Shown one piece after another: positions 1-53,533 of a DNA stretch of 53,533 nt. The translations under genes were made by a program, and so were the position numbers. How positions within the stretch are numbered: position 1 is the stretch's first letter; every line of letters begins with the position of its first letter. Source of the DNA: Rhodospirillaceae bacterium (GTDB taxonomy: Bacteria > Pseudomonadota > Alphaproteobacteria > Rhodospirillales > Casp-alpha2); the NCBI GenBank assembly GCA_002696205.1, contig NZRL01000134.1, positions 1 through 53,533 on the forward strand, in the 5' to 3' direction. Under the pieces are notes generated by a model. That model had not been told where the DNA came from and did no database searches. It saw nothing but the letters and a program-made list of their open reading frames with translations.

Positions 1-1065
1 GGCGTGTTCGGCGACACCGGGGCCGTTCCCGGCGCCGCTGTGAACGCTCGGGAATGCGTGACGTTCTGCCGCCGCAAGCCGGGCCATTTCCTGATGCCGG
101 GGGCGGCGCTCTGCGGTGCCGTGCGTGTCGCCGATATCGGCATTCCCGGCGCCGTGGTCGCGGCGCAGACACCGGATACCTGGGTCAACAGCGCGGACCT
201 TTGGTGGCCGGACTTCCCGGTCCCGGGCCCGGACGATCACAAGTATACGCGCGGCCATCTGGTCGTCTGGGGAAACGGGGAGATGCCTGGGGCCGCGCGA
301 ATGGCCGCCGCCGGCGCCCGCCGGGCGGGGGCCGGAATGGTTTCCATCGCCTGCCGGGATGCGGATGCCGGTCTTTTCCGCGCCGGTGCGCCCGGAGTGC
401 TGGTCCGTCCGCTGGACGACACGGCGGCCTACGCGGATTTCATTCAAGGTCGGGTCAAGGCACTGATCGTCGGGCCCGGCGCGGGCACGGACGGTGCGAC
501 GCGTGACCGCGTTCTGGCGGCCCTCGCAACCGGCAAGCCGATGGTGCTGGACGCCGACGGGATCTCCGCCTTCGCGGACGACACAGCGCCGTTGATGGCG
601 GCGCTCCATGACCAATGCGTGATGACGCCGCACGAAGGCGAGTTCGCCCGCGTCTTCGCCGACGACGGCGACCGGGTGACGAAGGCCCGTAAGGCGTCGG
701 TGGCGAGCGGCGCGGTCGTCGTGCTGAAAGGTTTTGATACGGTGATCGCGGCCCCCGACGGTCGGGTGATCATCAATGCCAACGGGTCGCCTTATCTGGC
801 GACGGCCGGAACGGGCGACGTTCTGGCCGGAATGATCGGTGGATTGCTGGGCCAGGGCATGCCGCCATTGGTCGGCGCGGCGGCGGCGGTCTGGCTGCAT
901 GCGGCGGCGGCGCAGGTCGTTGGCCACGGCCTGATCGCCGAGGATATCCCGGACCTTTTGCCGACGCTGATCCGGGGGCTTCCAGGGGGCGTGGCGGCCG
1001 GTCCCGAGGGGGAAGTTTTAACCGTTTTGCCCCTTGCGCCGGGGGATGAAAACGAACAGGTTTAG
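1..1065 (+). CDS. nnr: Bifunctional NAD(P)H-hydrate epimerase / ADP-dependent NAD(P)H-hydrate dehydratase (5' partial)
   Basis: Repairs damaged nicotinamide cofactors: the N-terminal domain of the family epimerises NAD(P)HX and the C-terminal domain dehydrates S-NAD(P)HX using ADP or ATP. The reading frame is open at the left edge. The first visible residues (GVFGDTGAVPG, then VTFCRRKPGH and VADIGIP) match the end of the YjeF_N epimerase domain, so the start lies outside the window. The rest, from about residue 75, is the ribokinase-like dehydratase domain with the GPGAG motif, TPHEGEFARV and the signature TAGTGDVLAGMIGG. 354 residues are visible; full-length family members are about 480-520. 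The apparent GTG at position 4 is only the window edge, not a start. The next gene begins 33 bases after the stop. Confidence 0.93.
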   Translation, partial: GVFGDTGAVPGAAVNARECVTFCRRKPGHFLMPGAALCGAVRVADIGIPGAVVAAQTPDTWVNSADLWWPDFPVPGPDDHKYTRGHLVVWGNGEMPGAARMAAAGARRAGAGMVSIACRDADAGLFRAGAPGVLVRPLDDTAAYADFIQGRVKALIVGPGAGTDGATRDRVLAALATGKPMVLDADGISAFADDTAPLMAALHDQCVMTPHEGEFARVFADDGDRVTKARKASVASGAVVVLKGFDTVIAAPDGRVIINANGSPYLATAGTGDVLAGMIGGLLGQGMPPLVGAAAAVWLHAAAAQVVGHGLIAEDIPDLLPTLIRGLPGGVAAGPEGEVLTVLPLAPGDENEQV

Positions 1066-1098
1066 AGCTGGTGCCCGAACGCTTTTAAAGGAAGTGTC

Positions 1099-2526
1099 AT
1101 GACCGAACATAAGCCGAGCAGTTTCCTGGATCGGACCCTGACCAATCTGCGTCGGGGCTGGCAGTCGATCGCCGGTTCGTCCTACGACGAAGAGGCCGCG
1201 AGCACGCGCCCGGACCTGCCCGACGACGACGCCGGGCATATCCTGGAGCAGATGCGCGAATGCCTTGAAAACAAAGGCGGCGAAGTCTCCGCCCGCGTGC
1301 GTGCGGCGGCCTTGGGGCGGGTCTATCTGGCGCTGGACAAGAAAGGCCGCGACAAGTTCCTGCGTCTGATGGCGGAAAACTTCGGCACCGACGGCAAGGC
1401 GATCGACCGCGCGACGGACGAATACCGCGCCGCCACGACCGATGCCGAACGTCTGGACGCCCAGCTTGCCATGCAGAACAGCCTGCAGGCGCCGTGGCGG
1501 CGCTTGCTGACGCAGTTCAACGCCTTGCCGGACGGGGTCAAGTTCCTGGTCGACCTGCGCGCCGAGTTGCTGCCGTTGGCGAAAAAGGACCCCAAGTTGA
1601 AGGCCATGGAGCACGACCTGCGGGAGCTTCTGGCCAGCTGGTTCGACGTGGACTTCCTTGAGTTGCGCCAGATCGCCTGGGACAGCTCATCGGCCTCGTT
1701 GCTGGAAAAACTGATCGCGTATGAAGCGGTGCACGCCATCGACGGTTGGGAAGATTTGAAGAACCGGCTGGATTCCGACCGCCGCTGTTTCGCCTATTTC
1801 CATCCGCGCATGCCGGATGAGCCGCTGATCTTCGTCGAGGTCGCGCTGGTCAACGGCATGGCGGCCAACGTGCAGACGTTGTTGGATACGGACGCACCGG
1901 CATCCGACCCCACCGCCGCCGATACGGCGATTTTCTATTCGATCTCGAACGCGCAGAAGGGCTTGGCGGGCATCAGCTTCGGCAACTTCCTGATCAAGAA
2001 CGTGGTGCAGCACCTTTCCGGCGAATTCCCGAACCTGAAGACATACGCGACGCTGTCGCCGATCCCCGGGTTCCGCCGCTGGCTCGACGAAATCATGGCC
2101 GAGGGCGAGCCCAAGTTGTTCTCCGCCGAGGAGCGCAAGGCCTTGAACGCGGCGTCCGGCCGCAAGGGTGGGGCCAAGGGCTCGCTGCTGGCGGCGCTCG
2201 ACAGCCCGACCTGGATCAAGGATCAGAAGACGGTCGCGGCGCTGCAGGGGCCGTTGACGCGGCTGGCGGCGCGCTATCTCGCCAAGGAAAAAGGCCGGGG
2301 ACGGCGGGCCCGGGATCCGGTCGCGCATTTCCACCTGTCCAACGGCGCCCGTCTGGAGCGTCTCAACTGGCTTGGCGATACCTCCGACAAGGGCTTGGCT
2401 CAGTCGGCGGGGCTGATGGTCAACTACCTCTATGACCTGAACCGGATCGAGAACAATCATGAGGCCTATACCCTGAACGGCAGCGTCGATACCTCGTCCG
2501 GCGTGAAGGCCGTGCTCAAGGGGTGA
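1099..2526 (+). CDS. Malonyl-CoA decarboxylase
   Basis: Converts malonyl-CoA to acetyl-CoA and CO2 (MCD family; matA in rhizobial malonate operons). The 475-residue protein has the helical N-terminal domain followed by a GNAT-like catalytic domain. Family hallmarks are visible: HPRMPDEPLIFVEVAL, SNAQKGLAGISFGN, then TLSPIPGF with the likely catalytic Ser320, and VAHFHLSNGA with the likely catalytic His412 (matched to the human Ser/His pair). The C-terminus RIENNHEAY is also typical. The ATG is preceded by AAAGGAAG about 5 bases upstream. No malonyl-CoA synthetase or malonate transporter is nearby, so its role is more likely control of malonyl-CoA or use of imported malonate than a dedicated malonate operon. 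The family is certain; the physiological role is inferred. Confidence 0.93.
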   Translation: MTEHKPSSFLDRTLTNLRRGWQSIAGSSYDEEAASTRPDLPDDDAGHILEQMRECLENKGGEVSARVRAAALGRVYLALDKKGRDKFLRLMAENFGTDGKAIDRATDEYRAATTDAERLDAQLAMQNSLQAPWRRLLTQFNALPDGVKFLVDLRAELLPLAKKDPKLKAMEHDLRELLASWFDVDFLELRQIAWDSSSASLLEKLIAYEAVHAIDGWEDLKNRLDSDRRCFAYFHPRMPDEPLIFVEVALVNGMAANVQTLLDTDAPASDPTAADTAIFYSISNAQKGLAGISFGNFLIKNVVQHLSGEFPNLKTYATLSPIPGFRRWLDEIMAEGEPKLFSAEERKALNAASGRKGGAKGSLLAALDSPTWIKDQKTVAALQGPLTRLAARYLAKEKGRGRRARDPVAHFHLSNGARLERLNWLGDTSDKGLAQSAGLMVNYLYDLNRIENNHEAYTLNGSVDTSSGVKAVLKG

Positions 2527-2663
2527 CGCACCGCCCCGCGTCTTCCTTGGTTTCCCGCCGGAAACGCTGCCTGATTTGGCGGTTGTAATCATCGCCAGAA
2601 TGGATAAAGTCGCGCCGCTCGATGACGGCGCGGCGGCTTTGCCGGCCCGTCCTGGGGCGCCAA

Positions 2664-2749
2664 GCGGGCGTGGCGGAATTGGTAGACGCGCCAGGTTTAG
2701 GTCCTGGTGGCCATTGGTCGTGGGGGTTCAAGTCCCTCCGCCCGCACCA
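2664..2749 (+). tRNA. tRNA-Leu (anticodon UAG)
   Basis: Cloverleaf of 86 bases with an encoded CCA end. The acceptor stem is GCGGGCG paired to CGCCCGC. The anticodon arm CCAGG-TTTAGGT-CCTGG puts UAG at positions 34-36, which reads CUA and other CUN leucine codons. The extended variable arm (TGGCCATTGGTCGT) identifies a class II tRNA, and the T arm contains GGTTCAAGTCC. It lies between the malonyl-CoA decarboxylase gene and tig, both on the same strand. Confidence 0.97.
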
Positions 2750-2811
2750 TTCATCACCTTCGGCCTCGAATGACGGACGAACGGAAAGGGTGGAAATCCG
2801 GCGGTTTTTCA

Positions 2812-2841
2812 TTGCCGGGAAGGGGGGCGGAGCCCTATATA
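2812..2841 (+). promoter_or_regulatory. Candidate sigma-70 promoter for tig
   Basis: TTGCCG (2812-2817) and TATATA (2836-2841) are separated by 18 bases, or 17 if the -10 is read as CTATAT. It is the best match in the 180 bases between tRNA-Leu and tig and would give a 5' leader of about 80 bases. Seen by eye only. Confidence 0.45.
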
Positions 2842-2929
2842 TCCGCCTCTTGAGTTGAAGACATATTCTTGGTTTACCGGCGGGGCCCGCCAAAGGCCGA
2901 TCCGCCACAGATTTCCGAACGGGAGTTCC

Positions 2930-4456
2930 ATGCAAGTCGTCGAGACAAAATCCGAAGGCCTGAGCCGCGAGATGAAAGTCACCGTGGCCGCCAAGGACAT
3001 TGAAGAGAAAATCAACCTGCGCCTCGAAGAAGTCGCACAATCCGCCTCTCTGCCCGGGTTCCGCCCCGGCAAGGTGCCCGTCGGCCTGCTGCGCAAGCGC
3101 TACGGCCCGGCCATCATGGGTGAGATCCTGGACCAGGCGGTCAACGATTCCTCGCAACAGGCGCTGGCCGAAAAGGGCATTCGCCCGGCGACCCAGCCGC
3201 ATGTCGAGATCACCTCGTTCGACGAAGGCAAGGACCTGGAATACACCATGTCCGTGGATATCCTGCCCGAGATCGAGCCGATGGATTTCTCCAAGCTTTC
3301 CCTGGAGAAGTTGGTGCTCAAGCCCGACGACAAGCAGGTCCAGGAGATCCTTGAGAACCTGGCCGGCGCCCACAAGACGTCGGAGCCGATCACGTCCAAG
3401 CGCAAGTCCAAGTCCGGTGACGTGCTGTCGATCGACTTCGTCGGCAAGCTGGACGGCGTCGAGTTCGCCGGCGGCAAGGCCGAAGGTTATCACCTGGAAC
3501 TGGGCTCCGGCTCGTTCATCCCCGGCTTCGAAGATCAGCTGATCGGCGTCGAAGCGGGCGCCGACGTCGAGGTCAAAGTGAACTTCCCCGAGGAATACGC
3601 GGCCAAGGATCTGGCCGGCAAGGAAGCCGTGTTCGACGTCAAGGTTCACGAAATCCGCGAGGCCGCACCGGCCGCGATCGACGACGAACTGGCCAAGAAG
3701 GCCGGCCTGGAAAGCCTGGACGCCCTGAAAGAGCGGATCGTCGACGGTCAGCGCCAGGAATTCGACCAGATGGCCCGCATGCAGGTCAAACGCAAGCTGC
3801 TCGACCAGTTGGCCGACAACCACGAATTCGAAATCCCGCCCAAGATGGTGGAAATGGAATTCGACAACATCTGGGCCCAGTTCGAAGAACAGCGTCAGCA
3901 GGACAAGGCCGCCCATGATCACGACCACGATCACGAAGGCCACGATCATGACCACGACCACGATCATGATCACGAGGACGACAAGTCCGACGAGGAGCAC
4001 AAGGCGGAATTCCGCGAGATCGCCGAACGGCGCGTCAAGCTGGGCCTGTTGCTGTCCGAAGTCGGGCGGATCAATGAGATTCAGGTCTCTCCCGAGGACA
4101 TCAACCGCGCGATGCTGCAGGAAGCCCAGAAGTATCCGGGGCAGGAACAGCAGGTTCTCGAGTTCTTCCGCTCCAACCCGCAGGCCCAGGAACAGATCAA
4201 GGCGCCGGTGTTCGAGGAGAAGGTCATCGACTACATCATCGAGATGGCCAAGGTCAGCGAGAAGCCCGCGACCTTCGAGGACCTGATCAAGGTTCTCGAG
4301 TCCGAGGACGAGGAAGAGACCAAGAAAAAGCCCGCCGCCAAGAAAAAGGCCGCGCCGAAGAAGAAAGCGGCGGCCAAGGACGACGGCGACGCGGCGGCCG
4401 ACAAGCCGGCCAAAAAGAAACCGGCGGCAAAGAAGCCGGCGGCGAAAAAGGAGTAG
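2930..4456 (+). CDS. tig: Trigger factor (ribosome-associated chaperone / peptidyl-prolyl isomerase)
   Basis: Binds the ribosomal exit tunnel and helps nascent chains fold. Domains: ribosome-binding N-domain with the signature GFRPGKVP at residues 43-50; FKBP-like PPIase domain about 160-243 (GDVLSIDFVGKLDG, GSFIPGFEDQLIG); helical chaperone domain from about 250. The ATG at 2930 is chosen because GGGAG lies 5 bases upstream and the family N-terminus MQVVETKSEGLSRE starts there; a longer in-frame ORF from 2855 has no support. At 508 residues it is longer than the usual 430-450. The excess comes from an HD-repeat insert (10 His in residues 329-348, nt 3914-3973) and a Lys/Ala/Pro tail (residues 465-508). 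Neither is part of the classical fold. It heads the tig-clpP-clpX-lon cluster. Confidence 0.97.
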   Translation: MQVVETKSEGLSREMKVTVAAKDIEEKINLRLEEVAQSASLPGFRPGKVPVGLLRKRYGPAIMGEILDQAVNDSSQQALAEKGIRPATQPHVEITSFDEGKDLEYTMSVDILPEIEPMDFSKLSLEKLVLKPDDKQVQEILENLAGAHKTSEPITSKRKSKSGDVLSIDFVGKLDGVEFAGGKAEGYHLELGSGSFIPGFEDQLIGVEAGADVEVKVNFPEEYAAKDLAGKEAVFDVKVHEIREAAPAAIDDELAKKAGLESLDALKERIVDGQRQEFDQMARMQVKRKLLDQLADNHEFEIPPKMVEMEFDNIWAQFEEQRQQDKAAHDHDHDHEGHDHDHDHDHDHEDDKSDEEHKAEFREIAERRVKLGLLLSEVGRINEIQVSPEDINRAMLQEAQKYPGQEQQVLEFFRSNPQAQEQIKAPVFEEKVIDYIIEMAKVSEKPATFEDLIKVLESEDEEETKKKPAAKKKAAPKKKAAAKDDGDAAADKPAKKKPAAKKPAAKKE

Positions 4457-4585
4457 CGGCGACGGGGCCGGGGGCGCTATCAGGGATGAGGCGACCCCGA
4501 CCCCGGGCCACTCCGGCCCGTCCAACCACAAGCACCACGTACAAGGCCGGCTGAATAAGGCCGGGAGCATGATAAGGACCGAGGC

Positions 4586-5230
4586 ATGAACGACCCCCAC
4601 GACATCTACATGAACACTCTTGTGCCCATGGTCGTCGAGACGACCAATCGGGGCGAGCGTGCCTACGACATCTATTCGCGCCTGTTGAAGGAGCGCATCA
4701 TCTTCCTGACCGGTCAGGTGGAAGATTACGGCGCCAGCCTGATCTGCGCCCAGTTGCTGTTCCTGGAATCGGAAAACCCGACCAAGGACATCTCGCTCTA
4801 CATCAATTCGCCGGGCGGCATCGTGACTTCCGGCCTCGCCATCTACGATACGATTCGCTACATCCGCCCGGAAGTTTCCACGGTCTGCATCGGTCAGGCG
4901 GCCTCCATGGGCTCGTTGCTGCTGGCCGGCGGCGCCGCCGGCAAGCGCTTTGCGCTGCCCAACGCGCGGATCATGGTTCACCAGCCTTCGGGCGGGTTCC
5001 AGGGCCAGGCGACGGATATCGAAATCCACGCCCGTGAGATCATCGCTCTGCGTCAGCGGCTCAACGAAATTTACGTCGAGCACACCGGCCAGTCGCTGGA
5101 AACCATTGAAAACGCGATGGAGCGTGACAAATTCATGACTCCGGAAGACGCCAAGGAATTCGGCCTGATCGACGAAGTGGTGTCCAGCCGTCCGTCCTCC
5201 GGCGAAGACGGCGACGGCAAATCGGACTGA
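4586..5230 (+). CDS. clpP: ATP-dependent Clp protease proteolytic subunit ClpP
   Basis: Serine protease that forms the double-heptameric chamber of ClpXP and ClpAP. It is 214 residues, normal for the family. The catalytic triad is visible: Ser107 in [10 protein letters not shown], His132 in MVHQPSGG and Asp181 in [12 protein letters not shown]. Other hallmarks are LYINSPGG and the [12 protein letters not shown] loop. The ATG has AAGGA about 9 bases upstream. The short acidic tail ([11 protein letters not shown]) is not conserved. It lies 129 bases after tig and 189 bases before clpX, and would provide the peptidase for the unfoldase encoded next. Confidence 0.98.
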
Positions 5231-5257
5231 CGTCCGGCCGCTTCATCCGCATGATGC

Positions 5258-5281
5258 CCGCCGTCCCAAGCCGGACGGCGG
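5258..5281 (+). other. Inverted repeat (9-bp stem) downstream of clpP
   Basis: CCGCCGTCC (5258-5266) and GGACGGCGG (5273-5281) form a perfect 9-bp stem with a 6-base loop, starting 28 bases after the clpP stop. No T-run follows, so it is not a canonical intrinsic terminator. It could stabilise the clpP 3' end or give partial termination before clpX. Confidence 0.4.
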
Positions 5282-5419
5282 TCCAACCCCCGAGCCCGCC
5301 GCTCGCCCATACGCCTTTTGGCATAGCGACAAAAGCGTGAATGTGATTGAGTGTTGCTCAAGGGTCCGGTTAACATGGACCCTCACCCAGGAGGCGGCGC
5401 GGGACCAACAGGATTAACA

Positions 5420-6685
5420 ATGACGAAATCAACCGGCAGCGACTCCAAGAACACCCTTTATTGCTCGTTTTGCGGCAAGAGCCAGCACGAGGTCCGCAAG
5501 CTCATCGCGGGACCGACGGTCTTTATCTGCGATGAATGCGTTGAACTCTGCATGGACATCATCCGTGAAGAGCACAAAACGAACCTGGTGAAATCCGGTG
5601 ACGGCGTGCCGACGCCGCTCGACATTTGCGCGGTGCTGGACGACTACGTGATCGGTCAGAGCGCCGCCAAGCGTGTTCTTTCCGTTGCGGTGCATAACCA
5701 CTACAAGCGCCTGAACCACGGCAGCAAGAACAACGATGTGGAGCTGGCCAAATCGAATATTCTGCTGGTCGGTCCGACCGGTTGCGGCAAGACGCTGCTG
5801 GCCCAGACGCTGGCGCGCATCCTGGATGTGCCGTTCACCATGGCCGATGCGACGACCCTGACCGAAGCCGGTTATGTCGGCGAGGACGTCGAAAACATCA
5901 TCCTGAAGCTTCTGCAGTCCGCCGACTACAATGTCGAGCGCGCGCAGCGCGGCATCGTCTATATCGATGAAGTCGACAAAATAAGCCGCAAGTCCGACAA
6001 CCCCTCCATAACCCGCGACGTGTCGGGCGAGGGCGTGCAGCAGGCTTTGCTCAAGATCATGGAAGGCACGGTCGCCAGTGTGCCGCCGCAAGGCGGGCGC
6101 AAGCATCCGCAGCAGGAGTTCCTGCAGGTCGATACCACCAACATCCTGTTCATTTGCGGTGGTGCCTTCGCCGGCCTGGACAAGATCATTTCAGCCCGCG
6201 GCAAAGGCTCGTCGATCGGCTTCGGCGCCGACGTGCGCGCCCCGGAAGATCGCCAGACGGGCGAAATCCTGGCCGAGGTGGAGCCGGAAGATCTGTTGAA
6301 GTTCGGCCTGATCCCCGAATTCGTCGGCCGTCTGCCGGTCGTTGCGACGCTGGAAGATCTGGACGAAGAAGCCCTGGTGGAAATCCTCACCAAGCCGAAG
6401 AACGCCCTGGTCAAGCAGTACCAGCGCCTGTTCGAAATGGAAGACACCAAGCTGACGTTCTCCGATTCGGCCCTGAAATCGATTTCCAGCAAGGCCGTGG
6501 AGCGCAAAACCGGTGCCCGTGGCCTCCGTTCGATCATGGAGAGCATTCTCCTCGACACCATGTTCGACCTTCCTGGGATGGAGGGCGTGGAAGAGGTCGT
6601 CATCAACGGAGAAGTGGTGGAAGAAAGCGCCAAACCGCTGTTCATCTACGGCGAAAAGGCCGAAGAAGTGGAGACCAGCGCGTAG
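5420..6685 (+). CDS. clpX: ATP-dependent Clp protease ATP-binding subunit ClpX
   Basis: AAA+ unfoldase that feeds substrates to ClpP. The N-terminal zinc-binding domain has Cys15, Cys18, Cys37 and Cys40 ([15 protein letters not shown]). Walker A is GPTGCGKT, Walker B is [10 protein letters not shown], the pore loop is [10 protein letters not shown], and the ClpP-docking IGF loop is present (GSSIGFGAD). Arg-finger and sensor-2 regions are intact ([10 protein letters not shown]). At 421 residues it has normal length. ATG 5420 is chosen because the zinc domain normally starts about 14 residues in; the longer frame from 5351 adds unrelated sequence. AGGAGG occurs at 5390, too far upstream to serve it, with CAGGA nearer the ATG. 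A 7-bp hairpin (AGGGTCC/GGACCCT, 5361-5383) lies in the leader. Confidence 0.98.
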
Positions 6686-6725
6686 TCGCGCGCCGGATCA
6701 ATCCCCTGATTTCCGCGCCCGCGCC

Positions 6726-6754
6726 CTTGCGCCGGGGCGTTTCATCCCCCACCT
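6726..6754 (+). promoter_or_regulatory. Candidate heat-shock (RpoH) promoter for lon
   Basis: CTTGCG (6726-6731), 15 bases, then CCCCACCT (6747-6754) resembles the RpoH consensus CTTGAA-N13-17-CCCCATNT. The lon ATG is about 68 bases downstream. Lon is heat-inducible in many proteobacteria, which makes the position sensible. The match was made by eye on GC-rich DNA and could be chance. Confidence 0.3.
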
Positions 6755-6777
6755 TTGTTGTGAAGATTTTCCAACCC

Positions 6778-6799
6778 GCCGCGCCAATCCCGGCGCGGC
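6778..6799 (+). other. 8-bp hairpin in the lon leader
   Basis: GCCGCGCC (6778-6785) and GGCGCGGC (6792-6799) form a perfect 8-bp stem with loop AATCCC, 22 bases before the lon start. No T-run follows, so termination is unlikely. It could affect mRNA stability or ribosome access. Confidence 0.4.
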
Positions 6800-6821
6800 A
6801 ATCCCATAGTGTTGAGGCCAG

Positions 6822-9242
<2,421 letters not shown>

Positions 9243-9278
9243 ACCAACCCAAGTCGTTAAGGTAAAACACCTTTTAAG

Positions 9279-9313
9279 CGGGCCGCCGGATCATCCGGCG
9301 GCCCGTTGCTTTT
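9279..9313 (+). terminator. Rho-independent terminator after lon
   Basis: CGGGCCGCCGGA (9279-9290), loop TCA and TCCGGCGGCCCG (9294-9305) form a perfect 12-bp GC-rich stem followed by TTGCTTTT. It lies 37 bases after the lon stop and should separate lon from hup. Confidence 0.85.
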
Positions 9314-9429
9314 CCGGCCCTGTTTCATGGGTTGAAAATCGTTTCCGAACGCATTCTTCCGAAGTCGGAACGAATACCTTGAAATTGGTCGAAACCCGCA
9401 AAAATCTGGGGAAAACTGGGGCATTGACG

Positions 9430-9458
9430 TTGACGCCCCAGGGGTGCGGACTTACACT
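9430..9458 (+). promoter_or_regulatory. Candidate sigma-70 promoter for hup
   Basis: TTGACG (9430-9435), a 17-base spacer and TACACT (9453-9458) match the housekeeping consensus well. The start would be near 9465, giving a leader of about 88 bases. The -35 overlaps an inverted repeat, TGGGGC (9417-9422) with GCCCCA (9435-9440), which could be an operator. The remainder of the 310-base lon-hup gap holds only the terminator at 9279; I see no gene in it. Confidence 0.6.
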
Positions 9459-9552
9459 CACCCGCGTTTCGAGAAGGCGATTCCTCGCCCGATCAAAAGC
9501 ATAAATCCTATTTGTCCCAACCTTTATCCTTTCAGCAAGAGGGGGCCTTCAA

Positions 9553-9825
9553 TTGAACAAGAATGATCTGATCGCAGCCGTTGCCAACAGCACCGGTTTG
9601 TCCAAGTCCGATTCCGCCAGCGCGGTTGACAGCGTTTTCGACGCGATCGCCGGCGCTTTGAAGGGCGGTGATGAAGTCCGCCTGGTCGGTTTCGGTACCT
9701 TCAGCGTCACCAAGCGTGCCGCGACCACCGGCCGTAACCCGCGGACCGGCGAAAGCATCCAGATTCCGGCGTCCAACCAGCCTAAGTTCAAGGCTGGCAA
9801 GGGCCTGAAGGACGCGGTCAACTAA
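9553..9825 (+). CDS. hupB: HU-family DNA-binding protein
   Basis: Small histone-like nucleoid protein that bends and compacts DNA as a dimer. It is 90 residues with the full HU fold: N-terminal helical dimerisation region and the signature [20 protein letters not shown], where the proline of NPRTGE sits at the tip of the DNA-binding arm. The start is TTG at 9553 ([10 protein letters not shown]), preceded by a strong GAGGGGG about 8 bases upstream; no in-frame ATG would keep the first helix. The lon-hup order is widely conserved in proteobacteria. It has its own promoter and terminator, so it is probably monocistronic. Confidence 0.97.
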
Positions 9826-9861
9826 GACCCCGCGTCCCAGCCGTAAAGTATACGCCTGCAG

Positions 9862-9892
9862 ATCGGCCGCCGATTTATCGGCGGCCGATTTG
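9862..9892 (+). terminator. Rho-independent terminator after hup
   Basis: ATCGGCCGCCGAT (9862-9874) and ATCGGCGGCCGAT (9877-9889) are perfect complements with a very short loop, followed by TTGATT. It lies 36 bases after the hup stop. The T-run is short, but the stem is very strong. Confidence 0.75.
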
Positions 9893-9932
9893 ATTCGGGC
9901 GACCTTCGGGGCGGGCAGGGCGCATTGCCGTC

Positions 9933-9961
9933 TTGTGCCGGCCCGTGCCTGGCCTTAAATA
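9933..9961 (+). promoter_or_regulatory. Candidate promoter for tRNA-Val
   Basis: TTGTGC (9933-9938) and TAAATA (9956-9961) are 17 bases apart and 24 bases before the mature tRNA 5' end. The AT-rich -10 stands out in GC-rich DNA. The -35 is a partial match. Confidence 0.4.
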
Positions 9962-9985
9962 AGGGCGCGGTTCCGATCGGGAATC

Positions 9986-10061
9986 GGGCGGTTAGCTCAG
10001 TTGGGAGAGCATCTGGTTTACACCCAGAGGGTCGGCGGTTCGAACCCGTCACCGCCCACCA
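9986..10061 (+). tRNA. tRNA-Val (anticodon UAC)
   Basis: A 76-base cloverleaf with encoded CCA. The acceptor stem is GGGCGGT/ACCGCCC. The D arm contains AGCTCAGTTGGGAGAGC, the anticodon arm TCTGG-TTTACAC-CCAGA gives UAC, and the T arm contains GGTTCGAACCC. It reads GUA and other GUN valine codons. Confidence 0.97.
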
Positions 10062-10211
10062 TCCTTCTACAATGATCCATGATGAGACCTTCTTTGCGGA
10101 GGCGACGGGGATTCGGGGGGCATGCCGCCCGGAAACGGGCCGTCGCGGCAGGGGGCTGGGCCCCGGTTTCCGCCGGTTTTCATCGAACTGAAAAATATCC
10201 GCCGATCGTTC

Positions 10212-10241
10212 TTGACACCTGTTCGGGGGCTGGACTACATA
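10212..10241 (+). promoter_or_regulatory. Candidate sigma-70 promoter for tRNA-Asp
   Basis: A perfect -35 TTGACA (10212-10217) with a -10 TACATA (10236-10241; 18-base spacer) or CTACAT (17 bases). The predicted start is about 45 bases before the mature tRNA. It is one of the clearest promoters in the window. Confidence 0.65.
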
Positions 10242-10295
10242 TCGCGCTCTTTCGCGCACCGGGTCCTTCGGGGCCGCGTTGAAAGACCCTCTCAA

Positions 10296-10372
<77 letters not shown>

Positions 10373-10566
10373 TTTTCCCCATAAATCGGCTTTCCATAAC
10401 CCGCGCGCGGCGGTGCGGCATCTTTGCGCCCATCCGGCGATAAAACCTTTGAAATTTATCCGGTTATCGGTCACTTTCCCTCGTAGTCATCGACGTCGCC
10501 GCGGCGCGACGATCTAAGTATTCATTCGGGGGAACCAAGGCGGGGGCCGGGGACAGGGAGTTCGGC

Positions 10567-10932
10567 GTGAACGATTTGCTATTGGAATATCTCCCGATCC
10601 TGATCTTCATCGGGATCGCCGTGGCGCTGGCCGGCGCGATCATGCTCGGCTCTTTCATCATCGGTACGCAGAACCCGGATGTTGAAAAGAACTCGGCATA
10701 CGAATGCGGGTTCGAAGCCTTCGACGATTCCCGCGGCCGGTTCGACGTTCGGTTCTATCTGGTGGCGATTCTGTTCATCATCTTCGACCTTGAAGTCGCG
10801 TTCCTGTTCCCCTGGGCGATCAGCCTGGGATCGATCGGCGTCTTCGGTTTCTGGTCGATGATGGTCTTCCTGGGAATCCTGACCATCGGTTTCGTTTACG
10901 AGTGGCGCAAAGGCGCCCTCGAGTGGGAATAG
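10567..10932 (+). CDS. nuoA: NADH-quinone oxidoreductase subunit A
   Basis: Small membrane subunit of complex I near the quinone-access region. The 121 residues carry three predicted membrane helices (about 9-33, 62-85 and 90-112). Between helices 1 and 2 is the conserved loop [12 protein letters not shown], containing the cysteine that changes exposure between active and resting enzyme in this family, followed by [19 protein letters not shown]. The start is GTG at 10567 with GGGAG 7 bases upstream. It is the first gene of an uninterrupted nuoA-N operon; nuoB follows after 16 bases. Confidence 0.97.
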
Positions 10933-10948
10933 GAAGGGGCCTGACGGC

Positions 10949-11509
10949 ATGAGTGCTGTAACCCAACCCGGTATCGACCCGGCAGCAGGGCAACCCATCG
11001 GCCCCGGCGCCGAGCAGGACGAGATTCTCGCCCGCGTTACCCAGGAATTGCAGGACAAGGGGTTCGTCCTGGCCAACGTCGACAAGTTGGTCAACTGGGC
11101 GCGCACCGGCTCGCTCTGGCCGATGACCTTCGGTCTGGCCTGCTGCGCCGTGGAAATGATCCACGCCTATATGAGCCGCTATGACCTGGACCGCTTCGGC
11201 GTCGTGCCGCGGCCGAGCCCGCGCCAGTCGGACGTGATGATCGTCGCCGGTACCCTGACCAACAAGATGGCCCCGGCCTTCCGCAAGGTCTACGACCAGA
11301 TGGCGGAGCCGCGCTACGTCATCTCCATGGGCTCCTGCGCCAACGGCGGCGGCTATTATCATTATTCCTATGCCATCGTGCGGGGATGCGACCGGGTGGT
11401 ACCGGTCGACGTCTACGTGCCCGGCTGCCCGCCGACGGCGGAGGCGCTGGTCTACGGCATTCTCCAGTTGCAGAAGAAGATCAAACGGACCGGCGCTCTC
11501 TGGCGTTAA
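10949..11509 (+). CDS. nuoB: NADH-quinone oxidoreductase subunit B (N2 cluster)
   Basis: Peripheral-arm subunit carrying [4Fe-4S] cluster N2, the last electron donor to quinone. The four ligands are all present: tandem Cys65-Cys66 (GLACCAVEM), Cys130 ([10 protein letters not shown]) and Cys160 ([11 protein letters not shown]). The 186 residues include an N-terminal extension of about 35 residues before the conserved core, common in alphaproteobacteria. The other signature [20 protein letters not shown] is intact. It sits between nuoA and nuoC. Confidence 0.98.
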
Positions 11510-11560
11510 TTTTCCCGGCCCAAGACGAAACCCAGGTACGGAACAAGACCAAAAAAGACC

Positions 11561-12196
11561 ATGGATCAGGCTCTTAAGGAACTTGCCGAACATCTCCGCG
11601 ACCAGCTCGGTGACAAGCTGACCGAGGCCGAGGTGCGACTGGGCGAATTGACGATCACGGTCCAGCGCGATTCGATCGTCGAGGTGTTGAAATCCCTGCG
11701 GGACGATTCGAACTGCATGTTTCATCAGCTGATGGACGTCTGCGGCGTCGATTATCCCGACGACAGCCCGCGCTTTGAAATCGTCTACAACCTGCTGTCG
11801 ATGACCCACAACACGCGCATTCGGGTCAAGCTGCGCACGGACGAGGACGATCCCGTGCCCTCGGTGGCCGGTGTGTTCTCCACCGCCAACTGGTTCGAAC
11901 GCGAAATCTGGGACATGTACGGGGGGTTTTTCTCCGATCATCCTGATCTGCGCCGCCTGCTGACCGACTATGGCTTCGAAGGTCATCCGCTGCGCAAGGA
12001 CTTCCCGCTGACGGGCTATGTCGAAGTCCGCTATGACGACGAACAAAAACGCGTGGTCTACGAGCCCGTGAAACTGACCCAGGAGTTCCGCAACTTCGAT
12101 TTCGAAAGCCCCTGGGAAGGTATGGAGCGTGTCGTCCTGCCGGGCGACGAAAAGGCCGAAGCGGAACCGGAAGAAGAAGAGACCGAGGCGTCGTAA
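11561..12196 (+). CDS. nuoC: NADH-quinone oxidoreductase subunit C (30 kDa)
   Basis: Peripheral-arm structural subunit without cofactors. It is a separate 211-residue protein, as in alphaproteobacteria and mitochondria, not the NuoCD fusion of enterobacteria. The 30-kDa signature is visible ([20 protein letters not shown], then [20 protein letters not shown]). The C-terminus is acidic ([15 protein letters not shown]). The 51-base gap after nuoB has no feature I recognise. nuoD starts 4 bases after its stop, so translation is probably coupled. Confidence 0.97.
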
Positions 12197-12200
12197 CGAG

Positions 12201-13382
12201 ATGGCCGAGACCCAGATCAAGAACTTCAACCTCAACTTCGGCCCGCAGCACCCGGCGGCGCACGGGGTTTTGCGCCTGGTCCTGGAAATGGACGGCGAGG
12301 TGGTCGAGCGCGCGGACCCGCATATCGGTCTGCTGCACCGGGGCACGGAAAAGCTGATCGAATACAAGACCTATGCCCAGGCCGTGCCGTATTTCGACCG
12401 CCTGGACTACGTCGCCCCGCAGAACCAGGAACACGCCTTCGTTCTGGGGGCCGAGAAGCTGCTGGGCATCGAGGTGCCGAAGCGCGGCCAGTACATCCGC
12501 GTGCTCTATTGCGAGATCGGCCGGATTCTCAACCACATCCTGAACATCACGGCCTTCGCCATGGACGTCGGCGCCATGACGCCGATGCTCTGGGGCTTCG
12601 AAATTCGCGAACGGCTGATGGAATTCTGCGAGTCGGCCTCGGGTGCGCGCCTGCACATGAACTATTTCCGTGTCGGCGGTGTCGCGCAGGATTTGCCCGC
12701 GGGCCTTCTGGAAGACATCGGCAAATGGGCGGACGAGGAATTCCCGGCGTTCATGGACGATCTGGAAAGCCTGCTGACCGGCAACCGTATCTTCAAGCAG
12801 CGCACGGTCGATATCGGGGTGATCAACGCCGAACAATGTTTCGATTGGGGCTTTACCGGCCCGAACCTGCGCGCTTCGGGCATCGCCTGGGATTTGCGCA
12901 AGGCGCAGCCCTATGACGCCTATGCGGAAATGGATTTCGACATTCCCGTCGGCAAGATGGGCGATTGTTACGACCGCTACCTCGTGCGCATGATCGAGAT
13001 GCGGGAAAGCTTGAAGATCATCAAGCAATGCGTTGAAAACATGCCTTCCGGCCCGGTCAAATCGACCAACAAAAAGGTCACGCCGCCGACCCGGGGCGAC
13101 ATGAAACAATCCATGGAAGCCTTGATCCACCACTTCAAACTGTTTACCGAGGGCTTCCACGTTCCCGCCGGCGAAACCTATACGGCCGTCGAAGCGCCCA
13201 AGGGCGAATTCGGTGTCTATCTGGTGGCCGACGGCTCCAACAAACCGTTCCGTTGCAAGATCCGCGCGCCCGGTTTCGCGCATCTTCAGGCGACGGAATT
13301 TCTGTCGAAAGGGCATATGCTCGCCGACGTGGTGGCGAACATCGGCTCGATCGACGTTGTGTTCGGTGAAATCGACCGGTGA
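12201..13382 (+). CDS. nuoD: NADH-quinone oxidoreductase subunit D (49 kDa)
   Basis: Forms the quinone-binding site with NuoB. ATG 12201 gives the standard N-terminus ([20 protein letters not shown]), whereas the longer frame from 12129 would overlap nuoC. The quinone-site histidine is in the GPQHPAAHG loop. Other hallmarks are [31 protein letters not shown] and the C-terminal FGEIDR. It is 393 residues, the normal length. The family descends from [NiFe] hydrogenase large subunits, but the metal-binding cysteines are absent, as expected. nuoE overlaps its stop. Confidence 0.98.
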
Positions 13383-14008
13383 GCGGCATGCAGACAGAAC
13401 AACCGTCGAGCTTCTCCTTCACGTCGGAGAACCTGGATAAAGCCAACTGGCATATCGCCAAGTACCCGGAAGGCCGGCAGCAATCCGCCGTCATGCCTTT
13501 GCTGGACCTGGCGCAGCGTCAGAACGGCGGCTGGATTCCGCAGGCGGCGATCGAGGTCATCGCCGACATGTTGGATATGGCGTCGATCCGCGTGTACGAG
13601 GTCGCGACCTTCTACACCATGTACAACCTGAGCCCGGTCGGCGAACATTTCGTGCAGGTCTGCACGAACCTGCCGTGCTGGCTGCGCGGCTCGGATCAGG
13701 TCATGGACGCCTGCAAGAAGGTGACCGGCTGCGGCAACGGCGAAACCTCGGCCGACGGCAAGTTCACGGTGCTTGAGGTCGAATGCCTGGGGGCCTGCGT
13801 CAACGCGCCGATGATGCAGATCGGTGACGACTATTACGAAGATCTGGATTCGGCCTCGACCGAGGCGATCCTCAATGCCCTCAAGGCGGGTGAGACGCCC
13901 AAGGTCGGATCGCAAGCCGGCCGCCACACCTGCGAGCCCGCCGGTGGGATCACGTCGTTGACGGACCGGTATCCGGACCGGGCGGCCAAGTCAGGAGGCG
14001 ACGACTGA
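13379..14008 (+). CDS. nuoE: NADH-quinone oxidoreductase subunit E (24 kDa)
   Basis: Thioredoxin-like subunit of the NADH-dehydrogenase module carrying [2Fe-2S] cluster N1a. Ligands are Cys95 and Cys100 ([11 protein letters not shown]) and Cys136 and Cys140 ([11 protein letters not shown]). The start is uncertain: GTG 13379 overlaps the nuoD stop as GTGA, while ATG 13388 is three codons downstream with GGTGAG 4 bases before it. Either gives a normal protein of 206-209 residues. The C-terminal extension containing CEPAGG is typical of alphaproteobacteria. Its stop overlaps nuoF as TGATG. Confidence 0.96.
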
Positions 14009-15294
14009 TGCTAGCCGACAAGGACCGCATCTTTACGAATATCTACGGCTTCGACAGCCCTTGGCTCGACGGCGCCAAGGCGCGCGGCGATTGGGATAAC
14101 ACCAAGAAGCTGATCGAAATGGGCCGCGACAAGATCGTCGATGAGATGAAGGAATCCGGCCTGCGCGGACGCGGCGGGGCGGGTTTCCCGACCGGCGTGA
14201 AGTGGTCCTTCATGCCGAAGGAAATCGGCGACCGGCCGCATTACCTCGTCATCAACGCGGACGAGGGCGAGCCCGGGACCTGCAAGGACCGCGAAATCAT
14301 GCGCTCCGAGCCGCATAAGCTCATCGAAGGTGCCTTGGTGGCGAGCTTCGCCATGGGTGCCCATGCGGCCTATTGCTATGTGCGCGGCGAGTTCCATCAC
14401 GAGATCGCTTCGCTGCAGAAGGCGGTCGACGAAGCCTATGAAGCGGGCCTGATCGGCGACGATGCCTGCGGCACCGGCTGGAAATTCGATTTCTACGTCC
14501 ATTCCGGCGCCGGGGCCTATATCTGCGGCGAGGAAACCTCGCTGATCGAAAGCCTCGAAGGCAAGAAGGGCCAGCCGCGCCTGAAACCGCCGTTCCCGGC
14601 GGGCGTCGGCGTCTGGGGTTGCCCGACGACGGTCAACAACGTCGAATCCATCGCCGTCGCGCCGACGATCCTGCGCCGTGGCGCCGACTGGTTCTCCGGC
14701 ATCGGCCGTCCGAACAACGTCGGGACCAAGCTGTTCAACATCTCCGGCCATGTGAACCAGCCCTGCACGGTCGAGGAAGAGATGGGCATTCCGCTCAAGG
14801 AATTGATCGAGAAGCATGCCGGCGGCGTGCGCGGCGGTTGGGATAACCTGCTGGCGATCATTCCGGGTGGGGCCTCGGTGCCGATCCTGCCGAAATCGAT
14901 CTGCGACACGGTGCTGATGGATTTCGACAGCTTGCGCGAAGTGCGCTCGGGCCTGGGCACGGCGGCGATCATGGTCATGGACCAGTCGACCGATGTCATC
15001 AAGGCGATCGCGCGCTTGTCGGCCTTCTACAAACATGAAAGCTGCGGGCAGTGCACGCCGTGCCGCGAAGGCACCGGCTGGATGAGCCGCGTCATGCAGC
15101 GCATGGTCACGGGCAACGCCCATGTGGATGAAATCGATACGCTGGAAGAAGTCACCCGCCAGGTCGAAGGGCACACCATCTGCGCCCTCGGCGATGCGGC
15201 GGCATGGCCTATTCAGGGACTGATCCGCCATTTCCGCCCGGAAATGGAGAAGCGCATCCTGGATTTCCAGGCACGCTCCCAGGCGGCGGAATAG
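14008..15294 (+). CDS. nuoF: NADH-quinone oxidoreductase subunit F (51 kDa, NADH- and FMN-binding)
   Basis: Entry point for electrons: binds NADH, FMN and [4Fe-4S] cluster N3. The glycine-rich nucleotide site is [10 protein letters not shown] (residues 54-63), the FMN region is [15 protein letters not shown], and the cluster ligands are Cys346, Cys349 and Cys352 ([11 protein letters not shown]) plus Cys392 ([10 protein letters not shown]). The 428 residues are full length. The ATG overlaps the nuoE stop by one base, with a consensus AGGAGG at 13993-13998. nuoG follows 22 bases later. Confidence 0.98.
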
Positions 15295-15316
15295 AACGGG
15301 TAGGGGTTTGAGGTAG

Positions 15317-17380
15317 ATGCCAAAGATCACCATCGACGGCGAAGAACTGGAAGTCGAAGCCGGCATGACCGTCCTGCAGGCCTGCGAGCAGGCCGGCAAG
15401 GAAGTGCCCCGGTTCTGCTACCACGATCGTCTGTCCATCGCCGGTAACTGCCGGATGTGCCTGGTGCAGATGGAACGCTCGCCGAAGCCGGTGGCGTCCT
15501 GCGCCATGCCCGTGGGCGACGGCATGGTCGTCTACACCGATACGCCCGAAGTGAAGAAGATGCGCCAGGGGGTGATGGAATTCCTGCTCATCAACCACCC
15601 GCTGGATTGCCCGATCTGCGATCAGGGCGGCGAATGCGACCTGCAGGACCAGGCCATGGCCTATGGCATGGACCACGGGCGCTATAAGGAAAACAAGCGC
15701 GCCGTCGAAGACAAATACATGGGCCCGCTGATCAAGACGATCATGACCCGCTGCATCCATTGCACGCGCTGTGTCCGCTTCTCGACGGAAGTCGCCGGTG
15801 TCACCGACATGGGCCTGATCGGCCGGGGCGAAAACGCGGAAATCGTCACCTATCTGGACCAGGCCGTGAGCTCCGAGCTGTCGGCCAACGTCATCGATTT
15901 GTGCCCGGTGGGTGCCCTGACCTCGAAACCCTATGCCTTCATGGCCCGTCCGTGGGAATTGAAGAAAACCGAAAGCGTCGACGTTTCCGACGCCCAGGGC
16001 TGCGCCATTCGCGTCGACAGCCGGGGCCCTGAGGTGATGCGCGTGCTGCCGCGCCTCAACGAAGACGTCAACGAGGAATGGATTTCCGACAAGGCCCGGT
16101 ACTGGGTCGACGGCCTGAAACGCCAGCGCCTGGACCGGCCCTATGTGCGCGGCAAGAACGGCAAGCTGGCCCCGGCCACCTGGAACGAAGCCTTCGCCGC
16201 CATCGCCAAGGCGACCAAGGGTGTTTCCGGAAGCGAAATGGCCGCCATCGCCGGGGACATGGCCGATTGCGAAAGCATGCTGGCCCTGAAGGACCTGATG
16301 ACGGCGCTCGGCTCCGCCAATATCGATTGCCGCCAGGACGGATCGAAGGTCGATCCCACGGTCCGGGCGTCCTACACCTTCAATTCCACCATCGCCGGGA
16401 TCGAGGATGCCGACGCGTTGTTGATCGTCGGTGCCAATCCCAGGTGGGAAGCGGCCGTACTCAACGCCCGCATCCGCAAGCGGCATCTGATGGGCAAATT
16501 CCCCATCGCCGCCATCGGCCCGGCGATTGATCTGAGCTATCCGGTCGATTGGCTGGGTGAAGGCGCGGATGTCCTGGCCGAAATCGCGAACGGCAGCCAT
16601 CCCTTCGCCGAGGTTCTCAAGACCGCCGAGAAACCGATGATCATCGTCGGCTCCGGCGCCGCCGCGCGGCCCGACGGGGCGTCGGTCCTGGGTCTGGCCC
16701 GTCAGATCGCCGAAGCCTCCGGCGCCGTGTCCGGCGATTGGAACGGCTTCAACGTATTGCAGCGTGCGGCGTCCCGAGTGGGCGGCCTGGATCTCGGCTT
16801 CGCCCCGGGTGAGGGCGGCCTTGACACCGCCGGTATCCTGGACGGTGTGACTTCCGGATCGATCAAGGTTCTGTATCTGCTGGGTGCCGACGAAATCGCA
16901 AGCAAAGACCTGGATAAGCCCTTCGTGATCTATCAGGGCCACCATGGTGACGCCGGGGCGCATGTCGCCGACGTGATCCTGCCGGGTGCCGCCTACACGG
17001 AAAAAGACGCGACCTACGTCAACCTGGAAGGCCGGGTGCAGCGGGGCCAATTGGCCGTATTCCCGCCGGGCGAGGCCCGCGAGGATTGGAAGATCGTTCG
17101 CGCCCTTTCCGACGTTCTGGGCCAGACGCTGCCCTACAGCACGCTCGCCGAGGTCCGCCAGGGCCTGGTCAAGGCGAACCCCGTGTTCCAGGGCATCGAC
17201 GATATCCAGGCGGCGGAATGGGGTGAATTCGGCGCGACGGGCGGCGTTTCCGGCGCCTTCACCTATCCGGTCGCCAATTTCTACATGACCGACCCGATCA
17301 GCCGTGCGTCCGCCACCATGGCCGAATGCACCGACGAAATCCTGGGCGGCGGAGAAGGGAAGACCGGCACCGATGGTTGA
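15317..17380 (+). CDS. nuoG: NADH-quinone oxidoreductase subunit G (75 kDa)
   Basis: Carries the iron-sulphur chain linking NuoF to NuoB. The N-terminal ferredoxin domain holds a [2Fe-2S] site (Cys34, Cys45, Cys48, Cys62). Next comes the His-coordinated N5 cluster (His94, Cys98, Cys101, Cys107), then the N4 site (Cys146, Cys149, Cys152, Cys196). The remainder is a molybdopterin-oxidoreductase-like domain without cofactor. 687 residues is the mitochondrial/alphaproteobacterial size, shorter than the roughly 900-residue enterobacterial form, and I see no extra N7 ligand set. Its last 8 bases overlap nuoH. Confidence 0.98.
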
Positions 17381-18395
17381 GGCCTGGAACAGCTGGATCT
17401 GGCCGACGGTCTGGATCGTTATCAAAATCCTCGTGATCGTGGTGCCGATCCTGTTGTCGGTCGCCTATCTGACGCTGGCCGAACGTAAGGTCATCGGCGC
17501 CATGCAGCTGCGCAAGGGGCCGAACATCGTCGGTCCCTTCGGCCTGTTCCAGCCGCTGGCCGACGGCGCCAAGCTGTTCCTCAAGGAAATGATCATTCCG
17601 TCGGGCGCCAACCCGGGCGTGTTCATCCTGGCGCCCTGCGTGACCTTCGCCCTGGCGCTGATCGCCTGGGCCGTGATTCCGTTCGGCGAGGGCCTGGTTC
17701 TGGCCGATATCAACGTCGGCATCCTGTATCTGTTCGCGGTTTCGTCGCTGGGCGTCTACGGCATCCTGATGGCCGGTTGGGCGTCAAACTCGCGCTATGC
17801 CTTCCTCGGCGCGCTGCGGTCTGCGGCCCAGATGGTGTCCTACGAAGTCTCCATGGGCTTCGTGATCATCACCGTGCTGCTCTGCGTCGGATCGCTGAAT
17901 TTGTCGGCCATCGTCGAGGCGCAGCGCGGCATGTGGTTTGTCTTCCCGCTGTTCCCGATGGCCGTGATCTTCTTCATCTCGACCCTGGCCGAGACCAACC
18001 GCCATCCCTTCGATCTGCCGGAAGCGGAAGCGGAACTGGTCGCGGGCTACAACGTCGAATATTCGGGCATGGCCTTCGCCCTGTTCTTCCTGGGTGAATA
18101 CGCCAACATGATCCTGATGTCGGGGATGACCACCGTGTTGTTCCTGGGCGGTTGGCTGCCGCCGTTGGATATCGAGCCGCTCAACTGGATCCCCGGGCCG
18201 ATCTGGTTCGCCGCCAAGATCGCCTTCTGTCTGTTCATTTTCATCTGGGTGCGCGCCACGTTCCCGCGCTATCGCTACGACCAACTGATGCGCCTGGGCT
18301 GGAAGGTCTTCCTGCCGCTGTCGCTGTTCGCCGTCGCGGTCGTCGCCGGTGCCTTGCTGGCCTTCGGCTGGCTGCCCACGCCGGTGGCGGGTTAA
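17373..18395 (+). CDS. nuoH: NADH-quinone oxidoreductase subunit H
   Basis: Membrane subunit (ND1 homologue) that forms the quinone tunnel and links the two arms. It is 340 residues with about eight membrane helices and the conserved loops [16 protein letters not shown] and [20 protein letters not shown], the latter rich in acidic residues thought to couple quinone chemistry to proton movement. ATG 17373 overlaps the nuoG stop by 8 bases and has GGAGAAGGGA 12-21 bases upstream; the in-frame extension to 17304 would run inside nuoG and is rejected. nuoI follows after 15 bases. Confidence 0.97.
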
Positions 18396-18410
18396 GGGTA
18401 GGAGAGTCCC

Positions 18411-18899
18411 ATGAGCTTTATCGGACGCAGCGCCAAAGCCCTGTTCCTCAAGGAACTCGTCTCGGGCATGGCCTTGACCCTGAAATACTTCACCAAGCCG
18501 AAGGTGACGCTCAACTATCCCTACGAAAAGGGGCCGCTGAGCCCGCGTTTCCGGGGTGAACACGCGCTGCGCCGTTATCCCAACGGGGAAGAACGCTGCA
18601 TCGCCTGCAAGCTCTGCGAAGCCATCTGCCCCGCGCAGGCCATCACCATCGAGGCCGAACCCCGCGCCGACGGCTCGCGCCGCACGACGCGCTACGACAT
18701 CGACATGGTGAAGTGCATCTACTGCGGCTATTGCGAGGAAGCCTGCCCGGTCGACGCCATCGTCGAGGGCCCGAATTTCGAATACGCCGCGGAAACCCGC
18801 GAAGAACTGCTCTACGACAAAGCCAAACTGCTGACCAACGGCGACCGCTGGGAAACCGAGATCGCCGACCGCCTGCGCGCCGACGCGCCCTATCGCTGA
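18411..18899 (+). CDS. nuoI: NADH-quinone oxidoreductase subunit I (two [4Fe-4S])
   Basis: Ferredoxin-like subunit with clusters N6a and N6b. Ligands are Cys63, Cys66, Cys69 and Cys73 ([12 protein letters not shown]) and Cys102, Cys105, Cys108 and Cys112 ([12 protein letters not shown]), with each last cysteine serving the other cluster. It is 162 residues, as in mitochondria. The N-terminal amphipathic stretch ([21 protein letters not shown]) anchors it to the membrane arm. It is followed by the longest gap in the operon (134 bases). Confidence 0.98.
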
Positions 18900-18968
18900 C
18901 CGAAGGGGCGCCGGCCGGATCGCCGGGCACCGCCGACTGAGAAGACCAAAAGGATCGACGAGGAGAGT

Positions 18969-19037
18969 ATGAGGGGAATTCAGAACAACGTCCGCGCAGT
19001 CACATGCGCGGCGAACGGGAAGGGAGCCGGCGCATGA
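18969..19037 (+). CDS. Possible 22-codon leader ORF coupled to nuoJ
   Basis: ATG 18969 is preceded by AGGAGAG (18961-18967) and opens a 22-codon frame (MRGIQNNVRAVTCAANGKGA, then GA) whose TGA stop (19035-19037) overlaps the nuoJ ATG (19034-19036) as ATGA. It is out of frame with nuoJ. The layout looks like translational coupling through a short leader peptide. No homology is known to me, and the peptide lacks a signal or membrane segment. It may equally be a chance ORF in an untranslated spacer. Confidence 0.3.
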   Translation: MRGIQNNVRAVTCAANGKGAGA

Positions 19038-19645
19038 TCGTCGAGGCCCTCGCGTTCTATATGTTCGCCTTCATCGCCGTGGCGGCGGGTGTTCTGGTCA
19101 TTTCGTCCAAGAACCCGGTGCATTCGGTGCTGTTCCTGATCCTCGCGTTTTTCAACGCGGCCGGGTTGTTCGTCCTGATGGGTGCTGAATTCCTGGCGAT
19201 GATCCTGGTCGTCGTCTATGTCGGCGCGGTCGCGGTGCTGTTCATGTTCGTGGTCATGATGCTGGACATCAACTTCACGCAGATGCGCTCGGGCTTTCTG
19301 CAGTACCTGCCGCTGGGCGCCCTGATCGGCCTGATCCTGTTGGCCGAGATGGTCGTCGTCGCGGGCGGCTGGCAGTCGATCTCCGCCGGCGCGCAGATGG
19401 CCAAGGCCGTTGCCCCGATTGCCGAAGGTACGACCAACACCCATGCCCTGGGCGGCCTGATCTATACCCATAACGTCTACCTGTTCCAGGCGGCGGGAAT
19501 GATCCTGCTGGTCGCCATGATCGGCGCCATCGTGCTGACCCACCGCCGCCGCGACGGCGTCAAGAAACAGCGCATCGCCGACCAGAACGCGCGCGGTACC
19601 GATACGGTCGAGACCCGCAAGGTCGAAGTCGGGAAGGGGATCTGA
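19034..19645 (+). CDS. nuoJ: NADH-quinone oxidoreductase subunit J
   Basis: Membrane subunit (ND6 homologue), 203 residues with about five membrane helices. The conserved helix 3 is visible ([20 protein letters not shown]), containing the pi-bulge region that moves during turnover, followed by [13 protein letters not shown] 19034 is chosen because it has AGGGAG (19021-19026) 7 bases upstream and begins directly before the first helix; the frame extended to 19004 adds a charged stretch. The C-terminus is basic and soluble. nuoK begins 2 bases after the stop. Confidence 0.96.
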
Positions 19646-19647
19646 TC

Positions 19648-19959
19648 ATGTGGGAAATCGGGCTGAGCCATTACCTGACCGTCGCCGCGATCCTGTTCAC
19701 GCTGGGCATCTTCGGGATCTTCCTGAACCGGAAGAACGTCATCATCATCCTGATGTCGGTCGAACTGATGCTGCTGGCGGTGAACATCAACCTGGTCGCG
19801 TTCTCGACTCATCTGGGTGACATGATGGGGCAGGTTTTCGCCCTGTTCGTGCTGACCGTCGCCGCCGCCGAGGCCGCCATCGGCCTGGCCATCCTGGTCG
19901 TGTTCTTCCGCAACCGCGGGTCCATCGACGTCGAAGACATCAACATGATGAAGGGCTAG
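19648..19959 (+). CDS. nuoK: NADH-quinone oxidoreductase subunit K
   Basis: Small membrane subunit (ND4L homologue) of 103 residues with three helices. The two buried glutamates of the proton path are in [19 protein letters not shown] (helix 2) and [15 protein letters not shown] (helix 3). Starts two bases after nuoJ, with GGAAGGGG upstream inside the nuoJ end. This is the standard length. Confidence 0.97.
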
Positions 19960-19969
19960 GGACAGAGAC

Positions 19970-21931
19970 ATGATCGAAATACTCGCTGTCTTCCTGCCGC
20001 TCATCGGGTCGGCGCTGGCCGGTCTGATCGTCTTCATGCCGCAGGACGATAAGGCCAAGCAGCACAAGATGGACGTGCTGGCGCAGTGGATTACCTGCAC
20101 CGGCCTGATCCTGTCGGCGATCTGCGCCGTCATCCTGTTCAAGGACGTCGCGTTGGACGGCAACGCCCGCGTGACGGAGCTGTTCACCTGGATCGATTCC
20201 GGCACGCTGGAAGTTTCCTGGGCGCTGCGGGTCGATCAATTGACCGCCGTCATGATGATCGTCGTGACCGGCGTCTCGGCCATGGTGCACATCTATTCCT
20301 GCGGCTACATGCACCACGACAAGTCGATCCCCCGGTTCATGGCGTATCTGTCGCTGTTCACCTACTTCATGCTGATGCTGATCACCTCGGACAACCTGGT
20401 GCAGCTGTTCTTCGGCTGGGAAGGGGTGGGCCTGGCGTCCTACCTGCTGATCGGGTTCTGGTACGACCGGCCGACGGCCAACGCCGCGGCGATCAAGGCC
20501 TTTGTCGTCAACCGGGTCGGTGATTTCGGCTTCGCGCTGGGCATCTTCGCGACCTTCATGCTGTTCGACACGGTCAATCTGGACACCATCTTCGCCGCCG
20601 TGCCGGGCAAGGCCGACGCGACGCTGAACGTGTTCGGCGGTGAGTTCGACGCGCTGACGGTCTGCTGTCTGCTGCTGTTCGTCGGCGCCATGGGCAAATC
20701 GGCGCAGTTGGGCCTGCATACCTGGCTGCCGGACGCCATGGAGGGCCCGACGCCCGTTTCCGCCCTGATCCACGCGGCGACAATGGTCACCGCCGGTGTC
20801 TTCATGGTCGCGCGCCTGTCGCCGATGTTCGAATATTCCGAGGTGGCGCTGACCGTCGTCACCATCGTCGGCGCCTCGACCTGTATCTTCGCCGCGACCA
20901 TCGGCTGCGTGCAGAACGACATCAAGCGCGTCATCGCCTATTCGACCTGTTCACAGCTCGGCTACATGTTCTTCGCCTGCGGCGTCTCGGCCTATTCGGC
21001 GGGCATCTTCCACCTGATGACCCACGGTTTCTTCAAGGCGCTGCTGTTCCTGGGCGCCGGTTCGGTCATTCACGCCATGTCGGACGAGCAGGACATGCGC
21101 AAGATGGGCGGCATCTGGAAACACATCAAGGTGACCTACATCCTGATGTGGATCGGCTCCCTGGCGCTGGCGGGCATTCCGCCCTTCGCCGGGTTCTATT
21201 CCAAGGACATCGTGCTCGAAGCGGCCTACGGCGCCCATACCGGCGTCGGCCAGTACGCCTTCTGGCTGGGCATCGCAGCGGCCTTCCTGACCGCGTTCTA
21301 TTCCTGGCGCCTGATCGTCATGACCTTCCACGGGGCACCCCGTGCCGACGAACACGTCATGGCGCATGTTCACGAAAGCCCGCCGGTCATGGTCATTCCG
21401 CTATTGGTTCTGGCCGTCGGGGCCTGCTTGGGCGGCATCCTGGCCTACGACCTGATGGTCGGCCATCACATGGCGGAATTCTGGGGCAAGTCGATCCTGG
21501 TGCTGGATCATCACAAGGCGATCGAGAACGCCCACCATGTGCCGACCTGGGTCAAGCTGCTGCCGCTGATCGTCGGTGTCGCCGGGATCGCGCTGGCCTA
21601 TCTGCTGTACATGTTCAAGCCGGAAATCCCCGGCATGATCGCCGCCAAGTTCCGGGGCATCTATCTGTTCCTGTTGAACAAATGGTACTTCGACGAGCTC
21701 TACGACAAGATTTTCGTCAAGCCGTCGTTCTACCTGGGCCGCAACTTGTGGAAGACCGGTGACGGCACGCTGATCGACGGGCTGGGCCCGGACGGCGTTT
21801 CCGCCGCCGTGAAGAACATCGCGCGCCGGGCATCGGCGCTGCAGACCGGGTACCTGTACCACTACGCCTTCGCCATGTTGGCGGGCATCGTGGTGCTGGT
21901 GACCTGGTACCTGATGACGAAGGCGGGGTAA
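19970..21931 (+). CDS. nuoL: NADH-quinone oxidoreductase subunit L
   Basis: Distal antiporter-like proton-pumping subunit (ND5 homologue), 653 residues with about 16 helices and the long lateral amphipathic helix near the C-terminus. Conserved channel motifs are [18 protein letters not shown] and [20 protein letters not shown], and the C-terminal region FNLLNKWYF-like [12 protein letters not shown] is typical. Ten bases after nuoK and seven before nuoM. No frameshift or missing segment is seen. Confidence 0.97.
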
Positions 21932-21938
21932 CGCGATC

Positions 21939-23441
21939 ATGGATTGGCCCATTCTATCTCTGGTCACCTTCCTGCCCCTGGTCGGGGTGGCGCTGATCGC
22001 CTTCGTGCCGTCCGAGAACGCGGAAAACGCACGGCGCGTGGCGCTTTGGGTTTCCGGCGGCACCTTCCTGGTTTCGCTGCTGATCTGGTTCAATTTCGAC
22101 CGCACGACGGCGGATTTCCAATTCGTCGAGGAAGCGGCCTGGATGCCGATCGCCGGGATTTCCTACCGCGTCGGCGTCGACGGCATTTCCATGCTGTTCG
22201 TCATGCTGACGACGTTGCTGACGCCGATCTGCATTTTGGCCAGTTGGGAATCGATCAAGGTCCGCGTGAAGGACTACATGATCGCCTTCCTGATCCTGGA
22301 AGTCTTCATGGTCGGCATGTTCGTCGCCCTCGACCTGTTCCTGTTCTACATCTTCTTCGAAGCCGTCCTGATCCCGATGTTCATCATCATCGGCGTCTGG
22401 GGCGGTCCGCGGCGCATCTACGCCAGCTTCAAGATGTTCCTCTACACGCTGTTGGGCTCCGTGCTGATGCTGCTGGCCATGCTGGCCATGTACTTCGACG
22501 CCGGCACGACCGACATCACGGTCCTGCTGACCCATGATTTCCCGGCGTCCATGGAACCCTGGCTGTGGCTCGCCTTCTTCGCGTCCTTCGCGATCAAGGT
22601 GCCGATGTGGCCCGTTCATACCTGGCTGCCCGACGCCCACGTCGAAGCACCCACGGCGGGTTCCGTCATTCTGGCCGGTGTGCTGCTGAAATTCGGCGGC
22701 TACGGCTTCCTGCGCTTCTCGCTGCCGATGTTCCCGGAAGCCAGCCTGATGTTCACGCCGCTGGTCTACACGCTGTCGATCATCGCGGTGATCTATACCT
22801 CGCTGGTGGCGCTGGCCCAGGAAGACATGAAGAAGCTGATCGCCTATTCATCGGTCGCGCATATGGGCTTCGTGACCATCGGCGCCTTCACCATGACCGT
22901 GCAGGGGATCGAAGGCTCGATCTATCAGATGCTCAGCCACGGCGTGGTTTCGGCGGCGCTGTTCCTGGTCGTCGGCGTGGTCTACGACCGCGAACATTCG
23001 CGCGAGATTGCCCATTACGGCGGTCTGGTTGAACGGATGCCGGCCTACGGCATCACCTTCATGCTGTTCATGCTGGCCTCGGTCGGCCTGCCGGGCACCG
23101 GCGGGTTCGTCGGCGAATTCCTGGTTCTGTTGGGCGCGTTCCAGTCCAATTCCTGGGTCGCCGCCTTGGCCGCCACGGGCGTGATCCTGGGCGCGGTCTA
23201 CATGCTTTATCTGTACCGCCGGATCATCTTCGGCAAGCTGACCAAGGAACATCTGGCCAAGATCAAGGACATGAACAAGCGTGAGATCGCGGTCTTCGCG
23301 CCGCTCGTCGTCATCACGCTGTGGATGGGGATTTATCCGACCTCGTTCCTGGACGTCATGCATGTCTCGGTCGAAAACCTGTTGAAACACGTCGAAACGG
23401 CACTGGCGGCCGCCGGCCACGTCGGCATGGCCGGGCGCTGA
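21939..23441 (+). CDS. nuoM: NADH-quinone oxidoreductase subunit M
   Basis: Second antiporter-like proton-pumping subunit (ND4 homologue), 500 residues with about 14 helices. Motifs: [17 protein letters not shown], including the helix-5 glutamate region, [20 protein letters not shown], and [11 protein letters not shown]. It starts 7 bases after nuoL. Normal length; nothing unusual. Confidence 0.97.
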
Positions 23442-23457
23442 GGGAGAGACGGACGCG

Positions 23458-24918
23458 ATGACCATCGATCAAATCATTCCGGCTCTGCCCGAAGTTTTCG
23501 TCGCCTGCATGATCATGGCGCTGCTGATGCTGGGCGTGTTCCAGAAGGGCGCGCTCGCCGATCAGGACGTGAAGAGCTTCCGCCTGATTTCCGGCCTCTC
23601 CATCGGGGTGCTGGGCCTGGCCATTCTGCTGGTCGTCATGCTGGCCGACCGCCAGTTGATGGCCTTCAACGGCATGTTCGTGGTCGACGGCTTCGCGACC
23701 TATACCAAGGTTCTGGTGCTGATCGCCTCGGCCGCCGCCATCGTGCTGTCGTCCGGGTATATGGAACGCCACGGCGTTGCGCGCTTCGAATACGCCATCC
23801 TGGTGGTCTTCGCGACGCTCGGCATGATGATGATGATTTCGGCCAACGACCTGATCTCGCTCTACATGGGGCTTGAGATGCAGTCGCTGTCGCTTTACGT
23901 CGTCGCGTCGTTCCAGCGGGAAGATCAGCGCTCGACCGAAGCCGGCCTCAAGTATTTCGTCCTGGGGGCGCTGGCGTCCGGCATGCTGCTCTACGGCGCG
24001 TCGCTGGTCTACGGCTTCTCCGGCACGACCAATTTCTCGGCCCTGGCGGCCTTGCTGCAGGGTGGCGAGCCTTCGGTCGGGCTGGTCGTCGGCATCGTCT
24101 TCGTGATCGCGGGCCTTGCGTTCAAGGTCTCCGCCGTGCCGTTCCACATGTGGACGCCCGACGTCTACGAAGGGGCGCCGACGCCGGTCACCGCGTTCTT
24201 CGCCGTCGCACCCAAGATCGCGGCCCTGGCACTGTTCACCCGCGTGATGATGGAGCCGTTCGGCGATGCCGCCGCCAGCTGGCAGCAGGTGATCATTTTC
24301 GTTTCCGTCGCCTCGATGATCCTGGGCGCCGTCGCCGCCGTCGCGCAGAAGAACATCAAACGCCTGATGGCCTATTCGTCCATCGGGCATGTGGGCTACG
24401 CGTTGATCGGCCTGTGCGTCGCCAACGAAGCGGGCGTGCGCGGTATCCTGATCTATCTCGCCATCTATCTGGTGATGAACGTCGGCGCCTTCGCCTGCAT
24501 CCTCTGCATGAAGCGCGGCGACCGGATGGTCGAACAGATTTCCGATCTGGCGGGCATGTCCAAGACCCATCCCAAGATCGCCCTGGCGCTGCTGATCTTC
24601 ATGTTCTCCATGGCCGGCGTGCCGCCGTTGGCGGGCTTCTTCGCGAAGCTGTACATCTTCTCGGCCGCCGTCGATGCGGGGCTCTACACGGTCGCCATCA
24701 TCGGCGTGCTGACCAGCGTCATCGGCGCGTTCTATTACCTGCGCATCGTCCGGGTGATGTATTTCGAGGACGCCGAGGATCCGTTGGACGCGCAGGTCGG
24801 GCGTGAGTTGAAGATCCTGATCGGCGTCACCGCCTTCATCATCTCGTTCTTCTTCGTTCAGCCGAACCTGATTCTCGATCCGGCGGCGGCGGCTGCGAAG
24901 GCGCTGCTCGCGGGCTGA
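23458..24918 (+). CDS. nuoN: NADH-quinone oxidoreductase subunit N
   Basis: Third antiporter-like subunit (ND2 homologue), 486 residues with about 14 helices. Motifs: [39 protein letters not shown] and [14 protein letters not shown]. It is the last nuo gene. GAGAG lies about 13 bases upstream of the ATG. birA follows after 35 bases with no terminator visible, so the transcript may continue into birA-coaX-rnj. Confidence 0.97.
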
Positions 24919-24953
24919 CCGGCCCGGCAGGTCGCCCCGAGCAGGAGTCCGCC

Positions 24954-25730
24954 ATGGACGCGCCGAAACTTCCCTCGCTTTTCAATCTGGTCGCGCTGGA
25001 CAGCGTCGACAGCACCAACGCGGAAGCCCGCCGTCTGGCCGAAAAGGGACCCGAGGAAACGCCCGAGGGCACCCTGGTCTGGGCCGCGGAGCAGACCGCC
25101 GGTCGCGGGCGGCGCGGGCGGACCTGGGTCAGCCCCAAGGGAAACTTCTACGCCTCGATCGTCCTGCGCCCCGAAATCCCGTTGAAGGACGCCGCCCAAT
25201 TCGGCTTCGTCGCCTCGCTGGCCGCCTTCGATACCATCGGCAGCCTGGCCCAGCCCGGCACGGACGCCCAGACGAAATGGCCGAACGACCTGCTGATTTC
25301 CGGGCGCAAGGTCGCGGGCATTCTGTTGGAAGCCCAGGGCGGCGCCGGGCCCGACGCGGTGCCGGACTTCGTCATCGTCGGCGTCGGCGTCAATCTGATG
25401 TCCTATCCCGAAGATGTGGAGTTTCCGGCGACAGCCCTGATCGATGAAGGCACGACAGTCATGCCGCCGGAATTTCTCGAAGGGTTCGCCAAGCATTTCC
25501 TGGCCTGGACGCGCATCTGGGTCGACGAAGGGTTTGAACGCCTGCGCAAGAACTGGGTCTGGCGGTGTGGTCAGGTGGGAAAAGAGGTCGAGGTGCGTCT
25601 GGCCAACGAAACCCTGACCGGCACCTTCAAGGACCTGGACGATAGCGGCGCGCTGATCCTGGAAACCGCAGACGGGCCGCGCACGATCACCGCCGGCGAC
25701 GTATACTTTCCCCAATCCTCGGACGCTTGA
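24954..25730 (+). CDS. birA: Biotin--[acetyl-CoA-carboxylase] ligase
   Basis: Activates biotin to biotinyl-AMP and transfers it to the biotin carboxyl carrier domains of acetyl-CoA and other carboxylases. The ligase motif GRGRRGRTW is at residues 50-58, KWPNDLLISGRKVAGIL follows (KWPND 108-112, catalytic-region Lys119), and a small C-terminal SH3-like domain ends the protein. At 258 residues it lacks the N-terminal winged helix of E. coli BirA, so it is a monofunctional ligase that cannot act as the biotin repressor. AGGAG lies 5-9 bases before the ATG. Placement between nuoN and coaX is common in alphaproteobacteria. Confidence 0.95.
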   Translation: MDAPKLPSLFNLVALDSVDSTNAEARRLAEKGPEETPEGTLVWAAEQTAGRGRRGRTWVSPKGNFYASIVLRPEIPLKDAAQFGFVASLAAFDTIGSLAQPGTDAQTKWPNDLLISGRKVAGILLEAQGGAGPDAVPDFVIVGVGVNLMSYPEDVEFPATALIDEGTTVMPPEFLEGFAKHFLAWTRIWVDEGFERLRKNWVWRCGQVGKEVEVRLANETLTGTFKDLDDSGALILETADGPRTITAGDVYFPQSSDA

Positions 25731-25748
25731 GGGAAGGGTAGGGACGCC

Positions 25749-26525
25749 ATGCTGCTGGCCATCGATTCCGGAAACACCAATATCGTCTTTGCCGTGTTCG
25801 GCGACGACGGCGAGTTGAAGGGCACCTGGCGGGCCAATTCCAAGCTGGAACGCACCAAGGACGAACATGCCGTCTGGCTGCGTCCGCTTCTGGAAATGAA
25901 CGATATCGACCCGGCGGCGATCACCCATGGGATCCTGGCCACGGTCGTGCCGAGCAACCGCTTTCCCTTGACCGGACTGTTCCGCGATTATTTCGGGGTG
26001 GACCCGTTGGTCGTCGGCGATGCCAACGTGAACCTGGGCATCAAGGTTCTGGTTGAACGGCCGGAACAGGTCGGTGCCGACCGCCTGGTCAACACGGTCG
26101 CGGCGCATGCCAAGTACGGTGGGCCGTTGGTCATCGTCGACTTCGGCACGGCGACGACCTTTGACGTGATCGATGGGCAGGGCAGTTACATGGGCGGCGT
26201 GATCTCGCCGGGCATCAACCTGTCGCTGGAGGCACTGCACCGCGCGGCGGCGAAACTGCCGCTGATCAGTGTCGAGAAACCTGACAAAGTCATCGGTCTG
26301 GACACGACCACGGCCATGCAGTCGGGCATCTTTTGGGGTTACGTCGGCCTGATCGAAGGCATCGTTTCCCGCATCCGCCATGAAATGGGCGACCGCGACG
26401 CCAAGGTCATCGCGACGGGCGGCCTGGCGCCGCTGTTCGCAGGCTCGGCCTCGGTCATCGATGAGGTCGACGGCAACCTGACCCTGGACGGGCTTTACAT
26501 GATCCACCGGAACAATACTGCATGA
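25749..26525 (+). CDS. coaX: Type III pantothenate kinase
   Basis: Phosphorylates pantothenate in the first committed step of CoA synthesis. Unlike CoaA it belongs to the ASKHA fold, is not feedback-inhibited by CoA and needs a monovalent cation. Visible motifs: the phosphate-binding loop AIDSGNTNIVFAVF with Asp6, GADRLVN (109-115, Asp111 being the catalytic aspartate), DFGTATTFD (131-139) and GGVISPGINLS. It is 258 residues, the normal size. GAAGGGTAGGG precedes the ATG. It overlaps rnj by four bases (ATGA), indicating translational coupling. Confidence 0.97.
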   Translation: MLLAIDSGNTNIVFAVFGDDGELKGTWRANSKLERTKDEHAVWLRPLLEMNDIDPAAITHGILATVVPSNRFPLTGLFRDYFGVDPLVVGDANVNLGIKVLVERPEQVGADRLVNTVAAHAKYGGPLVIVDFGTATTFDVIDGQGSYMGGVISPGINLSLEALHRAAAKLPLISVEKPDKVIGLDTTTAMQSGIFWGYVGLIEGIVSRIRHEMGDRDAKVIATGGLAPLFAGSASVIDEVDGNLTLDGLYMIHRNNTA

Positions 26526-28204
26526 CATCTTCCTCTTCGGCGGCCAAAGACGGCAACGAACTGGTCTTCGTGGCGCTTGGCGGCGCCGGCGAGATCGGCA
26601 TGAACCTGAACCTCTACGGATACGGCCCGCCCGGCGAGGAGCGGTGGATCATGCTCGACCTGGGGGTCACGTTCTCCGACGGTTGGCCGCCGGGCGTCGA
26701 CGTCATCATGGCCGACCCGACATTCATCGAGGAACGGGTGGACCGGTTGGACGGCCTGATCCTGACCCATGCCCACGAGGACCACCTGGGTGCCGTGCCG
26801 TACCTGTGGGACCGGCTGGAATGCCCGATCTACGCGACGCCGTTCACGGCCCATATCCTGGCCCGCAAACTGGCGGAGCCCGGCTGGGAAGACCGGGCCG
26901 AGGTCAACATCGTGCCGCTGCAGGGCAAGTTCTCGGTCGGGCCGTTCGATCTGGAACTCATCACGCTGACCCATTCGATCCCCGAACCCAACGCCGTTGT
27001 CATTCGCTCGCCGCTGGGAACCATCCTGCATACGGGCGACTGGAAGTTCGATCCGGACCCGGTGATCGGCGATCAGGCGGACCAGGCGGCCCTCAGGGCG
27101 CTGGGCGACGACGGCGTGCTGGCCATGGTCTGCGATTCCACCAATGTCTTCTCGCCGGGCCAGTCCGGATCGGAAGGCGACATTTTCGAGAATATGTCGG
27201 ACATCATCGCGGACTGCCCGGGCCGGATCGCCGTCGCCTGTTTCGCGACCAATGTCGCGCGCCTGGAAACCATCGCCCGCGCGGCCCAGGAAAACGGTCG
27301 CGAGGTAGTGTTAGCGGGGCGGTCTCTCTGGCGTATCCAAAGTGCGGCGCGGGAAAACGGCTATCTCGCCGATATTCCGGCATTTCTGGACGAAGCCGAG
27401 GCCAATAACCTGCCGGACGACAAGGTTCTGATCATCTGCACCGGTAGCCAGGGCGAGCCGCGCGCCGCGCTGTCGCGCATCGCCAACGGTGATCATCCCC
27501 GGATCGAATTGGGGGAGGGCGATTGGGTCGTCTTCTCGTCCCGGGAAATCCCCGGCAACGAAACCTCCATCTCCCGCCTGCAGAACGATCTGGTCGCGCG
27601 CGGCGTGCGGATCATCACGTCACGCGATGCCTTCATTCATGTGTCCGGCCATCCCAATCGGGACGAGCTGTCGCATATGTACCAATTGGTCCGCCCGCGC
27701 ATCGCGGTGCCGGTGCACGGCGAGTTGCGCCATCTGGTGGAACATGCGCGGCTGGCCCGCGAATGCCAGGTCGAAGCCGCGATCGTCGCCCCCAACGGGA
27801 CCATGGCGCGGCTGGCCCCGGACCCCGTGGAAACGGTGGATCACGTGCCGACGGGACGGTTGGCCATGGTCGGCGGGCGTCTGGTGCCTCTGGACGGAAA
27901 CCTGATCAAGGAACGCATTCGTGGCGTCTGGCACGGCGTGGTTACGGTAACCGTGGCGGTCGACGATGGCGGCCTGGCGGACGAGCCGCAGATCACCACC
28001 CTGGGAATTTCCGAAATGCCCGAGGACGATCCGGTGATCGAGGCGGCACGGGAAGCCGCGATCAACGCGGTCAAATCGATGCCGCCCCGCAAACTGGCCG
28101 ACGACGCAGAGGTGCTGGAAGCCGTGCGCCTGGCCGTGCGCCGCACGTTCCGTGCGAATCTCGACATGAAGCCCGTGACAACGGTGCATTTGGTGCGTAT
28201 CTGA
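26522..28204 (+). CDS. rnj: Ribonuclease J
   Basis: Metallo-beta-lactamase/beta-CASP ribonuclease with endo- and 5'-3' exonuclease activity in mRNA and rRNA processing. The zinc motif HAHEDH is at residues 83-88 (LTHAHEDHLGA), with further motifs LHTGDWKFDPDP, CDSTNVF and STGSQGEP-like ICTGSQGEPRAAL, and the beta-CASP histidine in HVSGHPNRDEL. It is 560 residues, normal. It starts inside the coaX stop. Alphaproteobacteria commonly carry this enzyme together with RNase E. A methylmalonyl-CoA epimerase follows 56 bases later. Confidence 0.96.
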   Translation: MTSSSSAAKDGNELVFVALGGAGEIGMNLNLYGYGPPGEERWIMLDLGVTFSDGWPPGVDVIMADPTFIEERVDRLDGLILTHAHEDHLGAVPYLWDRLECPIYATPFTAHILARKLAEPGWEDRAEVNIVPLQGKFSVGPFDLELITLTHSIPEPNAVVIRSPLGTILHTGDWKFDPDPVIGDQADQAALRALGDDGVLAMVCDSTNVFSPGQSGSEGDIFENMSDIIADCPGRIAVACFATNVARLETIARAAQENGREVVLAGRSLWRIQSAARENGYLADIPAFLDEAEANNLPDDKVLIICTGSQGEPRAALSRIANGDHPRIELGEGDWVVFSSREIPGNETSISRLQNDLVARGVRIITSRDAFIHVSGHPNRDELSHMYQLVRPRIAVPVHGELRHLVEHARLARECQVEAAIVAPNGTMARLAPDPVETVDHVPTGRLAMVGGRLVPLDGNLIKERIRGVWHGVVTVTVAVDDGGLADEPQITTLGISEMPEDDPVIEAAREAAINAVKSMPPRKLADDAEVLEAVRLAVRRTFRANLDMKPVTTVHLVRI

Positions 28205-28260
28205 TAGGGAACGGCCCGAACGAACCGGGCAGGGACCGAAAAGACGGAGAAACTTTGACC

Positions 28261-28665
28261 ATGATCGGAAAGCTGAACCACGTCGCCATCGCCGTGCCGG
28301 ACCTGGACGCCGCGACCGCGACCTATCGCGACGGCCTGGGCGCCAAGGTCTCGCCGCAGCAGCCGGAACCGGACCATGGGGTCACGGTGGTCTTCGTCGA
28401 ACTGCCGAACACCAAGATCGAATTGCTGCACCCCTTGGGCGATGGTTCGCCGATCCAGGGTTTCTTGGATAAGAACCCGTCGGGCGGCATTCACCATGTC
28501 TGCTACGAGGTCGAGGATATCTACTCCGCCCGCGATCATTTGAAAGAGCAGGGAGCCCGTGTGCTGGGCGACGGCGAGCCCAAGACCGGGGCCCACGGCA
28601 AGCCGGTCCTGTTCCTGCATCCGAAGGATTTCAACGGCACCTTGATTGAGTTGGAGCAGGCCTGA
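28261..28665 (+). CDS. mce: Methylmalonyl-CoA epimerase
   Basis: Interconverts (2R)- and (2S)-methylmalonyl-CoA in propionyl-CoA metabolism. It is 134 residues of the vicinal-oxygen-chelate (glyoxalase) fold: KLNHVAIAVPDLDAA at the N-terminus and GGIHHVCYEVEDI in the second half. Probable metal ligands are His7, His79 and Glu130, inferred from family position. ATG 28261 is chosen because it begins the fold; the same frame is open far upstream through rnj, which is an artefact. AGACGGAGAAA lies 9-19 bases upstream. The rnj-mce-DUF1467 order recurs in alphaproteobacteria, without an obvious functional link. Confidence 0.94.
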   Translation: MIGKLNHVAIAVPDLDAATATYRDGLGAKVSPQQPEPDHGVTVVFVELPNTKIELLHPLGDGSPIQGFLDKNPSGGIHHVCYEVEDIYSARDHLKEQGARVLGDGEPKTGAHGKPVLFLHPKDFNGTLIELEQA

Positions 28666-28669
28666 TCCC

Positions 28670-28909
28670 ATGAGCTGGCAGACCGGTATCGCCATTTATT
28701 TCGTGGTCTGGTGGATCGCGCTGTTCGCTGTCCTGCCCTGGGGCGTGAAGCGCATCGATCCCGCCGACCTGAACCCCGGGGAAGACCCGGGCGCTCCGGC
28801 GAAGCCGCGAATCCTGCTGAAGTTCTTCGCGACCTCGGTGCTGTCGGGCGTGATCTTCGGGATCATCTATTGGATTCACGAATCCGGCCTGGTCACGTTC
28901 CGCCAATAG
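28670..28909 (+). CDS. DUF1467 family small membrane protein
   Basis: A 79-residue protein with two membrane helices (about 6-24 and 55-74) around a Pro/Asp-rich loop (RIDPADLNPGEDPGAPAKP). The N-terminal FVVWWIALFAVLPWGV is the DUF1467 hallmark. The function of the family is unknown. ATG 28670 lies 4 bases after the mce stop and has GGAGCAGG upstream, so it is co-translated with mce; an eight-codon longer start at 28646 overlaps mce and is less likely. Confidence 0.88.
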   Translation: MSWQTGIAIYFVVWWIALFAVLPWGVKRIDPADLNPGEDPGAPAKPRILLKFFATSVLSGVIFGIIYWIHESGLVTFRQ

Positions 28910-28961
28910 GCGGGCCAGTCGGCGGGTAGGGCATCGCGGCGATGGCCAGCGGTTCAGCTTC

Positions 28962-28976
28962 GTAAAGTGACTTTAC
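28962..28976. promoter_or_regulatory. 15-bp perfect palindrome, operator-like
   Basis: GTAAAGT-G-ACTTTAC is a perfect inverted repeat of two 7-base arms around one base, in the long gap between the DUF1467 gene and proS. Its AT-rich character contrasts with the surroundings. Size and symmetry fit a dimeric regulator's operator. The cognate protein is unknown and no adjacent regulator gene exists in the window. Confidence 0.4.
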
Positions 28977-29005
28977 ATTCCGGTTGAAAACCCAAGGAAT
29001 TCAGC

Positions 29006-29038
29006 CAAAAATAAAGGCAAGACCGAAACGGTCTTGCC
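29006..29038 (-). terminator. Rho-independent terminator on the minus strand
   Basis: Read on the minus strand, GGCAAGACCG (29038-29029), loop TTT and CGGTCTTGCC (29025-29016) form a perfect 10-bp stem followed by TTTATTTTT (29015-29007). The T-rich tail is only on the minus side; on the plus strand the hairpin is followed by CCTGATAAG. No annotated minus-strand gene lies to its right, which suggests an unannotated transcript. Confidence 0.75.
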
Positions 29039-29162
29039 CCTGATAAGTCCGATATTCCTAAAAGCTAACGCGCCGTTTCGGCTGCCGCTTGTTATTGCTT
29101 CTTACTTTTTTCCTCCCAAAACCCGGGCCCAGTCTGACCGGCAGGTGCTCATCATTGTGAGC
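29006..29162 (-). ncRNA. Candidate small RNA, about 155 nt
   Basis: The stretch lies between a minus-strand promoter-like pair (GTGACC-N17-TATGAT, 29197-29169) and the strong minus-strand terminator at 29038-29006. It falls in the 519-base gap between the DUF1467 gene and proS, is AT-richer than the flanks, and has no convincing ORF. It contains a purine-rich run GGGAGGAAAAAAGTAAGAAG. This is inferred from signals only; the family is not recognised. Confidence 0.35.
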
Positions 29163-29168
29163 GCGGGC

Positions 29169-29197
29169 ATCATACTATCGGCCTCTGCGTTGGTCAC
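29169..29197 (-). promoter_or_regulatory. Candidate minus-strand promoter for the small RNA
   Basis: On the minus strand GTGACC (29197-29192) and TATGAT (29174-29169) are separated by 17 bases. The -10 is a five-of-six match and the -35 four of six. Expected start near 29162. The rest of the gap, 29200-29428, shows no gene I can support. Confidence 0.3.
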
Positions 29198-29428
29198 CCT
29201 TTTTCTCGCAATTCGTCGGAAGATTATTCGTTCATCTCCTGACGCGGAACGAAGGCGCTTCGCCCGTGGACAACGCCCCGTGGACAGGAGTAAGAGCTTG
29301 CCATAAGTTTCTCACCGGTTTTCCTGGGGTCCCGGTCCGATTTCCGTCCCCTTCGTCAATTCAACCGGCGCCGGTCGGATCGGTATTCCGGGCGTCGGAT
29401 CATCAACACAGGAAGGATGCCCGAGCGC

Positions 29429-30742
29429 ATGCGCCTCTCCCGCTTTTTCATGCCGACCTTGAAGGAAACGCCCGCCGACGCGCAAATCGCGTCGCACCGG
29501 CTGATGCTGCGCGCCGGAATGGTGCGGCAATCCTCGGCGGGGATCTATTCATGGCTGCCGCTGGGCTACCGCGTGCTCAAGAAGATCACCCGCATCGTCG
29601 AGGAAGAGCAGGACGCCATCGGCTGCCAGCAGGTCCTGATGCCCACCATCCAGCCGGCGGAATTGTGGAAGCAAAGCGGGCGCTATGACGCTTACGGTCC
29701 GGAGATGCTGCGCATTACCGACCGGCACGACCGGGACATGCTCTACGGCCCGACGAACGAGGAACAGATCACCCAGATTTTTTCCGAAGCCGTACGGTCC
29801 TACCGGGATCTGCCGAAGATGCTCTACCACATCCAATGGAAATTCCGCGACGAAGTGCGGCCCCGGTTCGGGGTCATGCGCGGGCGCGAGTTCCTGATGA
29901 AGGACGCCTATTCCTTCGACCTGGATTATGAAAGTGCCAGAAAGTCTTATCAGAAGCATTTCGTCTCATATCTGAAGACGTATGAGCGCCTGGGCCTGAA
30001 GGCGATTCCCATGGCGGCGGATACCGGGCCCATCGGCGGCGACATGAGCCACGAGTTCCTGATCCTTGCTGACACGGGCGAAAGCGAGATCGCCTGCCAT
30101 AAGGATTTTCTCGACAACGACTGGCTCGACGGCGTCGACATGGACGGCGACCTGGAAAGCGTGGTCAACACCTTTACCGCCAAATACGCGGCGACCGACG
30201 AGAAGCGCGATCCGGCGGCCGAGGCCGCGTTAGGCGACGATCTGATCACCGCGCGCGGGATCGAGGTCGGCCATATCTTCTATTTCGGCACCAAGTATTC
30301 CGAGCCCATGGGCGCCAAGGTCGCCGGGCCGGACGGCCAGGAAGTGGTCTGCGAGATGGGGTCCTACGGCATCGGCGTGTCGCGTCTGGTCGGTGCCATC
30401 ATCGAGGCGTCGCATGACGAGAACGGCATTATCTGGCCCGAGCCCGTGGCGCCGTTCCGTGTCGGCCTGATCAATCTGCGCTCCGGCGACGAGAAGTGCG
30501 ATGCCGCCTGCCAGGGCATGTACGACCAATTGACCGCCGCCGGGCAGGACGTGCTGTACGACGACCGCGAGGAGCGGGCGGGCGGCAAGTTCGCCGACAT
30601 GGACCTGATCGGGCTCCCCTGGCAGTTGATTGCGGGCCCCCGCGGCCTTGAAAAAGACATGGTCGAGCTGAAAAACCGTAAGACCGGCGAACGCGAGGAA
30701 ATCAGCCGTGAATCGGCGCTCGCGCGGCTGACCGGCGGCTGA
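29429..30742 (+). CDS. proS: Proline--tRNA ligase (short form without editing insertion)
   Basis: Class II synthetase that charges tRNA-Pro. Class II motifs are visible: motif 2 [17 protein letters not shown] and motif 3 [14 protein letters not shown]. Motifs 2 and 3 are joined by a short linker, so the roughly 180-residue INS editing domain of E. coli ProRS is missing. At 437 residues this is the alphaproteobacterial type. Enzymes of this type mischarge alanine and depend on a separate ProXp-ala-like deacylase; none is in the window. ATG 29429 ([13 protein letters not shown]) is the family start. GGAAGG at 29411-29416 directly abuts the other ATG, at 29417, and is 12 bases from this one, so spacing is unusual either way. 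Confidence 0.95.
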
Positions 30743-30769
30743 GCCGGACAGGACGGGGAGGAGCAAGCC

Positions 30770-31411
30770 ATGAACAAGGATTTCGATATCGCCATTCTGC
30801 TGTTCGACGGCATCACGCCGCTGGACGCCATCGGTCCGTTCGACGTGCTGGGCAAGGTACCGGGCGCGCATGTCAAATGCGTCGGCAAGAAAACCGGACT
30901 GGTGCGGACCAAGGGTCTCTCCCTCGGCCTGAACGTCGACTACACGCTGGCTGATGTGACGGCGCCGGATATCCTGCTCGTCCCGGGTGGGCCGGGGGCC
31001 GATCCGTCGGCGGAAGATCCGGAAATCGTCGACTGGGTGAAGTCGGTGCACCAGACCACGACCTGGACGACTTCGGTCTGCACGGGGGCGCTGGTTTTGG
31101 CCGCCGCCGGGGTGCTGAACGGCCTGGAGGCGACGACCCATTGGCGCGCCATGGAAACCTTGAAAGATTTCGGTGCGACGCCCGTGCGCAAACGCGTCGT
31201 CAAGCAAGGCAAGGTCGTGACCGCCGCCGGCGTGTCGTCGGGCATCGACATGGCATTGTCCTTGGCCGCCGACATCGCCGGGGAGGAAATCGCCAAGGCG
31301 ATTCAGCTCGGCATCGAATACGATCCGGAGCCGCCGTTCGACGCCGGCGATTTCGAAACCGCCCCGCCCGAACGGGTGGAACTGGTCCGCAGCACCCTGG
31401 CCCGGCCCTGA
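30770..31411 (+). CDS. DJ-1/PfpI family protein (isonitrile hydratase-like)
   Basis: A 213-residue class I glutamine-amidotransferase-like fold. Features: FDGITPLDAIGPFDVL at the N-terminus, LLVPGGPGADPS, and the nucleophile elbow TSVCTGALVLA with Cys104, followed by TTHW. This arrangement is closest to the InhA/isonitrile hydratase and transcription-regulator-associated branch, but no DNA-binding domain is attached. Substrate unknown; it could be a hydratase, an amidase-like enzyme or a stress protein. GGGGAGGAG precedes the ATG. It lies 27 bases after proS and 60 before lolC, without an evident functional link. Confidence 0.85.
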   Translation: MNKDFDIAILLFDGITPLDAIGPFDVLGKVPGAHVKCVGKKTGLVRTKGLSLGLNVDYTLADVTAPDILLVPGGPGADPSAEDPEIVDWVKSVHQTTTWTTSVCTGALVLAAAGVLNGLEATTHWRAMETLKDFGATPVRKRVVKQGKVVTAAGVSSGIDMALSLAADIAGEEIAKAIQLGIEYDPEPPFDAGDFETAPPERVELVRSTLARP

Positions 31412-31433
31412 CGCGCCGCCCGGGATAAAGACG

Positions 31434-31473
31434 ACGGGGGCCTCGGGCCCCGGAAAGGATAGACGGCCCCCGT
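31434..31473 (+). promoter_or_regulatory. Alternative hairpins covering the lolC start
   Basis: ACGGGGGCC (31434-31442) is perfectly complementary to GGCCCCCGT (31465-31473), which contains the first two bases of the lolC GTG (31472-31474) and encloses the purine-rich GGAAAGGA as loop. The same left arm can instead form a local stem, GGGGCC-TCG-GGCCCC (31437-31451). The two are mutually exclusive, so the leader could switch between a closed and an open start. Structure inferred by eye. Confidence 0.35.
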
Positions 31474-32722
31474 GTTCAGCCGATTTGAATGGATGATGGC
31501 GATGCGCTATCTGCGCGCCCGCCGGCAGGAAGGCTTCATTTCCGTCATCGCCTGGTTTTCCCTGCTCGGTATCGCGCTCGGCGTCGCCACCCTGATCATC
31601 GTCATGTCGGTGATGAACGGCTTCCGCGAGGAATTGTTGAGCCGCATCCTGGGGCTCAACGGCCACCTCAGCGTGCAGGGCCAGTTCCGCGACCTCAAGG
31701 GCTTCGATCCCATCGCCGACAGCCTGCGTAACGTCAAGGGCGTGGTCAGCGTCACGCCGCTGATCGAGGGCCAGGTTATGGCCACGGCCAACGGCACGGC
31801 GCAGGGGGCGTTGGTGCGGGGCATCCGCCCGTCCGACATCAGCCGCCGCAAGCTGATCGCCGATAACATCATCCGGGGCAGCCTCGACAAGTTCAAACCG
31901 GGCGGCAAGAACGTCGTCATCGGCGACCGCCTGGCGGACAAGATGGGGTTGCGCGTCGGCGACCGGATCACCCTGATTTCGCCCAAGGGCAATGCAACGG
32001 CCTTCGGCACGGTGCCGCGCACCGCGGCCTATACCATCGCCGCGACCTTCGAGGTCGGGATGTACGAATACGATTCCAGTTTCGTGTTCATGGACCTCGC
32101 CGACGCCCAGATCTATTTCAAGTTCCCGAAGGAAGCGGTTTCGTCCCTGGAAGTCTTCATCACCGATCCGGACGAAGCGCTGGAGGTGAAGACCCGCATC
32201 GCGGGCGCCGTGAAAGGGGTGGGGCGGATACACGACTGGCAGCAGGCCAACGCCAGCTTCTTCAACGCCATTCAGGTCGAACGCAACGTCATGTTCCTGA
32301 TCCTGACCCTGATCATCCTGGTCGCCGCGTTCAACATCATCTCGTCAATGATCATGCTGGTGAAGGACAAGGGTAAGGACATCGCCATCCTGCGCACCAT
32401 GGGCGCCACGCGGGGCATGGTCATGCGGGTCTTCCTGATTGCGGGGGCCAGCGTCGGCGTGATCGGCACCATCGCCGGATCGATCCTGGGCATCGCCTTC
32501 GCCGACAATATCGAAGCCATCCGGCAATGGATCCAGGGGCTGACGGGATCGGACCTGTTCGCCGCCGAAATCTATTTCCTGTCGCAACTGCCCGCCGTGA
32601 TCGATTGGAACGAGGTCATCGCCGTGATCGGCATGGCGCTGGGCCTTTCGTTCCTGGCGACCATCTATCCCAGTTGGCGGGCCGCCCGCACGGATCCGGC
32701 GGAGGCGCTACGCTATGAGTGA
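31472..32722 (+). CDS. lolC: Lipoprotein-releasing ABC transporter permease (LolC/E, LolF-like)
   Basis: Inner-membrane subunit that extracts outer-membrane lipoproteins and passes them to LolA. It is 416 residues with one N-terminal helix (about 22-45), a large periplasmic domain, and three C-terminal helices in the FtsX domain, plus a final [18 protein letters not shown]. The GTG start at 31472 gives the standard [20 protein letters not shown]. Only one permease accompanies lolD, which in non-gammaproteobacteria usually means a homodimeric LolF-type complex combining LolC and LolE functions; that is inference. lolD overlaps its stop by 8 bases. Confidence 0.95.
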
Positions 32723-33401
32723 CACGGTTCCTTCGCTTGCCCTTCGCGGCGTCCGGCGGACCTTTCGCCAGGGCCGGTCGGAGTTAGAAATCCTCAAGGG
32801 CATCGATCTGACCGTACGGCCCGGCGAGGTCGTGGCCCTGGTCGGCCCGTCCGGGGCGGGCAAGTCGACCATGCTGCATATCGCGGGTCTTCTGGAATCG
32901 CCGGACAGCGGCACCATCGAAATCTGCGGCCAGGACTGTTCCGCCATGGGCGACGAACAGCGCACCTTGATGCGCCGCTACAACCTGGGCTTTGTCTACC
33001 AGCACCATCATCTGCTGCCGGAATTCTCGGCCCTGGAAAACGTCATCGTGCCGCAGATCATCGCCGGCATCCCGTATAAGGACGCCAAGGACCGGGCCCA
33101 GGAGATCCTGAATTGGATGGGCCTGTCCGACCGCCTGACCCACCGCCCGGCGCGTCTGTCCGGCGGCGAGCAGCAGCGGGTCGCGATCGCCCGGGCGCTG
33201 TCGACCGCGCCCAAGGTCATGTTGGCGGATGAGCCGACCGGCAATCTCGACCCACATACTGCGGAAGAGGTCTTCACCATCCTGCTGCGCCTCGCGCGCG
33301 GTGCCGGGTTGGCGGCCTTGATCGCGACACACAACCCGGCCTTGGCCGCGCGCATGGACCGTACCCTGCGCCTGACCGACGGGTTCCTGTTTCCAGAATA
33401 A
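32715..33401 (+). CDS. lolD: Lipoprotein-releasing ABC transporter ATP-binding protein
   Basis: ATPase that powers lipoprotein release with the LolC/F permease. It is 228 residues with Walker [10 protein letters not shown] (44-52), Q-loop region [18 protein letters not shown], signature [15 protein letters not shown], Walker [12 protein letters not shown] and switch histidine in ATHNP. The [12 protein letters not shown] stretch is characteristic of LolD within the MacB-like subfamily. It starts inside the lolC coding end, so translation is coupled. Confidence 0.97.
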
Positions 33402-33468
33402 CGCGGTATGACAGAGGGCGAAGAACGTCTCTGTCCAGTCCACCCGCGTTCTTGCGGATACTTGAACC

Positions 33469-33942
33469 ATGATCGTCGAGTTGGCGGATATCGCCGAACC
33501 TGAGATCCACGAATTCGTCGCCTACTGGTCGTCAGTGAAGGGAGACGCCTTCGCGCCTTCCTGGAAGCAGTTCAATCTGCCCAACCTGAACCCGAAGCTC
33601 GTGCCTTACGTGATCGTCGCCGACGCCGTCTACGAGCCGGTGAATGGGGAGTTGGTGGATTTCGTGATCCGCTTCTGGGGCACCGGCCAGACCGAATGGA
33701 AGGGGTCGGACAAGACCGGCAAACGGACCCGTGATTTCCCGGAATACCGAACCTCGGAAGGGTGGGAGGAATATCTCCAGGTCGTCCGTGAAAGGCGCCC
33801 CGTCGCATCGCGTGATATCGTCTATCGGGAACAATACGGCCGGCGCCTGAACGTCGAACAGGTTCAGGTCCGGGTGCCGCTGTCCGACGACGGCGTGACG
33901 GTCACAAAAGTCGCCACGTTCGGGCATCGGTCCAAGGTTTGA
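33469..33942 (+). CDS. PAS domain-containing protein (PAS_5 type)
   Basis: 157 residues forming a single PAS-like sensory domain of the type found as stand-alone proteins in alphaproteobacteria: LVPYVIVADAVYEPVNGELV, the turn FVIRFWGTGQTEW, and the C-terminal strand RVPLSDDGVTVTKVATFG. No output domain, signal peptide or membrane segment is visible. Ligand and role are unknown. The ATG lacks a strong ribosome-binding site (AACC precedes it). It stands 67 bases after lolD and 66 before the RidA-like gene. Confidence 0.78.
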   Translation: MIVELADIAEPEIHEFVAYWSSVKGDAFAPSWKQFNLPNLNPKLVPYVIVADAVYEPVNGELVDFVIRFWGTGQTEWKGSDKTGKRTRDFPEYRTSEGWEEYLQVVRERRPVASRDIVYREQYGRRLNVEQVQVRVPLSDDGVTVTKVATFGHRSKV

Positions 33943-34008
33943 CCGGCCGGAGCGCCGGGCGCTGCCGTCACCCGTAACATCGAACATGCCGGAGGAGGGC
34001 ATCTTGCC

Positions 34009-34401
34009 ATGTTGAAAATTCATACCCTGAACGACCGTATCGGCGCCCACCGCGAAAACGCAGGCCATGCAACAGAAGTTCCGCCCAATTCGCGGCTATT
34101 GTTCTGTAATGGCCAGGTCGGCTGCAAACAGGACGGCACCGTGCCCGAGGACGTGGGCGAACAGGTGACTGTCGCCTTCGACCGTATCCAGGCGATCCTC
34201 GCTGCCGCCGACATGGGATTCAAGGACGTGGTCAAGGTCTCGGTCTATTTCACCGATGCCAAGCACCTGGATCATTTCTACGCCCAGCGGAATACTTATT
34301 TCGGAGACCATAACCCGCCGGCGGTACTGCTTTGCGTCGGGCCGTTTCCGCGCCCGGGCGTGGAGATCGAAATCGAGGTGACGGCGGCGCAGGCCGTTTA
34401 G
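34009..34401 (+). CDS. RidA/YjgF/Rid family protein
   Basis: 130-residue chorismate-mutase-like fold, usually trimeric: the sequence NGQVGCKQDGTVPEDVGEQV, VKVSVYFTDAKHLDHFYAQR and the C-terminal GVEIEIEVTA are typical. In RidA, an arginine in the PARSCVEV motif (Arg105 in E. coli) binds the carboxylate of 2-aminoacrylate and is needed for imine deaminase activity. Here the segment is PPAVLLCVGPFP with Val106 in that position, so it probably is not a classical RidA deaminase. GGAGGAGGG lies 9 bases upstream of the ATG. It converges with the minus-strand doxX, 22 bases away. Confidence 0.88.
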   Translation: MLKIHTLNDRIGAHRENAGHATEVPPNSRLLFCNGQVGCKQDGTVPEDVGEQVTVAFDRIQAILAAADMGFKDVVKVSVYFTDAKHLDHFYAQRNTYFGDHNPPAVLLCVGPFPRPGVEIEIEVTAAQAV

Positions 34402-34423
34402 GCGAACGCCGCCGGCGGCTGGG

Positions 34424-34816
34424 TCAACCGCCGCCCTTGCGCATGGCGTCGATGCTCCATTTCCCGCCGCCGGCCGCCGCGATGTAGAAGAACACGAAGC
34501 AGTACAGCGCACTGAGCTCACCCCAATTCAGGATGGGGAAGAAGCTTTGCGGAAAATGCTCGTGGAAATAGGCCACGGCCATGCAGCCCGAACAGACGAA
34601 CGCGGCGGGGCGGGTGAACAGGCCGACCGCGACCAGCGCGCCGCCGACCAATTCGATCATCCCGGCCATGCCGATCAGCGAGGTCGGATCGACGCCTGAG
34701 TATTTCGTCACCGGAAAGCTCAGGTACTTCGTCGTCCCGTGTTGCAGGAACAACAGCCCCGTCATCAGGCGGAGTAGGCTGTAGATATCGTCTTTGAACG
34801 GGTTCAGGAATTTCAT
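34424..34816 (-). CDS. DoxX family membrane protein
   Basis: 130 residues with four membrane helices. The N-terminal LLRLMTGLLFLQHGTTKYL and the central GMIELVGGALVAVGLFTRPAA are DoxX hallmarks. DoxX-family proteins are small quinone-related or redox-stress membrane proteins whose substrates are mostly unassigned. TAGGAGA lies 6 bases before the ATG. It starts 20 bases after the nitrile hydratase accessory gene on the same strand, so it is probably the last gene of that operon. Confidence 0.88.
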   Translation of the reverse strand: MKFLNPFKDDIYSLLRLMTGLLFLQHGTTKYLSFPVTKYSGVDPTSLIGMAGMIELVGGALVAVGLFTRPAAFVCSGCMAVAYFHEHFPQSFFPILNWGELSALYCFVFFYIAAAGGGKWSIDAMRKGGG

Positions 34817-34836
34817 GACGGTCTCCTATCAGGAGG

Positions 34837-35154
34837 TTAGGGCAGGGATACCGGCTCGCCGTGGGGGGTCGCCAGATAGGCATCGCGCCATTCGTCGGCG
34901 CGTGTGCCGATTTCGCCTGCCTGCGCCAGGCCTTTTTCGGCACAGAGGCGTTCGAGGGCGGCCAGCCAGTGATTGTAATAGGTTTCGCCCGTATCGGGAT
35001 CGCCCGCCGCCTGGGCGCGTTTGATCTCGTCCCCCAGGGTTTGCGCCCATTCATCGGCAGAGAAGACGCCCTTGTCGATCAGAGCGTTGGCCAGGGCGAA
35101 GGCCTGGGCCTGCCAGGGTTCGCAAAAACCGGGCTCGGCGTCGTCGGTCGCCAT
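34837..35154 (-). CDS. Nitrile hydratase accessory protein (cobalt-insertion type)
   Basis: 105 residues related to the N-terminal part of the nitrile hydratase beta subunit, as in the P14K/NhlE-type activators that load metal or oxidise cysteines in the alpha subunit by subunit exchange. Visible: FCEPWQAQAFALANALIDKG, FSADEWAQTLGDEIKRA and YYNHWLAALERL. The start at 35154 is 2 bases after the beta-subunit stop; the frame is open far upstream inside the beta gene, which is an artefact. Together with the alpha and beta genes it forms a complete maturation unit. Confidence 0.87.
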   Translation of the reverse strand: MATDDAEPGFCEPWQAQAFALANALIDKGVFSADEWAQTLGDEIKRAQAAGDPDTGETYYNHWLAALERLCAEKGLAQAGEIGTRADEWRDAYLATPHGEPVSLP

Positions 35155-35156
35155 GC

Positions 35157-35816
35157 CTAGGGCCGCTCCAGGTACGGTTCCCAAAGGTCGGCGTAAACCG
35201 CCGAGCGTTGGTTGCCGTCGGGGCCCCAGAGTTCTTCGCCTTCGAACCGCACGGAGTAGAGGGGGTAATCCTCGACGTGCCCAACGGTGTGCGTGTCGGG
35301 AAAGATGTGACGCCCGTGGATGCGGTCGATCACCCCTTCGCGGCCCCGCAGGTAGCGGGGAGCCCGGGTATGGCCCATCGGGTGGAAGGTTTTCACGCGC
35401 ACCCGATCGCCGACTTTGAGGCCGGCGTTCACGGGGGCCGCCGGGTCGACCGGCCCGCCGGCACCCTTGACGGAAACGAGGGCCTTGTCCGCATCGACGG
35501 CCTGAATGTCGGATTTGCCGGAGGAGATGCCTTTGGCGAGTTCCTCGGCCGTCACCCGGCCGGACCCGACCCAAAGGGTCTCCAGCCCGGCCAGCCAGTT
35601 CTCGTAGTAGGTATTGCGCAGGTAGGTCACCGGATTCTGGCTTTCCCGGGCGTGGCGCGCCATGTCGTTGGTCCACTGGCGGAGAAAGCCGGACAGCAGC
35701 GTCATCGCGAAGACGCGGCTTTCCCATTCGGCATGGAAGACGGGCTCTTCGGTTTCCGGCTCCGGGTTGATCGGCCCGAAGGCCTGCATACCCCCCATGT
35801 CATGCACGTTGTCCAT
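35157..35816 (-). CDS. nthB: Nitrile hydratase subunit beta
   Basis: Partner subunit of the nitrile hydratase alpha-beta dimer, which hydrates nitriles to amides. 219 residues: N-terminal [16 protein letters not shown] is nearly diagnostic, followed by the helical domain (TYLRNTYYENWLAGLETL) and the C-terminal SH3-like barrel (VGDRVRVKTFHPMGHTRAPR, RGREGVIDRIHG). The ATG overlaps the alpha stop by one base as TGATG. The accessory gene follows after 2 bases. No amidase gene accompanies the operon in this window. Confidence 0.94.
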   Translation of the reverse strand: MDNVHDMGGMQAFGPINPEPETEEPVFHAEWESRVFAMTLLSGFLRQWTNDMARHARESQNPVTYLRNTYYENWLAGLETLWVGSGRVTAEELAKGISSGKSDIQAVDADKALVSVKGAGGPVDPAAPVNAGLKVGDRVRVKTFHPMGHTRAPRYLRGREGVIDRIHGRHIFPDTHTVGHVEDYPLYSVRFEGEELWGPDGNQRSAVYADLWEPYLERP

Positions 35817-36454
35817 CAGGCGCCGCCTTCCAGGTCCGCCGGGGATTTGGCTTGCTCGACGCCGATCATGGAATTGCGGGTGATGAGCTGTTCCAACTGC
35901 TCGGCGGACCAGCCTTCGGTCCCGGCTGGCCGTTCGGGCAGCACGAGGTAGCGCATCTCGGCCGTCGAATCCCAGACGCGGACCTCGACCTCGTCCGGCA
36001 ATTCCGTGCCGAATTCGCCCAGCACGCCGCGCGGATCGGACACCGCCCGTGCCCGGTAGGGCGCGGACTTGTACCAGACGGGCGGCAATCCCAGGACATT
36101 CCAGGGATAACAGGAGCAGAGCGTGCACACGACCAGGTTATGGACCTCGGGTGTGTTCTCCACCGCGACCAGCCGTTCGCCGGGCCGTCCCTTGAAATCG
36201 AACTCGCCGACGGCCTCGCGCGCATCATCGAGCAGACGTTGCTTGAATTCGGGGTCGGTCCAGGCACGGGCGACGACCTTCTTGCCGTTCTGCGGGCCGA
36301 CGCGATGGGCATAGCGGTCGACCAATGCGTCGATCGCCGCCGCATCGACCAGTCCCTTGTCGATCAGCAGGCTTTCCAGTGACTTCACGCGGAGCGCCAC
36401 GTCCGACGGCGGCTCCGTATGGTCGTGATCGTGATTATGCCCGTCGTGCGGCAT
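35816..36454 (-). CDS. nthA: Nitrile hydratase subunit alpha (cobalt type)
   Basis: Catalytic metal-binding subunit, 212 residues. The metal centre is Cys110-Thr-Leu-Cys113-Ser114-Cys115 ([11 protein letters not shown]); threonine after the first cysteine is the cobalt-type signature, whereas iron types have serine. Two of these cysteines are oxidised in mature enzymes. Start 36454 is supported by GGGGAGAA upstream; a further 21 codons to 36517 are less likely. The N-terminus [11 protein letters not shown] is His-rich and may bind metal. Gene order alpha-beta-accessory is intact. It diverges from dnaE. Other family members such as thiocyanate hydrolase share the motif, so the exact substrate is not proven. 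Confidence 0.93.
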
Positions 36455-36628
36455 CGGCGATTCTCCCCAAACGTATGATCTTTCGCCAAAGATGCCACGC
36501 CGCCGCGCCCCGTTCAATCGACTGTGAAGGGCCGCAAGGCGAAGGAAACCGGGTTATCCCCGGTGTCCTCGTTTTCATGTGCGATTTGCGTGTCTACCTG
36601 CGCGGCCATATGTGGAATTATTCCGGTC

Positions 36629-39600
36629 ATGTCCCACGCTGATTTCGTTCACCTGCGGGTTCATTCCGCCTATTCCCTTTCCGAAGGCGCCATCCGGGTC
36701 AAGGACCTGGCCAAGATGTGCCGTGAGAAGGAGATGCCCGCCGTCGCCGTGACGGATACCAACAACCTGTTCGGGGCCTTGGAATTCTCGCTGGCGGCAC
36801 GGGAGAAGGGTGTGCAGCCCATCGTCGGCTGCCAACTCACCGTCGAGATGGAGGCGGAAGAAGACAGCGGCAACGGCCAACCGAACGGCGGCGGCAATCC
36901 GCGCCACCCGGAAAAGAAGCCGTCGGTGGTGTTGCTGATCCAGAATCCGGAAGGCTACCGGAACCTCCTGCATTTGCTGAAGGTCGCCTATCTGGACGGC
37001 GAGGACGATGCCGAAACGGCGGTGCCGCTCGATGTGTTGATGGAATACAACGCCGGGCTGATCCTGCTGACCGGCGGGCCCGGCGGCCCCGTCGGGCGCC
37101 TGCTGTTGCAAGGCAAGGCCGAACCGGCGCGCGATTTGATGCAGCGTCTGGCCGCCGCCTTTGACGGGCGGACCTATGTGGAAATTCTGCGCCACGGCAT
37201 GCTGCCCGAGGAACAGACCGAGGGCGCGTTCCTCGATATGGCCTATGACATGGACCTGCCGCTGGTCGCGACCAACGAATGCTTCTATCCGACCGCCGAC
37301 ATGTTCGAGGCTCATGACGCCCTGATCTGTATCGCGGAAAGCGCCTATGTCTCGGAAACCGAGCGCCGCCGCTTGACGCCGCAGCATTGGTTCAAGGGCG
37401 CCGACGACATGCGCCAGGCCTTCGCCGACCTGCCGGAGGCCGTGGACAACACCCTGGTCATCGCCAAGCGCTGTGCCTTCATGGTCGAAAAGATCGACCC
37501 GATCCTGCCGCCGTTCGATTGCGGCGAGGGCCGCACGGAAGAGGACGAATTGCGCGCCCAGGCCCGCGACGGCCTGGAAAAACGCTTGGAAATGCATGTT
37601 TTCACCGACGGCATGGACGACGCCGCGCGCGAGGAGGCCGCCAAGCCCTACCGCGAACGCCTCGATTACGAATTGGGCGTCATCAACGAAATGGGCTTTC
37701 CCGGCTACTTCCTGATCGTCGCCGACTTCATCGGTTGGGCGAAGGAACAGGGGATTCCCGTCGGCCCGGGCCGTGGTTCGGGCGCCGGCTCCGTCGTCGC
37801 CTGGTCGCTGCTGATCACCGATCTGGACCCGCTGCGCTTCGGGTTGCTGTTCGAACGCTTCCTCAACCCGGAACGCGTGTCCATGCCCGACTTCGACATC
37901 GACTTCTGCCAGGACCGGCGGGACGAGGTCATCCGCTACGTGCAGAAGAAATACGGCGACGACCATGTCGCCCAGATCATCACCTTCGGTAAGCTGCAGG
38001 CCCGCGCCGTGCTGCGCGACGTCGGCCGGGTTTTGGAAATGCCCTACGGGTATATCGACAAGATCTGCAAGCTGGTGCCCAACAACCCTGCCAATCCGGT
38101 GACCCTGAACGAAGCGGTCGAGGCCGAGCCGCAGATCCGCCAGATGATGTCGGAGGATCCGCAAGTCCAGCACCTGGTCGATCTTGCCATGAAGCTGGAA
38201 GGGCTCTACCGCCATGCCTCGACCCATGCCGCCGGTGTGGTCATCGGCGACCGGCCGCTGGAAGAACTGATCCCGCTCTACCGCGATCCGCGCTCCGACC
38301 TGCCGGTGACCGGCTTCAACATGAAGTTCGTCGAAAGCGCCGGGCTGGTGAAATTCGACTTCCTGGGCCTCAAGACCCTGACGGTCCTCTCGACCGCCGT
38401 CGAGTTGTGCAAGGAAAAGGGCGTCGAGATCGACTTGTCGACCATCCCTCTCGACGACACCGCGACCTTCGAAATGATCGGCCGCGGCGAGACGACCGGC
38501 GTCTTCCAGTTGGAAAGTCAGGGCATGCGTGACGTCCTGCGCCAGATGAAGGCCGATACCTTCGAGGACATCATCGCTGTCGTCGCACTCTACCGTCCGG
38601 GTCCGATGGACAACATCCCGAGCTACATCGCCCGTAAGAAGGGCGAGGAGGAACCCGATTACCTGCACCCGATCCTGGAGCCGATCCTGACCGAGACCTT
38701 CGGTATCATGATTTACCAGGAACAGGTTATGCAGGCGGCGCAGTTGCTGTCCGGCTACACCCTCGGCGGCGCCGACCTGCTGCGCCGGGCGATGGGTAAG
38801 AAGATCAAGGAAGAGATGGACCAGCAGCGCCAGCTGTTCGTCGACGGCGCCGTCGCGCGCGACGTGGACGGGCGCAAGGCGTCGGACATCTTCGATCAGG
38901 TCGCCAAATTCGCGGGCTACGGCTTCAACAAATCCCACGCCGCCGCCTATGCCCTGGTCGCCTATCAGACGGCGTATCTGAAGGCGAACCACCCGGTGGA
39001 ATTCCTCGCGGCCTCGATGACGCTGGACCAGCACAACACGGACAAGCTCAACATCTTCAAGCAGGAACTCGACCGCATGCACGTCGACCTGCTGTCGCCG
39101 GATATCAACAAGTCCGAGGTCTCGTTCTCCGTCGAACGGGGGCGCACCGGCGAAGAGGAATCGGAAAGCGCCATCCGCTATGCGCTTGCCGCGATCAAGA
39201 ACGTGGGCGAGGGGGCCATGGCGGCCCTGGTCGAAACGCGCCGCGAGGATGGGCCGTTCAAGAACCTGTCGGACTTCGCCCATCGCCTGGACCCCAAGGT
39301 CATCAACAAACGGCAGATGGAAAACCTGATCCGCGCGGGGGCGTTGGACAGCATCAATCCCAACCGCCGGCAGTTGTTCACGGGGTTGGAGCGCATCCTC
39401 AAGGAAGCCGTCTCCGCCCACCAGGACCGCACGTCGGACCAGATGGGGCTATTCGGCGGCGGCGGCGGAGAGGGACCGGCGGAAACGCCGGAAATCCGCC
39501 TCGACAACATCGCCGACTGGACGCCGATGGACCGATTGAAAGAGGAATTCGACGCCGTCGGCTTCTATCTCTCGTCCCATCCGCTGCAAACGTATGAAAG

Positions 39601-40141
39601 TGTTCTGGAAAAGCAGAAGGTCACGCCGTTCATCGAGGTTCTGACGGCGGCCAGACCCGGGCACCGCCGCATGGCGGGCACCTTGGTCGCCATGAAGGAA
39701 CGCACCTCGGCCAAGGGCTCGCGCTACGCCTTCGTCAGCTTCTCGGACACCACCGGCACCTTCGAAGGCATCATGTTCTCGGAAGTCCTGGGGGCGGCCC
39801 GCGAACACCTGACCGAAGGCAATTCGTTCCTGATCGAAATGGAAGTCCAGATCGAGGCCGAGGCGCCGCGCTTCATGGTCCAGGGCCTGCGCCCGCTTGA
39901 AGCCGCCGCGCTTAATTCCGTCGGCGAAGTCACGGTGGTGATCGGCGGCGAAAGCCCGCTCGGTCCGCTGCGCGACGTCCTGGAAAGCCAGGGCAGGGGC
40001 CGTGTCCCGGTCCATGTGGTGCCGCGCCTGGAGGACAACCGTGAAGTCGTCCTGACCCTGAACGAGACCTATGCCGTCTCGCCTGCCGTGATCCAGGCGC
40101 TGAAGTCCGTGCAGGGCGTGCTGGAAGTCGTCGAGACCTGA
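36629..40141 (+). CDS. dnaE: DNA polymerase III subunit alpha
   Basis: Replicative polymerase, 1170 residues. N-terminal PHP domain (FVHLRVHSAYSLSEGAI), palm with catalytic Asp423 and Asp425 (PDFDIDFCQDRRDE), the GPGRGSGAGSVV and YRPGPMDNIP motifs, HhH and OB domains, and a clamp-binding motif QMGLF at 938-942. ATG 36629 is the family start; the 35-codon longer frame from 36524 lacks homology. A Gly/Asn/Pro-rich stretch (residues 77-95) interrupts the PHP domain. It is transcribed away from nthA, with 174 bases between the two starts. Confidence 0.98.
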   Translation: MSHADFVHLRVHSAYSLSEGAIRVKDLAKMCREKEMPAVAVTDTNNLFGALEFSLAAREKGVQPIVGCQLTVEMEAEEDSGNGQPNGGGNPRHPEKKPSVVLLIQNPEGYRNLLHLLKVAYLDGEDDAETAVPLDVLMEYNAGLILLTGGPGGPVGRLLLQGKAEPARDLMQRLAAAFDGRTYVEILRHGMLPEEQTEGAFLDMAYDMDLPLVATNECFYPTADMFEAHDALICIAESAYVSETERRRLTPQHWFKGADDMRQAFADLPEAVDNTLVIAKRCAFMVEKIDPILPPFDCGEGRTEEDELRAQARDGLEKRLEMHVFTDGMDDAAREEAAKPYRERLDYELGVINEMGFPGYFLIVADFIGWAKEQGIPVGPGRGSGAGSVVAWSLLITDLDPLRFGLLFERFLNPERVSMPDFDIDFCQDRRDEVIRYVQKKYGDDHVAQIITFGKLQARAVLRDVGRVLEMPYGYIDKICKLVPNNPANPVTLNEAVEAEPQIRQMMSEDPQVQHLVDLAMKLEGLYRHASTHAAGVVIGDRPLEELIPLYRDPRSDLPVTGFNMKFVESAGLVKFDFLGLKTLTVLSTAVELCKEKGVEIDLSTIPLDDTATFEMIGRGETTGVFQLESQGMRDVLRQMKADTFEDIIAVVALYRPGPMDNIPSYIARKKGEEEPDYLHPILEPILTETFGIMIYQEQVMQAAQLLSGYTLGGADLLRRAMGKKIKEEMDQQRQLFVDGAVARDVDGRKASDIFDQVAKFAGYGFNKSHAAAYALVAYQTAYLKANHPVEFLAASMTLDQHNTDKLNIFKQELDRMHVDLLSPDINKSEVSFSVERGRTGEEESESAIRYALAAIKNVGEGAMAALVETRREDGPFKNLSDFAHRLDPKVINKRQMENLIRAGALDSINPNRRQLFTGLERILKEAVSAHQDRTSDQMGLFGGGGGEGPAETPEIRLDNIADWTPMDRLKEEFDAVGFYLSSHPLQTYESVLEKQKVTPFIEVLTAARPGHRRMAGTLVAMKERTSAKGSRYAFVSFSDTTGTFEGIMFSEVLGAAREHLTEGNSFLIEMEVQIEAEAPRFMVQGLRPLEAAALNSVGEVTVVIGGESPLGPLRDVLESQGRGRVPVHVVPRLEDNREVVLTLNETYAVSPAVIQALKSVQGVLEVVET

Positions 40142-40175
40142 TCTGCCCAAGCCCTCGTTGTCACGCGTTTTTCCC

Positions 40176-40202
40176 TTGATCGGCTGGCCTTAAGCCTATA
40201 GA
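40176..40202 (+). promoter_or_regulatory. Candidate promoter for rpsB-tsf
   Basis: TTGATC (40176-40181) and TATAGA (40197-40202) with a 15-base spacer, 16 if the -35 is read as CTTGAT. The spacing is short, but it is the best match in the 187-base dnaE-rpsB gap. It would leave an untranslated leader of about 120 bases, a usual place for autoregulation by S2. Confidence 0.4.
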
Positions 40203-40328
40203 ACCCGCCCCATATCGCACGCGGGGATGCGGCGGCTCGTGCAAATTCACGGGTTTTGCCGCTCCGGTGTTCGGTCATGGGGCCGAATGACACCCTGCGG
40301 AGGCATAACCGGAGAAAGGTACTCTATC

Positions 40329-41228
40329 ATGGCGATTCCGTCGTTCACCATGCGTCAGCTTTTGGAAGCCGGCGTTCACTTTGGTCACAGCACCCGTCGT
40401 TGGAACCCGAAAATGGCGTCGTATCTCTACGGCGACCGTAACGGCATCCACATCATCGACCTGCAGCAGACCGTTCCCCTTTTGCATCAGGCGCTTTCCG
40501 CCGTCCGCGACGTGGTCAAGTCGAACGGCCGTATCCTGTTCGTCGGCACCAAGCGCGCTGCTTCGCCGCGCGTCGCCGAAGCCGCCAAGAAGTGCGGCCA
40601 GTACTATGTCAACCACCGCTGGCTGGGCGGCATGCTGACCAACTGGCAGACCATTTCCAAGTCCATCGCGCGCCTGCGCGAACTGGACGAGAAGCTGGGT
40701 GGCCACGAAGTGCAGGGCCTGACCAAGCGCGAACAACTCGGCCTGAGCCGCGAGCAGGAAAAGCTCGAACGCGCGCTGGGCGGCATCAAGGAAATGGGCG
40801 GTCTGCCCGACATCCTGTTCATCATCGACACCAACAAGGAAGACATCGCCGTCGCCGAAGCCAACAAGCTGGGCATTCCGGTCGTCGCGGTCATCGATTC
40901 CAACAGCGATCCGGCCGGCATCACCTATCCGATCCCGGGCAACGACGATGCCATCCGCGCGATCTCGACCTACTGCAACCTGGTCGCCGATTCCGTGCTG
41001 GACGGCCTGTCCGCCTCGCTGACGGCCAAGGGTGTCGACATCGGCGCCGATGAAAACGCCGGCGGAGCGATCCCGGATGCCCCGGTTGAAGCCGCCGCTG
41101 CCGAAGCCGCCCCGGCCGAAGCCGCCGCCGAAGCCGCTCCGGCTGACGCGGAAGCCCCGGCCGAAGCCGTCGCGGAAGCCGCGCCGGAAACCCCGGCTGA
41201 AGGCGAAGAAACCACCCCGGCTTCCTAA
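40329..41228 (+). CDS. rpsB: 30S ribosomal protein S2
   Basis: Small-subunit protein needed for S1 binding. Conserved core: [32 protein letters not shown] and [20 protein letters not shown]. The ATG at 40329 gives the standard N-terminus; the 34-codon longer frame is rejected. At 299 residues it exceeds the roughly 240 of E. coli because of a tail of about 60 residues composed mostly of Ala, Glu and Pro. GAGAAAGG precedes the ATG. rpsB-tsf is the universal pair. Confidence 0.98.
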
Positions 41229-41273
41229 TCCGTTAGGACGCCTGCGGGAACGATCTGAAGAGAAGGTAGAATT

Positions 41274-42200
41274 ATGGCTGAAATTACTGCGGCTCTCGTC
41301 AAGGAGCTTCGCGAAAAATCCGGCGCCGGCATGATGGACTGCAAGAAGGCGTTGTCCGAAAATGGCGGTGATCTGGAGCAGGCCGTCGATTGGCTGCGCA
41401 CCAAGGGCCTTGCCGCCGCCGCCAAAAAGGCCGGCCGTGTGGCCGCCGAAGGTCTCGTCGCGGTTGCCGTCGACGGCAACAAGGGCGCCGTCGTCGAGGT
41501 CAACTCGGAAACCGACTTCGTGTCGCGCAACGAGCAGTTCCAGGGCTTTGTCAGCGATATCGCCGGCTTGGCGCTGGCCGCCGACGGCGACATGGACAAG
41601 CTGCTGGCCGCCGACTTCCCGGGCGGCAAGGGCACGGTTGCCGATCAATTGACCGACATGATCGCGACCATCGGCGAGAACATGACGATCCGCCGCTGCG
41701 ACGCGTTGACCGTGTCCAACGGTGTGCTGGCAACCTACGTGCACAACGCCATGGCCGACGGCATCGGCAAGATTGCCGTTCTGGTCGGTCTGGAATCCGA
41801 CGGCGACAAGGGCAAGCTGGAAACCTTCGGCAAGCAGGTCGCCATGCACGTCGCGGCCGCCAAGCCGCAGGCCGTGTCGCGCGACGATCTGGATCCGGAA
41901 ATCCTGGAACGCGAACGCGCCGTTCTGTCCGAACAGGCCCGCGAATCGGGTAAGCCGGAAGAGATCATCGAGAAGATGGTCGAAGGCCGCCTGCGCAAGT
42001 TCTACGAGGAAGTCTGCCTGTTGGACCAGACCTTCGTGATGGACGGTGAAACGCAGGTCGCGAAGGCCGTCGAAGCCGCCGGAAAGGATGCCGGTGGTGC
42101 GATTTCCATCAATGGTTTCAAGATCTTCGTCCTTGGCGAGGGCATTGAAAAAGAAGAAGGTGACTTCGCTGCCGAAGTCGCCGCGGCGGCCGGTTCCTGA
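41274..42200 (+). CDS. tsf: Elongation factor Ts
   Basis: Guanine-nucleotide exchange factor for EF-Tu. 308 residues: N-terminal UBA-like domain ([34 protein letters not shown]), then the core with [11 protein letters not shown], where the adjacent Asp-Phe contacts EF-Tu. Normal length for a non-mitochondrial form. AGAAGG lies 7 bases before the ATG. It is 45 bases after rpsB; a hairpin separates it from pyrH. Confidence 0.98.
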
Positions 42201-42287
42201 TCTTTCAGGTTCTCGCCTTTGGGGCTTTCGGGCCTCGGGCGAGACGCCGTCCCACGGGTGATGTAGACTGTCATCCGGAAGCCATTC

Positions 42288-42325
42288 CCGCCGCCGGTTC
42301 CCATCCAGGAGCCGGCGGCGGATTT
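42288..42325 (+). terminator. Possible terminator/attenuator between tsf and pyrH
   Basis: CCGCCGCCGG (42288-42297) pairs perfectly with CCGGCGGCGG (42312-42321), and inner bases TTCC/GGAG extend the stem to about 14 bp with loop CATCCA. It is followed only by ATTTCG, so termination would be partial. pyrH starts 29 bases downstream. It could lower pyrH expression relative to the abundant rpsB-tsf message. Confidence 0.5.
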
Positions 42326-42350
42326 CGATGGAAAGACGCGAGAACCGCCC

Positions 42351-43076
42351 GTGCCCTCTGATCCCGCCACACCCAAGTACCACCGCGTTCTTTTGAAGCT
42401 CTCCGGCGAGGCCCTGATGGGGCAGCGCGACTACGGCCTGGACCCGGACATGGTCGACCGCATCTGCGACGAGGTCGCGGCGGTTCATGCCATGGGCACC
42501 GAGGTCTGCCTGGTCATCGGGGCGGGCAATATCTTTCGCGGCATGTCGTCGGCGGCCAAGGGGATCGAGCGCACCAGCGCCGATTACATGGGCATGCTGG
42601 CCACCGTGATGAACGCCTTGGCGGTGCAGAGCGTCCTGGAATCAAAGGACGTCGCCACCAGGGTGCTTTCGGCAATTCCCATGCAGACCGTCTGCGAGCC
42701 CTATATCCGGCGGCGCGCCGTGCGCCATATGGAAAAGGGCCGGGTCGTGATCTTCGCCGCCGGGACGGGCAACCCGTTCTTCACGACGGATACGGCGGCG
42801 GCGCTACGTGCGGTGGAGATGGGATGCGACGCGCTGCTGAAAGGCACTCAGGTCGACGGGGTTTACGATTCGGACCCCAAGACCAACCCGGACGCCGAAC
42901 GTTTCGATAATTTGAAGTACCAGGAAGTCCTCGCCCGCGATTTGAAGGTCATGGATACCTCGGCGATTGCGTTGGCGCGTGACAACCGGGTTCCCATCCT
43001 CGTGTTTTCGATCCACAATCCCGGGGAATTTTCCAAAGTTATCAAAGGGGAGGGGCGGTTCACCCTTGTCGATTGA
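42351..43076 (+). CDS. pyrH: UMP kinase
   Basis: Converts UMP to UDP; hexameric enzyme of the amino-acid-kinase fold, regulated by GTP and UTP. 241 residues: [38 protein letters not shown] and [12 protein letters not shown] are diagnostic. The start is GTG 42351 ([12 protein letters not shown]). No strong ribosome-binding site is seen; GAGAACC lies about 7 bases upstream. An imperfect 18-bp palindrome spans its stop codon (43069-43086). Confidence 0.97.
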
Positions 43077-43145
43077 TATCAGTCGATAATCTGGGTGCTG
43101 TCCGGTTCCTCAAGGCCGGTCCGAAGGCCGAATTGGGAGGTAGTT

Positions 43146-43715
43146 ATGGCGGAATTCAGTATTTCCACGTTGAAAGACGATATCTCGCGGCGCATGGACG
43201 GCGCGATCGAGGTACTGCACCGGGAATTGGCCGGTTTGCGTACCGGGCGGGCGGCAACCAGCCTGTTGGAGCCGGTCACCGTTTCGGCCTATGGCTCGGA
43301 AATGCCGATGAACCAGGTCGGCACCATCGGCGTACCGGAACCGCGCATGCTGACCGTTCAGGTCTGGGACAAAGGCTTGGTCAGCGCCGTTGAAAAAGCG
43401 ATCCGCGATTCCGGTCTGGGGCTCAACCCGGCGGCCGACGGCCAGATGGTCCGCGTGCCGATCCCGGCCCTGACCGAAGAACGCCGCGGAGAATTGAGCA
43501 AAGTCGCCCATAAATACGCCGAAGAAGCACGCGTCGCAGTGCGCAACGTGCGGCGCCACGCCATGGACGAGCTCAAGGAGTCTGAAAAGAACGGCGACAT
43601 TTCCGAAGATGCCTATCACGGTTACACCGAGGAAGTGCAGAAGGTGACCGACGCCCATGTCACCAAGATCGACGAGATCATCGCCCACAAAGAAACCGAG
43701 ATCATGCAGGTCTAG
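43146..43715 (+). CDS. frr: Ribosome recycling factor
   Basis: Splits post-termination ribosomes with EF-G. It is 189 residues with the usual two-domain signature: [19 protein letters not shown], the Pro-rich hinge [28 protein letters not shown] and the final [22 protein letters not shown] 43146 is chosen because GGGAGG lies about 6 bases upstream and the family begins there; the 17-codon longer frame to 43095 is unsupported. uppS follows after 5 bases. Confidence 0.98.
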
Positions 43716-43720
43716 CACGT

Positions 43721-44458
43721 ATGCCCGAGAACCCTTTGCAATACTCCGACGCGCCGACCGGCCCCGACCATGTCGCCATCATCATGGACGGCAATGGGCG
43801 CTGGGCGCAGGCCCGGGGATTGCCGCGTACGGCAGGGCATAAGGCAGGGGCCGAAGCCGTTCGGCGGACGATCAAGGCAGCTGTCGCGATGGGTGTTCCC
43901 TATCTCACGCTGTTCGGGTTTTCGTCCGAAAACTGGAAACGGCCGTCGGGCGAGGTCGGTGACCTGATGGGGTTGTTGCGGCTGTACCTCCGCAATGAAA
44001 TCGCCGAACTGGATCGGCAGGGCGTGCGTTTGCGGGTGATCGGCGACCGGTCGCGTTTTGCCGACGATATTCAGCGCCTGATCACCGACGCCGAAGGACG
44101 CACCCAAGGCAATACCAAGCTTCATCTGACGATTGCGCTGTCCTACGGCGGGCGGCAGGAAATTCTGGACGCCGCCCGCAGCCTGGCGGAACAGGTGCAG
44201 CGCGGCGAAATCGCGCCCGCGGACATCGACGAGACCCGGTTTGAACGCGCGCTTTATACCGCCGGCCTGCCGGAACCGGACCTGTTGATCCGGACCAGTG
44301 GCGAGCAGCGGATCAGCAATTTCCTGTTGTGGCAAATGGCCTACGCCGAATTTGTCTTTACCGACGTTCTATGGCCCGATTTCGGCCAGGAACAGATGGC
44401 CGACGCCCTGGCGGAATTCCGAGGCAGGGAACGGCGGTTCGGCGGCGCGGCCGTTTAA
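43721..44458 (+). CDS. uppS: Isoprenyl transferase (undecaprenyl diphosphate synthase)
   Basis: cis-Prenyltransferase that extends farnesyl diphosphate to the C55 carrier for peptidoglycan and other polymers. 245 residues: catalytic Asp23 in IIMDGNGRWAQARG, FGFSSENWKRP, and the C-terminal DLLIRTSGEQRISNFLLWQ. Starts 5 bases after frr. cdsA follows after 38 bases. The next genes also serve envelope precursors. Confidence 0.97.
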   Translation: MPENPLQYSDAPTGPDHVAIIMDGNGRWAQARGLPRTAGHKAGAEAVRRTIKAAVAMGVPYLTLFGFSSENWKRPSGEVGDLMGLLRLYLRNEIAELDRQGVRLRVIGDRSRFADDIQRLITDAEGRTQGNTKLHLTIALSYGGRQEILDAARSLAEQVQRGEIAPADIDETRFERALYTAGLPEPDLLIRTSGEQRISNFLLWQMAYAEFVFTDVLWPDFGQEQMADALAEFRGRERRFGGAAV

Positions 44459-44496
44459 GGCCGGACTGCCTGTGTTTCCTCGATCGGAGAGTTTTG

Positions 44497-45138
44497 TTGG
44501 CTGACCGCGAGTTGCTGAGGCGCATCCTTTCCGCGGCGGTCATGATTCCGCCCGTTCTTGCCGCTGTGCATTTCGGGCCTCCTTGGTATAGCGCGTTGAT
44601 CGTCATCCTTGCCGCCGCCATGGTTTGGGAATGGGTTCATCTTGCCGGGCGTGACCTGGCCTGGCTGGTGCCGGGGATAGTCTACATGCTGGGCGCGGCA
44701 TATTTTATGTACCTGATGCGGGGCGACGGACAGACAGGGCGAGACCTGATCTATTTCTTGTTCGCGGTGACTTGGACGACGGATACCGGCGCCTACCTTA
44801 CCGGACGCGCATTGGGCGGGCCCAAACTGGCGCCCCGGGTCAGCCCGTCGAAGACGATTTCCGGGGCCATCGGCGGTTTGGTGACTGGGGGCGGTGCGGG
44901 TATCCTGATATGGTGGTTGACCGGTCATTCGGTCGATGTGCAGATTGCCGTCGTCGCCGCCTTGGGCAGCATCGCCTGTCAGATTGGCGACCTGTTGGAG
45001 TCCGCGGCGAAGCGGCATTTCCAGGTCAAGGATTCAGGCCGTATGATCCCCGGTCACGGCGGTATCCTGGACCGGGTCGACGGCCTTCTGGCGGCGGCCC
45101 TTGCGGTGGCTGCCGCGGGTGCCGGAATCTGGCGGTAA
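44497..45138 (+). CDS. cdsA: Phosphatidate cytidylyltransferase
   Basis: Makes CDP-diacylglycerol, the branch point for all phospholipids. The family signature is intact near the C-terminus: SAAKRHFQVKDSGRMIPGHG, then GILDRVDGLLAA. About six membrane helices precede it. The start is TTG 44497 with GGAGA 6 bases upstream (44486-44490); the longer frame from 44329 would overlap uppS out of frame. At 213 residues it is shorter than the usual 260-285, lacking N-terminal helices found in E. coli CdsA. The short form is seen in other alphaproteobacteria. Confidence 0.9.
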   Translation: MADRELLRRILSAAVMIPPVLAAVHFGPPWYSALIVILAAAMVWEWVHLAGRDLAWLVPGIVYMLGAAYFMYLMRGDGQTGRDLIYFLFAVTWTTDTGAYLTGRALGGPKLAPRVSPSKTISGAIGGLVTGGGAGILIWWLTGHSVDVQIAVVAALGSIACQIGDLLESAAKRHFQVKDSGRMIPGHGGILDRVDGLLAAALAVAAAGAGIWR

Positions 45139-45154
45139 CAAAACGGGGCGAGGA

Positions 45155-46375
45155 ATGGATCTGGCCATACAATCGGGAATTTCGGGCGACGGCCCCACGG
45201 CAGAGGCGGACGCGCCCCCGCGTAGCGTTACCATCCTGGGGGCGACGGGCTCCATCGGCTGCAGCACGGTGGATATCCTGGCCCATCACCCGAACGCCTT
45301 TCGGGCCGAGGTATTGACCGCCAACCGGAATGTCGACCTTTTGGCGAAACAGGCGCGCGACCTTGGCGCGAAACGCGCCGTTATCGGGGACGACGGGAAA
45401 TATGCCGATCTGAAATCGGCGCTGGCCGGAACCGGTATCGAGGCCGCGGCCGGCACGGCGGCCATCGCCGAAGCAGGCGATCAGCCCGCGGATATCGTCG
45501 TCGCCGGCATCGTCGGTGCGGCCGGATTGAAACCGGTCCTGAATGCCGTCCGGCGGGGCGGCACCGTGGCCTTTGCGAATAAGGAATGCCTGGTTTCGGC
45601 GGGCGATCTGATGGTTCGCGAGGTTGAAGCGGCGGGGGCGACCCTGTTGCCCGTCGATTCCGAACACAGCGCGATCTTCCAGGTTTTCGATTTCGACCAG
45701 CCGGACAAGGTGCATCGGATCGTTCTGACCGCATCGGGCGGGCCGTTTCGCACACGACCGCGCGAGGACCTTGCCGCCATTACCCCGGCGGAGGCCGTGG
45801 CGCACCCGAACTGGGACATGGGCGCCAAGATTTCCGTCGATAGTGCGACGATGATGAACAAGGGGTTGGAACTGATCGAGGCCTTCCATCTGTTCCCGGT
45901 CCCGGAAGACCGCATCGAGATCCTGGTTCACCCGCAATCGGTCATCCATTCCATGGTCGACTATGTGGACGGATCGGTCCTGGCACAGTTGGGGACGCCC
46001 GATATGCGGACCCCGATCGCCTATGCTTTGGCCTGGCCCCACCGGGTGGAAACGCCGGCCGGGCGCCTGAAATTGGAAGAAATCGGGACGTTGACCTTCG
46101 AAGCCCCGGATTCCGTGCGTTTTCCAGCCCTTCGCTTGGCCCGGGAAGCATTGCGGCGGGGCGATAGCGCACCTACCTTATTGAATGCCGCCAACGAGGT
46201 CGCCGTCGCCTGGTTCCTGGAGAAAGGGCTCCCGTTCCTGAAGATCACGGATGTGGTCGAGAAGGTCCTGGAAACAGTTCCTGCCCAGCCGCTTATGTCC
46301 CTTGACGACGTCTTCTCGGCGGATGCCGACGCCCGCCGTGCCGCAGAGGAAATTGCTTCGAAATCAGTTGGTTAA
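45155..46375 (+). CDS. dxr: 1-deoxy-D-xylulose 5-phosphate reductoisomerase
   Basis: First committed step of the MEP isoprenoid pathway (DXP to MEP, NADPH- and metal-dependent). 406 residues. NADPH-binding GATGSIG at 29-35, GTVAFANKECLVSAG, the metal and substrate site LPVDSEHSAIFQ, and NWDMGAKISVDSATMMNKGL. ATG 45155 is preceded by GGGGCGAGG; it leaves an N-terminal extension of about 20 residues before the core. An 18-codon longer start at 45101 would overlap cdsA. Functionally it feeds UppS two genes upstream. Confidence 0.97.
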   Translation: MDLAIQSGISGDGPTAEADAPPRSVTILGATGSIGCSTVDILAHHPNAFRAEVLTANRNVDLLAKQARDLGAKRAVIGDDGKYADLKSALAGTGIEAAAGTAAIAEAGDQPADIVVAGIVGAAGLKPVLNAVRRGGTVAFANKECLVSAGDLMVREVEAAGATLLPVDSEHSAIFQVFDFDQPDKVHRIVLTASGGPFRTRPREDLAAITPAEAVAHPNWDMGAKISVDSATMMNKGLELIEAFHLFPVPEDRIEILVHPQSVIHSMVDYVDGSVLAQLGTPDMRTPIAYALAWPHRVETPAGRLKLEEIGTLTFEAPDSVRFPALRLAREALRRGDSAPTLLNAANEVAVAWFLEKGLPFLKITDVVEKVLETVPAQPLMSLDDVFSADADARRAAEEIASKSVG

Positions 46376-46479
46376 TTCCTAAATTTCAGCTATTCCAGCG
46401 GCTAGGGTTTTTGCCGGCCTGAACCGGGTAGGGGACTGCCCCGTTCGGCCCCAGCCAGCCAGTGTTAGAAGGACCCCAA

Positions 46480-47616
46480 ATGCAAATCGTCGACTTCGCC
46501 TTTAATTACGTCGTGGTCTTCCTGATCGTTTTGACGATTCTGGTTTTCGTCCACGAATGGGGTCATTACTGGGTCGCGCGGCGCGCTGGTGTGCGGGTCG
46601 AGGTGTTTTCCATCGGCTTCGGGCCTGAAATTTACGGCTGGACCGATAAGCACGATACCCGCTGGAAGATCAGCGCCATCCCGCTGGGGGGGTATGTGAA
46701 GATGTTCGGCGAGGCCGATCTCGGCTGGGAAGAAGAGGAAGAAGCCCAGCCGTTGCCGCCCGAAGAAAAAGCCGTTTCCTTTCACCACAAGAAACTCTGG
46801 CAGCGGTCGGCCATCGTTGCCGCCGGCCCCATCGCCAATTTCATTTTTGCCGCCGTTCTGGTCGCCCTGCTGGCCGGGATCGTGGGCACGGCGCGGCCTT
46901 TGGCGGCCGTGGGCGAAGTGCAGGAGGGCAGCGCCGCCGCCGAGGCGCAGATGCAGCCCGGTGACCGCATTACCGCCATCGACGGCGAGCCGGTCAAATG
47001 GTTCGACGATCTACGCCGTATGGTTTCCGCCAAACCGGGACAGGAAATGTCCATGGATGTGGCGCGCGGGTCTGAAACGCTGATCGTTTCCGTTACGCCG
47101 GCACCTCATACGGTCGAAGGCCAGGATGCGCCGATCGGCCTGTTGGGCGTGCGGTTTGATCCCGAAGCCGTCGAATACATTCGCCAGGGCCCGATTGACG
47201 CTGTCTCTACTGGAGTCGGCTACACGGTCGGCATGGTGACCCGGATTTTCGGTGTTCTGGGTGAGATGGTCACCGGCCACCGTTCCGCCGAGGAATTGGG
47301 CGGCCCGCTTCGAATCGCCCAGCTTTCCGGCGATATCGCGCAGTTGGGGATCAAGGAACTGATGATGTTCATGGCGGCGCTGTCCGTTAATCTGGGCCTG
47401 ATCAACCTGTTCCCGATTCCGGTGCTCGATGGCGGTCGTTTGGTGTTCTACGCGGCGGAAGGGCTGCGGGGGCGTCCGGTGGCACCCAAGATCGAGGAAT
47501 ATGGGATGCGTTTCGGTCTGGCGTTGGTGCTGTTTCTCGTCGTATTCGTGACCTGGAATGATATAACCCAGATGCCGTGGGACCGGGTGGTTGAGTGGTT
47601 CAAGGGGTTAATTTAA
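46480..47616 (+). CDS. rseP: RIP metalloprotease RseP (site-2 protease)
   Basis: Inner-membrane zinc protease that cleaves anti-sigma factors and remnant signal peptides within the membrane. 378 residues: HEWGH zinc motif with His25, Glu26 and His29 in the first helix, the GGYVKMFGE beta-loop, one PDZ domain (VQEGSAAAEAQMQPGDRITA, about 147-200), and NLFPIPVLDGGRLV in the third helix. ATG 46480 has AGAAGGA 6 bases upstream; GTG 46462 is the longer option. Only one PDZ domain is visible, against two in E. coli. It lies directly before bamA. Confidence 0.96.
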   Translation: MQIVDFAFNYVVVFLIVLTILVFVHEWGHYWVARRAGVRVEVFSIGFGPEIYGWTDKHDTRWKISAIPLGGYVKMFGEADLGWEEEEEAQPLPPEEKAVSFHHKKLWQRSAIVAAGPIANFIFAAVLVALLAGIVGTARPLAAVGEVQEGSAAAEAQMQPGDRITAIDGEPVKWFDDLRRMVSAKPGQEMSMDVARGSETLIVSVTPAPHTVEGQDAPIGLLGVRFDPEAVEYIRQGPIDAVSTGVGYTVGMVTRIFGVLGEMVTGHRSAEELGGPLRIAQLSGDIAQLGIKELMMFMAALSVNLGLINLFPIPVLDGGRLVFYAAEGLRGRPVAPKIEEYGMRFGLALVLFLVVFVTWNDITQMPWDRVVEWFKGLI

Positions 47617-47688
47617 CGTCTTGCCAATCATTTAGGTCCATAAGAGGCCGTTACCTGGGAACTGGGCAAATGCGTTCGGGGGAATAAA

Positions 47689-49965
47689 TTGGAGCGTCTA
47701 TTACGACTCCTTACCGGCTTAGTGATGATCGCCGCCATTTGGGGCGCGCCGTCACCCCTGTCCGCGCAGGGCCGCGCCGTGATCAGCGAAATCGTGGTCG
47801 AGGGCGCCCAACGTGTCGAGCCGGGCACCGTCCGTTCTTACCTCCTGATCAAGGAAGGTGAGCCGGCAGACCCGGTTCGCATCAACCGATCCCTGAAAAG
47901 CCTGTTCGCCACCGGCCTGTTCGCCGATGTCACCATGCGCCAGGACGGCACGCGGTTGATCGTCAACGTGGTCGAAAACCCGATCATCAACCGGGTCGCC
48001 TTCGAAGGAAACAAGAAGGTCGAGAATTCCACGCTGGAGGGTGAAGTCACCTTGCGGCCGCGCGTCATCTTCACCCGCGCCAAGGTCCAGGCCGATTTGC
48101 AGCGTATTCTCGCGGTTTACCGCGCGACCGGCCGGTTCGGCGCCACCGTCGAGCCTAAGGTCATCCGCCTGCCGCAGAACCGCATCGATCTGGCATTCGA
48201 GATCAACGAAGGCGAGCCGACCAAGGTCGAGCACATCGCCTTCATCGGCAATGAATTCTTCGACGACGACGATCTGCGGGAAAACATCCAGACCAAGGAA
48301 TCCATCTGGTACCGCTTCCTGTCGACGGACGACAGCTACGATCCGGACCGCATGACGCTCGACCGCGAATTGCTGCGCCGGTTCTACCTGCGCAACGGGT
48401 TTGCCGATTTCCGCGTTCAGTCGGCGGTCGCCGAATTGACCCGCGACCGCAAGAACTTCTTCATCACGTTCAGTGTCCAGGAAGGCAAGCGTTACAAGTT
48501 CGGCAAGATTGATGTGGTCACGACGATCCGAAATCTGGATGTCGAAGCCATGAAGAAAGAGGTCGATATCGACGAAGGCGATTGGTACGACGCCAGTCTC
48601 GTCGACGAGACCATTCAGAAGCTGACCGATGCCGTGGGCGAGCAGGGGTTCGCCTTCGTCGAAGTGCGTCCGCGCCTGGATCGTGACCGCGACAACAAGG
48701 TCATTGCCATCCAGTTCGAAATCAACGAAGGCCCGCGTGTCTTTGTCGAACGGATCAATATCGTCGGCAACGTGCGGACCAAGGACGAAGTGATCCGCCG
48801 CGAATTCCGGCTGGTCGAGGGCGATGCATTCAATTCGGCCAAGCTGCGCCGGTCGCGTCAACGCATTCAGAACCTGGATTTCTTCGAAAACGTTGAATTG
48901 GAGCCGACGCCCGGCAGTTCCCCGGACAAAGCGGTCATCAACGTGACCGTGGCGGAGAAATCGACCGGCTCTATTTCCATCGGTGCCGGTTTCTCGACGG
49001 ACCAAGGGGCTCTCGCCGACTTCGGTCTGCGTGAACGCAACCTGTTGGGCACGGGCCGCGATCTGTCTCTGCGCTTCATCATCGCCGCGCGGCGCAGCGA
49101 AATCGATCTGAAGTTCACGGAACCGTTTTTCCTGAACCGCGATATCACGGCCGGCGCCGATGCCTTCCGGGTCACCGAGGATCTGCAGGACTACGGCTCG
49201 TTCGATAAGAAACGCACCGGTTTCCGGCTGCGCGCGGGCTACCACATCACCGAGTTGCTGACCCAGAACTGGGCCTATGAACTGCGCCAGGAAAAGATCA
49301 CCGATGTCGATACGTCGGCATCGCTGGTCGTGCAGGACGCGGCGGGGACATTCCTGTTCTCCTCCGTCGAACACGGCATCATGTACGATACGCGAGACAG
49401 CCGCCTGACGCCGACCAAGGGCTATTTCGCCCGCCTTGCGACCAATTTCGCCGGCCTTGGCGGTGACGTTTACAGCGTCAAAAACATTCTGTCCGGCGCC
49501 TATCACTGGACGCCGCGCGAAGGGTTCCTGGTCACGCTCGGCGGCCGCACGGGCTATGTCGTCGCGGTGCAGGACGATGTCCTGCTTTCCGAACGCTTCT
49601 TCGTCGGCGGCCGCGACCTGCGCGGCTTTGCGCCCGGCGGTGTCGGTCCGCGCGACGTATCAACGGACGATTCGCTCGGTGGCGAATGGATGTATTCCGG
49701 CACGCTCGAACTCGGCTTCCCGCTGGGCCTGCCGAGTGAACTCGGTGTCAGCGGCCGCGTCTTTACCGATGTCGGGAGCGCCGGCGCGATTGCGACAAAT
49801 CGCTCCGGTATCGAGGATACGGGCTCCCTCCGTGCCGCTGCCGGGTTCGGCATTACCTGGAAATCACCGTTCGGTCCGCTCGGGCTGGACTTCGGGATTC
49901 CCATCGTGAAGGAATCCTTTGATGAAACCGAGATCGTCCGTATCAATTTCGGTACGCGATTCTAG
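47689..49965 (+). CDS. bamA: Outer membrane protein assembly factor BamA
   Basis: Central beta-barrel of the BAM complex that inserts outer-membrane proteins. 758 residues: signal peptide about 1-26 (cleavage after PLSA), five POTRA domains about 27-350, and a 16-strand barrel with the conserved loop-6 motif GGRDLRGFAPGGVGPRD (VRGF-type) and a C-terminal phenylalanine (NFGTRF). The start is TTG 47689, preceded by GGGGGAA; the next in-frame ATG would cut the signal peptide. The rseP-bamA-ompH order is conserved. Confidence 0.97.
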   Translation: MERLLRLLTGLVMIAAIWGAPSPLSAQGRAVISEIVVEGAQRVEPGTVRSYLLIKEGEPADPVRINRSLKSLFATGLFADVTMRQDGTRLIVNVVENPIINRVAFEGNKKVENSTLEGEVTLRPRVIFTRAKVQADLQRILAVYRATGRFGATVEPKVIRLPQNRIDLAFEINEGEPTKVEHIAFIGNEFFDDDDLRENIQTKESIWYRFLSTDDSYDPDRMTLDRELLRRFYLRNGFADFRVQSAVAELTRDRKNFFITFSVQEGKRYKFGKIDVVTTIRNLDVEAMKKEVDIDEGDWYDASLVDETIQKLTDAVGEQGFAFVEVRPRLDRDRDNKVIAIQFEINEGPRVFVERINIVGNVRTKDEVIRREFRLVEGDAFNSAKLRRSRQRIQNLDFFENVELEPTPGSSPDKAVINVTVAEKSTGSISIGAGFSTDQGALADFGLRERNLLGTGRDLSLRFIIAARRSEIDLKFTEPFFLNRDITAGADAFRVTEDLQDYGSFDKKRTGFRLRAGYHITELLTQNWAYELRQEKITDVDTSASLVVQDAAGTFLFSSVEHGIMYDTRDSRLTPTKGYFARLATNFAGLGGDVYSVKNILSGAYHWTPREGFLVTLGGRTGYVVAVQDDVLLSERFFVGGRDLRGFAPGGVGPRDVSTDDSLGGEWMYSGTLELGFPLGLPSELGVSGRVFTDVGSAGAIATNRSGIEDTGSLRAAAGFGITWKSPFGPLGLDFGIPIVKESFDETEIVRINFGTRF

Positions 49966-49974
49966 GAGGTTCTT

Positions 49975-50595
49975 TTGTTCACCTACGCCAAGTTTATGAT
50001 TCGGCGGGCCCTGGTCCCTGCGCTTTGTTTGATCGTCCCCGTCGCCGCCCAGGCACAGCAACAGACGCAAACCGGCGACCAGGCAACCCAGGAAGATATC
50101 GCCGCCCGCGCGGCGAAGGTGGCTGTTCTGGACGTTCAGCGCATTTTGCGCGAAGCAAAGGCCATGAAAACCATCCGCGATCAGGTCTCGCAGCTGCGCA
50201 AGGCGTACCAGCAGGAGATCGAGTCCAAACAGGCGGACCTGCGCAGCGAAAACGAAGATCTGCGCCGCAAACGGACGATTCTGTCGTCCGATGCCTTCGA
50301 CGAGGAACGCCGCAAATTCGATCAGAAAGTCGCCGACGTTCAACGCCTGGTGCAGTCGCGTAATCAGCAATTGGACCGGGCGAATGCCGAAGCGGTGATC
50401 GAGGTTCAGAAAGTCTACAACCAGATCGTTCTGGAACTCGCCAATGAGCGGTCATACGGCCTGATTTTTCGCAAAAGCGCCACCATCGTCGTACACCCGC
50501 CGATCGAGGTGACGCCGGAGGTGCTGGCTCGTCTCGACAAACGACTGCCTGCGGTTAAGGTCACCCCGCCGACGACGGCTCCCGCGAAACAATAA
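49975..50595 (+). CDS. ompH: OmpH/Skp family periplasmic chaperone
   Basis: Periplasmic holdase that carries unfolded outer-membrane proteins to BamA. 206 residues: signal peptide ending about residue 27 (VPVAAQA), then VAVLDVQRIL, the long coiled-coil arms rich in Lys, Arg and Gln (about 65-140), and the closing strand SYGLIFRKSATIV. The start TTG 49975 is supported by AGGAGG at 49964-49969, 5 bases away; ATG 49996 also leaves a perfect signal peptide but lies 26 bases from that site. The ribosome-binding site overlaps the bamA stop. Confidence 0.93.
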   Translation: MFTYAKFMIRRALVPALCLIVPVAAQAQQQTQTGDQATQEDIAARAAKVAVLDVQRILREAKAMKTIRDQVSQLRKAYQQEIESKQADLRSENEDLRRKRTILSSDAFDEERRKFDQKVADVQRLVQSRNQQLDRANAEAVIEVQKVYNQIVLELANERSYGLIFRKSATIVVHPPIEVTPEVLARLDKRLPAVKVTPPTTAPAKQ

Positions 50596-50604
50596 GAGCC
50601 GATC

Positions 50605-51633
50605 ATGGCCGACCCCCGATTTTTCACGAGGGCCGGGCCCTTCACATTGGCCGAATTGGCGAAGGTCACCGGGGCGGGTATCGCCCCGGGTGCGCCGGCG
50701 GATCTCGACCTGGTCGATGTCATGCCGCTGGATAAGGCGGGTGAGGGCGACCTGACCTTCATCGACAACCGCAAATATCTCGACGCCTTTCGAGCGACCA
50801 AGGCCTCGGCCATTCTGGCCGCGCCGGATTTGGCCGATCAGGCCCCGACCGAAGCGGCCTTGCTGCTCTGTGACGATCCGTATCGGGCCTATGCCAAGGC
50901 CGCGGCGGCATTTTACCCGCGCCCGGCTGTCGAGCCGGGAATATCGCCGGGTGCCTATGTTTCGCCGAACGCCACCATCGGTGCCGGGTGCCGGATCGAA
51001 CCCGGGGCTGTGGTGCAGGACGGGGCTGAAATCGGCGCCAATTGCTTGATTGGTCCGGCAGCGGTGATCGACCGGGGGGTAACCCTGGGATCGGACTGCG
51101 AGATTGGCGCCAATGTCACCTTGCAGCATTGCGTGCTTGGTGATCGGGTCTACGTCCATCCCGGCGTTCGGGTCGGGCAGGACGGATTCGGCTTCGCCCC
51201 AGGGGCGGACGGCCATTTGAAGGTGCCGCAAATTGGCCGTGTGGTCATCGAATCCGATGTCGAGATCGGCGCGAATACGACGATCGACCGGGGCGCCGGG
51301 CCGGACACGGTGATCGGCCAGGGATCGAAGATCGACAATCTGGTTCAGATCGGCCACAACGTGGAAATCGGGCGCGGCTGCATCATCGTCAGTCAGGTCG
51401 GTATTTCCGGCAGCACCAAGGTGGGCGATTTTGTTATGATCGGCGGCCAGGCGGGGATTGCCGGCCATCTGGAGATCGGCGCCGGTGTGCGCATCGCGGC
51501 GCAAAGCGGCCTCATGCGGAACGTTCCACCGGGGGCAACCGTGGGCGGCTCGCCCGCCAAGGACATGCGGGACTGGCTCAAGGAATCGGCGGCGTTGTCG
51601 AAACTGGCCAGGAAGAAAGGAGACCGGGCGTAA
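50605..51633 (+). CDS. lpxD: UDP-3-O-acylglucosamine N-acyltransferase
   Basis: Third step of lipid A synthesis: adds the N-linked 3-hydroxyacyl chain to UDP-3-O-acyl-glucosamine. 342 residues: N-terminal uridine-binding domain (about 1-100), then a left-handed beta-helix of hexapeptide repeats ([13 protein letters not shown] onward). The catalytic histidine is His251 in [11 protein letters not shown]. The C-terminus is a short helical extension. It starts 9 bases after ompH and its TAA overlaps the fabZ ATG by one base. Confidence 0.97.
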
Positions 51634-52097
51634 TGGATTCCGAAGCAAGCACGGAAACCATGGAAATGGATATCAACCGGATCATGGAATTGATCCCGCA
51701 TCGCTATCCGTTCCTGCTGATCGACAAGATCATCGACGCGGTGCCGGGCCAAAGCGGCATCGGCATCAAGAACGTGACCATCAACGAGCCGTTCTTTCAG
51801 GGCCATTTCCCGGGCCATCCCATCATGCCGGGCGTGCTGATCGTCGAAGCGATGGCGCAAACGGCCGGTGCGCTGGTCATGGCAGGATTGGACAACGCCG
51901 ACAACGCTCTGGTTTATTTCATGACCGTTGAGAACGCTCGGTTCCGCAAACCCGTGGTCCCCGGGGACTGCGTGCACATCCACGTAGAGATGGTGCAGAA
52001 CCGCGGCGACGTTTGGAAATTCAAAGGCCGTGCCATCGTCGATGGCGTGCTCAAGGCAGAGGCCGTCTATTCGGCCATGATCGCGAGACAAAAATGA
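51633..52097 (+). CDS. fabZ: 3-hydroxyacyl-ACP dehydratase FabZ
   Basis: Dehydrates 3-hydroxyacyl-ACP in fatty-acid elongation and so competes with LpxA/LpxD for the same substrate pool. 154 residues with the hotdog fold: [11 protein letters not shown], catalytic His58 in GHFPGHP and Glu72 in [11 protein letters not shown]. Starts on the last base of lpxD and overlaps lpxA by four bases (ATGA). This layout ties fatty-acid and lipid A genes together. Confidence 0.98.
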
Positions 52098-52894
52098 CTG
52101 ATATCCATGCCAGCGCCGTCGTCCACAAGGACGCGGAGATCGGCGACGGGGTCAAGATCGGCCCGTTCTGCGTCGTCGGTCCGAACGCGCGTCTGGCCGA
52201 TGGAGTCGAATTGCTGTCCCACGTCGTTGTCGAGGGACATACGGAAGTCGGCGCCCATACCCGCGCATTTCCATTCGCTTCGTTGGGCCACGCGCCGCAG
52301 GACCTGAAATTCAAAGGTGAGGTTTCGCGCCTGGTGATCGGCGCCAACAACATCATCCGCGAACATGTCACCATGAACCCAGGCACGGAAGGCGGCGGGC
52401 TCGAAACCCGCATCGGGAACAACTGCCTGTTCATGGTCGGCGCCCATGTGGCGCACGACTGCCAACTTGCCGACAACGTCATCCTGGTCAATAACGCGAC
52501 CCTTGCCGGGCATGTGTCGATCCAGGAATGGGCCATCGTCGGCGGCCTGTCGGCTATTCACCAATTCGTGCGGATCGGCCGCCACGCCATGATCGGCGGC
52601 ATGACCGGCGTGACGCAGGACGTGATCCCTTACGGCTCGGTCACGGGCAACCGGGCAAAGCTGGAAGGCCTCAACCTCGTCGGCCTGAAACGCCGCGATT
52701 TCGACCGCGAAACGATCCACGCTCTGCGTCAGGCCTACCGCCTGATCTTCGCCCAGGAAGGCACCATGGCCGAACGCCTGGACGATGTCGCCGAATTGTT
52801 CGGCGACAACCAGCCGGTCATGGAAATCGTCGAATTCATCAGCTCCGATTCCTCGCGCTCCATCTGCCAGCCCATGGTGGAGGATGCCGCCTAA
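52094..52894 (+). CDS. lpxA: Acyl-ACP--UDP-N-acetylglucosamine O-acyltransferase
   Basis: First step of lipid A synthesis. 266 residues: hexapeptide beta-helix ([20 protein letters not shown] onward) and a C-terminal helical domain. The catalytic His121 is in GAHVAHDC, with His118 before it, and NNATLAGHV follows. ATG 52094 overlaps fabZ by four bases; the 27-codon longer frame to 52013 is inside fabZ and is rejected. lpxI begins inside its last codons. Confidence 0.98.
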
Positions 52895-53533
52895 CGCCCC
52901 CAAGCTGGGCCTGATCGCGGGCGGCGGTCTGCTGCCCGAAATCCTGGCCAAGCGCTGCCGCGACAGCGGCCGGGGCCTGTTCGTCGCCGTGTTGAACGGC
53001 CAGGGCGACCCCACGCGCTATCCCGCCGATTGCACCGAGTCCTTTCGTTTGGGCGCGGCCGGAAAGCTCATCAAGCACCTCCGCGCCGAAGATGTGGAAG
53101 AAGTCGCCTTCGCGGGCTCCGTTCGGCGGCCCAAGGCGACCGATCTGATCCCCGACCTCTGGACCACCAAGTTCCTGGCGCGCACCAAGGCTATGGGGTT
53201 GGGCGACGACGGCTTGCTGTCCGCCATCGTCCAGGCGTTGGAGACGGAAGAGGGCTTCCGCGTCGTCGGGCCGAGCGAGATCGCCCCCGACCTTCTGGCC
53301 CCCGCCGGTCCCGTCGGCAGCCATGTGCTGAGCCCCGCCATGGCCGAGGACCTAGCCGCCGGGATCGCGGGTGCGCGTGATCTTGGGCGCCGCGACCTCG
53401 GGCAAGCGGTGATCGCCAAAGGTGGTAAGGTGATCTGCGAGGAAGGCCCGGAAGGCACCGAAGCCCTGGTCCGTGGGGCAGGCGAGGCCGCCCGAGGCGG
53501 CATTCTCGTCAAAGCCATGAAGCCCGAGCAGGA
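52884..53533 (+). CDS. lpxI: UDP-2,3-diacylglucosamine pyrophosphatase LpxI (3' partial)
   Basis: Hydrolyses UDP-2,3-diacylglucosamine to lipid X in bacteria that lack LpxH (DUF1009 family, first characterised in Caulobacter). ATG 52884 overlaps the lpxA stop by 11 bases; GGTGG lies 3 bases upstream. Visible: KLGLIAGGGLLPEILAKRC, EEVAFAGSVRRPKATDL, GDDGLLSAIV, DLGQAVIAKGGKVICEEGPE, and RGGILVKAMKPEQ at the window edge. 216 residues are present of about 270-280. The frame is open to the end. lpxB would be expected next. Confidence 0.94.
   Translation, partial: MPPNAPKLGLIAGGGLLPEILAKRCRDSGRGLFVAVLNGQGDPTRYPADCTESFRLGAAGKLIKHLRAEDVEEVAFAGSVRRPKATDLIPDLWTTKFLARTKAMGLGDDGLLSAIVQALETEEGFRVVGPSEIAPDLLAPAGPVGSHVLSPAMAEDLAAGIAGARDLGRRDLGQAVIAKGGKVICEEGPEGTEALVRGAGEAARGGILVKAMKPEQ

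Follow-up and report, generated by a model that had tools for sequence, protein, structure and literature searches.

The window analysed here, i.e., the whole stretch of 53,533 nucleotides, belongs to a draft genome (G000; 208 contigs, 83.9% complete). Between a DUF1467 gene and proS, it carries on its minus strand a predicted small RNA (sRNA) gene. The features of this locus are the following:

28670..28909, plus strand: DUF1467 gene, convergent neighbour (PF07330, 89.2 bits)
29005..29162, minus strand: predicted sRNA transcript of ~155 nt (start placed from the -10 box, end from the T-tail)
29005..29162, minus strand: conserved sRNA block, present in 7 of 8 genomes of the genus
29006-29172, minus strand: sRNA match to covariance model R2 (the window genome belongs to the R2 training set)
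29007..29015, minus strand: T-rich tail TTTATTTTT (read in the sequence; T-rich in 7/7 genus copies)
29013..29041, minus strand: intrinsic terminator stem-loop (scan, and covariation in 23 relatives)
29042..29108, minus strand: A-rich linker and variable middle region (alignments)
29109..29129, minus strand: core GGCCCGGGUUUUGGGAGGAAA, proposed pairing site for the sRNA αR8 (most conserved element of the family; predicted pairing with the genome's own αR8)
29129..29141, minus strand: short hairpin CCGGU-CAG-ACUGG, immediately 5' of the core (one MFE fold)
29147..29162, minus strand: 5' hairpin GCUCA/UGAGC (sequence and alignment; GCUCG/CGAGC in relatives)
29169..29197, minus strand: sigma70-like promoter GTGACC-N17-TATGAT (scan; boxes conserved within the genus)
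29417..30742, plus strand: proS, divergent neighbour (NCBIfam proline--tRNA ligase, 728 bits)

Some of these elements had been pointed out in a first-pass annotation of the sequence. The perfect 10-bp hairpin that it described (GGCAAGACCG-TTT-CGGTCTTGCC, minus strand, 29038-29016, followed by the T-rich tail) is present, and our terminator scan lengthened its stem to 13 pairs (29041-29013). The promoter boxes are also found where it had placed them, at 29197-29169 on the minus strand, about 155 bases upstream of the hairpin, and they match the consensus at 9 of 12 positions. Over 5 kb, three promoter-like sites were counted, against 0.9 +/- 1.1 in shuffles, and three terminator-like sites, against 4.3 +/- 2.1. 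The hairpin and the boxes alone are modest signals; it is the genome comparison that raises both above chance. Two further statements of the annotation hold in part. The interval is AT-richer than most flanking 100-base windows (GC of 0.45-0.57 inside, against 0.54-0.70), but the GC content is 0.51-0.54 immediately to the right and 0.47 at 29900. It had also been called non-coding, but a 90-aa plus-strand frame (29034-29306) crosses it; no Pfam domain matches this frame at E<=0.1, and its sequence beyond the sRNA is not conserved. The frame includes a possible transmembrane stretch.

The stability of the full-length sRNA fold is unremarkable (z -1.53; 12 of 200 shuffles at least as stable). 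The 5' hairpin is present in one of two MFE folds and absent from the other, and its column pair 10/17 is GC in 5, AU in 3, and unpaired in 2 of the 10 aligned sequences. The short hairpin at 29129..29141 is missing from the second MFE fold, i.e., the one that contains the 5' hairpin, and its putative equivalents elsewhere were recognised by eye. No Rfam family matches the sRNA interval at gathering level and, at E<=10 over 28850-29450, only ceN109 and mir-193 appear, both unrelated and far under their cut-off. Elsewhere in the window, the rpsB sRNA family (RF01815) matches 40216-40326 on the plus strand, with 42.2 bits, barely above the cut-off of 40.

Conservation of the sRNA from the genus to the class

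We searched 61 genomes, that of the window among them, with 28910-29450 by BLAST and retrieved the block in seven of the eight genomes of the genus; in the eighth (G004), the contig begins inside proS, so that the sRNA site is not assembled. All seven genomes having the site carry GTGACC, with a -10 box that reads TATGAT in two of them and TAAGAT in five, and all seven carry the stem with its T-rich tail. The first-pass annotation had named the loss of this hairpin and tail in close relatives as what would speak against its minus-strand sRNA, and both are kept. The genus alignment spans the -35 and -10 boxes, the body, the stem and the T-tail, and similarity drops off on either side. Indeed, in the five more distant members of the genus, the sRNA is 84-86% identical to that of the window, and identity falls to 10-20% in the left gap and 43-52% in the right one; the coding neighbours reach 78-81% (DUF1467), 82-84% (mce) and 86-87% (proS, over its first 300 bases), and the promoter stretch of 39 bp reaches 64-72%. 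A conserved block flanked by diverged gaps means that the boundaries of conservation match those of a transcription unit, and the interval beside proS is very probably a genuine sRNA gene. Another copy very near those of the genus lies on a contig labelled Hyphomonadaceae bacterium BRH_c29 (L060:1494-1603), which may be mis-binned or mislabelled.

Beyond the genus, the core GCCYGGGTTTTGGGAGG and a terminator of the GGCAAGACC/GGTCTTGCC type recur in other genera and families of the order. A pattern search across the order returned 19 places, 16 of them sRNA-like (including one, in G036, with no clear terminator); the three others (L040, L052 and L055) were judged by eye to be chance occurrences. 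The annotation had also proposed a covariance search of relatives. We built two models, R1 from 15 sequences and R2 from 23, and they match the sRNA gene in many alphaproteobacterial families: R1 in 48 of 385 genomes at E<=0.001 and R2 in 111 of 385 at E<=1e-4, both counts including false matches, namely bare terminators and the antisense of αR8 genes. For R2, 62 loci were inspected, namely the 30 best and another 32 chosen among lower-ranking matches. In 50 of them, proS, DUF1467, mce or tag lies within the 2-3 kb examined (DUF1467 in 38, mce in 34, proS in 24 and tag in 19), two have other markers only (L152 and L165), and ten are without any marker. Eight of these ten (L172, L173, L175, L178, L182, L183, L184 and L190) are false matches lying antisense to an αR8 gene, with suhB above its cut-off on the opposite strand. 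R2 recognises the antisense of αR8 genes, and the αR8 model RF00519 the antisense of the sRNA, because the core is the reverse complement of αR8. As for the last two, L189 appears by eye to be another such false match, and L164 resembles L157 from the same family. No core was seen in L150.

In these loci, mce is a methylmalonyl-CoA epimerase gene (NCBIfam, 176 bits); Pfam identifies tag as a methyladenine glycosylase (131 bits), its score being under NCBIfam's own tag cut-off, and RNaseJ is named from sub-threshold NCBIfam matches. In a common arrangement, RNaseJ-mce-DUF1467-(tag) runs convergently towards the sRNA, on whose far side lies proS or a different gene. The tag-like gene that many relatives (19/62 loci) carry between DUF1467 and the sRNA is absent from the window (28909-29416).

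The signals of transcription are also maintained at this scale. In the terminator, 98.1% of the cells are paired across 23 sequences (0/500 shuffles as high; slid controls 24-49%), and 6 of 9 pairs have changed on both sides (1/500 shuffles). Of 52 family loci, 40 are preceded by a TGAC-N17..19-TAnnnT promoter, against 0.5 +/- 0.7 in mononucleotide shuffles (maximum 4). At gathering level, Rfam gave no match on 10 and then 15 further family loci or candidates. Taken together, the sRNA is very probably conserved in many alphaproteobacteria. In one genus (g14; L024-L027 and L039), the sRNA has very different middle regions, and two of its genomes (G064 and G027) have a terminator that is recoded yet still paired.

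Relation to the αr9 family

The position of the gene recalls αr9 (RF02343), an sRNA of Rhizobiales that we take to be SmrC9 of Sinorhizobium meliloti, both being 149 long. In the published extracts available, SmelC289, sra32 and smrC9 are a single gene, on the minus strand in a table (PMC7143759). SmrC9 is described there as a 149-nt RNA between SMc01933 and proS (PMC2780559), and all but one of the SmelC289 relatives adjoin proS (PMC3927594). According to the passages on sra32 in PMC2245857, its promoter in S. meliloti reads gaTGAC-n17-CTA.AT, it is transcribed away from proS (orientation < < >), it was detected by Northern blot in S. meliloti, A. tumefaciens and R. etli, and fliM and smc01800 (cytochrome c oxidase) are predicted as targets that it would reach by a region other than the core considered here. 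SmrC9 is bound to Hfq in S. meliloti by CoIP, as stated in a part of PMC2848018. In the portions of this literature that deal with αr9/SmrC9, targets are predicted and none is demonstrated.

The window gene shares with αr9 its place beside proS and its transcription away from it, a sigma70 promoter of the TGAC-n17-18-TAnnnT type, a length of about 150 nt, a GGCAAG-type terminator and a core like the AAGUCUUGGGAGGA of the Rfam consensus. On the other hand, RF02343 has no match in the window at its cut-off, nor at E<=10 over 28850-29450, and the window core reads CCCGGGUUUUGGGAGG; moreover, SMc01933 of S. meliloti is listed in the direction of the sRNA, whereas the DUF1467 gene of the window converges on it. 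Thus, apart from the Rfam score and the direction of the far-side gene, the window gene has the αr9 features that can be checked in a sequence. A bridge between the two is provided by G654, a genome outside the R2 training set, in which RF02343 aligns over its full length with 35.3 bits (cut-off 45), at the same place and on the same strand as R2 (E 2.1e-9). Because of synteny and of this linking model, with its one sub-threshold bridge, the window gene appears to be a divergent ortholog of αr9, and not a member by Rfam's definition.

Complementarity and covariation with αR8

A point missing from the first-pass annotation is the nature of the core. This element is complementary to the anti-Shine-Dalgarno core of αR8 (suhB/MmgR/SisA, RF00519). 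The window genome encodes both an αR8 (G000:C44:341-418, minus strand, 52.4 bits for a cut-off of 41) and Hfq (109.9 bits). RF00519 scores above its cut-off in 24 of 27 genomes in one search and in 27 of 31 in another; two of the latter (G622 and G431) were dropped since their sole αR8 matches are sRNA antisense, leaving 25 of 31 with an independent αR8, and in G495, G414, G589 and G540 no αR8 was found at E<=1e-6. In the genus of the window, the αR8 RNA (L110:341-440, minus strand) has a 1-nt insertion in its core compared with most other αR8 RNAs, and the upstream side of this core bears a further CCUCCCA.

Two things expected of a sponge are found, i.e., complementarity to the αR8 core of the same genome and compensatory changes that keep the pairing, the latter uncorrected for phylogeny and with exceptions. 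The duplexes were compared over the core only; the program ignores internal structure, so full-length energies were left unused, and the sRNA core is partly paired in the predicted fold. For the window, the core and the core of its own αR8 are predicted to pair at -45.3 kcal/mol, against -20.2 +/- 3.5 for mononucleotide-shuffled cores (0/1000 as low). Across genomes, 50 of 52 could be paired, two (G666 and G572) being left out because their αR8 locus is without TTTCCTCC; the top αR8 copy was used for most genomes and two copies for a few. Three of the 50 (G463, G667 and G410) have none of proS, DUF1467, mce and tag in the examined flanks. When families were permuted (50 genomes, 26 families, a test that ignores deep phylogeny), own-pair duplexes reached a family average of -51.0 kcal/mol, against -46.3 +/- 0.63, with 0/2000 permutations as low. 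For 26 of the 50 genomes, seven of which belong to one genus, at most 5% of the αR8 of other families pair as well. Others have no clear preference for their own αR8, the fraction of other families' αR8 at least as good being 0.94 in G649, 0.90 in G062, 0.67 in G058, 0.58 in G253, 0.51 in G076, 0.50 in G475, 0.47 in G479, 0.41 in G692 and 0.38 in G036. Hence, the sRNA and αR8 co-vary across 26 families, with several genomes showing no preference.

This covariation can be followed position by position (αR8 base first, 50 pairs). Position 13 is C-G in 22, U-A in 15, U-G in 13 and C-A in none; position 12 is U-A in 32, U-G in 10 and C-G in 8. At position 9, A-U occurs in 34, G-C in 5 and G-U in 3, the 8 mismatches all belonging to family f1, window included. 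Position 7 is U-A in 30, A-U in 12 and U-G in 4 (4 mismatches), and position 14 is G-C in 33, A-U in 4 and G-U in 4 (9 mismatches, 8 of them in f1, with a shifted register). Fisher p values, uncorrected for ancestry, are 2e-5 for position 13, 7e-5 for position 9 (without the 8 mismatched f1 pairs) and 5e-9 for position 7 (without one C-U pair). In the lineage of the window, the swap at position 7 associates αR8 CCUCCCA with UGGGAGG, in place of CCUCCCU with AGGGAGG; in its genus, the register is shifted by the 1-nt insertion in αR8, so that the duplex contains a small internal loop. Changes on both sides are also seen inside single families (αR8/sRNA): in f46, G331 has CUCGGG/CCCGAG, G463 and G640 have CUUGGG/CCCAAG, and G561 has UAGAC/GUCUA; in f81, G489 and G584 have CUCAGG/CCUGAG.

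Such a complementarity could nevertheless be inherited. In several lineages, the 5' part of the sRNA (A-run, hairpin, core, CGCC) mirrors the 3' half of αR8, and an αr9-type sRNA might act mainly on mRNAs directly, as the targets predicted for sra32 through another part of the RNA would suggest (PMC2245857, in the passages on targets), the match to αR8 being left over from an inverted duplication or amounting to minor cross-talk. We consider this unlikely: a relic would drift, and instead the changes in αR8 have their counterparts in the sRNA within f46, f81 and f90, as well as in f1 and in G046. It is very improbable that the transcript is a small mRNA for a peptide of 17-32 aa (MTSTCRSDWARVLGGKKQEAIIKRQPSNGAKL in four relatives, MMSTCRSDWARVLGGKK in the window and G003) or a dual-function RNA. 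A stop-free frame does run through the core in 7/7 genus copies, six of which share the position of an ATG, but this ATG is lost in G006, early stops occur in G000 and G003, the 32-aa form has no Pfam match, and no consistent start codon follows GGGAGG in the other family members examined by eye; the peptide reading was rejected on these grounds. There is an equally slight chance that the real gene lies on the plus strand, as an αR8-like copy overlapping the site. Indeed, on the strand antisense to the sRNA, the suhB model exceeds its cut-off in G622 (54.9 bits), G619 (49.1), G656 (47.9) and G431 (45.5), but the plus strand of the window has no suhB match, the conserved promoter and the T-tailed, covarying terminator are oriented along the minus strand, and sra32 of S. 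meliloti runs away from proS (PMC2245857) and on the minus strand (PMC7143759) in the extracts cited above. Finally, the idea that there is no sRNA, the terminator being a stray one and the promoter a chance match amid converging and diverging genes, agrees with terminator counts near the shuffled expectation when taken alone, but is made extremely improbable by the conservation of the block, the class-wide family and the promoter at 40/52 loci.

A candidate sponge of αR8 and its meaning

Sponges of sRNAs are already known as a kind. Sections of PMC12559287 present an experimentally shown one in Caulobacter, CrfA, whose G/A-rich stem-loop pairs with the αR8 10-mer UUUCCUCCCU of SisA-D; with the aid of Hfq, CrfA lowers SisA-D levels and thereby frees the mRNA targets of SisA on carbon starvation, effects that are reported to be lost in an αR8 deletion. 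The same sections mention QrrX, a sponge of the Vibrio Qrr sRNAs, to which the window RNA can be likened by description, in other organisms, as a stand-alone sRNA antagonising an sRNA family.

As far as its sequence tells, we infer that the window RNA works like CrfA, with a G/A-rich element that would pair with the same αR8 10-mer and an inactivation that would be aided by Hfq. This likeness concerns the proposed mode of action. In family f93, which we take to be Caulobacteraceae-like since its CtrA is closest to the Caulobacter sequence (91% in G668), the full-length R2 family was found in 0 of 40 genomes at E<=0.01, with only the 3' part matched in 6 of 40, and GGGAGG is absent from the sRNA strand (opposite proS) of the DUF1467-proS gap in all five f93 genomes examined. 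CrfA may have moved and diverged, or may be an independent sponge. From αR8 itself, the sRNA differs by its opposite polarity (GGGAGG, against CCUCCC in αR8), its terminator and its locus, even if its 5' half resembles an inverted αR8 in several relatives; RF00519 has no match on either strand of the window.

In the mechanism that we propose, transcription of the sRNA would start at its own sigma70-type promoter, proceed leftward and stop at its intrinsic terminator. Its core, reading GGGAGGAAA, would mimic a strong Shine-Dalgarno region and, because αR8 carries an anti-Shine-Dalgarno element, would in effect be a decoy ribosome-binding site. Its pairing with the UUUCCUCCCA... core of αR8, which would probably take place on Hfq, would sequester or destabilise αR8 and thus relieve mRNAs from silencing by αR8 at their ribosome-binding sites. 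The inducing signal may be carbon limitation, by analogy with CrfA. We therefore favour, as likely, an αr9 ortholog of ~155 nt with its own promoter and terminator, acting as a Shine-Dalgarno-mimicking sponge of αR8, because of the complementarity, the trans-covariation, the presence of αR8 and Hfq in the same genome and the CrfA precedent.

An inverted copy of αR8 as ancestor would explain both the mirrored 5' part and the suhB scores on the opposite strand. We suggest, tentatively and as a possibility short of an even chance, that αR8 and αr9 are an ancient pair present in much of the class, in which the antagonist arose from such a copy, settled at mce-DUF1467-proS and has co-evolved with αR8 since. 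If so, CrfA would be a relocated descendant or an independent replacement in Caulobacter. Two suhB matches opposite an αr9-like sRNA (L166:1430-1509, minus strand, 49.1 bits, and L163:1410-1482, minus strand, 47.9 bits) are probable antisense artefacts, and some suhB annotations opposite the sRNA gene may be artefacts as well.

The αr9 family was known, with unproven targets; what is new here is this divergent branch of it, along with the covariation in trans over 26 families and the role that we propose for αr9. In the extracts found of the open-licence PMC literature on MmgR, CrfA, SisA, sponges and SmrC9/sra32/SmelC289, there is no statement that αr9 antagonises αR8; the parts of PMC8844928 that mention both MmgR and sponges do not make this link, and a literature search with the core letters returned unrelated papers only.

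αR8-type RNAs (MmgR/SisA) silence metabolic genes, and the sRNA is most likely a decoy that soaks up αR8. In a passage of PMC12559287, αR8 is said to occur in all Alphaproteobacteria except Rickettsiales. If the sponge reading is true, the long-known αr9/SmrC9, with targets so far predicted, would gain a function open to immediate testing in S. meliloti and, if many lineages keep such an antagonist, silencing by αR8 would be widely under the control of a two-RNA switch, beyond Caulobacter.
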